Source: Schaalia sp. ORNL0103
Lineage (GTDB): Bacteria; Actinomycetota; Actinomycetes; Actinomycetales; Actinomycetaceae
Direction of reading: 5' to 3'
Length of the DNA stretch: 64,000 nt
Assembly (NCBI RefSeq): GCF_019429565.1
Contig: NZ_JAHXSA010000001.1
Coordinates: forward strand, 372,001 to 436,000
This document shows positions 1 to 64,000 of the stretch, piece by piece. The first letter of the stretch is position 1. Every line of letters begins with the position of its first letter. The notes beneath the pieces are model-generated. The model had not been told where the DNA came from and searched no databases. It saw nothing but the letters and a program-made list of their open reading frames with translations. The translations under genes and the position numbers were made by a program.

Positions 1-931
1 CGTAGGTGGCCTCGTCGGCGTGGACCTCCTGCGTGAGCGGGTTGCGCCGCTTGGAGACGATCGTGCGCACGTGCGCGGCGAACACCCACACGTTGGCCAC
101 CAGGGCGGCGGCCGAGAGGATGAGCATCGCCCAGGGGTTGTGGGCGCTGCGGTGGGCGAACATCGAATCGTGCATGAAGTGCGGGAACGTGAGCACGACT
201 CCCGACCACAGCGTGAGCGTGTAGGCCCGGTACTGGATCCACGCGCCTCGCCCGAACTTCATGAGCGCCGGGATCGTGCACGAGGCCAACAGCGCCACGC
301 CCGAGTACCACGCTCGGTCCGCCAGACAGTTGTACACGTAGGCGAGGTTCCACAGGTCGTAGGCGATAATCCACCCGATCGTCAAGTCGCCCCAGATGAG
401 GGCGCGTTCCTTGCCCTTGGATACGAAGATCCCGACCCACCCGGAGATCGCGAGCAGGTTCAAGATGCCCGCAATGCCGTTCATGATGTTCCACGGCCCG
501 CCCCACGTGACCATGCCCTGCGAGGGGTCCACACCGTGAATCCCGTAGCACTGGAAGTCGCGCACAACGGCCTCGGCGATGTTCACTGCGAGGATCGCGG
601 GCGGGATGATCAGGTACCAGCGGTTGTAGCGCAGCCTGGGGAAGATCTGCAGGGCGACGAGGCACAGGGATCCCGCCAGCGCCGAGTACTGTTTCACGAT
701 TGGGAACCAGCCCGCCGAGGCCGTCCCCGCCGTTGAGTGCGGCCACCAGAAGATGGTCAGGGCGATGGGGACGACCACGAAGAGTGCGAGGACCACCCAC
801 ATGTTGCGCTGTGCCAGCCATGCCCCGCCGGCGAGGAGCGCGATGACGAGGAGGAGCATCGCGTAGTCCCACCACTGGCCGACCTCGAAGAAGAAGAGCG
901 TCGGGTAGTCCGGGGGAGTAATGCCGCCCAT
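1..931 (-). CDS. DUF5692-like polytopic membrane protein (3' end outside window)
   Basis: About 310 residues are visible before the window edge; the C-terminus is missing. The protein begins MGGITPPDYPTLFF and is mostly hydrophobic helices (for example YAMLLLVIALLAGG and WYLIIPPAILAVNIAEAVVRD), so it is an integral membrane protein. It is a paralogue of the gene at 2136-3425. Both carry a VNI-E-A--RD segment followed by an AYDLWN...YN.LAD segment and a CTIPA helix. The ATG overlaps the stop of the upstream SRPBCC gene as TGATG, which suggests translational coupling. The DUF5692 label is my recollection of the family and is not verified. Function is unknown. Confidence 0.75.
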   Translation of the reverse strand, partial: MGGITPPDYPTLFFFEVGQWWDYAMLLLVIALLAGGAWLAQRNMWVVLALFVVVPIALTIFWWPHSTAGTASAGWFPIVKQYSALAGSLCLVALQIFPRLRYNRWYLIIPPAILAVNIAEAVVRDFQCYGIHGVDPSQGMVTWGGPWNIMNGIAGILNLLAISGWVGIFVSKGKERALIWGDLTIGWIIAYDLWNLAYVYNCLADRAWYSGVALLASCTIPALMKFGRGAWIQYRAYTLTLWSGVVLTFPHFMHDSMFAHRSAHNPWAMLILSAAALVANVWVFAAHVRTIVSKRRNPLTQEVHADEATY

Positions 932-1968
932 CAGCGCTGCTCCTTCCCCCAATTGGGCAGGTAGGTGCGTTCCATCTTCTGGCGGATCTGCTCCTCCCAG
1001 GAGAAGGCGGGCTCACGCCAGCCATCGAAGTAGGAGGCATCGACCTCGCTCGCCCACGGGCTGTCCGCGCCGGTCGGCGGCCACGACGGGTCGTCGGTGA
1101 CGGGCGGGCGGATCTCGGCGACGGCCGGGGCGGACCGTCCGTAGCGGAACCACTGGGTGAAGGTCTCCTCGAACAGGGGAGTCCCGTCGTAGCGCCCCGC
1201 GGGCGTGCCCGAGTTGAAGAAGCGCCCGCCCAGCATGCCACGCATGAAGCGGCCCGTCAGGTGCTGCTTCTTCTTGAACTCGAGGACGCGCTTGACGTAG
1301 AGGTTTTGCAGGTGGGTCATGCACCCGCCGATGAACTCGATGTTGATCCAGTTCAGGGCCTTCATGGCGGGGGAGGCGGGTTCGTAGCCGATGCGCCAGT
1401 GGTTGATGAGGCGCGTGCGCCCACCCGACAGGGGCACCATGTAGAAGCACCAGGCGGCCGCGAAGTTCGTCATCCCGGGGAAGCGGAACGCGTAGGAGCC
1501 GGGCGCCTTGGGCGGGTTCTTCGTGTCGACCCACTGGACCATGTACTTGCCGGGCACGACGTCTGCCCATTCCATCGACATGCCGTGGAAGTCGAAGGCC
1601 GCGATGTCGCCGGGCACCATCGAGTCGGGCTGCTGGAACTCTTCCTGGATCTCGTAGGAGTTGAAGAAGGGCAGGCGCGCGAAGACTCGCTCGAGGAACT
1701 CCGAGGAGAAGGACCCGGACTTTTCCGCGCCGATCTGCTTGAAGAGTCGCCACACCGCGTAGGCGGGCGCGTCGATCGTGATCGCGTAGGTCGAGGAGTA
1801 GCCGTTGTCGTAGTTGGCGTCGATGAGGTCGTCGCCCGGGTAGTGCCATGCCTGCTCCTCGGGCGTTGCCTTGCCGCTGAGCTGGCTGAAGGCGTACATG
1901 CCTCCCAGGAGTGCGGCACCCCCGGCGAGGCCGGCGGTGCAGAGGGTACGACGGGGTAGGCGTGTCAT
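931..1968 (-). CDS. Tat-exported SRPBCC-like protein
   Basis: 345 residues. The N-terminus has a twin-arginine start (PRRTLC, Arg6-Arg7), then a hydrophobic Gly/Ala/Leu stretch, as in a Tat signal or anchor, so it probably acts outside the membrane. The body begins around residue 50 (YAITIDAPAYAVWRLFKQIG) and resembles the START/SRPBCC fold used to bind hydrophobic ligands, with the typical alternation of strands and a late GGRTRLINHWRIGYE segment. The start at 1968 was chosen over the upstream in-frame start because GGAGGAGGAC lies directly before it and the signal peptide begins there. It is coupled to the membrane protein ending at the left window edge. Ligand and role are unknown; the SRPBCC call is by pattern only. 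Confidence 0.7.
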   Translation of the reverse strand: MTRLPRRTLCTAGLAGGAALLGGMYAFSQLSGKATPEEQAWHYPGDDLIDANYDNGYSSTYAITIDAPAYAVWRLFKQIGAEKSGSFSSEFLERVFARLPFFNSYEIQEEFQQPDSMVPGDIAAFDFHGMSMEWADVVPGKYMVQWVDTKNPPKAPGSYAFRFPGMTNFAAAWCFYMVPLSGGRTRLINHWRIGYEPASPAMKALNWINIEFIGGCMTHLQNLYVKRVLEFKKKQHLTGRFMRGMLGGRFFNSGTPAGRYDGTPLFEETFTQWFRYGRSAPAVAEIRPPVTDDPSWPPTGADSPWASEVDASYFDGWREPAFSWEEQIRQKMERTYLPNWGKEQR

Positions 1969-2063
1969 GGGTCCTCCTCCTTGAGGAATTGACGAGGGGT
2001 GCCCTCGCTGGCGCTGGCCTGCAGGGAGCCCCGGAACGATGGGGATTCGACGGTGAACCCCGC

Positions 2064-2078
2064 ACACTAGGTTAGTGT
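2064..2078. promoter_or_regulatory. Perfect inverted repeat between divergent genes (candidate operator)
   Basis: ACACTA and TAGTGT flank GGT in the 167-bp gap between the divergent SRPBCC and DUF5692-like genes. A perfect 6-bp inverted repeat in a shared promoter region is a plausible binding site for a regulator of both directions. No regulator gene lies nearby. Confidence 0.4.
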
Positions 2079-2135
2079 TTCGGATTATGATAGCCGACAA
2101 CTATTAGCCCGGTTGTGCGTTCGAAGGAGAATGCC

Positions 2136-3425
2136 GTGGACTCGCTTTTCCTGTGGGAGCTTGGGACTCCCAAGGTCTATCTCATCTGGCTGCTGGTACT
2201 CGCCGCCCAGATCGTCGTCGCGGAGATTAACCGCCGGTGGAACTGGACGATCTTCGCCGTGTGGACCGTGGGCGGCATCGCCCTGATGCCCTACGCGTGG
2301 ATTCACGGGACGCCGATGGTGGGCTGGTTCCCCTTCGGCAAGTACGCGATCATGATCCTGACCGCCACCATGACGGGCACGGTGCTGGTGTACGCGAAAC
2401 GCAACCCGGTCAAGGCGCACAAGTACGCGATCTGGCTGGGCGTGGCCCTGTGGATCGGCCTGGCTGTCAACATCATGGAGGCCAACATCCGCGACCTGAC
2501 GATCTACTTCAACGCGGATTCGTACTACGCGTGCGGCGCCGACTGGCAGTGCCTGAAGGGCGTCAACGACGCGCACACGATCGACATGATCGCCGGCCTG
2601 CCCGAGGCCAGGGGAGTCACCGCCGAGCTGCACTCCCAGCAGTGGTACCAGGAGGTCGCCGCCAACCTGTCCGCCCGCCACGTCGGCATCGACCCGGAGA
2701 CGGGCTTCCGCACGATCGGCGGCTACTGGAACCTCCTGTCCGCTGCGGCCGGCCTGCTCAACATCATCACGATCACGGGCCTGGGCAAGATCATCGTGAC
2801 CTCGCCCGGCAAGCGCTCCGTGCGAGGCCTCATCTGGGTGGACATGGTGTGGCCGTGGGTGATCGCCTACGACCTGTGGAACCACGCGTTCTTGTACAAC
2901 TCGCTGGCCGACTACACGTGGTACTGCACGCTCGCCCTGCTACTCGCCTGCACGATCCCCGCGTTCACGTGGGCGAAGGGCCAGTGGATCTGGTTCCGCT
3001 GCTTCACCCTGGTCTTCTGGATCTCCATGAACACCCTCCTGCCCGAGGTCTTGGTCCCTCCCTCGGACATCTTCAACTTCGCGACCATGGACCCACGCGC
3101 GAACATCGCGTGCGCGGCCCTGGCGCTCGCGGCCAACGTCGCGCTCTTCGCCTACTGGCTGTACAAGATCGTGGTGTACAAGAGGAATCCGATCACGGGC
3201 GTCCTGTACTGCGAGCTGGCCGAGTTCCGCACCATCGTGCGCGAGCATTGCGACGACAGGGACAAGTACTTCCTCGTCGACCGCATCCCGCAGACTCCCG
3301 CCGAGCTGGGCTTCGAGCCCGACTCACCCACCCCGCCATCTGATGGGTATCGAGCCTGGATGCCGTGGTGGAAGGGAGAGGATAGGCGGCACCCGTCGAA
3401 GAGGGGTGCTGACTCGCGCTCGTAG
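2136..3425 (+). CDS. DUF5692-like polytopic membrane protein
   Basis: 429 residues from a GTG at 2136; GGAG at 2126-2129 sits six bases ahead, so I prefer it to the GTG at 2115. Around ten hydrophobic segments run through the first 360 residues, and the C-terminal 70 residues are polar and probably cytoplasmic (CELAEFRTIVREHCDDRDKY). It is a paralogue of the protein encoded at 1-931 (shared AYDLWN.A..YN.LADYTWY region and KRNP-I/L-T motif before the tail). It diverges from the SRPBCC gene, so the three genes may form one unit of two related membrane proteins plus one exported ligand-binding protein. Function is unknown; an inverted-repeat terminator follows. Confidence 0.8.
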   Translation: MDSLFLWELGTPKVYLIWLLVLAAQIVVAEINRRWNWTIFAVWTVGGIALMPYAWIHGTPMVGWFPFGKYAIMILTATMTGTVLVYAKRNPVKAHKYAIWLGVALWIGLAVNIMEANIRDLTIYFNADSYYACGADWQCLKGVNDAHTIDMIAGLPEARGVTAELHSQQWYQEVAANLSARHVGIDPETGFRTIGGYWNLLSAAAGLLNIITITGLGKIIVTSPGKRSVRGLIWVDMVWPWVIAYDLWNHAFLYNSLADYTWYCTLALLLACTIPAFTWAKGQWIWFRCFTLVFWISMNTLLPEVLVPPSDIFNFATMDPRANIACAALALAANVALFAYWLYKIVVYKRNPITGVLYCELAEFRTIVREHCDDRDKYFLVDRIPQTPAELGFEPDSPTPPSDGYRAWMPWWKGEDRRHPSKRGADSRS

Positions 3426-3448
3426 GTAGCGTTCGCGTTCGTCATTGA

Positions 3449-3482
3449 CGAGGCCTCCCCGCGTTGTGGCGGGGAGGCCTCG
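3449..3482 (+). terminator. Intrinsic terminator hairpin
   Basis: Perfect 14-bp stem CGAGGCCTCCCCGC / GCGGGGAGGCCTCG with a GTTGTG loop, 24 bp after the stop of the membrane-protein gene. It contains the GAGGCC/GGCCTC core seen in many terminators of this window. No long T-run follows. Confidence 0.75.
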
Positions 3483-3580
3483 GTTGTGTGCTCGCTAGTT
3501 CGGCGGTGAGGTCCGCGTTGAAATCGGATGCCTAGTGGTGGTGGATACGCTCTGCCGGCGGGACCGATACGGGAAAGAAC

Positions 3581-4187
3581 CTACTGCTTAAACGACTCAT
3601 CGACGACATGCTCGAACAGACGTACCGTTTCTCGCAAGGGTGGGTACATCGAATCAATGTGCACTCCCTCATCGCGAAGAATTTCTCTGAGCTTCCGTTT
3701 GAAATGCTTTGGTACTCTAATGGAGTATCCGGCTGTTTTAACTAGGCGATCCGGGCTGTTCGTTAGTTCGTTAATGAATGTTGCATTAGTGCTAAAATCG
3801 ATAGGTAATGAGGTTATTATTCGTAATTCGTCAGCATCAAGAGGTGAACTAAATGATCTTTCGTGTTTTGTGAATATTGTTTCTAAGTTTAGTGATGTTT
3901 TGTTAGCCGGGCACGCACATCGATTCTTTTTGCAATGAGAACATTTGTTTGTTCGTAGTTTTATCTTTCTTAATTCTGATGGGATTCCACCGGTTATAAA
4001 ATAGCCTTTTTGGGCGATCATTCTAGGGTCGGAAAATGGTAAAAGAATTGGCCATGTGACAGTACTCCAGAGGAGGGTAAATACTGGATCCTCTATCGGT
4101 TTGTTAAGGTCATAGAGCTTATCTTTTAATCCTTGCCATATGAGATGCTCGACCCGCTTTGTTTCGTTCTTTTCCTTAGGGAAAAGT
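3581..4187 (-). pseudogene. FRG gene remnant, C-terminal third
   Basis: Encodes the last 200 or so residues of the split gene, ending RLFEHVVDESFKQ and a stop at 3581. An open frame continues rightward into the ISL3 element and could start at an ATG at 4291 inside the IS, giving a 236-codon chimeric ORF. The first 35 or so residues of that ORF would be IS antisense sequence. The real part has an RTNKCSHCKKNRCACP cluster of four cysteines. Function alone is doubtful. Confidence 0.8.
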
Positions 4188-5623
4188 GGCTCTTCATAAT
4201 TGAGGGTGTGGGGGTGGTATGCGGGGTTGGGCGTGTCGTGGCCGGGTAGAGGTCGAGGTCTTCCGATGATGGGGGTTGCGACACCGTCCATCTGAAAGAC
4301 CTCGACATGTCCAATGCTACCTTTGATCGCCCTGATCTGAGCGCCTTCACGGGCCTGGATGACCTAGGACTGGAAGTGATGGGTCAACGTGTAGGAGACG
4401 ATCGGACCGTCTTGGCCTGCAAGGTAGTGGGTGAGGATCGGTGGTGCCGACAGTGTGGGGGTGAGGGCGTCGTACGTGACACGGTGGTCAGGCGCTTGGC
4501 TCACGTACCCTACGGGTGGCACCCCACCATGTTGCACGTGAGCGTGCGCCGCTACCGCTGCCCAGAGTGTGCTCACGTGTGGCGTCAAAACATGAGTGCA
4601 GCGGCCGACCCGCGTGCGAAGCTCTCGCGTGCGGCGGTGCGCTGGGCGCTGGTGGGCCTGGTGGTCCATCATCTGACGGTGGCGCGCGTCGCCGACGTAT
4701 TGGCCGTGTCGTGGAACACTGCCAATACCGCGATCTTAGGTGAAGGCCAGCGCATGCTCATCGATGATCCTGATCGTTTCGAGGGGGTGCGTGTCATTGG
4801 CGTGGATGAACACGTGTGGCGACACACCCCATACGGGGACAAATACGTCACCGTCATCTTGGACTTGACTCCTATACGTGACCGTCGTGGTCCCTCCCGG
4901 CTCCTGGATATGATTCCGGGCCGATCCAAGCGGGTTTTCAAAACCTGGCTGGCCTCCCAGCCCGACACCTGGCGCGAGCGCATTGAGATCGTCGCGATGG
5001 ATGGATTCACCGGCTTTAAGAGCGCCGCCGCCGAAGAGCTCCCAGACGCGAGGGCGGTCATGGATCCTTTCCACGTTGTGCGCCTGGCCGGTGATGCTCT
5101 CGATGAGTGCCGCAGGCGCATTCAGCAAGAACTTCACCATCGGCGCGGGCGGGCCACGGATCCCCTGTACAAGGCTCGCAGGATGTTACACACCAGATCT
5201 TGCCTGCTCACCCCACGCCAGCAACACCAGCTAGCCGATCTGTTCGCCAGCGATTGCCACGTCGCACTCGAAGTCACCTGGAGCGTCTACCAGAACATCA
5301 TCGACAGCTACCGCGATCCCCACAAAATCCGCGGCAAGGCCCTAATGCAAGCCGAAATCAACACACTGACCTCCACGCGCGTACCCAGGGGCCTGACCGA
5401 GCTCATCACGCTGGGCAGAACGCTCAAACGCAGAGCCGGAGACATCTTGGCTTACTTCGATCATCCCCACACCAGCAACGGTCCTACCGAAGCCATCAAC
5501 GGCCGCCTCGAACACCTACGCGGATCCGCACTCGGATTCCGAAACCTCAACCACTACATCACCCGAGCACTCCTCGAAACCGGAGGATTCAGACCCCAAC
5601 TACACCCTCAATTATGAAGAGCC
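4188..5623 (+). mobile_element. ISL3-family insertion sequence, copy 1 (1436 bp)
   Basis: Ends are perfect 22-bp inverted repeats starting GGCTCTTCATAATTGAGG. The element is flanked by an 8-bp direct repeat GGAAAAGT (4180-4187 and 5624-5631), the target duplication length usual for ISL3. It carries one intact transposase gene on the plus strand. The target is the minus-strand FRG gene. Intact ends, perfect duplication and intact transposase suggest a recent, possibly still mobile copy. Confidence 0.95.
4307..5617 (+). CDS. ISL3-family transposase
   Basis: 436 residues, full length for the family. An N-terminal zinc-binding region (CRQCGGEG ... YRCPECAHVW, residues about 47-90) is followed by a helix-turn-helix segment (LTVARVADVLAVSWNTAN). 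The DDE catalytic core includes GVDEHVWR, VAMDGFTGF and VMDPFHVVRLAGDALDE, and ends with the late SNGPTEAINGRLEHLRG acidic motif. The stop lies a few bases before the right inverted repeat, as usual for compact IS elements. It moves the surrounding element and has no host role. Confidence 0.95.
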   Translation: MSNATFDRPDLSAFTGLDDLGLEVMGQRVGDDRTVLACKVVGEDRWCRQCGGEGVVRDTVVRRLAHVPYGWHPTMLHVSVRRYRCPECAHVWRQNMSAAADPRAKLSRAAVRWALVGLVVHHLTVARVADVLAVSWNTANTAILGEGQRMLIDDPDRFEGVRVIGVDEHVWRHTPYGDKYVTVILDLTPIRDRRGPSRLLDMIPGRSKRVFKTWLASQPDTWRERIEIVAMDGFTGFKSAAAEELPDARAVMDPFHVVRLAGDALDECRRRIQQELHHRRGRATDPLYKARRMLHTRSCLLTPRQQHQLADLFASDCHVALEVTWSVYQNIIDSYRDPHKIRGKALMQAEINTLTSTRVPRGLTELITLGRTLKRRAGDILAYFDHPHTSNGPTEAINGRLEHLRGSALGFRNLNHYITRALLETGGFRPQLHPQL

Positions 5624-5816
5624 GGAAAAGTTTCCAATTGAATATATTAGTTTTGATAAGAAAAATTCTGCCGTCTACGTCGTTATCGCTCTCGCATGCG
5701 AAATAGAGAGCAATCTTCCAGTCGGAGGTGACGTCGATGAGGCGTGTTGGAGAACCGTGATGTTGGAGCAATGTGAGCGTTTCGAGTGCTGTGAGTCCTC
5801 GTCCGATTCCTATTTC
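5624..5816 (-). pseudogene. FRG gene remnant, middle piece
   Basis: Roughly 62 codons left between the two ISL3 insertions. It holds the most recognisable part of the FRG domain (LLQHHGSPTRLIDVTSDWK, then ALYFACES). It cannot be expressed alone in a useful form, because it lacks the start and both neighbouring parts of the fold. Confidence 0.85.
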
Positions 5817-7265
5817 GGCTCTTCCGAGTTGAGTGTGGGTGACCGGGTCTTGGTCGGGGGTTGCGGGTAGAGGTCGAGGTCCTTGATGATGAGCGGACTT
5901 CTACCCCCGCTGTCGTCAAGGACCTCGACAATGTCTCACCCTACCTGCTGCTGCTCTGCGTCGCTTGATCGTTGTGATCGGTGTGATCTGCTCGTCGGTT
6001 TGGAGGGCTTCCATCTGGTTGCTGTCGCTCGACGTGAGTGTGGTCTGGTGCTCGACATAGAGTCCTGTGATCGCTGTGCTGGATGCCCTGGGTGTGGGGT
6101 GATCGCTCAAGGCCACGGGCGCGTGGTGGTGGAGGTGATCGACGCGCCCTGGGCCGGGGTCCCGGTGCGGATCCGGTGGTTTAAGCGGCGCTGGATATGC
6201 CGCGAAACCACCTGCCAGACGGTGACATTCCTGGAGCATGACGAGCGGGTGTGTGCACACCGGGCGCGTCTGGGCGCCCGGGCGATCCGCTGGGCGATCC
6301 GACAGTTGCGCTTCGAGGGAGCCAGCATTGCAGGATTGGCTCGCCAGTTAGGAACCACGTGGAATACCGTGTGGTCCCATATCAAGCCGTGTCTGCAAGC
6401 CGCATCTGATGACCCTGCCCGTTTCGCAGGGGTGCAGGTATTGGGAGTTGACGAGCACGTGTGGCACCACCAGGACCGACGCCGACGGGGCCCCCGTGAG
6501 CTCACTGGCATCGTGGACCTGACGCGCGGGGAGGATCATCCCACGGCCCGCTTGTTGGATCTGGTCCCGGGAAGGTCTGGCACCGTGTACAAGAACTGGC
6601 TAGAAGAGCGCGGCGAACAGTTTCGCTCCGGTATCCAGATCGCAACACTGGATCCCTTCCAGGGATATAAGAACGCCATTGATGACCAGCTCCAAGACGC
6701 AACCAGCGTGCTGGACGCCTTTCATATCGTCAAGCTCGCTGGCGACGCCCTTGATGAGGTGCGTCGTCGCGTCCAGCAAGACACGACCGGTCACCGCGGA
6801 CGCAAGGGCGATCCCCTCTATCAGATCCGCAATCTTTTGCGCGCCTCGCGCCATAGGCTCACCCCACGTCAACAAGAACGCCTCCGTGAGGCCTTCACGG
6901 CAGATGAGGCGCATATCAGTGTCGAAGTCGCCTACCACTGTGCCCAGCACGTGCGAGATGTCTTCCACCAAGCCACACCCGCCCAAGGCCGACGCCTGGC
7001 CGCTCATCTCATCGAGCGCCTACCAACGTGTCCCATCCCCGAAATCGCTCGCCTGGGCCGGACCCTACGCAAGTGGAAGGACGCCTTCTTGGCCTACTTC
7101 GACACCGGCGGAGCCAGCAACGGCCCCACCGAAGCCATCAACGGAATCATCGAGCTGGGCAGACGCACCGCCAGAGGCTACCGCAACCCCACCAACTACA
7201 GACTCCGAATGCTCCTCATCGCAGGAGGCCTAGACGCCTCCGCCCACACTCAACTCTGAAGAGCC
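5817..7265 (+). mobile_element. ISL3-family insertion sequence, copy 2 (1449 bp, different from copy 1)
   Basis: Inverted repeats start GGCTCTTC[C/A]GAGTTGAGTG and match over about 25 bp with two differences. The target duplication is CCTATTTC at 5809-5816 and 7266-7273, 8 bp and perfect. The transposase differs from that of copy 1, so this is a second independent insertion by another ISL3 member, not a duplication of the first. Both elements share the GGCTCTTC tips and the orientation opposite to the target gene. Confidence 0.95.
5931..7259 (+). CDS. ISL3-family transposase
   Basis: 442 residues from the ATG at 5931; the frame is open upstream to 5883, but the family-like N-terminus begins here. 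The N-terminal cysteine-rich zinc region (CDRC ... CDRCAGCPGCG ... CRETTCQT) is followed by a helix-turn-helix (ASIAGLARQLGTTWNTVW). The DDE core has GVDEHVWHHQ, ATLDPFQGY, VLDAFHIVKLAGDALDEVRRR and ASNGPTEAINGIIELGRR. It is clearly related to, but distinct from, the transposase of copy 1. No frameshift or stop is seen, so the element looks intact. Confidence 0.95.
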   Translation: MSHPTCCCSASLDRCDRCDLLVGLEGFHLVAVARRECGLVLDIESCDRCAGCPGCGVIAQGHGRVVVEVIDAPWAGVPVRIRWFKRRWICRETTCQTVTFLEHDERVCAHRARLGARAIRWAIRQLRFEGASIAGLARQLGTTWNTVWSHIKPCLQAASDDPARFAGVQVLGVDEHVWHHQDRRRRGPRELTGIVDLTRGEDHPTARLLDLVPGRSGTVYKNWLEERGEQFRSGIQIATLDPFQGYKNAIDDQLQDATSVLDAFHIVKLAGDALDEVRRRVQQDTTGHRGRKGDPLYQIRNLLRASRHRLTPRQQERLREAFTADEAHISVEVAYHCAQHVRDVFHQATPAQGRRLAAHLIERLPTCPIPEIARLGRTLRKWKDAFLAYFDTGGASNGPTEAINGIIELGRRTARGYRNPTNYRLRMLLIAGGLDASAHTQL

Positions 7266-7768
7266 CCTATTTCCCTTGCCGTATTGAGTAAGTGTATTTC
7301 AGCTTGAACCATGTTATCTTCGTCGATCCATGACTTCTCAATAAAAATGGTATCTTCGTCGATCCATGACTTCTCAATAAAAGGTGAATCTTGTTTAAGG
7401 AGTGGTGGTTTCTGCGCGTTCTGTCCTTGCGAATTGTTGCTGGTTGCATTTAGTAGTCGTCGATAGAGTGTGGATGTGAATGCGAATCTGCTGTTTTTTT
7501 GGCCGCGAAAGAACCAGACGTTGGAGCCGGTGCTTTCTAGTGGCTGTCCAACATTGTCGTGTTGGTATATCGGTAGTGTCCTAATGGTCTTCTCTACTGC
7601 CTCGTACCATGCCTGAGCATTTTCCTCATCTGATTCGCTCGTATCGTCAAAGTTGACGATGAGCTCACGCTCGGTGAAGAACTTTTCGACGAATCTCTCG
7701 TCGCGCATCCTTTTTTCTTCTGCCGTTTCTTGATGTTCTTCATTTTCCTCGTATGCATCAATGTTCAT
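7266..7768 (-). pseudogene. FRG gene remnant, N-terminal part
   Basis: Starts MNIDAYEENEEHQETAEEK with an acidic, polar N-terminus, then the first FRG motif VWFFRGQKNSRFAFTSTLYRRLL. The native sequence ends at the CCTATTTC duplication; the open frame then adds ALQS from the IS and stops at 7250. A truncated product of about 172 residues could be made, but it lacks the rest of the domain. It contains an in-frame 12-residue tandem duplication (see 7315-7382). Confidence 0.85.
7315..7382 (-). repeat. 36-bp-period tandem duplication inside the FRG remnant
   Basis: The 32-bp block at 7315-7346 recurs exactly at 7351-7382, a 36-bp period (12 codons). It gives two copies of IEKSWIDED in the protein. 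It keeps the frame, so it may predate the IS insertions. Confidence 0.9.
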
Positions 7769-8309
7769 GGTTATCCTACGGTTCTGGCTTGTTGGAATGG
7801 TGGATGTGTGGTGAATCGGGCGTCTGTCGGCACTCGTCTGTTGTTCGTGGCATTAGGTGTGTGTTCTGACGTGCGTCGCTGCTGTTGACCCTGATCCCTC
7901 CGGCACCCCAATGTGACTGTCATCTCTGACCGTAACACAGCTGTTTGGATGGGTCATGCGAAACTGTCAAGTTGTCTGGCAAATCAAAAAATACAAGATA
8001 AATAGCGGAGACTCCTTGTTCTGACAATCAAATTAATCACTCGGTATTTTTCGGCTCTTCAAGCTGTCTAATTGATTGGCGGGTCGATTTCGGTCAGTCG
8101 ATGGAGGTTGTGTGGAGAGTGGGTGAGGGGAGAGGGGTGGGTGCCACTCATGTGTCAATCTCTCCATTCCTTCACCAAAAGGTCAAGAATTCTTAAATTG
8201 TGAAACCCGCTATGAGGTTAGTGACAAACCTTGAGACTATGGAGCAATGGCGTGCCCTCCGGAAAGCCCCGGAGACGCGTCCCCATCCGTACAGAAACGA
8301 GGAACAATG
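7769..8309. other. 540-bp intergenic region, AT-richer
   Basis: No supportable gene on either strand. It holds the promoter region of the dead FRG gene (leftward) and of the subtilase (rightward). A small inverted repeat AGGTT-N7-AACCT lies at 8215-8231 ahead of the subtilase start. The AT-rich stretch around 7975-8080 ends near 8100, where normal high-GC sequence resumes; this may mark the edge of the acquired segment. Confidence 0.5.
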
Positions 8310-10745
8310 ATGCATCATCGCTCATGGAAGACCCTCATCGCGGGAGGAGCCGCGCTCGCCGTTGGCGTCACGCTCACCGCGTTCGGCGCCCCCGCCCACG
8401 CGGCCGGCGTCCCGGGGATCACCTCCGAGGCTCGCGCCCAGGACGAGGTCATGAACTACGCGGTCAACTTGACCGCCGACGCCTCCCACTACGACTTCAA
8501 CGCGGCCGTCTCCAAGGCCTCGGAAAACGGCGTCGTCCTGGCCCAGTACCCCGAATTCAACACCTTCTTCGTCCAGTCGGTGAAGGCTTCCTTCGCGCCG
8601 ACGCTCGGTAAGAGCCTCGTCGACGCCGGCATCTCTTACCAGTCGATTGGCCCCACCCGCTACAAGACGGTCACCGGCTCCGAGGTGCGCACCGATCAGC
8701 CGCAGGCCACTGCGGCCGAGGCCAACGCCGTCGCTGACGCCGCCGGCACCCGCTCGACCGGCCTGTCCGCCGACTCTCAGCTCAACGACTTCACCCCCGA
8801 CGAGGGCGACGCCAACGCCTGGGGCCTGGCCGCCATCAGTGCGCTCGACGCCCAGCAGGTCGACGTCCCCCTCGAGAAGGTCACCGTCGGCGTCATGGAC
8901 ACCGGCATCGACCCCGACCACAAGGACCTCAAGGAGCACCTCGACGCCTCGCGTTCCGTGGGCTGCCAGATCAACGGCATCCCCAGGCAGGCCCCTGCGG
9001 ACTGGAAGGATGACCACTACCACGGCACGCACGTCGCCGGTACCATCGCCGCCGCGCACAACGCCTACGGTGTGGACGGCGTCGCCCCCAGCGCCACGAT
9101 CGTCGCGATCAAGACCTCGAACGAGGCCGGCTCCTTCTACCCCGAGTACGTGGCCTGCGCCTTCGATTGGGCTGCCGAGCACGACATCGACGTGACGAAC
9201 TCCAGCTACTACATGGACCCCTACGCCTTCTGGATGCCCACCGAGGGCTCCCAGGCTGCGGGCCTCGAGGCTGCCTCGCGCGCGATCCGCTACGCGAAGA
9301 ACCACGGCGTCGTCAACATCGCCGCCGAGGGTAACGACAACGACGACCACGACAACCCGACGATCGATAAGGCATCGCCCAACGACGTCGAGGGCGCCGC
9401 GGTCGAGCGCAACGTGGCCGGCGGCATCGACGTGCCCGCCATGGTCAACGACTCGGTCGTCTCCGTGGCCGCCGTCGCCCTGCCCACCGGCACCGACCCG
9501 GCCATCGCGAAGCTCGAGCGTTCCAAGTTCTCCAACTACGGCAAGAACTCCGTGGACGTGGCCGCCCCCGGCTCGCGCATCTGGTCGACCCTGCCGACCT
9601 GGAAGAAGGATCCGCCCTTCGGTTACTTGTCCGGCACCTCGATGGCCTCCCCGCACGCTGCGGGCGTGGCCGCGCTGATCAAGCAGATCCACCCGGACTA
9701 CACGCCTGACCAGACCATCGCCCTGCTCAAGAAGCAGGCGGGCTACACCTACGACCGCCTCGCTGCGCCCGAGGACGGTAAGGAATACCGCGGCGCCGGC
9801 CTCGTCAACGCCCTGGCCGCCGTCCTCAAGGACCAGCCGCAGCCCGTCCTCGGCAGCCTCGAGTACTCCCACGACGGCGCCACCGACTGGCGTCCGCTCG
9901 CCGACGCGTCTGTCTCAGGCACCGTCTACGTGCGCACCACGGTCTCCGGCCCCGTCACCAAGGCCTCCCTGAAGGTCGGCGACAAGGAAGCCGTGACCGG
10001 CACCGGCACGGGCGCCTTCGAGGGTAACGAGGTCACGCTTGTGGCTGGCCCCTACAACGCGACCGACCTGATCGGCGACGCCCCCCACGTGGAGGTCACG
10101 GTTACCGCCGAGGGCCGCAACAAGGATGCCCGCGCCGATGACGACGTCAAGGACTCGATCCACTTCCACGTGGATGAATCCCTGCGCGCCGGCGGCGCCT
10201 GGACCAACAGCACCGATGGCTGGAAGTACTGCTACAACGACGGCTACTGCGCCCGCAGCAAGTACGTCACCATCGATGGCTCCACCTACTACTTCAACGG
10301 TGACGCCGTGATGGCGACCGGCTGGGTCACCTTCGACGCGGTATGGCACTGGATGACCCCGTCCGGCCGCATGGCGACGGGCTGGACCAAGGTCGACGGC
10401 TCCTGGTACTACCTCGATCCCGCCACCGGCGCCATGGCCACCGGCTGGGCCAACGTCGACGGCTCCTGGTACTACCTGAACGCCTCGGGCGCGATGGCCA
10501 CCGGCTGGGCCAACGTCGACGGCTCCTGGTACTACCTGAACGCCTCGGGCGCGATGGCCACCGGCTGGACCGCAGTGAACGGCAAGTGGTACTACCTGAC
10601 CGGCAACGGCGCGATGGCGATTGGCTGGGTCAACGACGGCGGCACCTGGTACTACCTCGATGCCTCCGGCAAGATGGTGACCGGTTGGGTCTCCATCGAC
10701 GGCACGCGCTACCACTTCGCGCCCTCCGGCGCCTGGCTCGGCTGA
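8310..10745 (+). CDS. Secreted S8 subtilisin-like serine protease with C-terminal cell-wall-binding-type repeats
   Basis: 811 residues from the ATG at 8310, seven bases after GAGG; an adjacent ATG at 8307 is the alternative. A Sec signal peptide (KTLIAGGAALAVGVTLTAFG, AHA cleavage region) is followed by an N-terminal prodomain. The catalytic triad is visible: Asp197 (VMDTGIDPDH), His238 (HGTHVAGT) and Ser444 (GTSMASPHAAG). After a linker domain, residues of about 650-811 form around eight 20-residue aromatic repeats of the GW...DGSWYYL...GAMATGW type, like choline-binding or glucan-binding repeats. These probably hold the enzyme on the cell surface; there is no LPXTG anchor. Likely an extracellular protease acting on host or peer proteins; the substrate is unknown. 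Confidence 0.93.
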   Translation: MHHRSWKTLIAGGAALAVGVTLTAFGAPAHAAGVPGITSEARAQDEVMNYAVNLTADASHYDFNAAVSKASENGVVLAQYPEFNTFFVQSVKASFAPTLGKSLVDAGISYQSIGPTRYKTVTGSEVRTDQPQATAAEANAVADAAGTRSTGLSADSQLNDFTPDEGDANAWGLAAISALDAQQVDVPLEKVTVGVMDTGIDPDHKDLKEHLDASRSVGCQINGIPRQAPADWKDDHYHGTHVAGTIAAAHNAYGVDGVAPSATIVAIKTSNEAGSFYPEYVACAFDWAAEHDIDVTNSSYYMDPYAFWMPTEGSQAAGLEAASRAIRYAKNHGVVNIAAEGNDNDDHDNPTIDKASPNDVEGAAVERNVAGGIDVPAMVNDSVVSVAAVALPTGTDPAIAKLERSKFSNYGKNSVDVAAPGSRIWSTLPTWKKDPPFGYLSGTSMASPHAAGVAALIKQIHPDYTPDQTIALLKKQAGYTYDRLAAPEDGKEYRGAGLVNALAAVLKDQPQPVLGSLEYSHDGATDWRPLADASVSGTVYVRTTVSGPVTKASLKVGDKEAVTGTGTGAFEGNEVTLVAGPYNATDLIGDAPHVEVTVTAEGRNKDARADDDVKDSIHFHVDESLRAGGAWTNSTDGWKYCYNDGYCARSKYVTIDGSTYYFNGDAVMATGWVTFDAVWHWMTPSGRMATGWTKVDGSWYYLDPATGAMATGWANVDGSWYYLNASGAMATGWANVDGSWYYLNASGAMATGWTAVNGKWYYLTGNGAMAIGWVNDGGTWYYLDASGKMVTGWVSIDGTRYHFAPSGAWLG
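10441..10560 (+). repeat. Two identical 60-bp tandem repeats in the subtilase gene
   Basis: 10441-10500 and 10501-10560 are identical base for base, each encoding one 20-residue wall-binding-type repeat. Flanking repeats have diverged, so this is a recent unit duplication and a likely site of copy-number variation between strains. Confidence 0.95.
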
Positions 10746-10757
10746 GCGAAAAGGGGA

Positions 10758-10787
10758 CGAGGCCGGGGCTGGGACGCTCCGGCCTCG
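10758..10787 (+). terminator. Hairpin after subtilase gene
   Basis: Stem CGAGGCCGG / CCGGCCTCG, 12 bp after the stop codon, with a 12-base loop. It has the same GGCCTCG core as other terminators in this window. Confidence 0.6.
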
Positions 10788-10848
10788 AACCCCGCGCTGA
10801 GCGCCTGATGCCGAGCGCACCTGGTGCCCAACGCAACTGAATACAACA

Positions 10849-10883
10849 GGGGCGGGTCCGAACGTATCGTTCGGACCCGCCCC
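10849..10883. terminator. Bidirectional terminator between convergent genes
   Basis: Perfect 16-bp stem GGGGCGGGTCCGAACG / CGTTCGGACCCGCCCC with a 3-base TAT loop, flanked by AACA and GTTGTT. It lies between the subtilase gene and the convergent oxidoreductase gene and can serve both. Confidence 0.8.
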
Positions 10884-10952
10884 GTTGTTCCCTCACGCGT
10901 CCCGGGAGGGATCCGGGCGCGCCCCCAACGGTACCCAGGGGCGCGATGGGGG

Positions 10953-12350
10953 TTACCCCAGGGAGTCGAAGAGGACCTGCAGGCCCTCACCCATGGTCGG
11001 GTGCGCGATCGGCAGGAAGCGCAGCTGCTCGTACGTCAGGCCTCCGGCCATGGCGACGTGCACGGCCGTGATGACCTCGGAGACGTTCGGGCCGATCAGC
11101 GTGGCGCCCAGGATCTGGTGCGTGTTCGCGTCGACGACGGCCTTCCAGAAGCCCTCGCCCGCGTAGCGCATCGTCTTGGCGCGCGGAATCGCGGCCGTGG
11201 GAACCTTCGCGATACGCACGTCGAGGCCGGCCTCGCGCGCCTCGCCTTCGGACAGGCCGATGCGGGCCAGCTCGGGGGTGGCAAACACGGCGTAGGGGAT
11301 CGTGCGGCCCTTCGTGGTGGTCGTCGGATCATCCAGGGACGCGCCGGTCAGCTGCGCGCGGATGATGCGGAAGTCAGACCAGGACGCGTGCGTGAACATG
11401 GGGGTGCCCGCGCAGTCGCCGGCCGCCCACACGCCCTCAGCGGAGGTGCGCAGGTGCTCATCGACCGCGACGAAACCGCGATCGGTGAGCTCAACCCCGG
11501 CCTCGTCCAGGCCGATGCCGTCCGTGTTGGGCACGCGACCCACGGCCACCAGGACCGCCTCGGCGGACACCGTGGAGCCGTCGGAGAGCGTCAGGGTGGT
11601 CGTGTTGCCCTCGCGGGAGGCCGACTCGGCGCGGCCAGGCACAATGCGCACGCCAGCGGCCTCAAGCCCGGCCTCGACGACGCGGGCGGCGTCCTCGTCC
11701 TCGCGAGGCAGCACGTGGTCACCCGAGGAGATGAGCGTGACGTCCACGCCGAACGTCGCCATCATCGACGCGAACTCCACGCCGATGTAGCTGGCGCCGA
11801 TGATCGCCAGGGAGGAGGGGAGCTCCTCGAGGCGCAGGATCTCCTCGTTCGTCCATGCGCCCGACTCCCACAGGCCGGGGATCGCCGGACGCGCCGGGCG
11901 CGAACCGAGGTTGATGAGGACGCGCTCGCCACGAATCGTGCGCTCGCCGCCGTCCTCCAGCGCGATGGTGACCGTGCGCTCGCCCGTGAAACGAGCCTCG
12001 CCGCGAATGAAATCCAGGCCGGGGGCCGCGAACATCTTCTCGTGCGCGCCGACCATGGCGCCGACGATGCCCTCCTTGTGGGCGCGGAGCTTGGCCAGGT
12101 CCACGTGCGCACCCTCGGTGCCGACGATGCCGAACGCCTCGTCCGAGCGGGCGTCACTGAGGCGACGAGCCGAGTTGACCAGCGACTTCGTGGGGATGCA
12201 GGCGACGTTAATGCAGGTGCCGCCGACGAACTGGCGCTCCACCATGGCGACCTTCCAGCCCGCCTTCGCGCGCTCCATTGCGAGGGACTTTCCGGCCTTG
12301 CCGCCGCCGACAACCAGCAGGTCGACGTTCTCGATTTCGTTCGTGGACAT
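10953..12350 (-). CDS. Pyridine nucleotide-disulfide oxidoreductase (FAD-dependent, mercuric/lipoamide reductase-like)
   Basis: 465 residues. An N-terminal FAD-binding Rossmann motif (VVGGGKAGKS) is followed by the redox-active disulfide in GGTCINVACIPTKS, a central NAD(P)H-binding motif (AIIGASYIGVEFA) and the second FAD site (VWAAGDCAGTPMFTH). The C-terminal dimer domain ends AHPTMGEGLQVLFDSLG, with the family's His-Pro pair. These features place it in the class I disulfide reductase family. The exact substrate (lipoamide, mercury-like, hypothiocyanite or another thiol) cannot be read from sequence. No partner enzyme genes adjoin it, which argues against a dedicated lipoamide dehydrogenase. 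Confidence 0.88.
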   Translation of the reverse strand: MSTNEIENVDLLVVGGGKAGKSLAMERAKAGWKVAMVERQFVGGTCINVACIPTKSLVNSARRLSDARSDEAFGIVGTEGAHVDLAKLRAHKEGIVGAMVGAHEKMFAAPGLDFIRGEARFTGERTVTIALEDGGERTIRGERVLINLGSRPARPAIPGLWESGAWTNEEILRLEELPSSLAIIGASYIGVEFASMMATFGVDVTLISSGDHVLPREDEDAARVVEAGLEAAGVRIVPGRAESASREGNTTTLTLSDGSTVSAEAVLVAVGRVPNTDGIGLDEAGVELTDRGFVAVDEHLRTSAEGVWAAGDCAGTPMFTHASWSDFRIIRAQLTGASLDDPTTTTKGRTIPYAVFATPELARIGLSEGEAREAGLDVRIAKVPTAAIPRAKTMRYAGEGFWKAVVDANTHQILGATLIGPNVSEVITAVHVAMAGGLTYEQLRFLPIAHPTMGEGLQVLFDSLG

Positions 12351-12532
12351 GTTTCTCCTTGGGTAGAACAGGGTTCCCTATTTCAACGCAGTGCGACCGG
12401 ATCTATTCCATCAACCAGAAATGTCCACCAGGTGGTCGCAGCACAGGTGTCTATTGTCACGATGTTTTGGCTGTATGACGCTCGTTTGGTGGGTGTAAGG
12501 GATCGAAGGGTCACATAGTGATCGTGCCGTTC

Positions 12533-12568
12533 GTTCAAACCCCCTTCGGCGTGCTTAGATTAGGGGTA
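12533..12568 (+). promoter_or_regulatory. Candidate leaderless promoter of the antitoxin-like gene
   Basis: TAGATT at 12556-12561 lies six bases before the ATG at 12568, and GTTCAA at 12533-12538 is 17 bases upstream. The spacing predicts transcription starting at or next to the start codon. No Shine-Dalgarno sequence is present. Confidence 0.45.
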
Positions 12569-12822
12569 TGAGGGCTCTAGAAATTGGTGATTTTAAAGAG
12601 GATGTGGGTGCCGCTTTGGCGCGCGCCTCATCCGGTGAAGTCGTTACGCTCACCGAGGAAGGCCAGCCTGTCGCCGAGCTGGGTCCCGTGCGCATGTCGA
12701 CCTACGCGCAGCTGCGCGAACTGGGCCTCGAGCGTCCCGCTATGGCGGACCTCGACGCCTACCAGATGCCGTCTAAGAACCTGCCCGACGGGCGGGGGAT
12801 CGTCGGCAAACTGGAGGATTGA
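12568..12822 (+). CDS. Phd/YefM-family antitoxin-like protein, no partner toxin
   Basis: 84 residues. The N-terminal part (MRALEIGDFKEDVGAALARASSGEVVTLTEEGQPVAELGPV) has the length and pattern of Phd/YefM antitoxins: a short strand, a helix, then a hydrophobic VTLTEEGQPVAEL strand pair used in DNA-binding dimers. The C-terminal 40 residues are unlike typical toxin-binding tails but include LELRPAM-like hydrophobics. No toxin gene follows: hrpB runs convergently and ends 29 bp away. It may be an orphan antitoxin, a solitary regulator or the remains of a module. Confidence 0.7.
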   Translation: MRALEIGDFKEDVGAALARASSGEVVTLTEEGQPVAELGPVRMSTYAQLRELGLERPAMADLDAYQMPSKNLPDGRGIVGKLED

Positions 12823-12850
12823 TCGCCTGGCGCGGGGGAGAGCGCGTGCG

Positions 12851-15451
12851 CTACCCCCGGCGCTTGGCGCGGTTCGTGGGCTCTGCGTTTAGCGGGTCCT
12901 CGGGCCACGGGTGCTTCGGATAGCGCCCGCGTAGTTGTGCGCGCACGTCCCGATACGGCCCCGCCCAAAACGACGTCAGATCAGAGGTAACAGCAGCGGG
13001 GCGACCCGCCGGATCCGTCAGATGCAGCACCAGGGGAACGCGCCCGTCCACCAGCCGGGGAGTATCCGTCCACCCGAACGCCTGCTGGACGCGCAGCATC
13101 AGCACCGGGTGCGCGCCGCTCCAGTCGATGGGGCGAGTCCCTCCGGAAGGAATCGGCATCTTTTCTGGCGCCAGTTCGTCGAGACGTGCAGCGTCAGGCC
13201 ACGGCAGCATCGAGCGCAGCGCGTCAAGCATCGACACGTTGCTCAAGGAACCACCCCGTGCGAGGCGCTTCGCCCAGGGGAGGAGCCACTCGTGGGCGCT
13301 GCCCGCGAGGGCCTCATCCGACACGTCGGGCCACGGGTCGCCGAGCACCTCGTGGAGCACCCGCATGCGCTCGCGCAGGGACGAGGCCTCCTTCCCCCAG
13401 CCCAGATCGCCCAGTCCGCGTGCGGCCAGGTGCTCGGCCACCAGCGCGATCGCCTCTTCTTCGCTCAGGGACGAGGCCGGGGCGCTCTTCAAGGGGATAG
13501 CTCCCAGGGCGCGCGTGCGGGTGGCTGTGAGAACTCCCTTGTCGATGGAGGCCTGCGTGCGGGTTTCCAGCAGTGCCGCGCCGGCCACCAGGGCGTCCTC
13601 CTCCGACAGCGGCACCGCCGCGAGAATACGCGCGTGGCGCGAGGCCGGCGCCCGGTCAATCGAGGCCACGGCCAGCCACTCCTGCCCCTCCAGGGGAGAG
13701 CCCTGCGGCAGCTCGGCGCCCACGCCGCCCGCCAAAATGTAGGCGGCTGATCCCGGTCGGCGCCGCGCGATCCACTCCGGGTACGCCAGCGCGCACGTCA
13801 GGGCCAGCTCGTCCTCCCGCGTGCGCGAGCCTGCCTCCTGGTGTGTAGCCACAACGGACGCGAGCGCGTCGTCCGACGCGGAATCCGGCAGACGCTGCGC
13901 CAGACGCTCCAAACGCGCCTGCGTCTCCTTCACCCGCGCCGCCTGCGCGTGCGTGCCTGCCGCGCCACTGGCGCCACCGCGACCCAGCCGACGCTCCAGC
14001 GCACCCAGGTCAGCCCCCGGCGCACGCACGTCCTCCGACAGGAGGGCCACAAAACGCGCCGCCTTCGACGTCCCCAGGATCGCGCTCGACGCCAGGAGGG
14101 CCCTGCCCAAGGGCGGGTCCAACGGCAGCGACGCCAGCGTGCGGCCGAGAGCGGTGGCGGCCCCGGCCTCGTCGATGGCGCCCAGGGAGGACAGGCGCTG
14201 CCCGGCGGCCTCCCACGTGCCTGCGGGTGGAGCGTCGAGCAGGGCGAGCTCCTCCACCGGGGTACCCCACGCGGCGACCTGGAGGCGGGCGTCCGTCAGG
14301 TCCTGCGTGGCGATGCCCGGCGCTGACTGCGCGGGCCTGCGGGCCAGATCCACCGAGTCCATGACGCGCACGGCGACGCCCGGGCCGGTGCGCGCGGCGC
14401 GGCCCGCACGCTGCTCGAGGCGGGCGAGGGCCGCCGGAACGGTCACGAGAGATGAGAGGGAACGCCCCGCGTCGAAGCGCGGCTCGCGCGCGAGCCCCGC
14501 GTCCACGACGACGGACACGCCGGGAACGGTGAGCGAGGATTCCGCGATGGACGTGGAGAGGATGACGCGGCGACTGGAAGCGGGGGAGAGCGCGCGGTCC
14601 TGCTCGGCGGCGCTCAGCTGTCCGTGCAGCGTCAGGACTGGAATATCGCCCAGGCGCAGGTTGCCTCGGACGGTCTCGATCTCTCCCACACCCGGCAAGA
14701 ACACCAGAACCGAGCCCTCGGTGGCGACGACCGTCTCCTCGACCGTGCGCGCGACGTGCGCGAGGTACTCGCGGCGCACACCCACGCGCTCGTTCCCGAT
14801 CGCGCCCACTGCCTCGACGCCGCGCGGAGGGGGAGCGTAGCGCAGCTCCAGCGGAAAAATATCGCCCGGAATATCAACGAGCGCGGGCTCCTCGCCCGTC
14901 GAGGCGCGCAGGAAATCAAGCGTTCGCGAGGCCTCGAGCGTCGCCGAGGTAAGTGCGACGAAAAGGTCATCGCGCAGCGCCGAGCGGGCGTCCAACGCGA
15001 ATGCCAGCGCCAGGTCAGTGTCCAGGTCGCGCTCGTGGAACTCGTCCACGATCAGGGCAGATACCCCGGGCAGCTCCGGGTCACGCTGCAGGCGGCGCAG
15101 CGCCACGCCCGGCGTCACCATCTCCACGCGCGTACGCTCGCTGACGCGCGAATCCCCGCGCACCGAATAGCCGACCTGCCCGCCGACCTCCTCGCCCAGT
15201 AGACGGGCGATCCGGCGAGCGGCAGCCCGTGCGGCCACCCTGCGCGGCTGCGTGACGAGAACCCGGGCGCTCGTGCCCGCTTCCGCCAATGCCACCGCCA
15301 CCGCGGGCGGCAGCAGCGTCGTCTTACCCGTGCCCGGAGGCGCCGTAATCACTGCGCAGCCGCCCGGCCGCGTCGCCGCCGCGATATCGCCCAGAGCGCG
15401 CGTGACCGGTAGCTGTGGCGGGTGTGAAACGAGTTCTTCGAGGGTGGGCAT
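12851..15451 (-). CDS. hrpB: ATP-dependent helicase HrpB
   Basis: 866 residues from the ATG at 15451 (MPTLEELVSHPPQL); a start at 15487 is possible, but neither has a strong ribosome site. Helicase motif I is APPGTGKTTLL, motif II is the DEAH-like DEFHERD, motif III is SAT, and motif VI is EQRAGRAARTGPG. The length and the C-terminal HrpB domain (near FGWTDTPRLVDGRVPLVLHL and PKHPWPEDP at the end) fit HrpB rather than HrpA. It is a DEAH/RHA-type helicase of unclear cellular role in bacteria. It is convergent with the antitoxin-like gene and divergent from phoH. Confidence 0.92.
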   Translation of the reverse strand: MPTLEELVSHPPQLPVTRALGDIAAATRPGGCAVITAPPGTGKTTLLPPAVAVALAEAGTSARVLVTQPRRVAARAAARRIARLLGEEVGGQVGYSVRGDSRVSERTRVEMVTPGVALRRLQRDPELPGVSALIVDEFHERDLDTDLALAFALDARSALRDDLFVALTSATLEASRTLDFLRASTGEEPALVDIPGDIFPLELRYAPPPRGVEAVGAIGNERVGVRREYLAHVARTVEETVVATEGSVLVFLPGVGEIETVRGNLRLGDIPVLTLHGQLSAAEQDRALSPASSRRVILSTSIAESSLTVPGVSVVVDAGLAREPRFDAGRSLSSLVTVPAALARLEQRAGRAARTGPGVAVRVMDSVDLARRPAQSAPGIATQDLTDARLQVAAWGTPVEELALLDAPPAGTWEAAGQRLSSLGAIDEAGAATALGRTLASLPLDPPLGRALLASSAILGTSKAARFVALLSEDVRAPGADLGALERRLGRGGASGAAGTHAQAARVKETQARLERLAQRLPDSASDDALASVVATHQEAGSRTREDELALTCALAYPEWIARRRPGSAAYILAGGVGAELPQGSPLEGQEWLAVASIDRAPASRHARILAAVPLSEEDALVAGAALLETRTQASIDKGVLTATRTRALGAIPLKSAPASSLSEEEAIALVAEHLAARGLGDLGWGKEASSLRERMRVLHEVLGDPWPDVSDEALAGSAHEWLLPWAKRLARGGSLSNVSMLDALRSMLPWPDAARLDELAPEKMPIPSGGTRPIDWSGAHPVLMLRVQQAFGWTDTPRLVDGRVPLVLHLTDPAGRPAAVTSDLTSFWAGPYRDVRAQLRGRYPKHPWPEDPLNAEPTNRAKRRG

Positions 15452-15574
15452 GGCTTCATTGTGCGTGTTCCCAGGGCGTCCATGCATCCGGGAACCATAC
15501 GCCGCGCCGCTCCGATGCGTCCGGGGTCACTGCGTGAGGAGGCACTGTGAAGCCTGTGGAGGGACGCTCCAGCG

Positions 15575-15590
15575 TAGAATGGGAGCAGTA
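15575..15590 (+). promoter_or_regulatory. Candidate -10 element just upstream of phoH
   Basis: TAGAAT at 15575-15580 lies nine bases before the phoH ATG, predicting a leader of only a few bases. It would drive the phoH-ybeY-corC-era operon. No clear -35 element is visible. Confidence 0.35.
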
Positions 15591-16642
15591 TGACTACGGA
15601 GAACACAGCGCCGGCGCTCGCGGCGGCCACCCTCGCACACACCACGGGGCGCGTCACCATCCCCGCAGACATGGACCCGATCGTGATTCTCGGCGTCGCG
15701 GACCAGGTTCTGCGCGCCCTCGAACGCGGCTTCCCGCACGTCCGTTTCCTCGTCACCGGGCGCGAAATCTCCCTGGCCGGCACCCAGGCCGACATTGACG
15801 TGGCCGCGGGCCTCCTCGAAGAACTCATCGGCATGGCCCGGCGCGGCACTGCCCTGGACGCCACCGCCGTCGAACAGGCCATCGGTCTGCTTGGACGCCT
15901 CACCTCGGGCGAGGCCCCCACGGAAGAAATCCTCTCCGCGCGCGGGCGTTCGATCCGTCCCAAGACCCCCGGCCAGAAGGCCTACACGGACGCCATCGAC
16001 CGCGCCACCGTCGTCTTCGGCATCGGCCCCGCCGGTACCGGCAAGACCTACCTGGCCATGGCCCAGGCCGTGCGCCGCCTCCTCTCCGGCGAGGTCCGCC
16101 GCATCGTCCTGACCCGCCCGGCCGTCGAGGCGGGGGAGAACCTCGGCTTCCTGCCCGGCTCCCTCACCGACAAGATCGACCCCTACCTGCGTCCCCTCTA
16201 CGACGCCCTGGGGGACATGCTCGACCCCGAGGCCCTGCCCAAGCTCATGGCCGCCGGCACGATCGAGGTCGCGCCCCTGGCGTACATGCGCGGACGCACC
16301 CTCAACGACTCCTTCATCATCCTGGACGAGGCCCAGAACACGACGGTCGGCCAGATGAAGATGTTCCTCACCCGCCTGGGTTTCGGCTCCAAGGTCGTCG
16401 TCACGGGCGACGCCTCGCAGATCGACCTGCCCGGCAGCCAGACTTCGGGCCTGTCCGTCGTCGAAAACATCCTCGGCGACATCGACGACATCGAGTTCTG
16501 CCACCTGACCAGCGCCGACGTCGTGCGCCACGAGCTGGTCGGCGCGATCATTGATGCCTACCAGCGCTTTGACGATCGAAATGCCGCGCGTCGTGCACGC
16601 GCGCGCAGCCACAACACCGCACGCAGGGAGTACACGTCATGA
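15590..16642 (+). CDS. PhoH-like ATPase
   Basis: 350 residues. The Walker A motif is GPAGTGKTYLAMAQAV (about residue 146) and Walker B is FIILDEAQNT (about 243), the hallmark of PhoH/YbeZ proteins. The N-terminal 100 residues resemble the KH-like extension found in this family. PhoH/YbeZ works with YbeY in ribosomal RNA and stress-related RNA processing. Here the ybeY gene follows with a 4-bp overlap (ATGA), so the two are translationally coupled. First gene of a five-gene block. Confidence 0.93.
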   Translation: MTTENTAPALAAATLAHTTGRVTIPADMDPIVILGVADQVLRALERGFPHVRFLVTGREISLAGTQADIDVAAGLLEELIGMARRGTALDATAVEQAIGLLGRLTSGEAPTEEILSARGRSIRPKTPGQKAYTDAIDRATVVFGIGPAGTGKTYLAMAQAVRRLLSGEVRRIVLTRPAVEAGENLGFLPGSLTDKIDPYLRPLYDALGDMLDPEALPKLMAAGTIEVAPLAYMRGRTLNDSFIILDEAQNTTVGQMKMFLTRLGFGSKVVVTGDASQIDLPGSQTSGLSVVENILGDIDDIEFCHLTSADVVRHELVGAIIDAYQRFDDRNAARRARARSHNTARREYTS

Positions 16643-17088
16643 CCGAGGTCATCAACGAGACCGACTACGAAATCAACGAAGCCGAGTTTTCCGCGCTGGC
16701 CGACTACGTGCTTGACCAGATGCACGTCAGCTCCGACGCGGAAGTCAACATCATCTTCATCGAGCCCGAGCCGATGGAAGACCTGCACGTGCGCTGGCTG
16801 GACCTGCCTGGCCCCACCGACGTCATGAGCTTCCCCATGGACGAGCTGCGCCCCGGCACGGCGGATCACCCCACGCCTCCCGGCATGCTCGGTGACATCT
16901 GCATCTGCCCGCAGGTCGCCGCCCGCCAGGCCGCCGAGTCCGGCCACAGCGCCGCCGAGGAGATGCTCCTCCTGGCCACGCACGGCATGCTGCACCTCCT
17001 GGGCTACGATCACGCCACCGACGCCGAGCGCGAGGTCATGTTCGCCCTCCAGCGCAAGCTCCTCCTGACCTTCCTGGCCACCCGATGA
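16639..17088 (+). CDS. ybeY: Endoribonuclease YbeY (rRNA maturation)
   Basis: 149 residues, normal family length. The zinc motif is HGMLHLLGYDH (about residues 115-125), whose three histidines bind the catalytic metal. Upstream is the conserved TDVMSFPMDE segment. YbeY is a single-strand RNase for 16S rRNA 3'-end maturation and 70S quality control. It overlaps phoH and corC by 4 bp each, an operon layout common in actinobacteria. Confidence 0.95.
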   Translation: MTEVINETDYEINEAEFSALADYVLDQMHVSSDAEVNIIFIEPEPMEDLHVRWLDLPGPTDVMSFPMDELRPGTADHPTPPGMLGDICICPQVAARQAAESGHSAAEEMLLLATHGMLHLLGYDHATDAEREVMFALQRKLLLTFLATR

Positions 17089-18440
17089 TCCTTCCCCTGC
17101 AGGTGTCCCCGGCCTCGCCGATCCTGGATGTGCCCTCCGTGGCGCTCCTGGTTCTCGCGGTCGTCGCCCTGGTGTCCGCGTCTGTCGCCCAGAGCGTCGA
17201 GCAGGCCGTCCAGCGCCTGACTCTGGCCGGCGTCGAGGACCTCATCGAGGAAGAGCGCCGGAACGCGCGCATCCTCTACGGCCTCGTCGATCACCGCCAA
17301 CGCACCCTGCTGTCGCTGCGCGCCTTCCGTACATTCTGGCAGGTCGTCTTCGCCGTCATGGGCACGATCATCCTGGTCGACACCCGCCTGCCGTGGTGGG
17401 CCGTTGCCCTCATTGCGGTGTTGGTGATCGCGGCCCTGCAGCTGCTCTTCGTGTCCTTCCTGCCCGCCCAGTGGGGCGCGCGCAACCCCGAGGGTATCGC
17501 CCTGGCGGGCACCAGGTTCGCGGACCGCCTTGCGCGTCTCAGCCACCTGGTCGATCCCCTCCTGACCCGCGTGCGCTCCTCGCGCCCCGCCCCCGAGCCC
17601 ACCGAGGCCCAGGTGCGTGCCGAGCTCATCTCCGACCTGCGTGAGATCGTCGACGAGGTCGGCGAACCCGAGAGCTTCGAGGAAGAGGACCGCGACATGG
17701 TCCGCTCCGTCCTCGACCTCGGGCACACGCTCGTACGCGAGGTCATGGTGCCGCGCACGGACATGGTGACCATCGACGCCGACACGCCCGCCCCCTCCGC
17801 CCTGCGCCTGTTCGTGCGCTCCGGCTTCTCGCGCGTGCCCGTCGTGGGCGACGACGTGGACGACATTCGCGGCATCCTGTACTTCAAGGACCTGGTCTCG
17901 CGCTGGGAGGCCACGGGTGGCCAGCTCGACATGCGCGCCGAGCAGATGATGCGCCCCGCCGAGTTCGCCGTCGAAATGAAGCCCGCGGACGACATGCTGC
18001 GCCAGATGCAGGCAGAGCGTTTCCACATGGCCATCGTCATCGACGAGTACGGCGGCGTCGCGGGCCTGGTCACGCTCGAGGACATCCTCGAGGAAGTCGT
18101 CGGCGAGCTGACCGACGAGCACGACCGCCACTCCATCGAACCCGAGGAAGTCGAGCCGGGCGTCTGGCGCGTCCCCGCACGCTACCCGATCTCCGAGCTG
18201 GGCGAGCTCCTCGACCGCGAGATCGAAGACGAGGACGTCGACTCCGTCGGCGGCCTGCTCGCCAAGGCGATTGGGCGCGTTCCGCTGCCCGGTGCGACCG
18301 GCACCCTCGCCGGCGTCATAATGACGGCGGAAGAGGCGCGTGGGCGCCGCCGCCAAGTCTCCACGATCCTCTGCCGCCTCGACCCCGACGCGCAGCTCCT
18401 GACCTCCGATCTCAACCCCGCCGACGACAAGGACAACTGA
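17085..18440 (+). CDS. CorC/TlyC-family CBS-domain membrane protein
   Basis: 451 residues. The N-terminal 130 or so residues have hydrophobic segments (VALLVLAVVALVSASVA and WWAVALIAVLVIAALQLLFV) that anchor it. Two CBS domains follow (VREVMVPRTDMVTIDAD ... SGFSRVPVVG; then MMRPAEFAVEMKPADDML), with HMAIVIDEYGGVAGLVTLEDILEE. A C-terminal CorC/HlyC transporter-associated domain is next (VPARYPISELGELLD). Family members take part in Mg/Co efflux or membrane ion homeostasis; hemolysin labels for this family are historical. The N-terminal membrane part is more diverged than usual for DUF21 proteins. Confidence 0.85.
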   Translation: MILPLQVSPASPILDVPSVALLVLAVVALVSASVAQSVEQAVQRLTLAGVEDLIEEERRNARILYGLVDHRQRTLLSLRAFRTFWQVVFAVMGTIILVDTRLPWWAVALIAVLVIAALQLLFVSFLPAQWGARNPEGIALAGTRFADRLARLSHLVDPLLTRVRSSRPAPEPTEAQVRAELISDLREIVDEVGEPESFEEEDRDMVRSVLDLGHTLVREVMVPRTDMVTIDADTPAPSALRLFVRSGFSRVPVVGDDVDDIRGILYFKDLVSRWEATGGQLDMRAEQMMRPAEFAVEMKPADDMLRQMQAERFHMAIVIDEYGGVAGLVTLEDILEEVVGELTDEHDRHSIEPEEVEPGVWRVPARYPISELGELLDREIEDEDVDSVGGLLAKAIGRVPLPGATGTLAGVIMTAEEARGRRRQVSTILCRLDPDAQLLTSDLNPADDKDN

Positions 18441-18441
18441 C

Positions 18442-19671
18442 ATGCGATTCCCCTCCGATGACGAACTCATGGCCGGCCCCAACGCCTTCGGCGACGCGCG
18501 CATTGAGGTCGCCCCCGACGCCGCCGATCCGGAAGCCGACGCTCGCGCGCAGATCGACGCCGGCCTCGGCGAAGAGGCCGCGGACGAGGCCGGGGCGCAG
18601 CCCGGCGACGACGAGGACCCTGACGACTCCGACGACGAAGAAGAGTACGAGGACCTCGAGGGCCTGGAGGACGAGGAGGACGCCAACCTCGATGCCTTCG
18701 AGGCGATGACCTCGCTGGCTTCCCTGCGCGAGGATGCGGCCGCGACCATCGAGATGCCGGACTTCCCGGAGGACTTCCGCGCCGGCTTCGTCTCGATCGT
18801 CGGGCGTCCCAACGTCGGTAAGTCGACCCTGACGAACGCGCTGGTCGGGCACAAGATTGCGATCACCTCGGGCCGCCCCGAGACGACGCGCCACAACATT
18901 CGCGGCATCGTGCACGGGGACAACTACCAGCTGGTGCTCGTGGATACCCCCGGATACCACCGCCCGCGCACGCTGCTGGGCAAGCGACTCAACGACATGG
19001 TGCGTGAGGCCCTCTCCGAGGTCGACGTCGTGCTCTTCTGCCTGCCCGCCGACCAGCGCATCGGCCCCGGCGACCAGTTCATCGCACGCGAGCTGCGCGG
19101 CATCAAGCGCCCGATCATCGCGGTGGCGACCAAGTGTGACGCCGTGCCGCGCGACCGCGTTATGAAGCACCTGCTGTCCATCGAGAAGCTGGGGGAGTGG
19201 GCCGCCATCGTGCCCGTCTCCTCCGTGGAAGGCAAGGGCATCGACCACCTGCGCGAGGTGCTCGCGCAGACGGTGCCTCTGTCGCCGCCGCTGTACCCGT
19301 CGGGTGACGTCACCGACGAGTCTCGCGACACCCTGATCGCCGAGTTCATCCGCGAGGCTGCCCTGGAGGGCGTGCGCGACGAGCTGCCGCACTCCCTGGC
19401 CGTCCAGGTCGAGGAAATCATCGAGAGGCCGCGTCGCGAGGGCGACGACCGCCCGCCCATGCTAGACATTCACGTGAACGTCTACGTCGAGCGCGACTCC
19501 CAGAAGGCCATCATTATCGGCCGCAAGGGCTCGCGCCTCAAGCAGATCGGCACCCAGGCCCGCGCCCACATCGAGGAGCTGCTGGGACGCCGCGTGTACC
19601 TTGACCTGCATGTGCGCACCGCGAAGGACTGGCAGTCCGACCCGAAGATGCTGGGACGCCTCGGGTTCTGA
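18442..19671 (+). CDS. era: GTPase Era with long acidic N-terminal extension
   Basis: 409 residues against about 300 for usual Era. The GTPase core begins near residue 113: G1 GRPNVGKST (from residue 121), switch RPETTRHN, G3 DTPGYH, G4 ATKCD (a TKxD variant of NKxD). The C-terminal KH domain has the IIIGRKGSRLKQIG loop. Era binds the 16S rRNA 3' end and assists 30S assembly, fitting the upstream ybeY. The extra 110 or so residues include a run of Asp/Glu (about residues 53-78) and are probably disordered. Separated by one base from the corC stop. Confidence 0.93.
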   Translation: MRFPSDDELMAGPNAFGDARIEVAPDAADPEADARAQIDAGLGEEAADEAGAQPGDDEDPDDSDDEEEYEDLEGLEDEEDANLDAFEAMTSLASLREDAAATIEMPDFPEDFRAGFVSIVGRPNVGKSTLTNALVGHKIAITSGRPETTRHNIRGIVHGDNYQLVLVDTPGYHRPRTLLGKRLNDMVREALSEVDVVLFCLPADQRIGPGDQFIARELRGIKRPIIAVATKCDAVPRDRVMKHLLSIEKLGEWAAIVPVSSVEGKGIDHLREVLAQTVPLSPPLYPSGDVTDESRDTLIAEFIREAALEGVRDELPHSLAVQVEEIIERPRREGDDRPPMLDIHVNVYVERDSQKAIIIGRKGSRLKQIGTQARAHIEELLGRRVYLDLHVRTAKDWQSDPKMLGRLGF

Positions 19672-19672
19672 C

Positions 19673-22138
19673 ATGCCCAGCGTCATCCGCGTACGTGGCG
19701 CCCGCGTCCATAACCTGAAAAACGTGGACGTTGACGTTCCCCTGAACGAATTCGTCGCAGTTGCGGGCGTGTCTGGGTCGGGCAAATCCTCCCTGGCCCT
19801 GGGCACGCTCTATGCAGAGGGATCGCGGCGTTACCTGGAGTCCCTGGCGACCTACACGCGTCGGCGCATCTCCCAGGCTGCCAAGGCCTCGGTCGACGAG
19901 GTTGCGCACGTGCCCGCCGCGCTCGCGCTGCGCCAGCGACCAGGTGTACCCGACGTGCGCTCCACCTTCGGTACGGCGACGGAGCTTCTCAACTACCTGC
20001 GCCTGCTGTTCTCACGCGTTGGCTCCTACCTGTGCCCCAACGGGCACCGCGTCCCGCCCGCGCGCAACGTGGCCCTAGAAGTGCCTCTCAAGTGCCCGCA
20101 GTGTGCAGCCTCCTTCTACGGCCTCGGTGCGGAGGAGATGGCATTTAACTCGGGCGGTGCGTGCCCGGTGTGCGAGGGGACGGGCGTCCAGCGCGTCGTC
20201 AACCGAGCGTCCCTCGTGCCCGATGAATCCCTCACTATTGACGAGGGCGCGGTTTCCCCGTGGGGATCCCTCATGTGGAAGCTCATGAAGGACGTCGCCC
20301 GCGAAATGGGCGTGCGCACGAACGTGCCCTTCCGGGACCTGAGCGATGCGGAGAAGGCGATCGTCTACGAGGGGCCCGCCGAGAAACGTCACATCGTCGT
20401 CCCCACCAAGACCGGTGGCGCGGAGCTGGACTTCACCTACTTCAATGCGGTCGCCACGGTCGAAAACGCCTTGTCGAAGGCGAAAGACGAGAAGGCCCTC
20501 GCCCGCGTGGAAAAATACCTCATCACCCGCACATGCCCCGCGTGCGACGGCACGCGCCTGGGGGAACGTGTACGCTCCACGCTGATCGAGGGCATTGACC
20601 TGGGCGAGGCCTCGCGCCTCACGCTCACGGAGCTGCGCGAGTGGGTCCAGCGCGTCCCCGGCCTCGTTCCGGATGAGGTAGCTCCCATGGCCCGCGTCAT
20701 CGTCGAGGAGATGACCGAGCCGATGGATCGCCTTGTGCAGCTCGGCCTGTCCTACCTGTCCCTCGACCGCGCGTCCTCGACGTTGTCCAACGGTGAGCGC
20801 CAGCGCATGCAGCTCGCCCGTGCCGTACGCAACCGGACGACCGGTGTCCTCTACGTGCTGGACGAGCCGACCATCGGCCTGCACCCCTCCAACGTCGACG
20901 GCGTCCTGGCGATCATCCGGGAACTCCTCGCCGACGGGAATTCCGCCGTCGTCGTCGACCACGACACACGTGTCCTCGCAGCCGCGGATCACCTGATCGA
21001 GATCGGACCCGGAGCGGGAGCGGACGGCGGTCGCGTCATCTTCCAGGGCCCCATCAACGAGGCCTCCCATGCCCCCGCGTCCCGCATCGGCCCGTACATG
21101 GCTGGGGTCCGTCGGGTTGAGCGTGCAGCGGCGGAGTCGGATCAGGGCGCGGATATCGATGGGCGCGGTGCGCTTCACCTGGAGACTAACCAGGTCCACA
21201 CGGTGCGGCCCCTGAGTGTTGATATTCCGCTGGGTTCGTTGACGGCTGTGACGGGCGTCAGTGGGTCGGGTAAGACGACACTCGTCCTTGAGTCGCTGGT
21301 TCCCGCGCTGCGTGCGCGCCTTGCTGGTGAGCCTTTGCCCGCGCACGTGCGCGACGTGGACGCCGCCGGTATCTCACGGGTGAACCTGATCGACGCGACG
21401 CCGATCGGAGTGAACGTGCGCTCGACCGTGGCCACGTACTCCGGTGTCCTGGATGAACTGCGCCGGGCGTTTGCGCGTACCGAGGAGGCGCAGGCTGCCG
21501 GGTTGAAGCCCGGTGCATTCTCGTACAACACGGGTTCGCTTCGATGCCCCACGTGCGACGGTACCGGGCAGATCACCCTGGATGTGCAATTTTTGCCCGA
21601 CGTGGACATCGAGTGCACAGATTGTCGAGGGAGCCGCTACGGCGCGCAGGCGTTGCAGATCCGCCGCGATGGGCTTTCGTTGCCGGACATTCTGGCGATG
21701 AGTGTTGACGAGGCCCGGGTGGCCGTGCGAGGGCTGAAGAAGGCGGGAGCGATCCTGGAGACCCTCGCGGGCCTTGGCCTGGGCTACCTAACTCTCGGGG
21801 AGGCCACTCCCGCCCTCTCCGGTGGCGAGGCGCAGAGACTCAAGTTGGCCTCTGAAATGGGTAGGCGCCAGGAGGGCACTCTCTTCGTCTTCGACGAGCC
21901 GACGATCGGCCTGCACCCGGATGATGTGCAGGTCCTCCTGAACGTGCTCCAGCACCTCATAGAGCACGGAGCGACGGTCCTCGTCATCGAGCACGACCTG
22001 GACCTGATCCGTTGCGCCGACTGGGTTATCGACATGGGCCCGGGCGGCGGCATCGAAGGTGGTCGTATCGTCGCGCAGGGCACTCCGAGCGATATCGTGG
22101 ACAGCGAGGCCTCGGTGACGGGCCGCTACCTGCGCTGA
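19673..22138 (+). CDS. UvrA-like ABC ATPase (short UvrA paralogue)
   Basis: 821 residues; canonical UvrA has about 950. Two ABC modules are present. Walker A sites are GVSGSGKSSLALGT and GVSGSGKTTLVLE. Signature motifs are LSNGERQRMQLAR and LSGGEAQRLKLA. Walker B sites are LYVLDEPTIGLHPS and FVFDEPTIGLHPD. Zinc modules include CPVCEGTG, CPACDGTR and CPTCDGTGQ. The first signature has N where canonical UvrA usually has G. The shorter length fits the UvrA2/DrrC-like paralogue class, linked in other bacteria to drug or DNA-damage tolerance rather than core excision repair. The start at 19673 follows the era stop by one base, so it may be read through from era. Confidence 0.88.
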   Translation: MPSVIRVRGARVHNLKNVDVDVPLNEFVAVAGVSGSGKSSLALGTLYAEGSRRYLESLATYTRRRISQAAKASVDEVAHVPAALALRQRPGVPDVRSTFGTATELLNYLRLLFSRVGSYLCPNGHRVPPARNVALEVPLKCPQCAASFYGLGAEEMAFNSGGACPVCEGTGVQRVVNRASLVPDESLTIDEGAVSPWGSLMWKLMKDVAREMGVRTNVPFRDLSDAEKAIVYEGPAEKRHIVVPTKTGGAELDFTYFNAVATVENALSKAKDEKALARVEKYLITRTCPACDGTRLGERVRSTLIEGIDLGEASRLTLTELREWVQRVPGLVPDEVAPMARVIVEEMTEPMDRLVQLGLSYLSLDRASSTLSNGERQRMQLARAVRNRTTGVLYVLDEPTIGLHPSNVDGVLAIIRELLADGNSAVVVDHDTRVLAAADHLIEIGPGAGADGGRVIFQGPINEASHAPASRIGPYMAGVRRVERAAAESDQGADIDGRGALHLETNQVHTVRPLSVDIPLGSLTAVTGVSGSGKTTLVLESLVPALRARLAGEPLPAHVRDVDAAGISRVNLIDATPIGVNVRSTVATYSGVLDELRRAFARTEEAQAAGLKPGAFSYNTGSLRCPTCDGTGQITLDVQFLPDVDIECTDCRGSRYGAQALQIRRDGLSLPDILAMSVDEARVAVRGLKKAGAILETLAGLGLGYLTLGEATPALSGGEAQRLKLASEMGRRQEGTLFVFDEPTIGLHPDDVQVLLNVLQHLIEHGATVLVIEHDLDLIRCADWVIDMGPGGGIEGGRIVAQGTPSDIVDSEASVTGRYLR

Positions 22139-22187
22139 GACTCTGTCGCAGGGAAACATCAGGTGGGTCTTGGCCCAGATAAGCATG

Positions 22188-22217
22188 GTGCCCGGCTGCC
22201 GTGAGGCAGCCGGGCAC
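22188..22217. terminator. Terminator between convergent uvrA-like and lutC genes
   Basis: Perfect 13-bp stem GTGCCCGGCTGCC / GGCAGCCGGGCAC with a GTGA loop. It is centred between two converging genes and so can stop both transcripts. Confidence 0.8.
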
Positions 22218-22235
22218 ACTTACGTCGTGATCAGA

Positions 22236-22910
22236 TCACTTGACGATGACGACTCGCAGGAAGCGGGGGCCGTGCACGCCGTTGACGCGGACGAGCTCGA
22301 TGTCAGAGGTCGCCGAGCCGCCGGCGAGCCAGGTCATCGGACGGGTCGGGTTCTTGCCGAGGATCTCGACGGCCTGCGGTACCGTGGGGACGATGTCGGA
22401 GGCGCGCAGGACGACGACGTGAGTGTCGGGCACGAGCGTGATCGCGCGGCGACCCTGGTCGGGCTCGCCATCGAGGACGATGGTGCCGGAGATAGAGATC
22501 GCGACGCGGCAGCGCGTGACGACGGCATCGATCTGGTCGAGCTCCAGCGTCGGGATGGCCTGCTCGCGGCTGTCCTCGCGGACCGTGCGGCCGTCGCGGG
22601 CGGCGGCCTCCTTGAAGGCGTCGTCCAGGCCGGTGGGGACCACGACGGAGGTGGCCTTCTGGTCGGCCAGGAAGGTCGAGATCGCGTCGGCGACCTCGGA
22701 CTCCTTGGAGACCACGACGACCTTGGCCGAGTAGTCCTCGAGCTTCTCGATCATTTCGTCAATGACGGCCTGCGAACCGGGCGCGTGCTCGGTGGAGCGG
22801 ATGTAGTCGCGGGGGATCGGACGCACCGGACGGTCCTGCTGGGAACGAGAGATGGCGTCGCGTGCGCGAGCCAGGATCGCGGTCTTCGCGTCCATGGTGG
22901 TGGTGCTCAT
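22236..22910 (-). CDS. lutC: Lactate utilization protein C (LUD domain)
   Basis: 224 residues with a LUD-domain pattern: the central VVVPTGLDD region, IDAVVTRCRVAISISGTIVLDGEP, and a late VRVNGVHGPRFLRVVIV end. LutC is one of three proteins that together oxidise L-lactate to pyruvate. The gene starts one base after the lutB stop, consistent with a lutABC operon read leftward. The redox acceptor is not known from sequence. Confidence 0.92.
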   Translation of the reverse strand: MSTTTMDAKTAILARARDAISRSQQDRPVRPIPRDYIRSTEHAPGSQAVIDEMIEKLEDYSAKVVVVSKESEVADAISTFLADQKATSVVVPTGLDDAFKEAAARDGRTVREDSREQAIPTLELDQIDAVVTRCRVAISISGTIVLDGEPDQGRRAITLVPDTHVVVLRASDIVPTVPQAVEILGKNPTRPMTWLAGGSATSDIELVRVNGVHGPRFLRVVIVK

Positions 22911-22911
22911 G

Positions 22912-24534
22912 TCATGCCTCCTTCGGGGTCGTGTTGGTGGTCATGCCGTGCTCGGACGCGAGCGGGATACCCGTCGCGGGGGCGTCGGTGCGAGGCGCGT
23001 TGGCATCGGAATCCTTGTGGGTGCGCTTCCACCACTGACGGAAGGTCTCCTTGGGGGCGACCGGCAGGTCGCGTGCGCGCGTCCACAGCGAGGCCGGGAA
23101 CGGCAGTGCGCCGATGGCGCCCTTCTTCGCGAAGAGGCGTGTCGCCTTGGTTGGTATGTTCGCGGCCTTCCACAGCTTGGCGTTCGACATGACCGGGGTG
23201 GTCACGCCCATCGCGAGGTCCCACACGTCGGGCACAAGGTTGCGCTTGACGTCGACCGTGCGCGCACGCATGTGGATGAGGATCGTCGGGATGTCGATCT
23301 TGACGGGGCAGACCTCGCCGCACGCTCCACACAGGGAGGACGCGAAGGGCAGGGTGTGCACAGGATCGTGCTCGTCGAGGCCCTGGGTGAGCTGCGGGGT
23401 CAGGATCGCGCCGATGGGGCCCGGGTAGACGGAGCCGTAGGCGTGGCCGGAAGTGTGCTGGTACACCGGGCAGATGTTCATGCACGAGCCGCAGCGGATG
23501 CAGGCGAGGGCCTGGCGGCCGATCGGGTCGGCGAGGACCTTGGTGCGGCCGTTGTCCATGAGGATCAGATGGAATTCCTGGGGGCCGTCGCCGGGGGTGA
23601 CGCCCGTCCACATGGAGGTGTAGGGGTTCATGCGCTCGCCGGTGGCGGAACGAGGCAGGAGCTGGGAGAAGATCTCGATGTCCTGGAAGCGGGGGACCAG
23701 CTTCTCGATGCCCATCAGCGTGATGAGCGTGTCGGGCAGGGTCAGGCACATGCGGCCATTGCCCTCGGACTCGAAGATCGAGACGGTGCCGGTTTCCGCG
23801 ACGCCCATGTTGGTGCCGGAGACAGCAACCTTGGCGTGCAGGAACTTCTTACGCAGGTGGGAGCGTGCCGCGGCGGTCAGCTCGGTCGGGTCGTCAGAGA
23901 GGTCGCGAGGAGCGTCCTCCATGCGATCCAGGAAGATGCCCCGGACCTCGGAACGGTTGCGGTGGATCGCGGGGACCACGATGTGGCTGGGCATGTCGTC
24001 GGCCAGCTGGACGATCATCTCGGCGAGGTCGGTCTCGCGAGCGTGAATGCCCTGTTCCTTCAGGTACTCGTTGAGGTTCGTCTCCTGGGTGGCCATGGAC
24101 TTGACCTTGACGATCTCGTCGACACCCTTTGACTTGATGATGTCTGCGATGATGCGGTTGGCCTCGTGCTTGTCGCGCGCCCAGTGGACGATGCCACCGC
24201 GCGCGGTCACGTTGCGCTCGAACTCTTCGAGGAGCTCGGGCATGCGCGACTCGACCTCGAACTTAACGGCCTCGGCTGCGCTGCGCAGATCCTCCCAGTC
24301 CGGCATTTCCGCGACGCGCTGTCCGCGCTTGGTGCGGATCGTGCGGGTGGCGTGGCCCAGATTGCGGCGCATCTGGGTGTTCGCCAGGGTCTTGTGAGCG
24401 CCCTGCGGGAACGTGGGGCCCCAACGGAGGGTGTCCTCGGGGATGGAGACGGTGGTGCGCCAGCCGCCGGTGTGGGCCGCAGCATTCGCGTCGTCGGAGA
24501 CCACGCCGGGCATACCGATGAATGTTTCAGACAT
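22912..24534 (-). CDS. lutB: Lactate utilization protein B (iron-sulfur, LUD domain)
   Basis: 540 residues. The N-terminal LUD domain includes VAVSGTNMGVAETGT. The C-terminal part has two 4Fe-4S binding clusters: CIRCGSCMNICPVYQ (about residue 340) and CGACGEVCPVKIDIP. The last 80 residues continue past the usual LutB end with DLPVAPKETFRQWW, common in the longer form. It is the electron-transfer subunit of the LutABC complex. It lies one base after lutA and one base before lutC. Confidence 0.93.
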   Translation of the reverse strand: MSETFIGMPGVVSDDANAAAHTGGWRTTVSIPEDTLRWGPTFPQGAHKTLANTQMRRNLGHATRTIRTKRGQRVAEMPDWEDLRSAAEAVKFEVESRMPELLEEFERNVTARGGIVHWARDKHEANRIIADIIKSKGVDEIVKVKSMATQETNLNEYLKEQGIHARETDLAEMIVQLADDMPSHIVVPAIHRNRSEVRGIFLDRMEDAPRDLSDDPTELTAAARSHLRKKFLHAKVAVSGTNMGVAETGTVSIFESEGNGRMCLTLPDTLITLMGIEKLVPRFQDIEIFSQLLPRSATGERMNPYTSMWTGVTPGDGPQEFHLILMDNGRTKVLADPIGRQALACIRCGSCMNICPVYQHTSGHAYGSVYPGPIGAILTPQLTQGLDEHDPVHTLPFASSLCGACGEVCPVKIDIPTILIHMRARTVDVKRNLVPDVWDLAMGVTTPVMSNAKLWKAANIPTKATRLFAKKGAIGALPFPASLWTRARDLPVAPKETFRQWWKRTHKDSDANAPRTDAPATGIPLASEHGMTTNTTPKEA

Positions 24535-24535
24535 G

Positions 24536-25333
24536 TCAGATCACCTGTGCGCTTTCGGGTGCGAAGGAGATGTTGCCTTCGAAGGGCTGGTCCTTAGTGG
24601 ATGCCAGGATCTCGGCGATGTGCATGGGGCGGACACCCGAGTTGAGGCGGGAGAGGCCGCCGCCGACGTGCATGAGGCACGAGTAGTCGCCCATGACGAG
24701 GACCTCGGCGCGGGTGGACATGACGTTGGTGACCTTGTCCGCGAGCATCGACGTGGAGGTCTCGGAGTTCTTCATGGCGAAGGTGCCACCGAAACCGCAG
24801 CAGACCTCGGCGTCGGGCAGGTCGACGAGGGTCAGGCCCTCCACGGCGCGCAGGAGACGGTAGGGGCGGTCGCCGACCTTTGCCACGCGCAGCGAGTGGC
24901 AGGTCGGGTGGTAGGTGACGGTGTGCGGGAAGTATGCGCCCACGTCCTCCAGGCCCAGCACGTCGGTGATGAGCTCGGTGAGGTCGTAGGTGTGTTCAGC
25001 GATGCGCTGGGACTGCTTTGCGAGATGCTCGTCGCCCACGTGCTTGGCGACGACCTTCTGCTCGTGGCGCGCTGCACCGGTGCAGGAGCCGGAGGGGACG
25101 ACGATGGCGTCCCACTGGCCGTCGAGCACGGGCTCGAAGGTCTTGACGTGGTTGCGGGTGATCTTCGCGGCGTCTTCGAAATAGCCGGTATTTGCGTGCA
25201 TCTGGCCGCAGCAGACCTGGTCTTCAGGGAAGACGACCTCGTGGCCGAGGCGTTCAAGCAGGGTCACTGTGGCCTGGGCAGCCTGGGGGAACATGACGTC
25301 TGCCAGGCAGGTGGAAAAGAGAGCGATGCGCAC
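24536..25333 (-). CDS. lutA: Lactate utilization protein A (CCG-domain iron-sulfur protein)
   Basis: 265 residues with two CCG-type cysteine-rich domains: CCGQMHANTGYF (about residue 61) and CCGFGGTFAMKN (about 182). A third cluster ligand region is TYHPTCHSLR. This is the GlpC/HdrD-like module of LutA. First gene of the leftward lutABC operon, which breaks down L-lactate. It is separated from the lactate permease gene (28759-30420) by an inserted accessory cluster. Confidence 0.93.
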   Translation of the reverse strand: MRIALFSTCLADVMFPQAAQATVTLLERLGHEVVFPEDQVCCGQMHANTGYFEDAAKITRNHVKTFEPVLDGQWDAIVVPSGSCTGAARHEQKVVAKHVGDEHLAKQSQRIAEHTYDLTELITDVLGLEDVGAYFPHTVTYHPTCHSLRVAKVGDRPYRLLRAVEGLTLVDLPDAEVCCGFGGTFAMKNSETSTSMLADKVTNVMSTRAEVLVMGDYSCLMHVGGGLSRLNSGVRPMHIAEILASTKDQPFEGNISFAPESAQVI

Positions 25334-25644
25334 TGGGGGATCCTTCCTCGTGGGTGCTGTCCACCTCAGGTTATGACTGGGTCCGAGGTCCCAGCGGCCG
25401 TTTTTGTTCAGACAAGGTAGGTGGGTGCAGTTATTTGGCTCTTTCGTGCGGAAAAATCACCCTGCGTAATCAATGAAAATTGGCCTCTCATTGGGCGTTT
25501 TAGGACCTTCGGGGCGCGACTTAGCTCAGGGTGAGTTTTCGTTTTTCAGTTTTGCGATGGTTGTGTGCGCGCAAGAGGTCGCCCCGGCCTCGAAAATGGA
25601 CGAGGCCGGGGCGCAGTGAAGAAGGAAGGATAGAGCCCGGGGAA
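25334..25644. other. 311-bp intergenic region upstream of lutA
   Basis: Holds the lutA promoter region (leftward) and a terminator hairpin for the lipoprotein gene. Near the lutA start, CTGGG and CCCAG flank TCCGAGGT at 25378-25395, a possible operator. AT-rich DNA at 25437-25500 could contain the promoter. No gene seen. Confidence 0.4.
25580..25613 (-). terminator. Terminator of the accessory lipoprotein cluster
   Basis: 13-bp stem CGCCCCGGCCTCG / CGAGGCCGGGGCG with loop AAAATGGA, 32 bp beyond the stop of the lipoprotein gene. It carries the CCCCGGCCTCG core that recurs in this genome. Confidence 0.75.
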
Positions 25645-26199
25645 TTAGGGGTGGCCGATCGCTGTGAGGACGAGCAGCTGGCAGTCCTTGGACACCGCTA
25701 TAGCGCTGATGGGCAGGGTTCTGAAATCGGGATTCCCCTTGCCTTTCTCGGGTGGGAGGACGGCGTTGGCGTGATCGGGGTTGATCGTTGAGAAATGGCA
25801 GTTCTCGGGCACGTACTTGTGGAGCCGTGGATCGATTCCGGGCAGAACGCTCGCGTCCTCGGTCGCCCCTTCCATGAGGGTGTCGATTGTCGTGGTGGGG
25901 ACGGTGGCGACTCCGGTCAACCAGTATTCGGGATCCTGATCGAGGGCGTGGAGGAATCCCGAATGGGTGCGAGCGGCGACCACGTTGCCGTCGGTTGCTT
26001 GCATTCCCGGCCAGCGCTCGTTGAACGAGTCGAGGCGTGTCTGCACCTTCGCCTTGCGGTCGCTCGTGTAGGTAAATGGGGCGAAGCGCGGGTCCTGCAA
26101 GCCGTTCGAGCGGGAATTCCCGTGTGTGAAGGGGTTGCACGCGGTGGCGAGAGCCGCGACCGCGAGCAGTGGCACAAGGGTCTTGAGTGCGAGCTTCAT
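25645..26199 (-). CDS. Putative lipoprotein, paralogue of the upstream gene
   Basis: 184 residues from the ATG at 26199, which has AAGGAAC before it; the longer open frame to 26493 overlaps the neighbouring gene. The signal peptide ends in a lipobox (ALATAC, Cys21), then NPFTHGNSR. The mature part shares pattern and order with the next gene upstream: DPRF..FT, E-YW-TGVA-VP-TTI, LPGI-P-L--YVPE-C-F-T and a C-terminal CQLLVLT strand with conserved cysteines. No known family recognised. Last gene of the leftward cluster; probably surface-exposed. A role as immunity or accessory protein for the 394-aa product is possible but unproven. Confidence 0.75.
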   Translation of the reverse strand: MKLALKTLVPLLAVAALATACNPFTHGNSRSNGLQDPRFAPFTYTSDRKAKVQTRLDSFNERWPGMQATDGNVVAARTHSGFLHALDQDPEYWLTGVATVPTTTIDTLMEGATEDASVLPGIDPRLHKYVPENCHFSTINPDHANAVLPPEKGKGNPDFRTLPISAIAVSKDCQLLVLTAIGHP

Positions 26200-26221
26200 A
26201 TTGTTCCTTAACATCGGGGTT

Positions 26222-26791
26222 CTAGCCCGTGATACCTTCGCCGGTGACGACGATAAGATTGCAGTCGGCAGAGAGCGCGAACTCGACGATCTCGAACGAG
26301 CCCCAATCCGAATAGATGGCTTCCGGATCGGCGCCGAGGACCTTGTTGGCAACGGCGGGATCAACTGTCCTGAAAGAACATTCCTCGGGCACGTACTCGT
26401 ACAGGCCGGGGTGGATACCGGGCAGTAACGATGATCCACCGATGTTGTCGTCGACGAGCATGGTGATCGTCGTGTTGGGGACCTCGGCGACACCTGTCAC
26501 CCAGAAGTGGTGGTCGGGTGATGGAAGCCAGGAAGAACCCTCTGGGAAGTTAGCGGATACAAAATGCCCGTCGGTCGCTCCCAATTCAGGCATATGTGCG
26601 TTTAAGGCCTCTACTCCTTCCCGGACCTTTGGGACACCATCAGTCTTAAAAGTGAACTCGGAAAAGCGCGGATCCTGCGGGTACTGAGTCGGAGCAGCCG
26701 TCGGCGTGTTCCTGGGGGTGAAGGGGTTGCACGCGGCGGCGAGCGCAGTGGCGACGAGGATCGGGAGGATGAGTTGACGTATGGACTTCAC
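26222..26791 (-). CDS. Putative lipoprotein, paralogue of the downstream gene
   Basis: 189 residues from a GTG at 26791. Signal peptide with lipobox LAAAC (Cys21) and the same NPFTPRN start to the mature protein as its neighbour. Conserved blocks shared with the paralogue include QDPRFSEFTF, FWVTGVAEVPNTTITML, LLPGIHPGLYEYVPEECSFRTV and CNLIVVTG. The start lies three bases beyond the stop of the 120-aa gene, with no clear ribosome site, so translation is probably coupled. The two lipoproteins arose by tandem duplication. Function unknown. Confidence 0.75.
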   Translation of the reverse strand: MKSIRQLILPILVATALAAACNPFTPRNTPTAAPTQYPQDPRFSEFTFKTDGVPKVREGVEALNAHMPELGATDGHFVSANFPEGSSWLPSPDHHFWVTGVAEVPNTTITMLVDDNIGGSSLLPGIHPGLYEYVPEECSFRTVDPAVANKVLGADPEAIYSDWGSFEIVEFALSADCNLIVVTGEGITG

Positions 26792-26794
26792 CCG

Positions 26795-27157
26795 TCACGC
26801 CCCGATGTGCGAGCACACGTACACGTACTGTCCGCAGACCGCGACGCGGGTCGTGTAGCTGCTAATGCCGAGATAGGTCGGCAGGTCGGGACCGGTCATC
26901 CAGCGTTGGCCTGCGAGGTGCGTGAGGGCCTCGGGAAGCCACAGATCACCCGTGTATTCGCCGGTGCAATTGTCAACGAGGAGGTTGCTCCACTCCTCGT
27001 TTGCCTCAACGCAGATCACCATGAACCTATCCGATGGAAGTGGAAGATCCGACTCGGACTTCAGAATGACGCGACGGTCAATCACACGAAAAAACTCGTG
27101 GGTCGGCAGCAGTTCGTCGAGCATCTCCGTTGACATGAGCTGACGGAAACTCACCAT
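26795..27157 (-). CDS. Hypothetical protein, 120 residues
   Basis: Starts MVSFRQLMSTEMLDELLP with GGAGG nine bases ahead. No signal peptide or membrane segment. It is a compact alpha/beta-like sequence with FMVICVEANEEWSNLLVDNCTGEYTGDLWLP. I do not recognise a family. The size, cytoplasmic nature and position directly after a putative exported effector are what one expects of an immunity or chaperone protein, but this is inference from context. Confidence 0.65.
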   Translation of the reverse strand: MVSFRQLMSTEMLDELLPTHEFFRVIDRRVILKSESDLPLPSDRFMVICVEANEEWSNLLVDNCTGEYTGDLWLPEALTHLAGQRWMTGPDLPTYLGISSYTTRVAVCGQYVYVCSHIGA

Positions 27158-27190
27158 GGGCTGCGGCCTCCTTTCTCGTTCCTGTTATCT

Positions 27191-28375
27191 TTATCGGCGA
27201 CCGTTATTGTCGTGGACCGGCTGGAATGGTGGTTGTTGGCCGACCTTCCAGGTGTATGTCTTGGTCATGCTCCCACTGGTCTCGAAGCTCCTGGCCCATC
27301 CGAGTTCCTCGAAACGGCCGTTGACATCATCGCCGAGTCCTGTCACAGAATCGTGGTCACCCTTATTGAAGTTCCACTTGTCCCGCGCATGAACGGTCAC
27401 GGTCGCGGTGATTGTGTCCCCGTTGACCTGAACGTTGGTGTCGGTGTAGGTGTTGTGGCCGCCGAGTGTCCATTTCCAGTTGGCTGTCTCCGGATAATTT
27501 CCGGTTGCTCCTAGACTGGTTCCGGGTCCGTGGAGCGTGACTCCGGACTGGCCAGCCAAAGCCGCCTCGTTCGCCGCTGCCAGCGCACCATTGAGTTCTC
27601 CGTTGACGTGGTTACGGATGCCTGCGTCCTCCTTGTACGCTCTCTCGTAATCGACAGTCATGGGCGTGCCGGTGTTATCACGGAAATGCTCGTAGCACTT
27701 CGCTGCGTCGGTCAGACCAAGGGCACGTACAGTGTCGAGGCCGCTCTGTCCCGCCTCCCAGAGGGCATAATCTCCGGCGTTGGCCTGCCCCTTCTTTGAC
27801 CCCCAGACGAAATCTTCGTCCCATTTCTGAGTGCGATCGGGCTCGACGGTCGAATAGCCGCCCGATGTCGTGTAAGGCGTCGCTCCCGGTCCGGCCGTGA
27901 TTGCAGCCTGCAGGTCGTACTGCTCGAAAGCCGAGACTCGCGGGGCCAGGATGTTTCTAAAGTGAGTTGCCTGGATGAACAGCCGTCCGATGTCCTTGAT
28001 GGTGGCAAACACTAGGCGTTCTGGACTTGGCCGAACCCCCCACGTGTCAGTGACGACGAAACCATGGAGCTCGATCTGCTCGACCAGCGCAATAACGTCG
28101 CCCTGGAGACGTGTCTTGTTCGTGCGATATGTCGTGAGGACGGTCTGTAACTCTTGAACCAGCGCGATGTGGGTGTCGATCTGGCTTTCAATCTTCTGTA
28201 GATTGGCGAGGATTGCGTCGGCGCTCTGTCCCTGCATCCTCGCGGTAATGAGCTCTTTTGCGTGCGCAATATCGTTCAACTTCGCCTGATCATCGCGAAG
28301 TGCCAAATCGCATTTGGCGATCGTATCAGTGAAGCTCGACAGGTCGAGCGCGTAGAGCTCTGTTTTCGTTACCAC
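27191..28375 (-). CDS. Putative secreted effector-like protein with N-terminal helical domain
   Basis: 394 residues from a GTG at 28375 that overlaps the preceding gene by 7 bp. Residues 1-105 are predicted long helices with heptad-like patterning (ANLQKIESQIDTHIALVQEL), similar in style to LXG/ESX N-terminal domains. The middle is polar. The C-terminal 130 residues are strand-rich, with DKWNFNKGD, DDVNGRFEELGWARSF and a final TKTYTWKVG. That C-terminal pattern looks familiar from actinobacterial exported proteins, but I cannot name the family. No signal peptide, so a type VII-like route with the 96-aa partner is a hypothesis. No catalytic motif identified. Confidence 0.7.
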   Translation of the reverse strand: MVTKTELYALDLSSFTDTIAKCDLALRDDQAKLNDIAHAKELITARMQGQSADAILANLQKIESQIDTHIALVQELQTVLTTYRTNKTRLQGDVIALVEQIELHGFVVTDTWGVRPSPERLVFATIKDIGRLFIQATHFRNILAPRVSAFEQYDLQAAITAGPGATPYTTSGGYSTVEPDRTQKWDEDFVWGSKKGQANAGDYALWEAGQSGLDTVRALGLTDAAKCYEHFRDNTGTPMTVDYERAYKEDAGIRNHVNGELNGALAAANEAALAGQSGVTLHGPGTSLGATGNYPETANWKWTLGGHNTYTDTNVQVNGDTITATVTVHARDKWNFNKGDHDSVTGLGDDVNGRFEELGWARSFETSGSMTKTYTWKVGQQPPFQPVHDNNGRR

Positions 28376-28659
28376 GAGACGTCCCCCTTCAGCACGGAGG
28401 CAATCGAGTCGGCGATGCCTCGTTCAGCCGTCTCGAAGGAATGGAGTGTCTCGAGCATGTTTGCGCGGGTCTCTTTCATCGCTTGCCGGATGCTCTTTTG
28501 TTCCTCGTTGATGGCCTGGATCGGCACGCTGATCCGCTGTGCGTAGACGCGGCTGCACGGATCTCCCGTTGGGGGCGTGAGCTCTGTGACGGGTGACGAA
28601 TCGTCCAGGTACTGAGCGGCTGTGCGTAAGGCGTCGCTCGAAAAACTCAAGTCGGGCAC
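28369..28659 (-). CDS. Small helical protein (WXG100/Esx-like size, no WXG motif)
   Basis: 96 residues from a GTG at 28659 with AAAGGAG nine bases upstream; the longer frame to 28755 runs through a terminator and is rejected. It begins VPDLSFSSDALRTAAQYL and continues as two helical stretches (QAINEEQKSIRQAMKETRANMLETLHSFETAERGI is the region at about residues 48-82). Size and helix-rich composition resemble Esx proteins, often secreted with larger partners. The diagnostic WXG turn is absent and a single Trp ends the protein. It overlaps the 394-aa gene by 7 bp, so they are co-translated. Confidence 0.65.
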   Translation of the reverse strand: MPDLSFSSDALRTAAQYLDDSSPVTELTPPTGDPCSRVYAQRISVPIQAINEEQKSIRQAMKETRANMLETLHSFETAERGIADSIASVLKGDVSW

Positions 28660-28701
28660 TGTCGTCTCCTTTGTCCGTACTTCTGATGGGAGCCTACAAG
28701 G

Positions 28702-28740
28702 GGGAGGTCCCGGGAAGCAACTCGCTTCCCGGGACCTCCC
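28702..28740 (-). terminator. Strong terminator after lctP
   Basis: Perfect 17-bp stem GGGAGGTCCCGGGAAGC / GCTTCCCGGGACCTCCC with a 5-base loop, 19 bp beyond the lctP stop. It leaves only 42 bp before the start of the 96-aa gene, so that cluster's promoter must overlap the hairpin, or expression depends on read-through. Confidence 0.8.
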
Positions 28741-28758
28741 GAGCCCATGAGCCACCGA

Positions 28759-30420
28759 TCAGTGCGGCATGTAGGCGCCGAGCCATCCCTGGGATGCGAT
28801 GAACACCAGGGTGCACAGCACCAGGAGCAGGCCGATCGAGTAGGGGGCGGCCTTCTTGAGGATCTCCGCGTCGGAGCCCTTCGAATCGACTGCGGTTGCG
28901 GCGATTGCGAGGTTCTGCGGGGACACGATCTTGCCGATGCCGCCGCCGATGGTGTTGGCAGCCAGCAGGATCGACGGGTCGAGGCCTGCGCCGGCTGCGG
29001 CGGTCGACTGCAGGTTCGCGAAGAGCGCGCCCGCCGAGGTCGCGGAGCCTGCGACGGCCGTGCCGATCCAGCCCAGGATGGGGGAGAGGAATGCGAAAGC
29101 CGCGCCCGTTGTTGCCAGGGCGGCGCCGATCGAGGTGGTCTGGCCGGAGAAGTTCATGACGAAGGCCAGCGCCATGACGGAGGCGATCGTCAGGATGGCC
29201 ATGCGCAGCGAGTAGATGGTGCGAGGCAGGACCGCGAACATCTCACCCACGGAGGTCTGGAAGCGGCCGTTCGAGGAGTTTGTGCCGTAGACGATGGCGA
29301 CGATGATGCCGGTGACGAAGATCCAGGTGCCGGGGTTAGACAGGATCTGCAGGTTGTAGTTGGCGGCGGTCGAGGGCGATCCATCGGCGGTCAGCAGGTT
29401 GCCGTAGATGCCGGGCCATGGGATCTTCACGTCCGTCGAGGAGAAGAAAGCGGCGACCGGCTTGGCCAGCTTCGTGATCGCGATGATGACGACGACGAGG
29501 ACGTAGGGCAGCAGGGCCAGTCCGATGCGCGAGCCGGTGGGCTTGTCGGCCTCGTCGGCCTTGGTCGCGCACTCCGCGGGGGTCGTTGGGCCCCAGACCA
29601 GCAGGAAGACGTAGCAGGCGGCGAAGCCGAGCAGCGAGCCGACGACGGCGGTCAGCTCGTAGGAGACCGAGGGTGTGAAGAAGTGACCGATGCCTGCTGC
29701 GGCACCCGCAACGAGGGCGAGGGGCCACAGCTGGCGCACGCCGCGGCCGCCGTCGAGGATGAACAGCATCAGGACCGGGATGAACAGACAGAAGATCCAG
29801 GTCAGGTGGCCCATGTCGCCGGCGACGACGACGGGGTCTGCGCCACCGAGCTTACCCGCGGTGGTCGTGGGGATGGCCATGGCACCAAAGCCCACGTTGA
29901 TGGCGTTGCCGACGACGGTGACGACAGCAGCCTTGATCTTCGGGACGCCGAGGGTCACCAGCATGGCGCAGGTGATGGCCACGGGGGCGCCGAAGCCGGC
30001 CAGGCCCTCGAGCAGGCCACAGAAGCACCAGGCGACGATGAGGGCCTGGGCGCGCTGGTCGCCGCGTCCGATCGTATTAAAGACAGCCTTCAGGTCGGAG
30101 CTGCGTCCGGACTTCTCGGTGAGGTTGTAGAGCCACACGGCCGCGATGATGATGTAGATGATCGGCATGAAGCCCATTGCGGCGCCCTGTGTTCCTGACA
30201 GGAGCGCCATGCCGACGGGCATCTTGAAGGCGAAGACCGCGATGCCCAGGGACAGCACCAGGGAGATGATCGAGCACCAGTGGGTGGCGACCTTGAAGAC
30301 ACCCATGAGGACGAAGAAGACGACGAGCGGAAGGAGCCCGACGACGGCTGTCAGGAAGACGTTACCCGCGACGGCAGTCGTCGACGGGGTAAAAGATTGG
30401 GCTAACAAAAGAGAAGTCAT
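28759..30420 (-). CDS. lctP: L-lactate permease
   Basis: 553 residues from the ATG at 30420 (GGGGAG six bases upstream). More than ten transmembrane helices; motifs of the LctP/LldP family include GLLEGLAGFGAPVAI and PILGWIGTAVAGSATSAGALFANLQ. A C-terminal block reads LLAANTIGGGIGKIVSPQNLAIA. It imports lactate by proton symport. It probably works with LutABC, whose genes lie 3.4 kb downstream on the same strand. A FadR/LldR-like inverted repeat lies near its promoter. Confidence 0.93.
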   Translation of the reverse strand: MTSLLLAQSFTPSTTAVAGNVFLTAVVGLLPLVVFFVLMGVFKVATHWCSIISLVLSLGIAVFAFKMPVGMALLSGTQGAAMGFMPIIYIIIAAVWLYNLTEKSGRSSDLKAVFNTIGRGDQRAQALIVAWCFCGLLEGLAGFGAPVAITCAMLVTLGVPKIKAAVVTVVGNAINVGFGAMAIPTTTAGKLGGADPVVVAGDMGHLTWIFCLFIPVLMLFILDGGRGVRQLWPLALVAGAAAGIGHFFTPSVSYELTAVVGSLLGFAACYVFLLVWGPTTPAECATKADEADKPTGSRIGLALLPYVLVVVIIAITKLAKPVAAFFSSTDVKIPWPGIYGNLLTADGSPSTAANYNLQILSNPGTWIFVTGIIVAIVYGTNSSNGRFQTSVGEMFAVLPRTIYSLRMAILTIASVMALAFVMNFSGQTTSIGAALATTGAAFAFLSPILGWIGTAVAGSATSAGALFANLQSTAAAGAGLDPSILLAANTIGGGIGKIVSPQNLAIAATAVDSKGSDAEILKKAAPYSIGLLLVLCTLVFIASQGWLGAYMPH

Positions 30421-30448
30421 GGCTGCTCCCCGCGTCAGTGTGTGGGAC

Positions 30449-30465
30449 ATTGGACCCAATTATCA
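30449..30465 (-). promoter_or_regulatory. Candidate lactate-responsive operator and -10 of lctP
   Basis: On the lctP strand GATAAT is followed directly by an inverted repeat ATTGG-GT-CCAAT (30449-30460), about 30 bp before the start codon. The repeat resembles the TGGT/ACCA-type sites of FadR-family lactate regulators such as LldR. No such regulator gene is in this window, so this is only a candidate. Confidence 0.35.
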
Positions 30466-30588
30466 TGACATATGAACGCAGAGGCGTACACATTTTTGAG
30501 AGTTTTTCTTTGTCAATGCTGGGTGGGGAGCGCGCCGCATCTCACGTCCAGTATGCGCAGCTCCTGCTCGCGTGCCCGGCCTCGTCGA

Positions 30589-30602
30589 TAGACTACGAAG
30601 CG
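30589..30602 (+). promoter_or_regulatory. Candidate leaderless promoter of leuA
   Basis: TAGACT at 30589-30594 followed by seven bases and then GTG at 30602. No Shine-Dalgarno sequence is present, so the mRNA probably starts at the start codon. The -35 region is poor. The same TAGACT-N7-start layout is found at dnaG. Confidence 0.45.
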
Positions 30603-32356
30603 TGAAGACTACATCCGCTGTTCCCGTCCCCTCCGGCTCGCGCATGCCGATTCGTAAGTATCGGCCGTTCCTCGACACGAATCCCGTGGACCTGCCGGAT
30701 CGCCAGTGGCCCTCCAAGCGCATCACGAAGGCGCCGCGCTGGATGTCCACCGACCTGCGCGATGGCAACCAGGCCCTCATCGAGCCGATGGATCCAGCCC
30801 GTAAGCGCCGCATGTTCGACCTGCTCATTAAGCTGGGTTATAAGGAGATCGAGATTGGTTTCCCGGCGGCCTCGCAGACTGACTACGACTTCGTGCGCTC
30901 CCTGATCGAGGATGACGCGGTGCCCGAGGACGTGACGATCTCGGTGCTCACCCAGTCGCGCCCCGAGCTGATCGAGCGCACGGTCGAGGCCATGGTGGGT
31001 TTCCCGCGCGCGACGGTGCACCTCTACAACGCGACGGCCCCGGTGTTCCGCGAGGTCGTCTTCCACGCTGATAAAGCGCAGACGATCGAGCTCGCTCAGT
31101 CCGGTGCGCGCGAGATTATTGCGCAGGCCGAGAAGCGCCTGGACGATGAGACGATCTTCGGATTCGAGTACTCGCCCGAGATCTTCGTGGACACCGAGCT
31201 CGATTTCGCCCTCGAGGCGTGCGAGTCTGTCATGGACGTGTGGGAGCCGGGCGAGGGGCGTGAGATCGTCCTGAACCTGCCCTCCACGGTCGAGCGTTCC
31301 ACCCCGAACGTCTTCGCGGATCAGATCGAGTGGATGAGCCGCAACCTGAGCCGCCGAGAGTACGTGGCCCTGTCCGTGCACCCCCACAACGACCGCGGCA
31401 CCGGCGTGGCAACGGCCGAGCTGGCACTCCTGGCCGGCGCGGACCGCATCGAGGGCTGCCTGCTCGGTCAGGGCGAGCGTACCGGTAACGTCGACCTGGT
31501 GACGCTGGGCCTGAACCTGTTCAGCCAGGGCATCGATCCGGGCATCGACTTCTCCGACGTGGACGCGATTCGCCGCACGGTCGAGTACTGCACGCAGATG
31601 GAGACCTCGCCGCGCGCCCCCTACGTCGGCGATCTGGTCTACACGAGCTTCTCCGGTTCCCACCAGGACGCGATTAAGAAGGGCTTCACCGCCCGCAAGG
31701 CCAAGGTGGACGCGGCCGGCGGCGACGAGGAAGCGGTCGTGTGGGAGCTGCCCTACCTGCCGATCGACCCGCACGACGTGGGTCGCTCGTACGAGGCCGT
31801 GGTGCGCGTGAACTCGCAGTCCGGCAAGGGCGGCGTCGCCTACCTCATGTCGACGGCGCACGCCCTGGAGCTGCCGCGTCGCCTGCAGGTGGAGTTCTCT
31901 CGCATCGTCCAGCGCCACACCGACACCTACGGCGGCGAGATCAATGCGGCCACGCTGTGGCAGATCTTCGCGGACGAGTACTTGCCCACGAGTGCCGCTC
32001 CCGGTCTGGAGCCGTGGGGTCGCTTCGAGATGCGCGCCTCCCAGGTCTCGTCGATCGACGACGAGCACGTCGAGCTCAACGCGACGCTCACGGACGGCGG
32101 CGAGACCGTGAAGGTGCAGGCCACGGGTACGGGCCCGATCGACGCCTTCGTCTCGGCGCTGCACGAGTTCGATCTCGATGTGCGCATCCTCGACTACTCC
32201 GAGCACGCGATGAGCCAGGGCCGCGATGCCCGAGCCGCCGCCTACGTGGAGGCCGCGGTCGACGGTCAGATCGTGTGGGGCGTCGGCATCGACTCCTCGA
32301 TCACGCGCGCGTCCTACAAGGCCGTCATCTCGGCGGTTAACCGAGCCCTGCGCTAA
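30602..32356 (+). CDS. leuA: 2-isopropylmalate synthase
   Basis: 584 residues from a GTG at 30602; the frame is open to 30572 but that start lacks support. It catalyses the first committed step of leucine synthesis (2-oxoisovalerate plus acetyl-CoA). Motifs: APRWMSTDLRDGNQALIEPM (metal and substrate site), EIGFPAASQTDY, HPHNDRGTGVATAELAL (metal-binding His pair), GNVDLVTLGLNL, and the C-terminal leucine-feedback domain (GPIDAFVSALHEF). The long N-terminal form is typical of actinobacteria. A single-gene unit with its own terminator. Confidence 0.95.
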   Translation: MKTTSAVPVPSGSRMPIRKYRPFLDTNPVDLPDRQWPSKRITKAPRWMSTDLRDGNQALIEPMDPARKRRMFDLLIKLGYKEIEIGFPAASQTDYDFVRSLIEDDAVPEDVTISVLTQSRPELIERTVEAMVGFPRATVHLYNATAPVFREVVFHADKAQTIELAQSGAREIIAQAEKRLDDETIFGFEYSPEIFVDTELDFALEACESVMDVWEPGEGREIVLNLPSTVERSTPNVFADQIEWMSRNLSRREYVALSVHPHNDRGTGVATAELALLAGADRIEGCLLGQGERTGNVDLVTLGLNLFSQGIDPGIDFSDVDAIRRTVEYCTQMETSPRAPYVGDLVYTSFSGSHQDAIKKGFTARKAKVDAAGGDEEAVVWELPYLPIDPHDVGRSYEAVVRVNSQSGKGGVAYLMSTAHALELPRRLQVEFSRIVQRHTDTYGGEINAATLWQIFADEYLPTSAAPGLEPWGRFEMRASQVSSIDDEHVELNATLTDGGETVKVQATGTGPIDAFVSALHEFDLDVRILDYSEHAMSQGRDARAAAYVEAAVDGQIVWGVGIDSSITRASYKAVISAVNRALR

Positions 32357-32378
32357 GCGCTCGCAGACAGATAGGCCG

Positions 32379-32416
32379 AACCCCGGCCTCGTTGATGGAG
32401 AAACGAGGCCGGGGTT
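32379..32416. terminator. Bidirectional terminator between leuA and tetR-type gene
   Basis: Perfect 15-bp stem AACCCCGGCCTCGTT / AACGAGGCCGGGGTT with loop GATGGAGA, lying between convergent genes. It has the same CCCCGGCCTCGT core as other hairpins in the window. Confidence 0.85.
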
Positions 32417-32426
32417 CGTCGTGTCT

Positions 32427-33011
32427 TCAGGCGCGCTGCGCAGCCGGGATCGGGTTGGCCGCCAGGGCCTCGAGGGATCGACGCACCTGACCGTCGAGCA
32501 CGCGGGCGATGCGCTCGGTGAGGATGTAGGGGTCGGTGCTCATGCCGGTTGCGAGCCACTGAGAGACGTGGCCGAGAATAGCGAGAGTGAAGTGGTCGGT
32601 GACGAACACTCGATCGTCTTCGGTGACCTGCAGATCGATGCTGTGTTGATCGACGATGGGTTCCATGACGGCTCGCAGCTGCTTGTGGAGGAAGATCTGC
32701 AGGTCCTCCATGCCGATGGAGGAGACGACGGAACGGGTCTCTTCGGGGTGGTTTTGCATCCACACGAACATGGCGAGCAGGCCATCGGACCAGTCCTCGT
32801 AGGTGGCGTTGGCGATGATCTGGTCGGCGACCTCGCGCTTGAAGACCCACACGGTGAGGTCGCGGATGTCAGAGAAGTGGTAGTAGAAGGCCTGGCGTGT
32901 CACGCCGGCGGTGCGCGTGATTCCGGAAACCGTCACCTTCGACAGGGGGACGGTCGTGAGGGCGTCGCGCAGGGCGCGTGCGAGCCGCTCTTTCGCATCG
33001 GGGTGGGGCAT
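32427..33011 (-). CDS. TetR-family regulator (first of a tandem pair)
   Basis: 194 residues. N-terminal helix-turn-helix (PLSKVTVSGITRTAGVTRQAFYYHFSDI, about residues 22-50) of TetR type. The C-terminal ligand domain begins VWVFKREVADQII. The family pattern, with VTRQAFYYHF then a WVF segment, resembles DhaS-like regulators with a TetR_C_8-type C-domain. It is a close paralogue of the next gene (same order of motifs and similar C-terminal helices), so the pair arose by tandem duplication. Ligand and targets are unknown; no transporter or enzyme gene adjoins. Confidence 0.9.
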   Translation of the reverse strand: MPHPDAKERLARALRDALTTVPLSKVTVSGITRTAGVTRQAFYYHFSDIRDLTVWVFKREVADQIIANATYEDWSDGLLAMFVWMQNHPEETRSVVSSIGMEDLQIFLHKQLRAVMEPIVDQHSIDLQVTEDDRVFVTDHFTLAILGHVSQWLATGMSTDPYILTERIARVLDGQVRRSLEALAANPIPAAQRA

Positions 33012-33086
33012 CAGTGATCCTCGGCGACAAGAAACGATGAGGTTACGTGCGAACTATACATGCAAATTCGCGGAGCTGCCTACTGC

Positions 33087-33098
33087 CTGTCTAGACAG
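33087..33098. promoter_or_regulatory. 12-bp palindrome upstream of the first tetR-type gene
   Basis: CTGTCTAGACAG is a perfect palindrome about 75 bp upstream of the 33011 start, in the expected place for an autoregulatory TetR site. A related CTGTCA/TGACAG pair lies upstream of the second regulator. Confidence 0.4.
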
Positions 33099-33176
33099 AA
33101 CTGACCAATCGTACAGCGAGGCCCTGGTCATGCGTCTAGGGATTGGTTGTCACGATTATGTTGCGGATGTGCGTGA

Positions 33177-33208
33177 GGCCCCGGTCTCGTTGGAACGAGG
33201 CCGGGGCC
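33177..33208 (-). terminator. Terminator after the second tetR-type gene
   Basis: 15-bp stem GGCCCCGGTCTCGTT / AACGAGGCCGGGGCC with one G-T pair and a minimal loop, about 50 bp beyond the stop at 33257. It has the shared CCCCGG.CTCGTT core. Confidence 0.7.
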
Positions 33209-33256
33209 TGGGGTGAGCTGTGTCTGCCCTCGTGCGGTTGGTGGGAATTTACCGCA

Positions 33257-33796
33257 TTACTTGACGAGACGGCCCAGAGCAGGGGTGGTCTGGTCGGTCA
33301 TAAGCACTCGCATGCGCGCAATCGCGAGCGAGGGGTTGACCTCCAGGCCGGAGAGCATCCACTGAGCCATGTGGGCGGTGGTCGCCAGAGCGAAGTGCTG
33401 GGCGACGACGTCGCGCGCCGTGGCCGAGGCGGAGCCGGGGAGGCGGGACTCGATGAGTTCCTGAATGTGGGAGGCCAGGAACGCCCACAGGTCGTTCGCC
33501 TCGATGGTCTTCATGGCGGCCGCGGTCTCGTCGCGATGGGCGTGCATCCACGTCATGGTCGCTTCGATGGCGTCGAGCCATTCTCCCGAACTGGTGGTCA
33601 GGTGCGCTGTGACTTCCTCGCGGAAAACCCAGGCGTTGAGGTCGTTGAGGGAGTTGAAGTGGTAGTAGAACGCTTGACGGGTGACCCCGGCGGAGCGTGT
33701 CAGTGCGCTGACAGAGATCTTTGACAGCGGGGTCTGCGTCAGGGCCTGACGCAGTGCGGTGCCAAGCTTTTCGCGGGCATCAATCGGCGGAGCCAT
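33257..33796 (-). CDS. TetR-family regulator (second of a tandem pair)
   Basis: 179 residues from the ATG at 33796, with AAGGAAGG upstream; the longer frame to 33958 has no ribosome site. The helix-turn-helix is PLSKISVSALTRSAGVTRQAFYYHFNSL. The C-terminal domain starts NAWVFREEVTAHL. It is a paralogue of the regulator at 32427-33011, keeping GVTRQAFYYHF and the A-HMAQWMLSG...L-I-RMR pattern near the end. The two may control different or overlapping genes elsewhere. Each has its own upstream inverted repeat, which suggests separate autoregulation. Confidence 0.9.
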   Translation of the reverse strand: MAPPIDAREKLGTALRQALTQTPLSKISVSALTRSAGVTRQAFYYHFNSLNDLNAWVFREEVTAHLTTSSGEWLDAIEATMTWMHAHRDETAAAMKTIEANDLWAFLASHIQELIESRLPGSASATARDVVAQHFALATTAHMAQWMLSGLEVNPSLAIARMRVLMTDQTTPALGRLVK

Positions 33797-33890
33797 TTGT
33801 TTCCTTCCTTCGACGGTTATGGGTAAACCATATCCAGTTACGAAGAAACTATCTACTCGAAAACCGTTTGCCGGCTGTGTAACCGACCAC

Positions 33891-33920
33891 GCTGTCAGTT
33901 TCTCATATATTGTTGACAGC
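33891..33920. promoter_or_regulatory. Spaced inverted repeat upstream of the second tetR-type gene
   Basis: GCTGTCA (33891-33897) and TGACAGC (33914-33920) are perfect 7-bp arms around a 16-bp AT-rich spacer, between the regulator gene and recO. It shares the CTGTC core with the palindrome at 33087-33098, so the same type of regulator may bind both. Confidence 0.4.
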
Positions 33921-34023
33921 GCACGCGGGGGCGCTTGTCGGCCGATGTGACAGCGCACTTCACAACAGATTTCGCGCCATGCGATGCGGGCCGGGCCTCC
34001 TCTCCCAAGTCGCGCGGTCGTGA

Positions 34024-34036
34024 CACAATGTTCGTG
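34024..34036 (+). promoter_or_regulatory. Candidate leaderless promoter of recO
   Basis: CACAAT at 34024-34029 is followed by six bases and then GTG (34036) and ATG (34039). No ribosome site is present. The layout matches the other leaderless candidates here. Confidence 0.35.
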
Positions 34037-34776
34037 TGATGAAGTCCTATCGAGACGAGGCGATCGTCCTGCGCACCCACAAGCTGGGTGAAGCGGATCG
34101 CATCATCACGCTTCTCACCGCTGAGCATGGGCAGGTGCGCGCCGTGGCCAAGGGAGTGCGCAAGACGACCTCAAAGTTCGGCGCACGCGTCGAGCCCTTC
34201 TCTGTCATCGATGCCCAGCTCCATCGAGGCCGCACTCTCGATACCCTCACCCAGGTCGCCTCGATCGCCCAATACGGCGATGCTATTGCCGCCAACTACG
34301 ACCTCTATCTCGCGGCCACCGTCGTCGTCGAAACCGCCGAGCGCCTCACCGCGGACGCGCACGATGGCACCCACTCCCAATACCTGCTCCTCCTCGGCGC
34401 CCTCAATGCCCTGGCGCGAGGCCGACACGACCCGACCCTCATTCGCACGTCCTACACGCTGCGTGCCCTCGCTCTCGCCGGATGGGCGCCCTCCTGCTTT
34501 GACTGCGCCGTGTGCGGCACCCAGGGACCGCACACCTCGTTCTCCATCCCCGACGGTGGCACCGTCTGCGATACCTGCCGACCGCCGGGCGCGTCCTCAC
34601 CCGCGCCCGACACGGTGGCCCTCCTCGGTCAGCTGCTCAGCGGCGACTGGGAGCGGGCCGACCGATGCGAACCCTACGCGCGCACCGAGGCCTCGGGCCT
34701 CATCTCCTCGTACACTCAATGGCATCTGGAACGTCGCCTGCGCTCGCTGAGCGTCATCGATAGGAGTCACCCATGA
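34036..34776 (+). CDS. recO: DNA repair protein RecO
   Basis: 246 residues. The N-terminal OB-fold begins SYRDEAIVLRTHKLGEADRIITLLT and GQVRAVAKGVRKTTSKFG, the family signature. A C-terminal zinc site uses CFDCAVCG and CDTC (about residues 155-182). It loads RecA in the RecFOR pathway. The start could be GTG 34036 or ATG 34039; the promoter geometry favours 34036. It overlaps uppS by 4 bp, a pairing common in actinobacteria. Confidence 0.95.
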   Translation: MMKSYRDEAIVLRTHKLGEADRIITLLTAEHGQVRAVAKGVRKTTSKFGARVEPFSVIDAQLHRGRTLDTLTQVASIAQYGDAIAANYDLYLAATVVVETAERLTADAHDGTHSQYLLLLGALNALARGRHDPTLIRTSYTLRALALAGWAPSCFDCAVCGTQGPHTSFSIPDGGTVCDTCRPPGASSPAPDTVALLGQLLSGDWERADRCEPYARTEASGLISSYTQWHLERRLRSLSVIDRSHP

Positions 34777-35597
34777 CGGACCTGCGACCCACCCCCATGG
34801 ACCGCGCACCGAACGACCCCACTGCGCCGCTGCTCGGCCCCGGCCAGTGGCACTGCGAGGCACCGGTCTTTCGTAAGGGTGAGGTGCCCGCGCACATCGC
34901 CCTCATCATGGATGGAAACGGGCGCTGGGCCAATAGCCGAGGCCTGGCGCGCACCGAGGGGCACCGGGCGGGGGAGTACGCCCTCATGGACACGATCGCC
35001 GGCGCGATCGACGCGGGCGTGCGCTACCTGAGCGTCTACACCTTCTCCACCGAGAATTGGAAGCGCTCGCCTGCCGAGGTCTCCTTCATCATGAACTACG
35101 CGTCCGACGTGCTCGCGCGGCGCACCGACCAGCTCGCCCAGTGGGGCGTGCACGTGCGGTGGAGTGGGCGCCGGCCCAAGCTGTGGAAGAGCGTTATCAA
35201 CGCGCTGGAGAAGGCTGATCGGGCAACCTCGCACTGTAAGACTCTCGACCTGATCATGTGCGTGAACTACGGTGGTCGGGCCGAGCTGGCGGACGCCGCG
35301 CGCTCCATTGCCGAAGACGTCGCGGCGGGGCGCCTGAGCCCGCGCGGTGTCACCGAAAAGACGCTCTCGCGTCACCTCTACCTACCCGACGTGCCCGACG
35401 TCGACCTCATGATCCGCACGTCGGGGGAGCAGCGCCTGTCCAACTACCTGCTGTGGCAGATGGCGTATGCGGAAATGATGTTCGTCGACACCCCCTGGCC
35501 CGCGTTCGACCGTGAGGAGCTGTGGGGATGCCTGGAGGAGTTCGCGGGGCGTGACCGCCGTTTCGGCGGTGCGGTCGACCGCGTCGCGCAGTCCTAG
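34773..35597 (+). CDS. uppS: Isoprenyl transferase (cis-prenyltransferase, undecaprenyl-type)
   Basis: 274 residues. Catalytic motif HIALIMDGNGRWA (Asp near residue 47), FSTENWKRS, and the C-terminal DLMIRTSGEQRLSNYLLWQ substrate site. It makes polyprenyl diphosphate, the lipid carrier for cell-wall synthesis. It is translationally coupled to recO. Its stop overlaps the stop of the convergent DedA gene within CTAG, so there is no room for a separate terminator. Confidence 0.95.
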   Translation: MTDLRPTPMDRAPNDPTAPLLGPGQWHCEAPVFRKGEVPAHIALIMDGNGRWANSRGLARTEGHRAGEYALMDTIAGAIDAGVRYLSVYTFSTENWKRSPAEVSFIMNYASDVLARRTDQLAQWGVHVRWSGRRPKLWKSVINALEKADRATSHCKTLDLIMCVNYGGRAELADAARSIAEDVAAGRLSPRGVTEKTLSRHLYLPDVPDVDLMIRTSGEQRLSNYLLWQMAYAEMMFVDTPWPAFDREELWGCLEEFAGRDRRFGGAVDRVAQS

Positions 35598-36136
35598 GCG
35601 TTGTCCGTAGCCAGTGCTGCGTCGACCGCGCGGCGCTTACGGCGGCCCCACGCGATCTTTGCGGCGATCAGCGCGATGATGAGGGCGAGGCCCGCCCAGC
35701 CCCAGGGGGAACCGGCGATCGCTCGGATCGCTGCAGCAAAAACGGCGAGCGTGCCGAGGCCGTACAGCAAAGCCCACAGAACGCACCCCGGGATCATTGC
35801 AATCGTGTAGGTGCTCCAGCGCATGCGCACGAGGCCCGCGCCCGCGTTGATCGCCGTCTGGATGCCCACCGTCAGGAAGCACAGGGGAATGGCGATGATG
35901 CCCCACTTGTCCAGCATGGCCGCACCCTTGCGGGGAACCGGGCCATCGAACCAGCGGGCCATGGCGCCCAAAAACCCCTGTCGTCCTGCCGCCAGGACTG
36001 CGCCGGAGGCGGCGCCGCGAGCCAGCCAGTAGGTCGCCTGCGCGCGGAAGAATACGACCACAAAAAGGAAGACGAAGAGCCAGATGCCCTCGCGTGCAAA
36101 GGCGGGGACCATGGAGTCGATTCCGGCGGCGAACAT
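35594..36136 (-). CDS. DedA/VTT-family membrane protein
   Basis: 180 residues with about five hydrophobic segments. The DedA-like region is FFRAQATYWLARGAASG ... KWGIIAIPLCFLTVGIQTAINAGAGLVRMRWSTYTIAMIPGC, split here as the family's R-x3-G...P and R-M-x3-F/Y motifs. The C-terminus is basic (GRRKRRAVD). DedA proteins move polyprenyl-phosphate or other lipids across the membrane in several bacteria. A role with the neighbouring uppS product is therefore attractive but unproven. Short for the family. Confidence 0.82.
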   Translation of the reverse strand: MFAAGIDSMVPAFAREGIWLFVFLFVVVFFRAQATYWLARGAASGAVLAAGRQGFLGAMARWFDGPVPRKGAAMLDKWGIIAIPLCFLTVGIQTAINAGAGLVRMRWSTYTIAMIPGCVLWALLYGLGTLAVFAAAIRAIAGSPWGWAGLALIIALIAAKIAWGRRKRRAVDAALATDNA

Positions 36137-36187
36137 GACACTCCCAGACTGAGGCTAACCAAACGAAGCCTATCCTAACCTACGGAA

Positions 36188-36223
36188 GAGGCCTGGGAAA
36201 GCGTCGTCGGCCTCCCAGGCCTC
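36188..36223 (-). terminator. Terminator of the znuABC-zur operon
   Basis: 11-bp stem GAGGCCTGGGA / TCCCAGGCCTC with a 14-base loop, 27 bp beyond the zur stop. Confidence 0.7.
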
Positions 36224-36249
36224 GTCGTGACTGATACAGCCTCAGTGGG

Positions 36250-36639
36250 TCAGTTCTTCGACTGGCACGAGCTGCACACCCCGAAGAGCTCGAGGGAATG
36301 CTCGACATCTCCAAATCCGTGCGCCGTTGCGACCGAATCCACCCACGACTCGATCTGCGACTGCTCGATCTCCTCGGTGAAACCACACTTGCGGCACACC
36401 AGGTGATGATGGTGATGGTGTGTCGTGCACGAGCGGTACAGGGCCTCGCCGTCGGAGGAGCGCAGCGTGTCGACGCGGCCGTCATCCGCGAGGCTCTGGA
36501 GCGAGCGGTACACGGTCGCCAGACCCACGCGCTGCCCCTGGACGTGCAGGTCCTCGAAGATCTGCTGGGCGCTGCGGAAGTCGCTGACACGGGTCAGCTC
36601 ATCGAGGACCGCCTGACGCTGCTTCGTCATGCGCTGCAT
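36250..36639 (-). CDS. zur: Fur-family zinc uptake regulator
   Basis: 129 residues from the ATG at 36639 (GGAGGGA upstream). Winged helix with TKQRQAVLDELTRVSDFRSAQ and VGLATVYRSLQSLADDG. Metal sites: the HHHHHH stretch followed by CRKCG, and the C-terminal CSSC structural zinc pair. As the last gene of a zinc ABC importer operon it is most likely Zur, repressing znuABC when zinc is plentiful. A site matching the actinobacterial Zur consensus overlaps the start of znuA. Confidence 0.93.
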   Translation of the reverse strand: MQRMTKQRQAVLDELTRVSDFRSAQQIFEDLHVQGQRVGLATVYRSLQSLADDGRVDTLRSSDGEALYRSCTTHHHHHHLVCRKCGFTEEIEQSQIESWVDSVATAHGFGDVEHSLELFGVCSSCQSKN

Positions 36640-36652
36640 GGTGTTCCCTCCG

Positions 36653-37582
36653 TCATGATGCGTCTGCGTGAGCGAGGTGTTCGCGCTCCGGATGCTGGTT
36701 GTGGCCGCGGGCTGCGCGAAGCCTGCGCACCCTGCGGATACGGTCCACAATAGCCCGGATCGTAAATCCGATCGCGTACAGACAGATTGCGCCGACAACG
36801 ATGGTCGCACCGGGCGACAGGTCAACGAAGTACGTCAGGGATAGACCACACGTGCAGATGATGACGCCGAGAGCCATCGCGATGCCCATCGTGGAGCGGA
36901 ACGAGCGCGCTCCGAGCTGTGCGATTGCCACGGGGATGACCATCAGTGCGCTGACCAGCAGCGAGCCGACGACTCGCATCGCGACGGCCACAGTTAGTGC
37001 TGACAGTATTGCGATGAGCAGGGACAGCGTGCGTACGGGCAGCCCCGTCGAGCGGGCGAAGTCCTCGTCGTTGGTCACCGAGAAGAGAGCGGGGGCCAGG
37101 CCTACGCCGAGCGCCACGATCGCGACCCCGAGGAGCGTGATCAGCGTAATGTCGCTCCACCGCACGGTCGAGATAGAACCGAAGAGGTAGGAGTTCAGCT
37201 GCGCGGATGTGCCGCCCGCCAGGCCGATCAGCAGGACGCCGCCGGCGATGCCGCCGTAGAACAGCATGGCCAGGGCCGTATCGCCGGACGTTCGACCGCT
37301 CTGGCGCACCAGCTCGATCGTGATCGCACCCAGCAGGGAGATGATGACCGCTCCGGGGACTGCCCACGAGTCGGCGGGGCTCACGTTTGCGAACGTGCCC
37401 GCCAGCCAGCCCAGCGCGACGCCGGTCAGAGAGATATGGCCGATGCCGTCGCCGAGCATTGCCAGGCGCCGATGGACCAGGTAGGTGCCGATGATTGGGG
37501 CAGTGAGGCCCACGATCAGGGCAGCGAGCAGTGAACGCTGCATCATCGGCGAGGACAGGAGGGTAGTCAGTGCGTCAATCAT
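36653..37582 (-). CDS. znuB: Zinc/manganese ABC transporter permease
   Basis: 309 residues, eight or so membrane helices. ABC-3 family features: LVHRRLAMLGDGIGHISLTGVALG near the start and the late MRVVGSLLVSALMVIPVAIAQL block. The C-terminus is polar and His-containing (GHNQHPEREHLAHADAS). Partner of ZnuA and ZnuC; 13 bp gaps to znuC and zur. Confidence 0.93.
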   Translation of the reverse strand: MIDALTTLLSSPMMQRSLLAALIVGLTAPIIGTYLVHRRLAMLGDGIGHISLTGVALGWLAGTFANVSPADSWAVPGAVIISLLGAITIELVRQSGRTSGDTALAMLFYGGIAGGVLLIGLAGGTSAQLNSYLFGSISTVRWSDITLITLLGVAIVALGVGLAPALFSVTNDEDFARSTGLPVRTLSLLIAILSALTVAVAMRVVGSLLVSALMVIPVAIAQLGARSFRSTMGIAMALGVIICTCGLSLTYFVDLSPGATIVVGAICLYAIGFTIRAIVDRIRRVRRLRAARGHNQHPEREHLAHADAS

Positions 37583-37595
37583 GCGTCGCTCCCGT

Positions 37596-38420
37596 CTAGA
37601 TTCCGCTCACGAGGCCGCGGTCGCCCGTTGCAGGCCCCGCCTCGATCTCGGGGTGGCAGTGGTCCCCGCCGCCGTGATGCTGTTCGTGATCGTCCTCGAT
37701 GTGGGGTGGGCCATCGTAGGAGACGTGACCCGCGCTGATGTGCAGCTCGCGGTCCAGGAGCGGGCCGAGCTCGCCCAGCTCGTGCAGGACGATGAGGATC
37801 GTGGTCCCCTCCGCCTTGGCCTCGGCGACGATCTGTGCGAGGCGCGCTCGCGATGTCGCGTCGATTCCGGCCATCGGCTCGTCCATGATGAGCAGCTCGG
37901 GGCGTCGCACGAGGGCGCGCGCGATGAGGACGCGCTGTGCCTGCCCGCCCGAGAGGATGTTGAGCGGGGAGTGGGCGCGGTGGGCCATGCCGACGCGTTC
38001 GAGGGCGGCCAGAGCCTTCGCAGTGTCGCCCGGCAGTGCCCACAGGCGACGAGGCCCGAGCAGGCCGGATCGCACGACCTCGATCGCGCTGGCGCTAATC
38101 GCGCCGCCCGAGGAGATGCGCTGGGGTACGTAGCCGATCTTGTTCCATGGCACGCGGCGGCGAGTGGAAATAGAGCGACCGAAGAGCTGGGCATCACCGC
38201 TTGTGATGGGTGCGGTGCCCAGCAGGGCCTTCAGGGTCGTGGACTTGCCCGATCCGTTCGAGCCCGTGATCGCCACGGTCTGGCCGGCGGGGATATCGAG
38301 CGAGATCCCGTGGAGGATCAGGTCTGTATCCCAGGCCACGTGCAGGTTGTCGAGACGCACGACGGCGGTCGCCTCCGCGAAGGGGGCTCCCGCCGTCGTG
38401 GGGTTGTCAGTCGTTGTCAC
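37596..38420 (-). CDS. znuC: Zinc ABC transporter ATP-binding protein
   Basis: 274 residues. Walker A GSNGSGKSTT, signature LSGGQAQRV, Walker B LLIMDEPMAGID, His-loop VLHELG. The last 30 or so residues are His/Asp-rich (HIEDDHEQHHGGGDHCH), probably binding zinc. Overlaps znuA by 4 bp (ATGA) so they are translationally coupled. Confidence 0.94.
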   Translation of the reverse strand: MTTTDNPTTAGAPFAEATAVVRLDNLHVAWDTDLILHGISLDIPAGQTVAITGSNGSGKSTTLKALLGTAPITSGDAQLFGRSISTRRRVPWNKIGYVPQRISSGGAISASAIEVVRSGLLGPRRLWALPGDTAKALAALERVGMAHRAHSPLNILSGGQAQRVLIARALVRRPELLIMDEPMAGIDATSRARLAQIVAEAKAEGTTILIVLHELGELGPLLDRELHISAGHVSYDGPPHIEDDHEQHHGGGDHCHPEIEAGPATGDRGLVSGI

Positions 38421-39448
38421 TGGCAGTCGAGGGCTTTCGTCAGGGCGTCAATGTTGGAGTTCATCGTCGCGGCGTAGTCCTTGGATGCGTCGGTCTGGGA
38501 CTCGATCGGGTCCAGGACGGCCGTCGTGATGCCGAGGTCGTCGGCCAGGGTCTGAGCAACCTTGGGGTCGATCAGGGCCTCGGTGAAGATCGTCGTCACG
38601 CCCTGCTCCTTGGCGATCTGGGCGATTTCAGCCAGGCGCGCGGGGGAGGGGGAGGACTCGGGGTCGAGGCCGGAGATGCCGACCTGGGTCAGGCCCGTGC
38701 GGTCCGCCAGGTAACCGAAGGCGGTGTGGGCGGTGACGAAGGTCTTGACCTTGCAGCTCGAGGTCTTGGTGACCAGGGTGTCGCTCAGGGTGTTGAGCTC
38801 CTCGGCCAGGGCCTTTGCGTTCGCCTTGTAGACGTCGGCGTGGGCGGAGTCAGCCTCGGCGAGCTTGTCGCCCACCAGGGTCGCGGCATGCGCCATGCGG
38901 GTGGGATCCAGCCAGAAGTGCGGGTCCGCGCTCATGTCGTGGTGGTGCTCGTGGCCCTCGTGGTCGTGACCTTCGTGGTCGTGGCCCTCATGATCATGGT
39001 CGTGGGCTTCGGTCTCGCCGGACTGGGCCTCGTCGGTGGCCTCTTCCTCCTCCTCGGAGGGGTGGTTGGCGTCGGTGCCGGCCTCAATCAGATCGGCTGC
39101 GGGGGAGACGTCGATGACGGTCTTGGGGGCCTGCTGCTCGATGGCCTCGTCAACGGCGCTCTGGAAGCCCGCGAGGTAGACGACCGCGTCCGCGGAGGAC
39201 AGGGAGTCGACCATCTTGGGTGAGAGCTCGAGGTCGTGCGGCTCGGCGCCTTCCGGGGTCAGAGAGGTGACGGAAACGTGTTCTCCGCCGATCTTCTCAG
39301 CCAGGTACTGCAGGGGGTAGAACGAGGCCATGACGGTCAGTTTGCCGTCCTTGGAGGAGCTATCTCCGGACGTGGCCGTGGAGGTGCAGGCGGACAGGGC
39401 GAGCGCTGTAGCAGCCGCGCATGCGGCAGCAAGGATTCTCTTCGACAT
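38417..39448 (-). CDS. znuA: Zinc-binding lipoprotein of ABC importer
   Basis: 343 residues. Lipobox ALSAC (Cys21). The cluster A-1 fold shows SFYPLQYLAEKIGG, EPHDLELSPKMVDSLSSAD and PHFWLDPTRM with metal-binding histidines. A long His/Asp/Glu loop (about residues 146-172: HDHDHEGHDHEGHDHEGHEHHH) marks it as zinc-type rather than manganese-type. First gene of znuABC-zur. It appears to be read from a leaderless transcript with a Zur-like operator over the -10 and start. Confidence 0.95.
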   Translation of the reverse strand: MSKRILAAACAAATALALSACTSTATSGDSSSKDGKLTVMASFYPLQYLAEKIGGEHVSVTSLTPEGAEPHDLELSPKMVDSLSSADAVVYLAGFQSAVDEAIEQQAPKTVIDVSPAADLIEAGTDANHPSEEEEEATDEAQSGETEAHDHDHEGHDHEGHDHEGHEHHHDMSADPHFWLDPTRMAHAATLVGDKLAEADSAHADVYKANAKALAEELNTLSDTLVTKTSSCKVKTFVTAHTAFGYLADRTGLTQVGISGLDPESSPSPARLAEIAQIAKEQGVTTIFTEALIDPKVAQTLADDLGITTAVLDPIESQTDASKDYAATMNSNIDALTKALDCQ

Positions 39449-39485
39449 GAAAATGATTCTCTTTGAAATTGAGAATCTTTGTCAA
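39448..39485 (-). promoter_or_regulatory. znuA promoter with Zur-box-like operators
   Basis: TTGACA (39480-39485), 18 bases, then GAGAAT (39456-39461), seven bases, then the ATG at 39448. Plus-strand TGAAAATGATTCTCT at 39448-39462 matches the actinobacterial Zur consensus TGAAAATGATTTTCA at 13 of 15 positions, from memory of the consensus. GATTCTC (39455-39461) and GAGAATC (39471-39477) also form an inverted repeat that covers the -10. Confidence 0.7.
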
Positions 39486-39522
39486 GTCAATCTCGGTGCC
39501 CGGACCGCCGTGATCTGGGGAG

Positions 39523-40539
39523 TTATCGGACGTGTCCCGTTGAGCTCCGCACGATCAAATCGGGCGAAAAGACGTAATCGGCGTGTGCAGGAGCGTAGTC
39601 GGCTGTGTTCAATGCCTCGAAGAGGGCACGCACGGCGGATGCGACGATCGACTGCACGGGCTGGTGAATCGTCGTGAGTCCTGGATCCAGGTGGCTCATG
39701 AGGAACGTGTCATCGAAACCGATGACCGAGACGTCGCCCGGGACCGACAGGCCGAGCGATGAGATCGTGCGGATGGCGCCGAGGGCCTGCAGGTCGGAAC
39801 CCGTGATGATTGCCGTCACGCCGCGCTCCAGGAGGGCGTGCGTGTAGGCGGCCGCAGCCTCGTACGTGTAGAAAGTTTCTTCGATGATGGGGGAGTGGTC
39901 CCCGATCAGCTCGCCCATGACCTGCGTGAATGCCTCGGCCTTGCGCAGGGCCGGGACGATGTGCGTACGGCCGGTGAGAAGTGCGATTCGTGTGTGGCCC
40001 AGCTCGTGCAGGTGAGTGACCGCGGCGCGAATACCGAGGGAGTCCCCGGTGGAAAAGTCGGGGGCCGGGACCTCCGGGCGTGCGCCGTTGATCGTGACGA
40101 AGGGGATGCCGCGTGCGGCGACGTCGTGGTAGGGGGAGAGATCGGACAGGAGGTCCGCATGCCTGCCGGAGACAAAGATGAGCCCGCTGACGCGGTGATC
40201 AATAAGTGAGGAGAGGTGGTCGAACTCGGACGTCGCGCCCGGCGTCTGCGTGCGAATGAGGGCGATGCCGCCCGCGCGCGAAATCTCCTCCTGGAGGTGG
40301 TGTGCGAAGGAGGCGAAGATCGGGTTCGTGAGTTCGGGCACGATAACGCCGATCGTCGGAGTGCTGGGCGTGTGCTCGCTGGGTGGACGGTCGTAGCCCA
40401 GCTCATCGATTGCCGTCAGGACCCTGCGGCGCGTGTCTTCGGAGACCTGGCCGACGCCGTTGAAAACGCGTGAAACAGTTGCGGTCGATACGCCCGCATG
40501 GGCCGCAATGTCGGCCATGCTTGTACGATTTTTGGTCAT
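39523..40539 (-). CDS. LacI-family regulator of the adjacent maltose-type importer
   Basis: 338 residues from the ATG at 40539 (AAGGAG upstream). Helix-turn-helix SMADIAAHAGVSTATVSRVFNGV and the hinge region LDELGYDRPP-type. The ligand domain starts TIGVIVPELTNPIFASFAHHL, with VSVIGFDDTFLMSHLDPGLTTI at the end. It diverges from the malE-type gene, and a palindrome lies in the shared gap, so it very likely represses malEFG in response to a maltodextrin or similar sugar. Confidence 0.9.
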   Translation of the reverse strand: MTKNRTSMADIAAHAGVSTATVSRVFNGVGQVSEDTRRRVLTAIDELGYDRPPSEHTPSTPTIGVIVPELTNPIFASFAHHLQEEISRAGGIALIRTQTPGATSEFDHLSSLIDHRVSGLIFVSGRHADLLSDLSPYHDVAARGIPFVTINGARPEVPAPDFSTGDSLGIRAAVTHLHELGHTRIALLTGRTHIVPALRKAEAFTQVMGELIGDHSPIIEETFYTYEAAAAYTHALLERGVTAIITGSDLQALGAIRTISSLGLSVPGDVSVIGFDDTFLMSHLDPGLTTIHQPVQSIVASAVRALFEALNTADYAPAHADYVFSPDLIVRSSTGHVR

Positions 40540-40598
40540 CGGCTCAACTCTCCTTTGGGCGTCCGAGTGCAGCTGTTTCCCTATAAATGTAACAGCTT

Positions 40599-40624
40599 GC
40601 ACACAATTGCGAAAATTGTTGCAG
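40599..40624. promoter_or_regulatory. LacI-type operator candidate
   Basis: ACAATT (40603-40608) and AATTGT (40614-40619) form an inverted repeat, extended by TGCA and TGCA on either side. It lies in the shared promoter region of the lacI-type and malE-type genes, as expected for a LacI-family dimer. Confidence 0.55.
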
Positions 40625-40704
40625 AAACAAAATCCGACGTATTACAGTGACCATGTAGCAGGTCGCTGATGGAGGCGACCCGCCTGACCAACACAGGAGT
40701 AATA

Positions 40705-41931
40705 ATGCGACGTGGCATCGCAGCGCTCGGCGTCCTCGCGGCGGCTACCGCCCTGGCCGCCTGCAACAACGGCACGACACCTTCCTCGACCTCCTCAGAC
40801 AGCGCGAACACCGACGCTGTGGCGACCCTGACGATCTGGGCGGACGACACCCGCTTCTCCCAGGTTGAGAGCCTCGCCGAGAACTTCACCACCAACACCG
40901 GTGTGAAGGTCAACGTCGTGCAGAAGTCTGAATCCGACATGGACACCGAGTTCACCACCCAGGTGCCTACCGGCAATGGCCCCGACCTGATCGTCATGGC
41001 CCACGACAAGCTCGGCGCGCTCGTCGCTAACGGTGTCGTCGCCCCCGTGGACCTGGGTGAGGCCAAGTCCAACTTTGCTGACGTCGCCGTCAAGGCCGTC
41101 ACCTACAACGGCCAGACCTACGGCGTTCCCTACGCCGTCGAGTCCGTTGCCCTGGTGCGCAACAACGCCCTCACCAAGGACGAGCCCAAGACCTACGACG
41201 ACATGATCGCCTCCGGCAAGACCACCGGCGTCCAGTACCCCTTCATCATCCAGATGGGCGACAAGGGCGACCCGTACCACTTCTACGGCTTCCAGACCTC
41301 CTTCGGCGCCCCCGTCTTCAACACCAACGCTGACGGCGAGTACACCTCCGAGCTGGCCATGGGTGGCTCCGGCGGCACCGACTTCGCAAACTGGCTCAAG
41401 GCTCAGGCTGACGCGGGCGTGCTCTCCCCGTCCATCACGGGTGACATCGCCAAGCAGGCCTTCCTCGATGGCAAGGCCGCCTACACGGTGACCGGCCCCT
41501 GGAACGTCGCTGCCTTCCGCGAGGCTGGCATGGACGTCTCCGTCCTGTCGGTCCCCTCCGCCGGCTCCCAGGCTGCGCAGCCCTTCGTTGGTGTCCAGAT
41601 GTTCTACCAGAGCGCCAAGTCCGCCAACCCGGTCGCTGCCAAGCAGTTCTTCAACTACCTGGCCACCCCCGAGGCTCAGGAAGAGATGCAGAAGCTCGGC
41701 GGTCGCGCCTCCGCGATGCCTTCGGTTGCCGACAAGTCGGATGACCAGGACATCAAGGACTTCGCGAAGGTCGCCGAGTCCGGCGCTCTCGCCCCCGCGA
41801 TCCCCGCGATGGGTTCCGTCTGGAACTTCTGGGGCCAGACCGAGGCCAACATCGTGAGTGGCACCGAGACCCCGGCCGAAGGCTGGGCGACCATGATCAC
41901 CAACATCAACAACGCGATCGCCTCCAAGTGA
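40705..41931 (+). CDS. malE: Maltose/maltodextrin-type ABC transporter substrate-binding lipoprotein
   Basis: 408 residues from the ATG at 40705 with AGGAG six bases ahead. Lipobox ALAAC (Cys20). MalE-like pattern: TLTIWADDTRFSQVESLAENF, GPDLIVMAHDKLGALVANGVVAPVD, YGVPYAVESVALVRNN, AAYTVTGPWNVAAFREAG and a late SVWNFWGQTEANIVSG. It binds the sugar outside the membrane. The gene is followed by a very stable hairpin before malF, which may keep malE mRNA more abundant than the permease message. Confidence 0.92.
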   Translation: MRRGIAALGVLAAATALAACNNGTTPSSTSSDSANTDAVATLTIWADDTRFSQVESLAENFTTNTGVKVNVVQKSESDMDTEFTTQVPTGNGPDLIVMAHDKLGALVANGVVAPVDLGEAKSNFADVAVKAVTYNGQTYGVPYAVESVALVRNNALTKDEPKTYDDMIASGKTTGVQYPFIIQMGDKGDPYHFYGFQTSFGAPVFNTNADGEYTSELAMGGSGGTDFANWLKAQADAGVLSPSITGDIAKQAFLDGKAAYTVTGPWNVAAFREAGMDVSVLSVPSAGSQAAQPFVGVQMFYQSAKSANPVAAKQFFNYLATPEAQEEMQKLGGRASAMPSVADKSDDQDIKDFAKVAESGALAPAIPAMGSVWNFWGQTEANIVSGTETPAEGWATMITNINNAIASK

Positions 41932-41987
41932 TCGAACCCGCCGGTTGCATAGCGACTGGCACCCCGCTCGCCTGAGGCGAGCACCCA

Positions 41988-42031
41988 GCCTCGCACCCGC
42001 CCGCGTCCCACGCGGCGGGCGGGTGCGAGGC
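41988..42031 (+). promoter_or_regulatory. Stable malE-malF intercistronic hairpin
   Basis: 17-bp perfect stem GCCTCGCACCCGCCCGC / GCGGGCGGGTGCGAGGC with a 10-base loop, 57 bp after malE and 116 bp before malF. No T-run follows. It could be an attenuator or a 3'-protecting element that favours malE expression, as the REP sequences between malE and malF do in Escherichia coli. Confidence 0.65.
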
Positions 42032-42146
42032 CCACAATACGCTCGCGCCGCGCTGCGGTGCACTCGCACCTCCGGGTGCTTTCCGACCCGCCGCCAGGCG
42101 GGTATCGTCGCAATGACGCGCAAACTGCGCACGTGTGGAGGACACG

Positions 42147-43739
42147 ATGTCTGAGCCAGCGAAGGCTGCAGAAAAGAAAAAAGAGGCGCGCATTGCCTCT
42201 CACGCTAGCGAAGTGACCAGGCCCGGTTTCTTCGTCAAACTTGTCCTGATGATGCTCATCGATGCCCTGGGGATCTACGGCATGTTCACCGCTTACCTGG
42301 TGAAGTCCTGGACGGTTCTCGCCGTCCTCGCCGTCCTGCTTCTCGCGGTCAACTGGGTGTATTTCTCCAAGCGGACTATTCCCGCGAAGTACCTCGTTCC
42401 CGGCATGGTCTTCCTGCTCATCTACCAGGTCTTCGTCATGGGGTACACGGGCTACGTGTCCTTCACGAACTACGGCCAGGGCCACAACTCCAGCAAGGAT
42501 GACGCCGTCGCCTCGATCCTGCAGGCCTCTGAGCAGCGTGCCGAGGGTGCGCCGAGCCTCCCCGCCGCTGTCGTTGAGGACAGCAGCGGCCTCGGGCTTG
42601 CGGTGGTCGACACCGCGACGGGCGCGATCCGCGTGGGCGACTCCGAGACCCCGCTGCACGAGGTGTCCGGCACCTACGCGGCCGGCGTCATCAGCGCGGT
42701 CGACGGTTACAAGGTCCTGACGCTGGCGGATATTCTCAAGCCCGAGGTGCAGCAGAAGGTCTCTGCCATCAAGGTTCCGGTCTCCGACAATCCGAACGAC
42801 GGCAGCTACCGCAGTGACGATGGGTCAACCGCCTACCTGGCCAAGTCCCGCTACAACTACGACGAGGCCGCCGACACCCTGACCGACACGACGACCGGCG
42901 TCGTCTACAAGGCCAACAATAAGATCGGCGCATTCGTTGACGCGGACGGCAATCAGGTCGACCCGGGCTGGCGCGTGTTCGTCGGCTTCGACAACTACAT
43001 GAACATGTTCGCCCGCGGCGACCTGGCCGGCCCCTTCCTGAAGGCCCTGCTGTGGTCCTTCGTTTTCGCCGCGGTCTCGGTCCTGTCGACCTTCGCGCTC
43101 GGCCTGATCCTGGGCCTCGTGTTCGCAGACAAGCGCATCAAGGGTCGTAAGATCTACCAGTCCCTCATGATCCTGCCCTACGCCTTCCCGGCCTTCCTGG
43201 CCACCCTGGTGTGGAAGGGCATGCTCAACACGGACTTTGGCTTGATCAACCAGGTGTTCCTCGGCGGCGTGAAAATCCCGTGGCTGACGGACGGATTGCT
43301 GGCGAAGTTCTCGATCTTGGGCGTGAACCTGTGGCTGGGCTTCCCCTACATGTTCCTCGTGTGCCTGGGTGCCCTGCAGTCCCTGCCGGGTGACGTCGAA
43401 GAGGCCGCGAAGATCGACGGTGCCTCCGGCCTGCGTACCGTCTGGTCCATCAAGCTGCCGCTCGTGCTGCAGTCGACCGTTCCGCTGCTGATCGCCTCCT
43501 TCGCGTTCAACTTCAACAACTTCTCGCTCATCTACATGCTGACCGGCGGCGGCCCGAACTACCCGGGCTTGGATGTCGGCCAGACTGACATCCTGATCTC
43601 GATGGTCTACAAGATCGCGATCGAGTCGGGTTCCCCGAACTACGGCCTGGCCTCGGCCATGTCTATCGTCATCTTCATCGTCGTGGGCGTGATCGCGTGG
43701 CTCGGTTTCCGCCAGACGAAGACCCTTGAGGAGCTGTGA
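42147..43739 (+). CDS. malF: Maltose-type ABC transporter permease MalF
   Basis: 530 residues from the ATG at 42147 (TGGAGG upstream). Membrane helices near the N-terminus are followed by a long extracellular loop (about residues 100-280). This is like the P2 loop of enteric MalF. The core permease part contains the EAA loop VEEAAKIDGASGLRTVWSIKLPL. Partner of MalG and MalE. The stop overlaps the malG start (TGATG). Confidence 0.92.
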   Translation: MSEPAKAAEKKKEARIASHASEVTRPGFFVKLVLMMLIDALGIYGMFTAYLVKSWTVLAVLAVLLLAVNWVYFSKRTIPAKYLVPGMVFLLIYQVFVMGYTGYVSFTNYGQGHNSSKDDAVASILQASEQRAEGAPSLPAAVVEDSSGLGLAVVDTATGAIRVGDSETPLHEVSGTYAAGVISAVDGYKVLTLADILKPEVQQKVSAIKVPVSDNPNDGSYRSDDGSTAYLAKSRYNYDEAADTLTDTTTGVVYKANNKIGAFVDADGNQVDPGWRVFVGFDNYMNMFARGDLAGPFLKALLWSFVFAAVSVLSTFALGLILGLVFADKRIKGRKIYQSLMILPYAFPAFLATLVWKGMLNTDFGLINQVFLGGVKIPWLTDGLLAKFSILGVNLWLGFPYMFLVCLGALQSLPGDVEEAAKIDGASGLRTVWSIKLPLVLQSTVPLLIASFAFNFNNFSLIYMLTGGGPNYPGLDVGQTDILISMVYKIAIESGSPNYGLASAMSIVIFIVVGVIAWLGFRQTKTLEEL

Positions 43740-44683
43740 TGCGCAGTAATACAACAGTGGCCAATCAAGACCGCGCTGCCGCCTCTAGGAACGGTGCGAT
43801 GCCTCCCAAATACCGTTCGTCGTCCATGAGTGTTGACCGCTGGTTGCAAGAGGTCGGCTGGCGCCACCTCGTCGGCGTCCTGATGATCATCTACTGCCTG
43901 GTCCCGCTGCTCTACGTCCTGTCGGTGTCCCTGAACCCCGGTGCGACGCTCACCGGCTCGACCAAGCTCTTCTCCGCGTTTTCCTTCGAGAACTTCCTGG
44001 CGCTGGGCTCCGGCAAGTACTCTGCGTACTGGTCGTGGGTCTTGAACTCCCTCATCGTGTCGACCACGACCGCTGTGGGTACCGTCCTCATGGGTGCTGC
44101 TGCCGCCTACGCGTTCAGCCGCTTCCGCTTCAAGGGGCGCCGCGCGACCCTGACCGGCCTGCTGCTGGTGCAGATGTTCCCGCAGATGCTTGCCTTCGTG
44201 GCCCTGTACCTGCTGCTCCTGGGAATCCAGGACATCTTCCCGGTCCTCGGCCTGAACTCCAAGCTCGGCCTGATCTGCGTCTACCTCGGTGGCGCGCTTG
44301 GCTCGAACACCTTCCTGCTCTACGGATTCTTCAACTCGATCCCGCGTTCGCTGGATGAAGCGGCCATGATCGACGGCGCGACGCACGCCCAGACCTTCTG
44401 GACGATCATCATGCCGCTGGTCCGCCCCGTCCTGGCGGTCGTCGGCCTGCTGAGCTTCATCTCCTCGCTCGGCGACTTCGTGATCGCGAAGGTCGTCTTG
44501 CAGGATCAGAGCCAGTTCACCCTCGCTGTCGGCATGTACATGTGGGCGGCTGATGAGCGCACCGCCCCGTGGGGTATCTTCGCGGCCGGCTCCGTCATCG
44601 CGGCCATCCCGGTGATCCTGCTGTTCCAGTACCTGCAGAAGTACATCGTCTCCGGCCTGACCGCCGGCGGCGTCAAGGAGTAA
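43739..44683 (+). CDS. malG: Maltose-type ABC transporter permease MalG
   Basis: 314 residues from the ATG at 43739. Six helices; EAA motif LDEAAMIDGATHAQTFWTIIMPL; the end QYLQKYIVSGLTAGGVKE is the classic MalG C-terminus that contacts the ATPase. No malK-like ATPase gene is present in the cluster, so an ATPase shared between importers (MsiK type, common in actinobacteria) probably serves it. Confidence 0.93.
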   Translation: MRSNTTVANQDRAAASRNGAMPPKYRSSSMSVDRWLQEVGWRHLVGVLMIIYCLVPLLYVLSVSLNPGATLTGSTKLFSAFSFENFLALGSGKYSAYWSWVLNSLIVSTTTAVGTVLMGAAAAYAFSRFRFKGRRATLTGLLLVQMFPQMLAFVALYLLLLGIQDIFPVLGLNSKLGLICVYLGGALGSNTFLLYGFFNSIPRSLDEAAMIDGATHAQTFWTIIMPLVRPVLAVVGLLSFISSLGDFVIAKVVLQDQSQFTLAVGMYMWAADERTAPWGIFAAGSVIAAIPVILLFQYLQKYIVSGLTAGGVKE

Positions 44684-44705
44684 GCGCTTCCGCGCCCTCC
44701 TGCCC

Positions 44706-44749
44706 AGCCCCGGCCTCGTCCCCTATCCCCGTGGGACGAGGCCGGGGCT
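44706..44749 (+). terminator. malEFG terminator
   Basis: Perfect 17-bp stem AGCCCCGGCCTCGTCCC / GGGACGAGGCCGGGGCT with a 10-base loop, then GTTT. It is almost identical to the hairpin split by the IS3 element at 47070-48590, and each is followed about 70 bp later by an inverted-repeat element. Confidence 0.85.
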
Positions 44750-44823
44750 GTTTCTGGGTGCGGCAGCTGAAGTGCGGTCGGATGTGAGTAATCCCGGTAT
44801 CGCGGGCATCGTTCCCCGACAAT

Positions 44824-44931
44824 GTCGCACGTAATTCCCATGTAAACCTTTCAAATATTCAAATCAAATCCTTGGAATTGCAACGTTTATATGGCGTACT
44901 TGAAAGTTCGTGTGGCCGAATTACGTGCGAC
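44824..44931. repeat. MITE-like inverted-repeat element, copy 1
   Basis: 14-bp terminal inverted repeats GTCGCACGTAATTC (44824-44837) and GAATTACGTGCGAC (44918-44931) enclose an AT-rich core with an inner CTTTCAA/TTGAAAG pair. The same 13-bp ends recur around a 105-bp element at 48660-48764, and both copies are followed by CTTTTGGGGC. No ORF inside. Nature unknown: a non-autonomous mobile element or a structured RNA/DNA site. Confidence 0.8.
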
Positions 44932-45001
44932 TTTTGGGGCCGGGGGAGAGGGGTGCCTCGGGGTTGTGTGGTGTGAGCGCTTGACAGGATAGTTGGTTAT
45001 A

Positions 45002-45027
45002 TGGTTCATTAGTCATGTAATGAACCA
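45002..45027 (+). promoter_or_regulatory. GntR autoregulatory operator candidate
   Basis: Perfect 10-bp arms TGGTTCATTA (45002-45011) and TAATGAACCA (45018-45027), 6-bp spacer, 25 bp before the gntR start. A TTGACA lies at 44981-44986, so the repeat overlaps the likely -10. YtrA-type GntR regulators usually bind such TA-rich repeats upstream of their own operons. Confidence 0.65.
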
Positions 45028-45052
45028 CTGAAGCTGAAGGGAGGACTTGCGC

Positions 45053-45442
45053 ATGGCACCCACGTTCGTCTCGGGGATCCCGATCTACGTGCAGATCGCC
45101 GACGACATTCGCGCGCAGATCCTGCGCGGCACCCTGCGTGCCGGGGACCAGCTCACTTCCACCACGGAGTACTCCGCGACCTACCGCATCAACCCGGCCA
45201 CCGTCGGCAAGGCCTTCGCGATCCTCGTCGACGAGGGCCTCGTCGAAAAGCGACGCGGCATCGGCATGTTCGTCGCCGAAGGCGCACAGCACGCGCTCGT
45301 GGCCGACGGGCTCGCATCCTACGTGGAGGAGACCCTGAACCCCGCCGTCGAAGCGGGCCTGGCCCTGGGCCTCGACATCGACGCCATCATCGACCACGTC
45401 CGCGCGTACAGCGCCGACACGACCGCCAAGGACAACTCATGA
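45053..45442 (+). CDS. GntR-family (YtrA-type) regulator
   Basis: 129 residues from the ATG at 45053, after a strong AAGGGAGGA. Winged helix with GIPIYVQIADDIRAQILRG and NPATVGKAFAILVDEGLVEKRRGIGMFV. The short C-terminal tail is typical of the YtrA subfamily, which controls ABC transporter genes next to it. Overlaps the ABC gene by 4 bp. A clear inverted repeat lies upstream. Confidence 0.92.
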   Translation: MAPTFVSGIPIYVQIADDIRAQILRGTLRAGDQLTSTTEYSATYRINPATVGKAFAILVDEGLVEKRRGIGMFVAEGAQHALVADGLASYVEETLNPAVEAGLALGLDIDAIIDHVRAYSADTTAKDNS

Positions 45443-46332
45443 TCACCCTCACCTCCATTAGTCACACGTATCCGGGAGAGAACGAGGCGGCGCTGCGCGA
45501 CATCTCGCTCACCCTTGGGGACGCCACCGTCACCGCCCTCGTCGGCCCCAATGGCTCGGGAAAGACGACGCTCATGCAGATCCTTGGTGGCCTGATGGCC
45601 CCCACCTCGGGGAGCATCTCAATCGATGGTGCGCAGGCCAGCGATGACGACCTGCTCACCGGATCGATCATCGCTTCCTCCGCACGCGACTTCGACGAGC
45701 TGTATAGCCAGTCTCTCGTCGCCTACGCGCGTCTGCGTCCCACCTGGGATGAGCAGCTCTTCGCCCACTACGCCGAGCGCTTCGACCTGCGCATTAACCG
45801 CAAGTACGTGCGCAAGCTCTCCGGCGGACAGGCCGCGATTCTCTCCGCCTCGATTGCGCTGGCCTCGGGCGCGCCCCTCACGCTCCTTGATGAGATCCAG
45901 GCGCCCCTGGACGTGCCCACGCGCTACGCCCTCTACGAGGAGATCCTCGCTCTGGCGGGGGATGTTATGGAAGGAAAGCGCCCCCAGCGACGCTTCCTCA
46001 TCTCCTCGCACATGGTCTCCGAACTCGAAAAGGTCGCCGAAGACGTCATCGTCTTGAAGAAGAGCGCGCTCCTCGCTCACGAGACCATCGACGACTTCAC
46101 CTGCCGAGTCTCAGCTCTGACCGGCCATGCCTCCGACGTTGAGGGTTTTCTCGCCGCCCACCCGGACCTCGCCCTCATCGCGAGCCGCGAGCTCGGCTCC
46201 ATGCGAGAGATCGTCGTGGACCTGCGCGGTAGCGCCGTCGGCGACACTGAGCTTGCCTCGCACTCCCTGACCGCTTCGCCCTGTTCCTTCCAGGACGCCT
46301 TCGCCTACCTCATCCAGGAGAACGACCAATGA
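45439..46332 (+). CDS. ABC transporter ATP-binding protein
   Basis: 297 residues. Walker A GPNGSGKTTLMQILG, signature KLSGGQAAI (slightly off the LSGGQ-Q-R norm), Walker B TLLDEIQAPLD, where the usual DEP is DEI. The His-switch lies in the SSHMVSELEKVAED region. In YtrA-type operons such ATPases pair with a membrane subunit and often act in envelope-stress or antibiotic response. It overlaps both neighbours by 4 bp. Confidence 0.9.
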   Translation: MITLTSISHTYPGENEAALRDISLTLGDATVTALVGPNGSGKTTLMQILGGLMAPTSGSISIDGAQASDDDLLTGSIIASSARDFDELYSQSLVAYARLRPTWDEQLFAHYAERFDLRINRKYVRKLSGGQAAILSASIALASGAPLTLLDEIQAPLDVPTRYALYEEILALAGDVMEGKRPQRRFLISSHMVSELEKVAEDVIVLKKSALLAHETIDDFTCRVSALTGHASDVEGFLAAHPDLALIASRELGSMREIVVDLRGSAVGDTELASHSLTASPCSFQDAFAYLIQENDQ

Positions 46333-47033
46333 GCACCGCAACCACCGTCTCCCGCACCCCCAGCGCATGGCGCCTCGGCATGGTCAACATCAAGCCTGCC
46401 GTCATCAGCTGCCTTGCAACCGTCTTCGCGCAGTTTGCGCTCAACGCACTCATCGCCATCGTCTTCCACGCAAGCAACGATAGGGCCCCGGAGAACGTCA
46501 GCCTGGTAGCCCTTAACGCAGCTTTCATCATGGGCATCTTCCTCGTCGTCGCAGGGATCAACCAGGCGATCTCGTACATGCGTGCAGGGGCGCTGAGTGG
46601 AGCGCCGCGCCGCACCCTGGCGCTCGCGAGCTACGTCATCTCCGCCGTGTTCATCGCCCTGGGCAGCGTCATCTGGTGGGTGCTCATCCTGATCCAGCCG
46701 TACCTGTTCTTCCTGCCGAAAACCGTCTACACCCCCGGCGTCGACACCTGGTTGCTCGTCGTGGTCTTTTGGATCACCTGTGATGCCGCGGGTCGGCTCG
46801 GTGCGAACGTGTTTCGGCACCGTGGCGGGGGATGGGGAGTCGCCATCGCGTGTTTCGTGGGCGCAGTTACCGTCGCCGTCCCGGCTGCCTGGCTGTCGCT
46901 GACCCTCATTCACAAGGCCGGAGTCACCGGTCCCATGCACCCGTCCTTCTGGCTCATGGGAATCATCCCCCTCGCGGTTGTGATCGCCAACTGGCGCCTG
47001 ACCCTCACGGGAAGGATCCGCCGCCTCAACTGA
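46329..47033 (+). CDS. ABC-associated membrane protein
   Basis: 234 residues with about six membrane segments (VISCLATVFAQFALNALIAIV; NAAFIMGIFLVVAGINQAISYM; LASYVISAVFIALGSVIWWVLILI; WLLVVVFWITCDAAGRLGANVF; VAIACFVGAVTVAVPAAWLSLTL; FWLMGIIPLAVVIANW, each about 20 residues). It is the likely permease of the preceding ATPase. The operon's terminator, 37 bp downstream, is destroyed by an IS3 insertion, so transcripts may run on into the IS. Substrate unknown. Confidence 0.8.
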   Translation: MSTATTVSRTPSAWRLGMVNIKPAVISCLATVFAQFALNALIAIVFHASNDRAPENVSLVALNAAFIMGIFLVVAGINQAISYMRAGALSGAPRRTLALASYVISAVFIALGSVIWWVLILIQPYLFFLPKTVYTPGVDTWLLVVVFWITCDAAGRLGANVFRHRGGGWGVAIACFVGAVTVAVPAAWLSLTLIHKAGVTGPMHPSFWLMGIIPLAVVIANWRLTLTGRIRRLN

Positions 47034-47131
47034 ACGATAGCTGCACCGGGGAACATGACCCCTCGACCCAGCCCCGGCCTCGTTCCCGCTTGAACTGCGC
47101 CCCGAAAGTTGGACGCGTTTAATGGTAGCCG

Positions 47132-47992
47132 TTATGCGGCTTCCTGTAGGGCCTGATCCCGGTATTCTGCCGGGGTCAGGCCCTTGAGCTTTACTTGGCG
47201 TCTTACTGTGTTCCAGTGTGTGATGTAGGCGTCGAGGTCGGCTTTGAAGCTCTCGAAGGTTGGCCAGTCTTGGCCGCGAAAGAATTCGTCCTTGATGTGT
47301 CCGAAGACCTGCTCGGTGGCGCCGTTGTCGATGCAGTTGCCTTTGCGTGACATGCTCTGGATGAAACCGTTATCGGCGAGCGCACTGATGTAGGCCTCGT
47401 GCTGGTACTGCCATCCCATGTCCGAGTGCAAGATCGGCTCAGCTCCTGCGGGCTTGGCATCCATGAGTATCTGGAGCATCTCTTGTTGCTGGGCGAGGTT
47501 GGGGCACAGAGAGATGGAGTAGGCGACAATCTCTTTGCTGGCAAAGTCGTAGACCGGAGCGAGGTAGGCCTTACCGAAGGAGAGCTTGAACTCGGTGACA
47601 TCGGTACCCAATTTCTGCCAAGGGCCATCGGCTGTGAAGTCGCGGCCGATGATGTTCTTGAAGCTTTGCCCCACGTCCCCCTTGTAGGAGTTGTACCTGT
47701 GATAGGCCCTCTCGCGGCGTATGCCGCAGCGCAGCCCCATCTCGCGCATCATCTTCAAGACCGTCTTATCGGCGATGCGTTCCCCTGCCTCAGCGCGTAG
47801 GCACATGGCGATCTGCCTGTGACCGCACCCGTTGGGGGTTCGTGAAAAGATCTGGGCGACCTTGGGACGTAGCTGCGCCCGGGTCACGCCCTTGGGGTGA
47901 GCCAGCGCGTAGTAGTAGCTCGACCTGGCAAGACCGGCGGCCTTGAGGAGATCACCCACCGCATGTCCGCGCCCTGAAAGCTCGGCGACCAC
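47132..47992 (-). CDS. IS3-family transposase OrfB (DDE integrase domain)
   Basis: 286 residues if read alone from a GTG at 47992. Features: an HTH_21-like start (DLLKAAGLARSSYYYAL), KVAQIFSR...YGHRQI-like NGCGHRQIAMCL, and the rve/DDE integrase core with WQKLGTDVTEFKL, LHSDMGWQYQHEAYI and DNGATEQVFGHIKDEFF. It is normally made as an OrfAB fusion by -1 slippage at the A7 run (48043-48049). The -1 frame is open from there into orfB and reads KKIDCPEGAEALPNRDKAL. Confidence 0.95.
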   Translation of the reverse strand: MVAELSGRGHAVGDLLKAAGLARSSYYYALAHPKGVTRAQLRPKVAQIFSRTPNGCGHRQIAMCLRAEAGERIADKTVLKMMREMGLRCGIRRERAYHRYNSYKGDVGQSFKNIIGRDFTADGPWQKLGTDVTEFKLSFGKAYLAPVYDFASKEIVAYSISLCPNLAQQQEMLQILMDAKPAGAEPILHSDMGWQYQHEAYISALADNGFIQSMSRKGNCIDNGATEQVFGHIKDEFFRGQDWPTFESFKADLDAYITHWNTVRRQVKLKGLTPAEYRDQALQEAA

Positions 47993-48504
47993 TAGGGCTT
48001 TGTCCCGGTTTGGGAGCGCCTCTGCGCCTTCAGGGCAATCGATTTTTTTAGGTACGCCACCTGCGCCTCGAGCTTGCGCACGCGCTCGGCGAGTTCCTCC
48101 TCACGCGTTGGTGGCACCGCCCGCACCGACCCCTTCGGCCTGCCCTTGGGCTTGGGCTTGAGCGCCTGCACGCCGCCCTCGCGGTACAGCCTGCACCACT
48201 GCTTCAACGGTGTCGCGCTCGCAATACCGAAACGCACCATCGCCTCAGGCTTACTCATCCCACCGTCAACCACGGCCCTCGCTGCGGCGACCTTGGTCTC
48301 ATAGTCGTATTTGGCCCGCTTTACTCCCATGGCAAGAAGCCCGCCCCTCCCGATCACGCGGTACATCTTCTGCCACTCTCTCACAGTCTCGGCAGACACA
48401 CCAAGCCTCCTGGCGGTCAAACCATAGCCACATCCCCTCTCAAACATCTCCACCGCCTGCTCCCGAAGCAAACGATCATGCCTCAACCCCAGATCCACAG
48501 ACAC
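47992..48504 (-). CDS. IS3-family OrfA (helix-turn-helix)
   Basis: 170 residues from a GTG. Two helix-turn-helix segments (GCGYGLTARRLGVSAETVREWQ and GMSKPEAMVRFGIASATPLKQW) and a C-terminal coiled coil (EEELAERVRKLEAQVAYLKK). The last codons contain a run of seven A (48043-48049 on the minus strand), the usual slippery site for making OrfAB. The stop TAG overlaps the orfB GTG by one base. Confidence 0.93.
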   Translation of the reverse strand: MSVDLGLRHDRLLREQAVEMFERGCGYGLTARRLGVSAETVREWQKMYRVIGRGGLLAMGVKRAKYDYETKVAAARAVVDGGMSKPEAMVRFGIASATPLKQWCRLYREGGVQALKPKPKGRPKGSVRAVPPTREEELAERVRKLEAQVAYLKKSIALKAQRRSQTGTKP

Positions 48505-48658
48505 GAAAAGCCTCCCATTCCCTGGACTTCAATTTCGATGTCCAAGAAACGGGAGGCAGTTCAGCTTCATCCAGGGACGAGGCCGGGGCTGTTTTATGCA
48601 TTCGGGCGCGGACGACTGTCGTTGAGTGTCGGTGAATTGTCTGTGTGCGCCCTGCAAT

Positions 48659-48764
48659 TTCGCACGTAATTCGATGATGAAACATTCAATCATGTGTTGA
48701 AAATGGCGGAATTTCAACGATCTGATTTCAAACTATGAAATAGGTTAGGGGGAATTACGTGCGA
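48659..48764. repeat. MITE-like inverted-repeat element, copy 2
   Basis: TCGCACGTAATTC (48660-48672) and GAATTACGTGCGA (48752-48764), identical to the ends of copy 1 at 44824-44931, followed by the same CTTTTGGGGC. The core differs from copy 1 but again has an inner pair, GTTGAAA and TTTCAAC. It lies about 70 bp after the right arm of the split terminator, the same arrangement as at copy 1. Confidence 0.8.
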
Positions 48765-48806
48765 CTTTTGGGGCTGGGTGAGTGGCGGGCTGGCTCACAC
48801 GGATCC

Positions 48807-48922
48807 GGATAGGTTACGACGATGTGGATAGGTTACGACGATGTGGATAGGTTACGACGATGTGGATAGGTTATTGACATCTGGATAGGTTAATAACCTA
48901 TCCGGATCTGCGTAACCTATCC
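48807..48922. repeat. Iteron-like array of GGATAGGTT upstream of glyS
   Basis: Five direct copies of GGATAGGTT start at 48807, 48826, 48845, 48864 and 48883, exactly 19 bp apart; the first three units are the 19-mer GGATAGGTTACGACGATGT. Two inverted copies AACCTATCC follow at 48895-48903 and 48914-48922. The even spacing and opposed copies resemble a cooperative protein-binding array. Confidence 0.9.
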
Positions 48923-49093
48923 GCGAGCGTGGCGGTGGAGAGAGACGCACAGCCCAGCCAGGACTCCAAGCGCGCACCTGTGGTGGGATCCATGAGCGAG
49001 CAAGGGCTCGGAGGCGCCCGAAACAGTAGTTATCGACTAGTATCGATGGCGACACGACAGCCAGTCGTGCCCCAATTACTCAAGGAGTGACAA

Positions 49094-50482
49094 GTGGCTA
49101 AGGGACCCTCCCGCCTCGACAACGTGATCAGCCTGGCCAAGCGCCGCGGCTTCGTCTTCCCCTGCGGTGACATCTACGGTGGCACCCGCTCCGCGTGGGA
49201 CTACGGCCCGCTCGGCGTGGAACTGAAGGAAAACATCAAGCGCGCCTGGTGGAACGCCATGGTCCGCCGCCGCGCCGACGTCGTCGGCCTCGACTCCTCC
49301 GTCATCCTCCCGCGCGAAGTGTGGGTCGCCTCCGGCCACGTCAAGGCCTTCACCGACCCGCTCATCGAGTGCCTCAACTGCCACAAGCGCGCCCGCCAGG
49401 ACCAGCTCATCGAAGAGCTCGCCGAAAAGAAGGGCGTCGAAGAGTCCTCCCTGAGCAACGCCGACATCGCGTGCCCCAACTGTGGCGTGCGCGGCCAGTG
49501 GACCGAGCCCCGCGCCTTCTCCGGCCTGCTCAAGACCTACCTCGGCCCCGTCGATGACGAGGCCGGCCTGCACTACCTGCGCCCCGAGACCGCCCAGGGC
49601 ATCTTCGTCAACTACGCGAACGTCATGAACGCCGCGCGCAAGAAGCCGCCGTTCGGCATCGGCCAGATCGGCAAGTCCTTCCGCAACGAGATCACGCCCG
49701 GTAACTTCATCTTCCGTACCCGCGAGTTCGAGCAGATGGAACTCGAGTTCTTCTGCGAGCCCGGCACCGATGAGGAATGGCACCAGTACTGGATCGACTA
49801 CCGCAAGGCCTGGTACGTCGACCTGGGCATCGACCCGGAGAACCTGCGCGAGTACGAGCACCCGCAGGAGAAGCTCTCGCACTACTCCAAGCGAACCGTC
49901 GACCTGGAATACCGCTTCGGCTTCCAGGGCAGCGAGTGGGGCGAGCTCGAAGGCATCGCCAACCGCACCGACTACGACCTGACCGTCCACTCCGAGGCCT
50001 CCGGCGCGAAGCTCGACTACTTCGACCCGAACACCAAGGAACGCTGGACCCCCTACGTCATCGAGCCCTCGGCCGGCCTGACCCGTTCCCTCATGGCCTT
50101 CCTCATCGAGGCCTACCACGAGGACGAGGCCCCCAACGCCAAGGGCGGCGTCGACAAGCGCGTCGTGCTCAAGCTGGACCCGCGCCTGGCCCCCGTCAAG
50201 GCCGCTGTCCTGCCCCTGTCCCGCAAGCCCGAACTGACCGGCCCCGCCCAGGAGCTGGCCGACGAGCTGCGCGGCATCTGGAACGTCGACTACGACGACG
50301 CCGGCGCCGTTGGCCGCCGCTACCGTCGCCAGGACGAGATCGGCACGCCCTTCTGCATCACCTACGACTTCGACTCGATCGAGGACCACGCCGTCACCAT
50401 CCGTGAGCGTGACACGATGGAGCAGGTGCGCATCCCGCTCGACAAGGTCAAGTCGTACCTGATCGAACGCCTGGGCTGCTGA
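49094..50482 (+). CDS. glyS: Glycyl-tRNA synthetase (homodimeric type)
   Basis: 462 residues from a GTG with AAGGAG seven bases ahead. Class II motifs: [20 protein letters not shown] near the start, motif 2 [25 protein letters not shown], motif 3 [16 protein letters not shown], and a C-terminal anticodon-binding domain. A zinc-binding-type [11 protein letters not shown] ... CPNCGVRG insert is present. Charges tRNA-Gly. The 530 bp upstream are filled by a split terminator, a MITE-like element and the 19-bp array; no T-box leader was recognised. Confidence 0.96.
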
Positions 50483-50483
50483 C

Positions 50484-51800
50484 TTGCAGATAGCCTCAAC
50501 ATCCGCAGCGGCCCCGCTACGCGTGGGGCCGCTGCGCCTGTGGACACCCGTCGTCCTGGCCCCCATGGCCGGGGTGACGGACGTGCCCTTCCGACGCCTG
50601 TGCCGCATCATGGGCGAGTCGGGCCTGCCCGACCACCTGCGGCCCGTCGGCATCCCCTCCTGGGCGGCCGAGTCGGGGGAGGGGGCCACGGCCTCGTCCC
50701 CGAAGGCACCCGGCGAAAGCTCCAACGAGCCGCGCCACGTCGCCATCCCGCGCGTGGATGCGCCCGCTGGCCTGTACGTCACCGAGATGGTGACCAGCCG
50801 CGCCCTCGTCGAGGAGAATGAGCGCACCCTGGAGATGGTGCGCCCCGACCCCGCCGAGCGCGTGCGCTCCCTGCAGCTCTACGGCGTCAACCCCGCCGTC
50901 ATGGCGAAGGCCGCGACGATGCTCGTCGAGCGCGACCTCACCGACCACATCGACCTGAACTTCGGGTGCCCCGTCCCCAAGGTGACGAAGAAGGGCGGGG
51001 GAGCGGCCCTGCCCTGGAAGCGCGACCTCTTCTCCGACCTTGTGGGCGCCGTCGTGCGCGCCTCAAACGAGGCCGGGGAGCGCGTGGGGCGCGAGATCCC
51101 CGTGACCGTCAAGATCCGTATCGGCATTGACTCCGAGCACGAGACTGCGACGGACGCCGCCCTGGCTGCGCAAAAGCTTGGCGCCGCCGCGCTCACGCTG
51201 CACGCGCGCACGCAGAACCAGCACTACGCGGGTCAGGCCCACTGGGACGAAATCGCGCGCCTGAAGGACCTGCTCGACATCCCCGTCTTCGGCAACGGTG
51301 ACGTCTTCGAGGCCGCCGACGCCCTGGCCATGCTCGAGCGCACCGGCTGCGACGGCATCAGCGTCGGGCGCGGCGCCCAGGGACGCCCCTGGATCTTCCG
51401 CGACATCGTCGCCGCCTACCACGGTGGGACGATCCCGCCCGGCCCCAGCCTCGCCGAGGTCGTCTCCGTCATCGAGCGTCACGCCGCCTGGTGCGTCGTC
51501 GACCAGGGCGACGAGGGGCGCGCGCTGCGCGAGATGCGCAAACACATCGGCTGGTACCTGCGCGGATTCGCCGTCGGCGGCCCCCAGCGCCATGCCCTGT
51601 CCATGGTCTCTACTCTCCAGGAGCTCCACGAGCGCCTCGCGGACCTCGACCTCGACCAGGCCTTCCCGCCCGCCGCACGCGGACCTCGCGGCCGAGCAGG
51701 CGGCGAAAAGACCCCCCACCTGCCCGACGGCTGGCTGGACCACCCCTACCTCACGCAGAGCGAACGAGATCGCCTGCACCTGGCAGAAATCGGATACTAA
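50484..51800 (+). CDS. tRNA-dihydrouridine synthase with internal insertion
   Basis: 438 residues from a TTG directly after the glyS stop. FMN-dependent Dus fold: VVLAPMAGVTDVPFRRLC, GLYVTEMVTSRALVE, catalytic Cys162 in DLNFGCPVPKV, KIRIG, HARTQNQHYAG and a late GVSVGRGAQGRPW-type motif. Most DusB-type proteins go directly from FRRLCR-x5 to LYVTEM. Here about 50 extra residues (about 44-94; Ser/Pro/Glu-rich, including SWAAESGEGATASSPKAPGE) separate them. The insertion lies away from the catalytic Cys and may be a surface loop. Reduces uridines in tRNA. Confidence 0.92.
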   Translation: MQIASTSAAAPLRVGPLRLWTPVVLAPMAGVTDVPFRRLCRIMGESGLPDHLRPVGIPSWAAESGEGATASSPKAPGESSNEPRHVAIPRVDAPAGLYVTEMVTSRALVEENERTLEMVRPDPAERVRSLQLYGVNPAVMAKAATMLVERDLTDHIDLNFGCPVPKVTKKGGGAALPWKRDLFSDLVGAVVRASNEAGERVGREIPVTVKIRIGIDSEHETATDAALAAQKLGAAALTLHARTQNQHYAGQAHWDEIARLKDLLDIPVFGNGDVFEAADALAMLERTGCDGISVGRGAQGRPWIFRDIVAAYHGGTIPPGPSLAEVVSVIERHAAWCVVDQGDEGRALREMRKHIGWYLRGFAVGGPQRHALSMVSTLQELHERLADLDLDQAFPPAARGPRGRAGGEKTPHLPDGWLDHPYLTQSERDRLHLAEIGY

Positions 51801-51811
51801 GCGAAGGAATC

Positions 51812-52636
51812 ATGCCTCACTCATCTGCGCCCGACCCTGACCCTGCGCCCGGACTCGTCACCATCGGGCGAGCCGCCAAGAAGGCGACGCTCGGGGGACG
51901 TACCCAGGTCATCGTTCCCGTCAGCGGGGACGCGGCAGCCCTGAGCGGGCAGGTCGAGGCGATGGCCTCGTGCCGCGCGGACATCGTCGAGTGGAGGGCC
52001 GACACCTTCCTGTCCTCCCTCGTGGGGTCGCACTTCGTGGCCGCCTCGGACGTGGAGGAAGACCTGGTGCGCATGGCCCGCTACGTCGCTGATTCCTCGC
52101 CCCTGCCTGTGCTGGCGACCATCCGCACGTCGGTCGAGGGCGGCGAGGCTTACCTGGACGACGATGAATACTGCGCCCTCGTGCGTCGGCTTGCATCCTT
52201 CGCGGGCGGTGTGGACGTGGAGATCTCTCGCGATGGGTCCTCCGCGCTCATCGATGAGGTGCACGAGGGCGGGGCGATCGTCGTCGCCTCCTTCCACGAT
52301 TTTGAGGGGACTCCCGGCGACGAACAGCTCGCCGAGGTGCTCGCGGCCATGAACTACGCGGGCGCCGACGTCCTCAAGTTCGCGTGCATGGCGAACAGCG
52401 CCACGGATGCGGCCCGCGTGCTGGCCGCGCAGGCGTGGGCGCGCGAGGCCTACGACCGCCCCGTCATCGGCATCTCCATGGGGGAACACGGTGCACCCAC
52501 GCGCCTGGTGGGCTCTGCCCTCGGTTCCGCGGCCACCTTCGCCACCCTGCCCGGGTGGGAAGGCAGCGCCCCCGGACAGTTCACCGTCGAGCAGGTGCGA
52601 ACTGTCCTGGATATTACCGAGGGAGCCGAGGCCTAG
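51812..52636 (+). CDS. aroD: Type I 3-dehydroquinate dehydratase
   Basis: 274 residues from the ATG at 51812 (GAAGGAA upstream). Motifs: VEWRADTF near residue 58, VLATIRTSVEGG, and the Schiff-base lysine in DVLKFACMANSATD. The end pattern is GISMGEHGAPTRLVGSALGSAATFATL. Third step of the shikimate pathway. Follows the dus gene by 11 bp and may be in one unit with glyS and dus. Confidence 0.94.
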   Translation: MPHSSAPDPDPAPGLVTIGRAAKKATLGGRTQVIVPVSGDAAALSGQVEAMASCRADIVEWRADTFLSSLVGSHFVAASDVEEDLVRMARYVADSSPLPVLATIRTSVEGGEAYLDDDEYCALVRRLASFAGGVDVEISRDGSSALIDEVHEGGAIVVASFHDFEGTPGDEQLAEVLAAMNYAGADVLKFACMANSATDAARVLAAQAWAREAYDRPVIGISMGEHGAPTRLVGSALGSAATFATLPGWEGSAPGQFTVEQVRTVLDITEGAEA

Positions 52637-52676
52637 AGCTTACTTCGCGGGGTCCGTGTACCCGCAATAACGTCTG

Positions 52677-52706
52677 AGGGGCGCTGGAGTGTTGTCCAGC
52701 GCCCCT
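52677..52706 (+). terminator. Terminator after aroD
   Basis: Perfect 12-bp stem AGGGGCGCTGGA / TCCAGCGCCCCT, loop GTGTTG, about 40 bp beyond the aroD stop. Confidence 0.75.
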
Positions 52707-52760
52707 CGCGCTATTGTGTGCGGCTACCTCGTGCGTGGTGATACGCGGGGCAGAAACACG

Positions 52761-52792
52761 TGTGGGTGCGGGCCACGCGGCCCGCACCCACA
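52761..52792 (-). terminator. Terminator after the PTS gene
   Basis: Perfect 14-bp stem TGTGGGTGCGGGCC / GGCCCGCACCCACA with a 4-base ACGC loop, 25 bp beyond the stop of the leftward PTS gene. Confidence 0.75.
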
Positions 52793-52817
52793 GCTAAGTC
52801 AGCGATGCTCGGAAAGC

Positions 52818-54878
52818 TCACGCCTCCTTGGGAGATACAGTCACGACCGTGTCGGTGATACCCACCGGGCCGGGGGCGGCCGGGGTGATCTCGCCGAACT
52901 TCTTCTTGTTCGTCACGACCATTGGCGTGATCGTGTCGTAGCCGGCCTCGCGGATGACATCCCAGTCAACCTCAGCCAGGACGTCGCCGCGCTTGACGAC
53001 ATCGCCCTTGGCGACGCGCGGCGTGAAGCCCTTGCCCTCCAGCTTGACGGTGTCCATGCCGATGTGGATGAGCACCTGGACGCCGGACGCGGACTTGATG
53101 CCGTAGGCGTGGCCCGTCGGGAACGCGACCGACACCTTGCCGTCACACGGGGCAACAACCACGGCACCAGCGGCGGGGGACACGGCGATGCCGGGGCCGA
53201 GAGCGCCGGCGGCGAACGCCTCGTCGGCAACGTCCGACAGCGCAACCGTCGTGCCCGCCATGGGGGAGGTGAGCGTCAGGTCAGCCTTCGCCTCGTCGCT
53301 GAACTCGGGAGCGGCCTCGGCCGCCGGAGCGGCGGCAGGAGCAGCGGCCGGAGCGGCAGCGGGGGCGGGGGCATCGTCTTCGAGGAGGGACTTCTTGGCG
53401 CGAGCCTCAGCCTTCTGCTCCTTCGTGCGGTAGTCGAAGAAGACGACCATCAGGAATGCGGTGAAGAACGCGGCGGCAATACCCAGGCCGTAGACGGCCA
53501 TGGGGGAGAAGACCGGGATCGTCAGCAGCGAGGTGAACACGAAGGTGTGGGTGATCACGCCGCGACCGATGCCGATGACCACACCACCGACGACACAGCC
53601 GGTGAGCATCAGTGGGTAGATGCGCTTGAAACGCAGGTGAATGCCGTACAGGGACGGCTCGGAGATGCCACCGAAGAGGCCGGCCGCCAGGGCGCCGGAC
53701 GCGGTCTGACGCATGTCGGTGTCGCGGTCGCGGATCGACAGGAAGAGAACGCCGGCGGTGGCGCCGAAGCAGGCGAAGTTCCACGCGCCCATGGGGCCCT
53801 GGATGAAGTCTGAACCCGTCGAGGCGATGTTCGCCAGCTGCAGGGCGTTGAGCGGCCAGTGCAGACCCAGCGGCACCAGGAAGGGGTAGATGATTGGGAT
53901 GATGATCGCGAAGAGGATGGGGGCATGGCCGTTGAGCCAGGCCAGGCCACCACCCAGGCCGTTACCGATCCAGATCGACAGGGGGCCGATCAGGAAGGCG
54001 GTCAGCGGCATGATGATGATGAAGGAGATGAAGGGGACGAACACCATCTGGACGTTCGCCGGGATGATCTTCTTCAGGCCCTTGTAGACCAGCGCTAGGA
54101 TCGGGACCATCAGCAGCGGCACGAAGACCTGGCCGCCGTAGTCAGACAGCTGCAGGGGCAGGGTGCCGATCAGCGGAACATTGTCGATCTGGGTCGTGCA
54201 CTGCAGCAGATCATCTTTACCTTCGACGAGCTGGATACAGGTGGTGGCGGGGAACTTGTTAACGTTGCTCAGGCCCAGGAAGTTGGGGGTGAGCAGCGAC
54301 AGGATGACGGCGGTTCCAACCCACGGGTCGATGTCCAGCTTCTTGGAGGCGTTGTAGGCGACCATCGCGGGCAGGAAGTAGAAGACCGCGCGCCACATGG
54401 AGTTCACGTAGCCCAGCCACACCGGGATGGTCTCGGCGCGTGTGTTGACGACGCCGAAAGCTTCCAGGACTGCCAGGAACGCAAGGATCAGGGAAGCGCC
54501 GAGCAGGACGGGCAGCAGCGGGCGGAACGAGTCCGACAGGTACTCGAAGAAGGCGTCAACGATGGCGTTCTTGCCGCGAGCCTTCGCGCGGGCGGCGGCC
54601 TTGACGTCGTCGTTCGAGGCTGCGGCGCCCGACTTCATTGACGGCAGGTTGTTGATCTCGTTGAAGACCGACTGCACGGCACCGCCGATAACGATCTGGT
54701 AGCGATCACCGGACTGCGGGACGGCACCGAGGACGCCGTCAATGGCCTCGACTCGGTCCTTGTCGACGACCGACGCGTCGTTGAGTTCGAAGCGCAGACG
54801 CGTCGCGCAGTGGGTGAAGTGGGTGATGTTGCCGGGGCCACCGACTGCATCGAGGATTTCCTGTGCCGTGTTGGACAC
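52818..54878 (-). CDS. PTS transporter IIBCA protein, beta-glucoside/sucrose type
   Basis: 686 residues from a GTG at 54878, six bases after AGGAG. Domains in order: EIIB (phosphorylatable Cys24 in HFTHCATRLRFEL), a ten-helix EIIC (residues of about 110-470, with GISEPSLYGIHLRFK), an Ala-Pro-rich linker (about 490-520), and EIIA with active His about 605 (VLIHIGMDTVKLEGKGF). Single-protein sugar phosphotransferase uptake of the BglF class. The exact sugar (beta-glucoside, sucrose or trehalose) cannot be decided. No antiterminator, hydrolase or regulator gene adjoins, so it is a lone PTS gene. Confidence 0.92.
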   Translation of the reverse strand: MSNTAQEILDAVGGPGNITHFTHCATRLRFELNDASVVDKDRVEAIDGVLGAVPQSGDRYQIVIGGAVQSVFNEINNLPSMKSGAAASNDDVKAAARAKARGKNAIVDAFFEYLSDSFRPLLPVLLGASLILAFLAVLEAFGVVNTRAETIPVWLGYVNSMWRAVFYFLPAMVAYNASKKLDIDPWVGTAVILSLLTPNFLGLSNVNKFPATTCIQLVEGKDDLLQCTTQIDNVPLIGTLPLQLSDYGGQVFVPLLMVPILALVYKGLKKIIPANVQMVFVPFISFIIIMPLTAFLIGPLSIWIGNGLGGGLAWLNGHAPILFAIIIPIIYPFLVPLGLHWPLNALQLANIASTGSDFIQGPMGAWNFACFGATAGVLFLSIRDRDTDMRQTASGALAAGLFGGISEPSLYGIHLRFKRIYPLMLTGCVVGGVVIGIGRGVITHTFVFTSLLTIPVFSPMAVYGLGIAAAFFTAFLMVVFFDYRTKEQKAEARAKKSLLEDDAPAPAAAPAAAPAAAPAAEAAPEFSDEAKADLTLTSPMAGTTVALSDVADEAFAAGALGPGIAVSPAAGAVVVAPCDGKVSVAFPTGHAYGIKSASGVQVLIHIGMDTVKLEGKGFTPRVAKGDVVKRGDVLAEVDWDVIREAGYDTITPMVVTNKKKFGEITPAAPGPVGITDTVVTVSPKEA

Positions 54879-54926
54879 GCGGGACTCCTTCCGTGGATGA
54901 GGATTCGACGCTGAATGCGACTCTTG

Positions 54927-54952
54927 ACAATTAGCATGTTTGAACAAATGCT
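54927..54952 (-). promoter_or_regulatory. Imperfect palindrome upstream of the PTS gene
   Basis: AGCAT (54933-54937) and ATGCT (54948-54952) flank a partly symmetric TTTGAACAA-like centre, in the promoter region of the leftward PTS gene. Possible operator; weak support. Confidence 0.3.
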
Positions 54953-55047
54953 GAAAGATCTGACGTGGTATCTCACAGTACTTTGTCGGTAATTTGTGGC
55001 GCTTTGACAGTAACGAGGCACGGGCTCGTTCTGCGCAGGCGTTTCCC

Positions 55048-55101
55048 TAGTAACATGGCCCCGTGAATGAGTTTTAGTAACATGGCCCCGTGAATGAGTT
55101 T
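55048..55101 (+). repeat. 27-bp tandem duplication covering the dgt start
   Basis: 55048-55074 and 55075-55101 are identical. Each copy carries TAACAT, six bases, then GTG AAT GAG TTT. In copy 1 that frame stops at once at TAG (55075-55077); in copy 2 it is the start of dgt. Confidence 0.93.
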
Positions 55102-56394
55102 TCCTTGGCGATCCCCGGTGTTGATGGTGGCGACGCGCGCCGCCCGTACGCGGCCGCCGATTCCGAGCGCTGGGTGCCCGAGGACCACAAGTCCTCCGAG
55201 CGCACCGAGTTTGAGCGCGACCGCGCGCGCATCCTCCACTCCTCGGCGCTGCGCCGCCTCGGCGAAAAGACACAGGTGCTGGGCCCGATCTCGGACGACT
55301 TCGTGCGCACCCGCCTCACGCACTCCCTCGAGGTCGCCCAGGTGGGCCGCGAGCTCGGCAAGGAGCTGGGTGCCGACCCGGACGTCGTGGACGCGGCGTG
55401 TCTGTCCCACGACCTCGGACATCCCCCGTTTGGACACAACGGCGAGCGCGCCCTGGACGCGGCGGCAGCCTCGATCGGCGGGTTCGAGGGCAATGCCCAG
55501 ACCCTGCGCGTCGTCACGCGCCTGGAGCCCAAGGTCATCGGCGCGGGCGGCGTTCCCGCGGGCCTCAACCTGACGCGAGCGACCCTGGACGCGATCTGCA
55601 AGTACCCGTGGGTCAAGGCCGGCGGCCCTGACCTGGCCAAGTCGACGCGCAAGTACTCCGTGTACCCCGACGACGCGCCCGTGTTCGCGTGGATGCGCCA
55701 GGGGGCGCCCGCCGGGCGGCGATGCCTGGAAGCCCAGATCATGGACCTGTCGGACGACATCGCCTACTCGGTGCACGACGTGGAGGATGCGGTCGCGACC
55801 CGCAAGCTGGACCCCGCGGACCTCTTCGATGACGCGCACTGCTCGGCGGTCGTGGCCTCGACCCTGGACTGGTACGGGCCCTCGGTGGCGCGCTCGGACC
55901 TGGAGGAGGCCCTCGAACGCATCGTCTCCATGCCCGTGTGGCTGCGCTCCTTCGACGGCTCCTACGCCTCCCTCGCGCACCTGAAGGACGCGACGAGCGA
56001 GCTGATCGGCCGCTTCTGCTCGGCGACCGTGGCCGCCACGCGCGAGACCTTCGGGCACGAGCCGCTGGGCCGCTACCGCGCGGACCTCGTCGTCCCGCGC
56101 GAGGTGCGCGCCGAGATCCAGATCCTCAAGGGGATGGCCGTCCACTACGTCATGAGCCCGCGCGAGACCGAGCCGGTCTACTACCAGCAGCGCACGCTCC
56201 TGGCCGACCTCGTCGACGCCCTCTACGAGGCCGGGGCCGATGCTCTCGAGCCAGTGTTCGCCGCGCAGTGGCGGGCCGCCTCCGACGACGGCGTGCGCCT
56301 GCGCGCTGTCATCGACCAGGTCGCCTCGCTCACCGACGTGTCGGCCTCCACGTGGCACGCTCGCTGGTGCGGCATGCTGTCCTCGCAGCTGTGA
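55090..56394 (+). CDS. dgt: dGTPase-like deoxynucleotide triphosphohydrolase (HD domain)
   Basis: 434 residues from a GTG at 55090. HD-domain metal ligands: [28 protein letters not shown] and [17 protein letters not shown]-terminal pattern [19 protein letters not shown]. Removes triphosphate from deoxynucleotides and controls dNTP pools. It precedes dnaG closely, a conserved actinobacterial pairing. It seems to be read from a leaderless message: TAACAT lies six bases before the start and there is no ribosome site. Confidence 0.95.
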
Positions 56395-56427
56395 GCATGA
56401 TCGGACGCAGACGCGGGCGGGCATCGG

Positions 56428-56440
56428 TAGACTGAGGGAC
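56428..56440 (+). promoter_or_regulatory. Candidate leaderless promoter of dnaG
   Basis: TAGACT (56428-56433) then seven bases and the ATG at 56441. A GAGGG lies in between but only two bases from the ATG, too close to act as a Shine-Dalgarno site. No good -35. Confidence 0.4.
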
Positions 56441-58414
56441 ATGGCGGGTCTGATTCGTAAGGACGACATCGAAGCGGTACGTAACGCAGTGAAGATCGAT
56501 GAGATCATCGGCGAACACGTAGCGCTGCGACCCGCAGGCATCGGCTCCCTCAAGGGCCTGTGTCCCTTCCACGACGAGCGCACCCCCTCCTTCAACGTGC
56601 GTCCTCACCTGGGCATGTTCCACTGCTTCGGGTGCGGTGAGAGCGGCGACGTCATCTCCTTCGTGCAAAAGATCGACCACCTGCCCTTCACCGAGGCGGT
56701 GGAGATGCTGGCGGCGAAGGCCGGGATCACCCTCCACTACGAGGAGGGCGGGGCGCGCGTGCGCACCGAGGAGCCGGGCAAGCGCCAGCGCCTCCTGGAC
56801 GCCCACCGCGTCGCCGAAGAGTTCTACCAGCAGCAGCTGGCCTCCCCCGAGGCGCACAAGGGCCGCACGTTCCTCGCCGAGCGCGGCTTCACCCAGGCGA
56901 TGTGCGCGCATTTCGGGGTCGGCTATGCCCTGGCCTCGTGGGATTCCCTCACGCGCCACCTGCGCTCCAAGGGCTTCACGGACCAGGAGATCCAGATTTC
57001 TGGCCTGGGCTCGCAGGGCAGTCGCGGCGTGTACGACCGTTTCCGCGGCCGCCTCGTGTGGCCGATCCGCGATATCACGGGCGCGACGGTCGGTTTCGGC
57101 GCGCGTCGCCTGGATGACAGCGACAAGGAGTCGCCCAAGTACCTCAACACCCCCGAGACCCCGATCTACAAGAAGTCGCAGCTGCTGTACGGCCTGGATC
57201 TGGCGAAGAAGACGATCGCGACGGAGCACAAGGTCGTCATCGTCGAGGGCTACACGGACGTCATGGCCGCGCACGTCGCGGGGGTAACGAACGCCGTGGC
57301 CACGTGTGGCACCGCCTTTGGCTCCGAGCACGTCAAGATCATTCGCCGCCTGCTGGGCGACCACGCGGATCCGGCCGCTGGCGTGCTCCTGTCGACGGGG
57401 CGCGCGCACGGCTCGGAGGTCATCTTCACGTTCGACGGCGACAGCGCGGGGCAGAAGGCCGCGCTGCGCGCCTACGGCGAGGACCAGAACTTCGCGGCCC
57501 AGACCTTCGTGGCGGTGGCGCCGGGTGGCCAGGACCCCTGCGACCTGCGTCTGTCCCAGGGTGATCAGGCGATCGTCGACCTGGTGAACTCGCGCATCCC
57601 GCTCTTCGAGTTCGCGATCCGCTCTGTCCTGTCGCAGATGGACCTGCGCAGCGCCGAGGGCCGCGTGCAGGGCCTGCGCGCCTCATCCGGCATCGTCGCG
57701 CACATCAAGGATCGCGCCCTGCGCGCCGAGTACACGCGCCAGTTGGCCGGGTGGCTCGGCATGGATATCCCCACGGTCGAGCAGGCGATCCGCGCGGCCG
57801 GTCGCGTCGAGGTCATCTCGCACGAGGCGCGCCCCGGCGAGATCGAGATGGCGGGCGCGGGCCGCCCCGGCCCCACCACCCCCGAGCGCCGAGGCCCCGA
57901 GGACCCGGTGAGCCGCATCGAGCGCCAGGCTCTCGAGGCCGTCCTCCAGCACCCGCTCTACGCCGTGGGCTCTGGCTTCGAGGAGCTCGACGGGCAGTCC
58001 TTCACAGTGCCCACGCACCGCGCCGTCCACGACGCGATTCGCGCGGTCGGCGGCCTCGACGCCTTCACGCAGATGATGCGCCAGGCTGAGGCTCACTTCG
58101 GTCCGGGCGAGAACGCGACCCTCGCGGCCTCGCGCCACTTCGTCCAGGTGGTCCTGGAGACCGCCGGCGAGTTCATTGGCCCCGCCGTCACCCAGCTGGC
58201 CGTCGCGCCCCTGCCCGTCGCGGGCGAGGCCGACGTGCGCTCGTACTGCCGCGGCGTGGTGGCCGCGATGGTGCGCATGGACCTGACCCGCAAGCTCGGC
58301 GAGGCCCGTGCGGCCCTGTCGCGCTTGAGCGAGGATGACCCTACCTACTCCGAGACGTTCCGGGAGCTCATGCGCCTGGAGCAACGCCGGCAAAACTACA
58401 CCGAAAGGGACTAA
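56441..58414 (+). CDS. dnaG: DNA primase
   Basis: 657 residues from the ATG at 56441; the longer frame into dgt is rejected. CHC2 zinc domain [13 protein letters not shown] ... [10 protein letters not shown], primase core ERGFTQ with [11 protein letters not shown], and TOPRIM motif [14 protein letters not shown] followed by [17 protein letters not shown]. The C-terminal region (after residue 480) is the helicase-binding part. Makes RNA primers for replication. An extra stretch between the two TOPRIM parts ([19 protein letters not shown]) is typical of actinobacterial primases. Confidence 0.96.
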
Positions 58415-58417
58415 CCG

Positions 58418-58897
58418 ATGGCTGAAGTTGAGAGCTTTACCCTGGACCACACCGCAGTGAAGGCACCATACGTGCGCCTCATCAACGTGGAGGCCGGCCC
58501 GAAGGGCGACCAGATTTCGAACTTCGACGTGCGCCTCCTCCAGCCCAACGCTGGGGAGATTCCGACCTCGGGCCTGCACACGATCGAGCACCTGCTGGCC
58601 TCCCTGCTGCGCGACCGCATCGACGGCGTCATCGACTGCTCGCCGTTCGGCTGCCGCACGGGCTTTCACCTCATCATGTGGGGCACCCCCTCGGTGCGCG
58701 AGGTGACCGAGGCGCTGGCCTCCTCCCTGCACGCGATCGCCGAGGAGGTCACCTGGGAGGACGTGCCCGGCACCGACGCGTACTCGTGCGGCAACTACCG
58801 CGACCACTCGCTGTTCAGTGCCCGCGAGTGGAGCCGCGCGATCCTCGAGCAGGGCTTCTCCCTCGACGCCTTCGAGCGCGTCGACGTCATCCACTGA
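58418..58897 (+). CDS. luxS: S-ribosylhomocysteine lyase LuxS (AI-2 synthase)
   Basis: 159 residues, normal length. Metal site: His54 and His58 in LHTIEHLLA, and Cys124 in [10 protein letters not shown]. The N-terminal [14 protein letters not shown] and the CRTGFHLI motif fit. Produces homocysteine and DPD, the AI-2 precursor, so it serves methyl-cycle recycling and possibly interspecies signalling in an oral community. Starts 3 bp after dnaG and is followed by its own terminator. Confidence 0.97.
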
Positions 58898-58924
58898 TTC
58901 TGGGCATTCGCCTGGATACGGAAG

Positions 58925-58953
58925 CGGGACCCATCCGGTGAGGATGGGTCCCG
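58925..58953 (+). terminator. Terminator after luxS
   Basis: Perfect 12-bp stem CGGGACCCATCC / GGATGGGTCCCG with a 5-base loop, followed by TTGTCGT, 27 bp after luxS. Confidence 0.8.
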
Positions 58954-59017
58954 TTGTCGTCTGAGGACGCGCGTGGGAGGGGGAGCCTACCCCGAGGGGG
59001 AGCCCCGGCCTCGTCGA

Positions 59018-59515
59018 TCAGTCGAGACCGACTGCGTCGCGCACGCGCGCCTCCAGGGCGTCCGCCTCGCGCTGCCCGTCGGCGTCCAGCGGCCCGTCGG
59101 CCGTCAGCACGGAGAAAAGCCCGTCCTCGCCGCGGCGCACCCACGCCGTCACCGTCGTTCCGTTGCCGACCTCCACCTGGGAGTGCAGGACGATCGAGCG
59201 GTTCACGAACTCGCTCGTATGACGCATGAAGTCCTCCGGGTCACCGACTCCGCGCCCCGCCAGGGCCGGGCGGGCCGGATCCACCCACTCCAGGGCGAAG
59301 AGCGAGCCCTCGGCCTCCCAGCGCGCACGCGCCACGTCGTACCAGGGGAACACCTCGGGGGTGGGCTCCCCGTCCGTCGACGAGGCCTCGGCGCCGAACA
59401 CGTACAGGCCCGACTTCGCGGCCACCATCCAGCGCCCGTCCTCCAGCTCCAGGCCGGGGGAGCGGCGCTCGCGGGTGGGCAGGGCGGAGGTCAGAGAATC
59501 AGGCAGAGTCGTCAT
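59018..59515 (-). CDS. Hypothetical protein (PH-like cytoplasmic protein)
   Basis: 165 residues from the ATG at 59515. No signal or membrane segment. A strand-rich start (PGLELEDGRWMVAAKSGLYVF) resembles small cytoplasmic actinobacterial proteins of unknown function, often with a PH-like fold; this is an impression, not a search result. Later it has VSFVNRSIVLHS-like FVNRSIVLHSQVEVGN and TVTAWVRRGEDGLFSVLTADGP. Faces luxS convergently and diverges from the toxin-antitoxin pair. Function unknown. Confidence 0.75.
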   Translation of the reverse strand: MTTLPDSLTSALPTRERRSPGLELEDGRWMVAAKSGLYVFGAEASSTDGEPTPEVFPWYDVARARWEAEGSLFALEWVDPARPALAGRGVGDPEDFMRHTSEFVNRSIVLHSQVEVGNGTTVTAWVRRGEDGLFSVLTADGPLDADGQREADALEARVRDAVGLD

Positions 59516-59560
59516 GCGTTGATCGTATCCTTTCGGCAGAAATCGTGCGCACAGGCCTAT

Positions 59561-59580
59561 ACGTACGTGAACGCGTACGT
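59561..59580 (+). promoter_or_regulatory. Inverted-repeat operator of the yefM-yoeB module
   Basis: ACGTACG and CGTACGT separated by 6 bp, 24 bp before the antitoxin start. YefM-type antitoxins usually repress their own operon at such palindromes. Confidence 0.55.
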
Positions 59581-59603
59581 TATGGTGGTGGTGGAAAGGG
59601 ATA

Positions 59604-59849
59604 ATGATGACTACTGTGAGTGCTACCGCGGCCCGCTCGGACCTGTACCGGCTCATTGACACCGTGAATGAGGAGTCGACTCCGATCACGATCACCGGCC
59701 GTCGTGGAAACGCGGTTCTCATCGGCGAGGCAGACTGGTCCGCCATTCAGGAAACCTTGTATCTGCAGGGGATTCCCGGAATGACGGATAGTCTGAAGGA
59801 AGCCGCTCGCGAAGATCTCGACGACGCCCTCGATGACGTGGAGTGGTAG
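59604..59849 (+). CDS. yefM: YefM-family antitoxin
   Basis: 81 residues; ATG codons at 59604 and 59607, the second with better spacing from AAAGGG. Typical features: TVSATAARSDLYRLIDTVNEE then ITITGRRGNAVLIGEADWSAIQETLYL, the DNA-binding fold, and an acidic C-terminal tail (EDLDDALDDVEW) that wraps the toxin. Directly precedes the yoeB-type toxin gene. Autoregulated, likely through the upstream repeat. Confidence 0.93.
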   Translation: MMTTVSATAARSDLYRLIDTVNEESTPITITGRRGNAVLIGEADWSAIQETLYLQGIPGMTDSLKEAAREDLDDALDDVEW

Positions 59850-59851
59850 CG

Positions 59852-60112
59852 ATGTGGCGGGTCGTTTTCTCCAAGCAGGCCGCGAAGGATGCGAAGAAGC
59901 TCTCCGCCAGCGGACTCAAGGCGAAAGCTCAGAGCCTCATCGAGGTTCTGACTGAGGATCCGTTTGCGGCGCCTCCCCGCTGCGAGCGCCCCGTCGGGGA
60001 CCTCGCAGGTATGTATTCCCGCAGGATCAACATTCAGCACAGGCTCGTCTACGAGGTCTTCGAAGAGGAACGCATCGTCCGTGTCCTGCGCATGTGGACT
60101 CATTACGAGTGA
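59852..60112 (+). CDS. yoeB: YoeB/Txe-family mRNA-cleaving toxin
   Basis: 86 residues from the ATG at 59852, two bases after the antitoxin stop. RelE-superfamily fold: VVFSKQAAKDAKKLSAS, PVGDLAGMYSRRINIQHRLVYEV and the C-terminal VLRMWTHYE with the catalytic His-Tyr end region. It is a ribosome-dependent endonuclease, held inactive by the upstream antitoxin. The pair appears intact. Confidence 0.93.
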   Translation: MWRVVFSKQAAKDAKKLSASGLKAKAQSLIEVLTEDPFAAPPRCERPVGDLAGMYSRRINIQHRLVYEVFEEERIVRVLRMWTHYE

Positions 60113-60117
60113 GCCGG

Positions 60118-60141
60118 CCTGTGGGTGAGAACTTCCACAGG
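60118..60141 (+). terminator. Small hairpin after the toxin gene
   Basis: CCTGTGG (60118-60124) and CCACAGG (60135-60141), loop of ten bases, 5 bp after the toxin stop. Short stem, so termination is uncertain. Confidence 0.4.
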
Positions 60142-60241
60142 GGGCGGGGGAGTGGGTCACATGCCGAAATCAATCGGCCACATTGCGGACGGCGGGCATA
60201 TTCTGGCTTCATATTTGTGAAAAACCACGACAGGAGACCCC

Positions 60242-61390
60242 ATGGCATCGACGCAGCACACCCCCACGGAACTTGAGGCTGCCGGCGACCTGGTACTTCC
60301 CGCCGCCGACGAGCTGGCCGGTCGTTTCCCCCTGACCCCCAACGCTCACCCGGCAACGCCGGAAGAGTACAACGAGATCATGTCGACCCTGGCCTTCGGT
60401 AAGAAGTTCACGGATCACATGGCCCACATGCGCTGGACCCGCGAGGGTGGCTGGGATGACCGCGGCGTCATTCCCTACGGCCCGCTCGAGCTGACCCCCG
60501 GCGCCTCCGTCTTCCACTACTGCCAGTCCGTGTTCGAGGGCATCAAGGCCTACAAGCGCGAGGATGGCTCCGTGTGGACCTTCCGTCCCGGCTACAACGC
60601 CGCGCGTCTGAACCACTCGGCGCGCCGCCTGGCCCTGCCCGAGCTGAGCCGCGAGGACTTCGTGGCATCCCTCGTGGACTACGTGCGCGCCGACGTGAAG
60701 TGGGTTCCCGATGTCGACGGTTCGTCGCTCTACCTGCGTCCCTTCATGTTCGCCTCCGAGGAGTTCGTGGGCGTCCACCCCGCCGGCGTCGTCGACTACT
60801 ACGTCATCGGCTCGCCGTCGGGCCCCTACTTCAAGGGCGGCCTGTCGGGCGTGGCCATCTGGGTGGAGCGCGAGTACCACCGTGCCGGCCCCGGCGGCAC
60901 CGGCAGCGCCAAGGCGGGCGGCAACTATGCGGCCTCCCTGCTGCCCCAGATCCAGGCCGAGGCCAAGGGCTTCTCCCAGGTCTGCTTCCTGGACACCTAC
61001 GAGGGCAAGTACCTCGAGGAGCTGGGCGGCATGAACATGTTCGTCGTCATGGCCGATGGGACCATCCGCACCCCTGAGCTCACCGGCGTCATCCTTGAAG
61101 GTGGCACGCGTAGCGCGATTCTGCGCATGCTGCGTGACCAGGGCGTGGACGTGCGCGAGGAGAAGATCGCCCTGTCCGAGGTTGTGGATGGCATCCGCTC
61201 GGGCGCGGTCGCCGAGGTGTTCGCGTGCGGCACTGCCGCCGTGGTCACCCCGATCACGCGCCTGGCTGGCGACGACTTCGACGTGGAGATCGAGGTGGGG
61301 GAGAAGACCCGCGAGATCCACAAGCACCTGACTGACATCCAGTGGGGCCGCGCCGAGGATCCCTACGGCTGGACGTACCGCCTGGTCTGA
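60242..61390 (+). CDS. ilvE: Branched-chain amino acid aminotransferase
   Basis: 382 residues; ATG at 60242 with GGAGA close upstream. Fold type IV PLP enzyme: VFHYCQSVFEGIKAYK, YLRPFMFASEEFVGV, the PLP lysine in GSAKAGGNYAASLL, and ELGGMNMFVVM followed by TPELTGVILEGGTRSAIL. It transfers amino groups in leucine, isoleucine and valine metabolism, linking functionally with leuA in this window. The length is the actinobacterial long form. A strong terminator follows. Confidence 0.96.
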   Translation: MASTQHTPTELEAAGDLVLPAADELAGRFPLTPNAHPATPEEYNEIMSTLAFGKKFTDHMAHMRWTREGGWDDRGVIPYGPLELTPGASVFHYCQSVFEGIKAYKREDGSVWTFRPGYNAARLNHSARRLALPELSREDFVASLVDYVRADVKWVPDVDGSSLYLRPFMFASEEFVGVHPAGVVDYYVIGSPSGPYFKGGLSGVAIWVEREYHRAGPGGTGSAKAGGNYAASLLPQIQAEAKGFSQVCFLDTYEGKYLEELGGMNMFVVMADGTIRTPELTGVILEGGTRSAILRMLRDQGVDVREEKIALSEVVDGIRSGAVAEVFACGTAAVVTPITRLAGDDFDVEIEVGEKTREIHKHLTDIQWGRAEDPYGWTYRLV

Positions 61391-61409
61391 GCATGATCGC
61401 TTGAGGAAG

Positions 61410-61441
61410 CCACGGCCTCGTCGATTGCACGAGGCCGTGGT
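61410..61441 (+). terminator. Terminator after ilvE
   Basis: 12-bp stem CCACGGCCTCGT / ACGAGGCCGTGG with a 7-base loop and a following TTTCTTT run, the best-formed intrinsic terminator in the window. It can also serve the convergent lysR-type gene. Confidence 0.85.
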
Positions 61442-61473
61442 TTCTTTATGTAGTCACGATGCGAAATTGGTCG

Positions 61474-62379
61474 TTACCGGTCAGTTCGCGCGATGACGTC
61501 CAGGAAGTCCCGTATGTGAGGGGGCGGAGTCGTCCCGGCCCAGATGGCGGTGAGCGGGCGGGTGATCTGGAGATTGTTGATCCGAACTCGCACGAGTCGG
61601 CCGGCGCGGGCGTCCTCGGACACGGCGAGGGAGCTCAGCGCGCCGGGGGCTATGCCGGCCATAATCGCGCTGCGAACGCCGAGCGTGGTCGTCAGCACGG
61701 CTGCGGGCTCGGCTGCGAGGGGAAAGCCCGCCTCGGTGAGGGCGTTCTCGAGCGCTTGTCGGGTGCCGCTGCCGGTCTCGCGGAGCACCAACCCAGTGCC
61801 CGCCAGTTCACGGACGGACACCCGGCGGGTCTTCGCCCATCGGTGACCGTGCTGCACAACGACTTCGATGGTGTCGTAAGCGACGGTGACCGACCGGAGG
61901 CCGGCGGGAACGACAGGGGTCTCGACGAGCCCGAGGTCTGCGGTTCCCTCGCGTATGGCCTCGACGACCGTGCTGCTGTTGGCGGCTGTGAGTTGAACGA
62001 CCGGGCCGTCATTGCCGTGAGAGATGCGCCACCGGGCGATCCAATCCGGTAGGAGGTGTTCTGCGATCGTGAGGCTCGCGGCGATGCGCATCATCTTCCC
62101 GCGATCCGTGCGGAGCGAGTTGACAGCATCCGAGAACTCGTCGGCCGCTGTCAGCAGCGTTGTTCCCCAGCCAACAACCAGCTCGCCTGTCGGAGTCAGT
62201 CGGGAGCCCCGTGCGGAACGCGCCAGCAGTCGCATGCGCAGATCTTTTTCCAGGTTCCGGATGCGCAGAGATATCGCCTGCTGACTCACGCCCAACTGCG
62301 CGCTTGCCGCCGACATGCTGCCTTCCTTCGCGACGAGCGCCAAGACTCGCAGTGCCTCCAAGTCCGGCTCGTAGTGCAT
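61474..62379 (-). CDS. LysR-family regulator, likely of the divergent yeiH gene
   Basis: 301 residues from the ATG at 62379 (GGGAGGCGGAAG upstream). N-terminal winged helix: LRVLALVAKEGSMSAASAQLGVSQQAISLRIRNLEKDL. The ligand domain shows MMRIAASLTIAEHLLPDWI and GLVETPVVP. It diverges from the YeiH-type exporter gene with an 88-bp gap, the classic LysR target arrangement. Related CysB/CbbR-like regulators govern sulfur compound transport. Confidence 0.92.
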   Translation of the reverse strand: MHYEPDLEALRVLALVAKEGSMSAASAQLGVSQQAISLRIRNLEKDLRMRLLARSARGSRLTPTGELVVGWGTTLLTAADEFSDAVNSLRTDRGKMMRIAASLTIAEHLLPDWIARWRISHGNDGPVVQLTAANSSTVVEAIREGTADLGLVETPVVPAGLRSVTVAYDTIEVVVQHGHRWAKTRRVSVRELAGTGLVLRETGSGTRQALENALTEAGFPLAAEPAAVLTTTLGVRSAIMAGIAPGALSSLAVSEDARAGRLVRVRINNLQITRPLTAIWAGTTPPPHIRDFLDVIARTDR

Positions 62380-62395
62380 CTTCCGCCTCCCAGCC

Positions 62396-62410
62396 ACAAG
62401 CATAACTTGT
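62396..62410. promoter_or_regulatory. LysR-type box candidate
   Basis: ACAAG-CATAA-CTTGT, a perfect 15-bp inverted repeat of the T-N11-A style, between the lysR-type gene and yeiH. Confidence 0.5.
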
Positions 62411-62467
62411 ATAGCGGACCGTATCTGCCTCTACTCGCGCAAGCGAGTCCCAGGAAACAATGGATGC

Positions 62468-63529
62468 ATGACACAGACACAGAACATTGCGACTGCCCGA
62501 CCGGAACACACGCTGCTTGCCCGAGTCCGCGCGCTCCTGCCCGGGCTTGTCCTCTGCCTGGCCGCGGCCGGAGCATCGTACGGGGTCAGCCTGCTGCTGC
62601 CGGGAGTCAGCCCGCTCATTATCGCGATCGTGCTTGGCGTACTCCTGGCCAACGTCGTCCGGCTGCCAGCAGCGGCCTCCGACGGCATCGACTTCTCCGC
62701 GAAAAAGCTCCTGCGCGCCGGCATCGTCTTCCTCGGACTCCAGCTGGTACTGACCGACATCCTCGACCTCGGAGCCCCAATGCTGGTCGTCGTCGTGTGC
62801 ATTGTCGCCGGCGGTCTGCTCGGCACCGTTCTCCTGGGGAGGCTGCTGCGGGTTCCATCCGGGCTCTCGCTGCTCATTGCCTGCGGATTCTCCATCTGCG
62901 GCGCGGCAGCCGTGGCGGGCGCGGCAGGGGTCACCGACCCGGACGACGAGGCCGAGGAAGACACCATCACCGCGGTCACCCTCGTGGTGATCTTCGGAAC
63001 GCTGATGATTCCCCTCGTCCCACTGCTCACGAACCTGCTTGGCCTGGGCTCCGAGACGGCCGGGATGTGGGCCGGGGGTTCCATCCATGAAATCGCGCAA
63101 GTCGTCGCGGTCGGAGGCATCATCGGCGGCGGAGCGCTCACGGTCGCGGTCATCGTCAAACTCGCCCGAGTGCTGCTGCTCGCCCCGGTCGTGGCCATCC
63201 TCAGCATCCGGGAGCGCCGTCTCAGCCGTACGGCAGGCGAACCCAGTCAACAGAGGTCGAGTTCGAAGCTGCCGCCCATCGTCCCGCTGTTCATCATCGG
63301 GTTCATCGCCATGGTGCTCCTGCGTTCCTTTATCCCTCTGCCGGACTTCGTGCTGACGACCGGCGGGCTGCTGCAGACAGGGTTGCTGGCTGCAGCGATG
63401 TTCGGACTCGGCTGCGGCGTCAAGATTCGGAACCTCATCAAGGTGGGCCTCAAGCCCTTCGCCCTGGCCGCGCTCTCCACCCTCCTCGTCGCCACCATCG
63501 CCTATTGCGGAGTCACCTTCGCCGGCTGA
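62468..63529 (+). CDS. YeiH-family putative sulfate/sulfonate exporter
   Basis: 353 residues with about ten membrane helices. Family features: GASYGVSLLLPGVSPLIIAI and the RAGIVFLGLQL helix. The GFSICGAAAVAGAAGVTDPDDEAEEDT stretch lies at about residues 139-165, and a GVKIRNLIKVGLKPFALA end completes the pattern. The putative sulfate exporter (UPF0324) family is exporter by annotation; transport has been shown only for a few members. It pairs with the divergent LysR regulator. Confidence 0.92.
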   Translation: MTQTQNIATARPEHTLLARVRALLPGLVLCLAAAGASYGVSLLLPGVSPLIIAIVLGVLLANVVRLPAAASDGIDFSAKKLLRAGIVFLGLQLVLTDILDLGAPMLVVVVCIVAGGLLGTVLLGRLLRVPSGLSLLIACGFSICGAAAVAGAAGVTDPDDEAEEDTITAVTLVVIFGTLMIPLVPLLTNLLGLGSETAGMWAGGSIHEIAQVVAVGGIIGGGALTVAVIVKLARVLLLAPVVAILSIRERRLSRTAGEPSQQRSSSKLPPIVPLFIIGFIAMVLLRSFIPLPDFVLTTGGLLQTGLLAAAMFGLGCGVKIRNLIKVGLKPFALAALSTLLVATIAYCGVTFAG

Positions 63530-63648
63530 ACATGGCTCACCAGGGCGTCACTACGCGCCGCAAACGGTCCAAAGTGACACTGGTGTCAGAACCTAACTAA
63601 GGGTATCCTTGGTTGTGTACTCGTGTGTGTCATGTTGATAGGAGCACA

Positions 63649-64000
63649 ATGAAACGCGCGATCGTGGTCGTCTGCTCGTGGGCAGCGGCTCTCTGCTTGG
63701 CTGCCGCTTACCTGGCGATTGGCTGGGGTATCGACACTGTTGTCGACGGGCATTCCTGGTCAACGTGGTGGATCGGCGTGCTGGGTGCCCTGGGATCCGG
63801 CGTGTTCGCGTGGGCGGTCAGCGCCCTGGGAGCCGCCCAGATGAACCAGATGGAACCCGCGCTACGCCACTCGATGATCCGACAGGTCTTTGCCCTGGGG
63901 CCCTCGCAGCGCACCAATGAGCGCGCGGGCCGCGTCGTCAACTCCGCCACCGACGGCGTCGAGCGCGTCGCCGCCTACAAGGGCATCTTCCTGGCCCCCA
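63649..64000 (+). CDS. ABC exporter half (N-terminal membrane part, cut at window edge)
   Basis: About 117 residues are visible, beginning MKRAIVVVCSWAAALCLAAAY after GGAG. Hydrophobic segments WWIGVLGALGSGVFAWAVSAL and the cytoplasmic helix MNQMEPALRHSMIRQVFALGP lead to the VVNSATDGVERVAAYKGIF motif, which marks type I ABC exporters of the CydD/MsbA class (N-terminal membrane domain). The ATPase domain lies beyond the window. Substrate unknown. The 119 bp upstream hold small repeats (TGACAC/GTGTCA at 63575-63588) but no clear promoter. Confidence 0.75.
   Translation, partial: MKRAIVVVCSWAAALCLAAAYLAIGWGIDTVVDGHSWSTWWIGVLGALGSGVFAWAVSALGAAQMNQMEPALRHSMIRQVFALGPSQRTNERAGRVVNSATDGVERVAAYKGIFLAP

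What the first reader, a model, noticed from the sequence alone, without database searches (positions are those of the whole stretch)
3581..7768. One FRG-domain gene broken by two independent ISL3-family insertions, exactly restorable on paper
Two distinct ISL3 elements (4188-5623, duplication GGAAAAGT; 5817-7265, duplication CCTATTTC) sit in a single minus-strand gene. Removing both and one copy of each duplication gives 503+185+599 = 1287 nt with no frame error, a 428-codon ORF. FRG motifs are split among the pieces (FFRGQ in the first, QHHGSPTRLIDVT in the second, a CxxC-type cluster in the third). Two hits in one small AT-rich gene suggest either a preferred target or selection against the gene, as seen with toxic or abortive defence proteins.
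Basis: partly seen in the sequence, partly recalled or inferred. Interest (0 to 1): 0.88.

Follow-up and report, generated by a model that had tools for sequence, protein, structure and literature searches.

The report
Candidate phage-defence gene split by transposons
A bacterial gene that probably helps resist phages has been cut into three pieces by two recently inserted jumping genes, at a chromosomal spot where related species keep other defence genes.

Summary
Two different ISL3 elements, each with a perfect 8-bp duplication, split one minus-strand gene; the pieces are open, collinear and in phase. Searched apart, all three match the PADLOC candidate-defence family PDC-S15; the middle piece passes Pfam's FRG cut-off. 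A sibling species (G020) has an uninterrupted 446-aa orthologue at the same locus that runs through both break points. No empty site in the same species was seen.

The double hit does not require a toxic gene. The nine identical copies of these elements in this genome share an AT-cored, G/C-flanked target, and the gene is 3.2-fold richer in it than the rest of the window. After the first hit, a second would be free.

More informative is the place. The slot between a DUF5692 gene and an S8 protease gene holds different cargo in 7 of the 10 genomes examined for both flanks: FRG, AriA-like ATPase plus DUF4435-like, STAND-like NTPase, or type III CRISPR. ISL3 material lies in 3 of these 7 slots. 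Verdict: a recently inactivated single-gene defence candidate, probably an ART-fold NAD+-using effector, in a defence hotspot. New member of a known kind.

The parts
7266..7768 (-). First (N-terminal) piece of the FRG gene, residues 1-167; carries FFRGQ (motif 1). Ends in one copy of the element-B duplication.
   Evidence: PADLOC PDC-S15 E 5e-4; Pfam FRG only 15 bits, below the 25-bit cut-off; aligns to residues 1-185 of the intact G020 protein
5817..7265 (+). ISL3-family element B, 1449 bp, transposase 5883-7259
   Evidence: inverted ends; DDE_Tnp_ISL3 2.3e-56; 4 identical copies in the genome
5809..5816 (.). Target duplication CCTATTTC of element B, left copy (right copy 7266-7273)
5624..5816 (-). 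Middle piece of the FRG gene; carries QHHGSPTRLIDVT (motif 2)
   Evidence: Pfam FRG 2.3e-11, 44.9 bits; PADLOC PDC-S15 3.4e-16; 83% identical to G020 residues 184-247
4188..5623 (+). ISL3-family element A, 1436 bp, transposase 4307-5617
   Evidence: inverted ends; DDE_Tnp_ISL3 1.4e-57; 5 identical copies in the genome
4180..4187 (.). Target duplication GGAAAAGT of element A, left copy (right copy 5624-5631)
3581..4187 (-). Third (C-terminal) piece of the FRG gene; carries RMIAQKGYF (motif 3) and a C-x2-C-x4-C-x-C cluster; stop codon at its low end
   Evidence: PADLOC PDC-S15 6e-5; no Pfam FRG hit, the 94-position model ends before it; 56-57% identical to G020 residues 247-446
2115..3425 (+). 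DUF5692 gene: one edge of the variable slot
   Evidence: Pfam DUF5692 5.3e-58; DNA match in 24 of 35 genus genomes, several of these short or weak
8247..10745 (+). S8 (subtilase) protease with choline-binding repeats: other edge of the slot
   Evidence: Pfam Peptidase_S8 1.2e-45; adjacent to the slot in 7 of the 10 genomes checked

Best explanation
The gene is a recently inactivated, single-gene candidate anti-phage system of the FRG family (PADLOC PDC-S15), horizontally acquired in a chromosomal defence hotspot. Shown: two ISL3 elements transposed into it by ordinary insertion with 8-bp target duplication, at sites that fit the elements' common target; they separate the three invariant motifs of the protein (R-G; Q-H...T-R..D; R...Q.G.F) onto three pieces, so no complete protein can be read from this copy. 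Shown: a sibling species keeps the gene uninterrupted at the same locus. Inferred: the intact protein is an ADP-ribosyltransferase-fold enzyme that consumes or transfers from NAD+ when phage infection is sensed, stopping growth of the infected cell; its Cys cluster may be a metal-binding regulatory insert. Inferred: the double hit reflects target preference plus dispensability, with the second hit neutral after the first; selection for losing the gene may or may not have favoured the first.
For: Pieces apart: Pfam FRG on the middle piece, PDC-S15 on all three at collinear profile positions. Intact syntenic orthologue in G020 spanning both joins. Duplications and 5 + 4 identical element copies. 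Target model trained on the other 7 copies: both FRG sites above the 99th percentile, gene 3.2-fold target-rich. Slot holds other defence-type cargo in the other five genomes with this arrangement: AriA-like ATPase + DUF4435-like (G005), STAND-like NTPase (G023), type III CRISPR genes and/or arrays (G024, G018, G006). All 6 FRG loci found in the 35 genus genomes lie in the slot (2), beside restriction-modification genes (2) or 1.4-2.2 kb from a CRISPR array (2). Slot diverges far more than its edges: dS 0.82-2.0 against 0.17-0.42. Frg assigned to the ART superfamily and proposed as NADase by PMC9503650 (passages). A viral FRG model (pLDDT 79.5, pTM 0.80) has ART-fold toxins as its nine top PDB matches, none significant.
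Against: No phage or NAD assay was possible, and the paper searches listed no experimental test of an FRG protein (listings, not full reading). The fold evidence is below significance (best E 0.037; 0 of 112 matches at E <= 0.001). No PDB chain is related by sequence. No empty site from the same species was found; the nearest intact copy is only 52-83% identical by piece. The N piece alone fails Pfam's cut-off. The context counts have no control for how often random genes lie near defence genes. Even with target weighting, two of nine in this gene is unlikely a priori (1.1e-4 for this gene; 0.05 expected same-gene pairs genome-wide, or 0.25 if only 20% of the genome tolerates hits: an assumption).
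Confidence: 0.68

Rival explanations
1. Selection against a costly defence gene: the first insertion was favoured because the FRG protein was harmful (autoimmunity, or conflict with a useful mobile element), as reported for IS insertion into cas and other defence genes.
For: IS inactivation of defence genes is documented (PMC10359306: abstract and section 14 read). In sibling species G018 an element 96.7% identical to A sits in a type III cas7 gene of the same slot and another ISL3 element lies inside its CRISPR array. ISL3 hits in the slot exceed uniform expectation (G000 2 of 11 elements, P 4e-5; G018 2 of 8, P 2.4e-3), and still do after target weighting (3.6e-4; 5.9e-3 with weight 1.6, the measured weight being 1.84).
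Against: These tests are post hoc, and dispensable AT-rich cargo would give the same excess. The second hit is uninformative. The intact allele pair shows purifying constraint.
Confidence: 0.25
2. Reversible switch: precise excision of the elements turns the defence gene on and off in the population.
For: Frame and one duplication copy are preserved on paper.
Against: That is true of any fresh simple insertion into an open frame. Two different elements would both have to leave precisely; no empty copy was seen in G000 (one FRG match).
Confidence: 0.03
3. Assembly artefact: the elements were misplaced when repeats were assembled.
For: Both elements are multi-copy with 100% identity.
Against: Each copy in the window has its own matching 8-bp duplication, as do the 7 other copies, and the gene pieces are collinear with the G020 protein.
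Confidence: 0.02
4. The FRG protein is not a defence effector but an accessory enzyme of another kind that happens to travel in islands.
For: FRG proteins are also on phages and plasmids; no assay is known to me from these searches.
Against: 6 of 6 genus loci in defence-type context; PDC-S15 listing; presence on phages is also usual for defence genes.
Confidence: 0.2

Closest known systems
FRG domain family, Pfam PF08867
   Same: Middle piece 44.9 bits over the 25-bit cut-off; intact orthologue 60.2 bits; same invariant residues as 25 viral FRG proteins
   Different: Broken here; longer than most (446 aa in G020), with a Cys-cluster insert absent from the five other aligned homologues
PDC-S15, PADLOC candidate single-gene defence system
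   Same: All three pieces and the intact orthologue match several PDC-S15 models
   Different: Candidate family only; not tested here
Frg clade of the ART superfamily (PMC9503650)
   Same: Three conserved motifs; nine top structural matches of a viral FRG model are ART-fold toxins
   Different: Matches not significant; activity unknown
ISL3 family insertion sequences
   Same: DDE_Tnp_ISL3 transposase, inverted ends, 8-bp duplications
   Different: Nothing unusual seen; target core SSWWWWSS-like measured here on nine sites
IS inactivation of defence systems (PMC10359306)
   Same: IS insertion disables a predicted defence gene
   Different: ISL3 rather than IS1/IS10; an FRG gene; two hits in one gene
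Core defence hotspots (PMC10250203, listing and start of abstract seen)
   Same: Conserved edges, variable defence cargo
   Different: Different organism and edges (DUF5692 and S8 protease); the only held paper with the word DUF5692 is about isoprene reduction

Membership tests
FRG (PF08867) | Match over curated cut-off | tested here: met
   Middle piece 44.9 bits against 25; N piece alone 15 bits, below; intact G020 orthologue 60.2
FRG (PF08867) | Conserved R-G, Q-H..T-R..D motifs | tested here: met
   Present in pieces N and M; invariant in A1 (6 sequences); R, G, Q, H, T, D invariant and R96 nearly so in A5 (25 viral sequences)
PDC-S15 | Match to PADLOC models | tested here: met
   All three pieces and the intact orthologue; PADLOC gives no curated cut-off in this tool
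PDC-S15 | Protection against phage | not testable with these tools
   No bench work
ART superfamily | ART fold | tested here: inconclusive
   Viral FRG model: nine best Foldseek matches are ART-fold toxins (fold membership recalled), E 0.037-0.52, none <= 0.001
ART superfamily | NAD+ use | not testable with these tools
   Proposed in PMC9503650 (passages)
ISL3 | ISL3 DDE transposase | tested here: met
   E 1.4e-57 and 2.3e-56
ISL3 | Inverted ends and 8-bp duplication | tested here: met
   9 of 9 identical copies have an 8-bp duplication; the 2 diverged full-length copies have none
Chromosomal defence hotspot | Conserved edges with varying cargo | tested here: met
   7 of 10 genomes checked have both edges on either side of 2.0-21 kb of cargo; G010, G004, G009 do not
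Chromosomal defence hotspot | Cargo is defence systems | tested here: met
   Type III CRISPR genes and arrays in G024, G018, G006; FRG in G000, G020; AriA-like in G005. Weak: DUF4435 hit 19 bits under a 27-bit cut-off (G005), nSTAND 33.2 under 34 and a 271-aa protein without any hit (G023)

The most novel reading that the evidence does not exclude
The DUF5692/S8-protease slot of this actinobacterial genus is an undescribed defence hotspot in which ISL3 elements repeatedly switch off newly acquired immune genes under selection (FRG in this species, type III cas7 and a CRISPR array in G018), so that defence cargo turns over by acquisition followed by transposon inactivation; the FRG gene is a stand-alone NAD+-consuming abortive effector with a metal-binding regulatory insert.
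Probability: 0.22. Interest if true: 0.62.

Novelty: new member of a known kind. Interest (0 to 1): 0.42.

Why it matters
It turns a curiosity (two transposons in one gene) into a dated loss event in a candidate immune gene, supplies a naturally intact orthologue for testing, and marks a chromosomal slot where sibling species of one genus carry different defence cargo. That slot can be mined for uncharacterised systems, such as the STAND-like plus 271-aa pair in G023. FRG proteins are common on phages and plasmids, yet the paper searches here listed no experimental test of one.

Tried and rejected
Two genome-contig scans, with the C piece and the N piece, and one viral-contig scan with the C piece found no relative, so no second strain and no observed empty site. 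Plasmids gave 4 distant relatives, best 33% identity. Phages gave 11 records with the middle piece. A profile scan of viral contigs gave 99 relatives among 133 candidate stretches, 80 kept. PDB sequence searches gave nothing related. Rejected: a Se_S_carrier hit on the C piece (15.1 bits, cut-off 25); PtuA on the N piece (E 0.008); assembly artefact (see rivals).

For the 7 other element copies I looked at open frames on each flank apart: one (L006) and perhaps a second (L010) seems to interrupt a long frame, the rest show shorter frames or are unclear. I did not identify those genes, so I make no claim about a general bias towards defence genes. The ORF lists used for slots come from a simple length-and-codon-position caller of my own, not an annotation; family searches covered 10 selected slot proteins, 9 slot proteins plus the G020 FRG, and 10 selected proteins, not every ORF.

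Full report
Observation. Read directly, the region 3581-7768 contains two elements, 4188-5623 and 5817-7265, each flanked by a perfect 8-bp direct repeat and bounded by inverted ends that begin GGCTCTTC. Their transposases are ISL3-type and only 38% identical to each other. The genome has 5 identical copies of the first and 4 of the second. The remaining pieces on the minus strand are open in one phase.

Is it one gene? Pieces were searched apart. Pfam FRG: middle piece 2.3e-11, N piece 15 bits (below the 25-bit cut-off), C piece none. PADLOC PDC-S15: N piece to profile positions 7-66 of PDLC04937, middle piece to 83-134 of PDLC04926, C piece to 223-291 of PDLC04936, i.e. collinear. The whole genome has one FRG match. 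A search of 35 genus genomes with the C piece found relatives in 4, the window's genome included. In G020 the relative is an uninterrupted 446-aa ORF next to the same DUF5692 gene and the same protease gene. Aligned singly, the window pieces cover its residues 1-185, 184-247 and 247-446, so the intact relative is homologous through both joins.

Divergence. Against G020 the slot-edge genes have dS 0.17-0.42, while the three FRG pieces have dS 0.83, 0.82 and 2.0 (the last near saturation) with dN/dS 0.27, 0.11 and 0.15. The FRG alleles are therefore much older than the split of the surrounding genes: allele replacement or separate acquisition, under constraint. The window allele also has a 36-bp in-frame tandem duplication (7311-7382) that G020 lacks.

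Why two hits? The nine duplications have 33 of 36 A/T in the central four positions, flanked by G/C; 0 of 100,000 random nine-site sets from the window are as AT-rich. A matrix trained on the seven copies outside the gene ranks the two FRG sites at the 99.6th and 99.3rd percentile, and weights the gene 3.2 times the rest of the window. Two of nine in this particular gene has probability 1.1e-5 if uniform and 1.1e-4 with weighting; expected same-gene pairs anywhere are 0.015, 0.049, or 0.25 if only a fifth of the genome tolerates insertion (an assumption). So the coincidence is uncommon but moderate once one allows for any gene, target preference and dispensability, and after the first hit the second needs no selection.

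The place. DNA of the DUF5692 gene matches 24 of 35 genus genomes, several only briefly or weakly. I located the protease gene and the next gene in 10 genomes: in 7 (G000, G020, G023, G024, G018, G006, G005) DUF5692 and the protease enclose a slot of about 4.8, 2.0, 5.6, 14.7, 21, 19.8 and 3.7 kb; in G010, G004 and G009 they do not. DUF5692 is incomplete in G005 and G006. Cargo: G020 intact FRG; G005 an AAA ATPase whose best PADLOC hit is AriA (partial match) with a 323-aa neighbour weakly DUF4435-like (19 bits, cut-off 27); G023 a 1118-aa protein just below the nSTAND_NTPase5 cut-off and a 271-aa protein with no hit; G024 Cas7/Csm3-type type III genes and CRISPR repeats; G018 Cas10, Cas7_IIId, Csx19 and a repeat array; G006 Cas10, Cas7_IIId, Cas1 and a repeat array. 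The slots are AT-rich and 1.8-3.0 times target-weighted against the window background.

ISL3 in the slots. tblastn with both transposases finds ISL3 material in 3 of the 7: two elements here, two in G018, one fragment in G023. In G018 one element, 96.7% identical to element A, has duplication GGGAATCG; the cas7_IIId frame runs 12 bases into it. The other lies within the span of the repeat array. Counts in the slots exceed uniform expectation (G000 P 4e-5, G018 P 2.4e-3) and, less strongly, weighted expectation (3.6e-4; 5.9e-3 with a weight of 1.6, a little under the 1.84 measured in the same call). These tests were chosen after seeing the data, and relaxed constraint would give the same result.

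FRG elsewhere in the genus. PF08867 is found in 5 of 35 genomes, 6 places. Two are the slot copies. G029's lies between an N6/N4 methylase and a ResIII/RE_endonuc protein; G020's second lies beside a GmrSD_N protein and an Eco29kI-type restriction-modification pair. Those of G002 and G032 lie 1.4 and 2.2 kb from CRISPR repeat arrays. I ran no control for how often random genes have such neighbours.

Mechanism. Three residue groups are invariant in six diverse FRG proteins and, with R96 nearly so, in 25 viral ones: R-G, Q-H...T-R..D, and R...Q. The two elements put each on a different piece. PMC9503650 (passages) assigns Frg to the ART superfamily and suggests NADase activity. An AlphaFold2 model of a viral FRG protein (pLDDT 79.5, pTM 0.80) has as its nine best PDB matches diphtheria-toxin-type proteins and Rhs Tre toxins, which I know as ART-fold enzymes, at E 0.037-0.52; none of 112 matches reaches 0.001. 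This agrees with the published assignment without proving it. Most likely the intact protein is an NAD+-directed growth-arrest effector; the trigger is unknown.

Known or new. IS inactivation of defence genes is known (PMC10359306, abstract and section 14), as are defence hotspots (PMC10250203, listing), FRG and ISL3. The particular slot seems unreported in the library held: 'DUF5692' occurs in one paper, on isoprene reduction, and a search with Schaalia and defence-hotspot terms listed 8 of 210 papers, none showing 'schaalia'.

Noticed in passing
7311-7382: 36-bp in-frame tandem duplication (35 of 36 identical) in the N piece of the FRG gene, absent from the G020 orthologue.
   Followed up: partly
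3581-4187 (Cys cluster near 3900-3960): C-x2-C-x4-C-x-C cluster after motif 3, all four Cys conserved in G020 and absent from the five other aligned FRG proteins: possible metal-binding insert.
   Followed up: partly
L056:2225-6393: In G023 the same slot holds a 1118-aa STAND-like protein and a 271-aa partner with no Pfam or PADLOC hit: candidate uncharacterised defence pair.
   Followed up: partly
L058:4103-5486: In G018 an ISL3 element lies inside the span of a CRISPR repeat array in the slot.
   Followed up: partly
G000:C1:993029-996899 (L004, L008): A second cluster of two full-length element-A relatives about 1 kb apart in the same genome; one is 85% identical and lacks a matching duplication.
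   Followed up: no
L093:5040-10890: In G029 an FRG gene sits between the methylase and restriction genes of what looks like a type III restriction-modification operon.
   Followed up: partly
L075:320-1684: P2-like phages carry an FRG gene two to three genes from the replication gene; related 444-463-aa proteins recur in several viral contigs.
   Followed up: no
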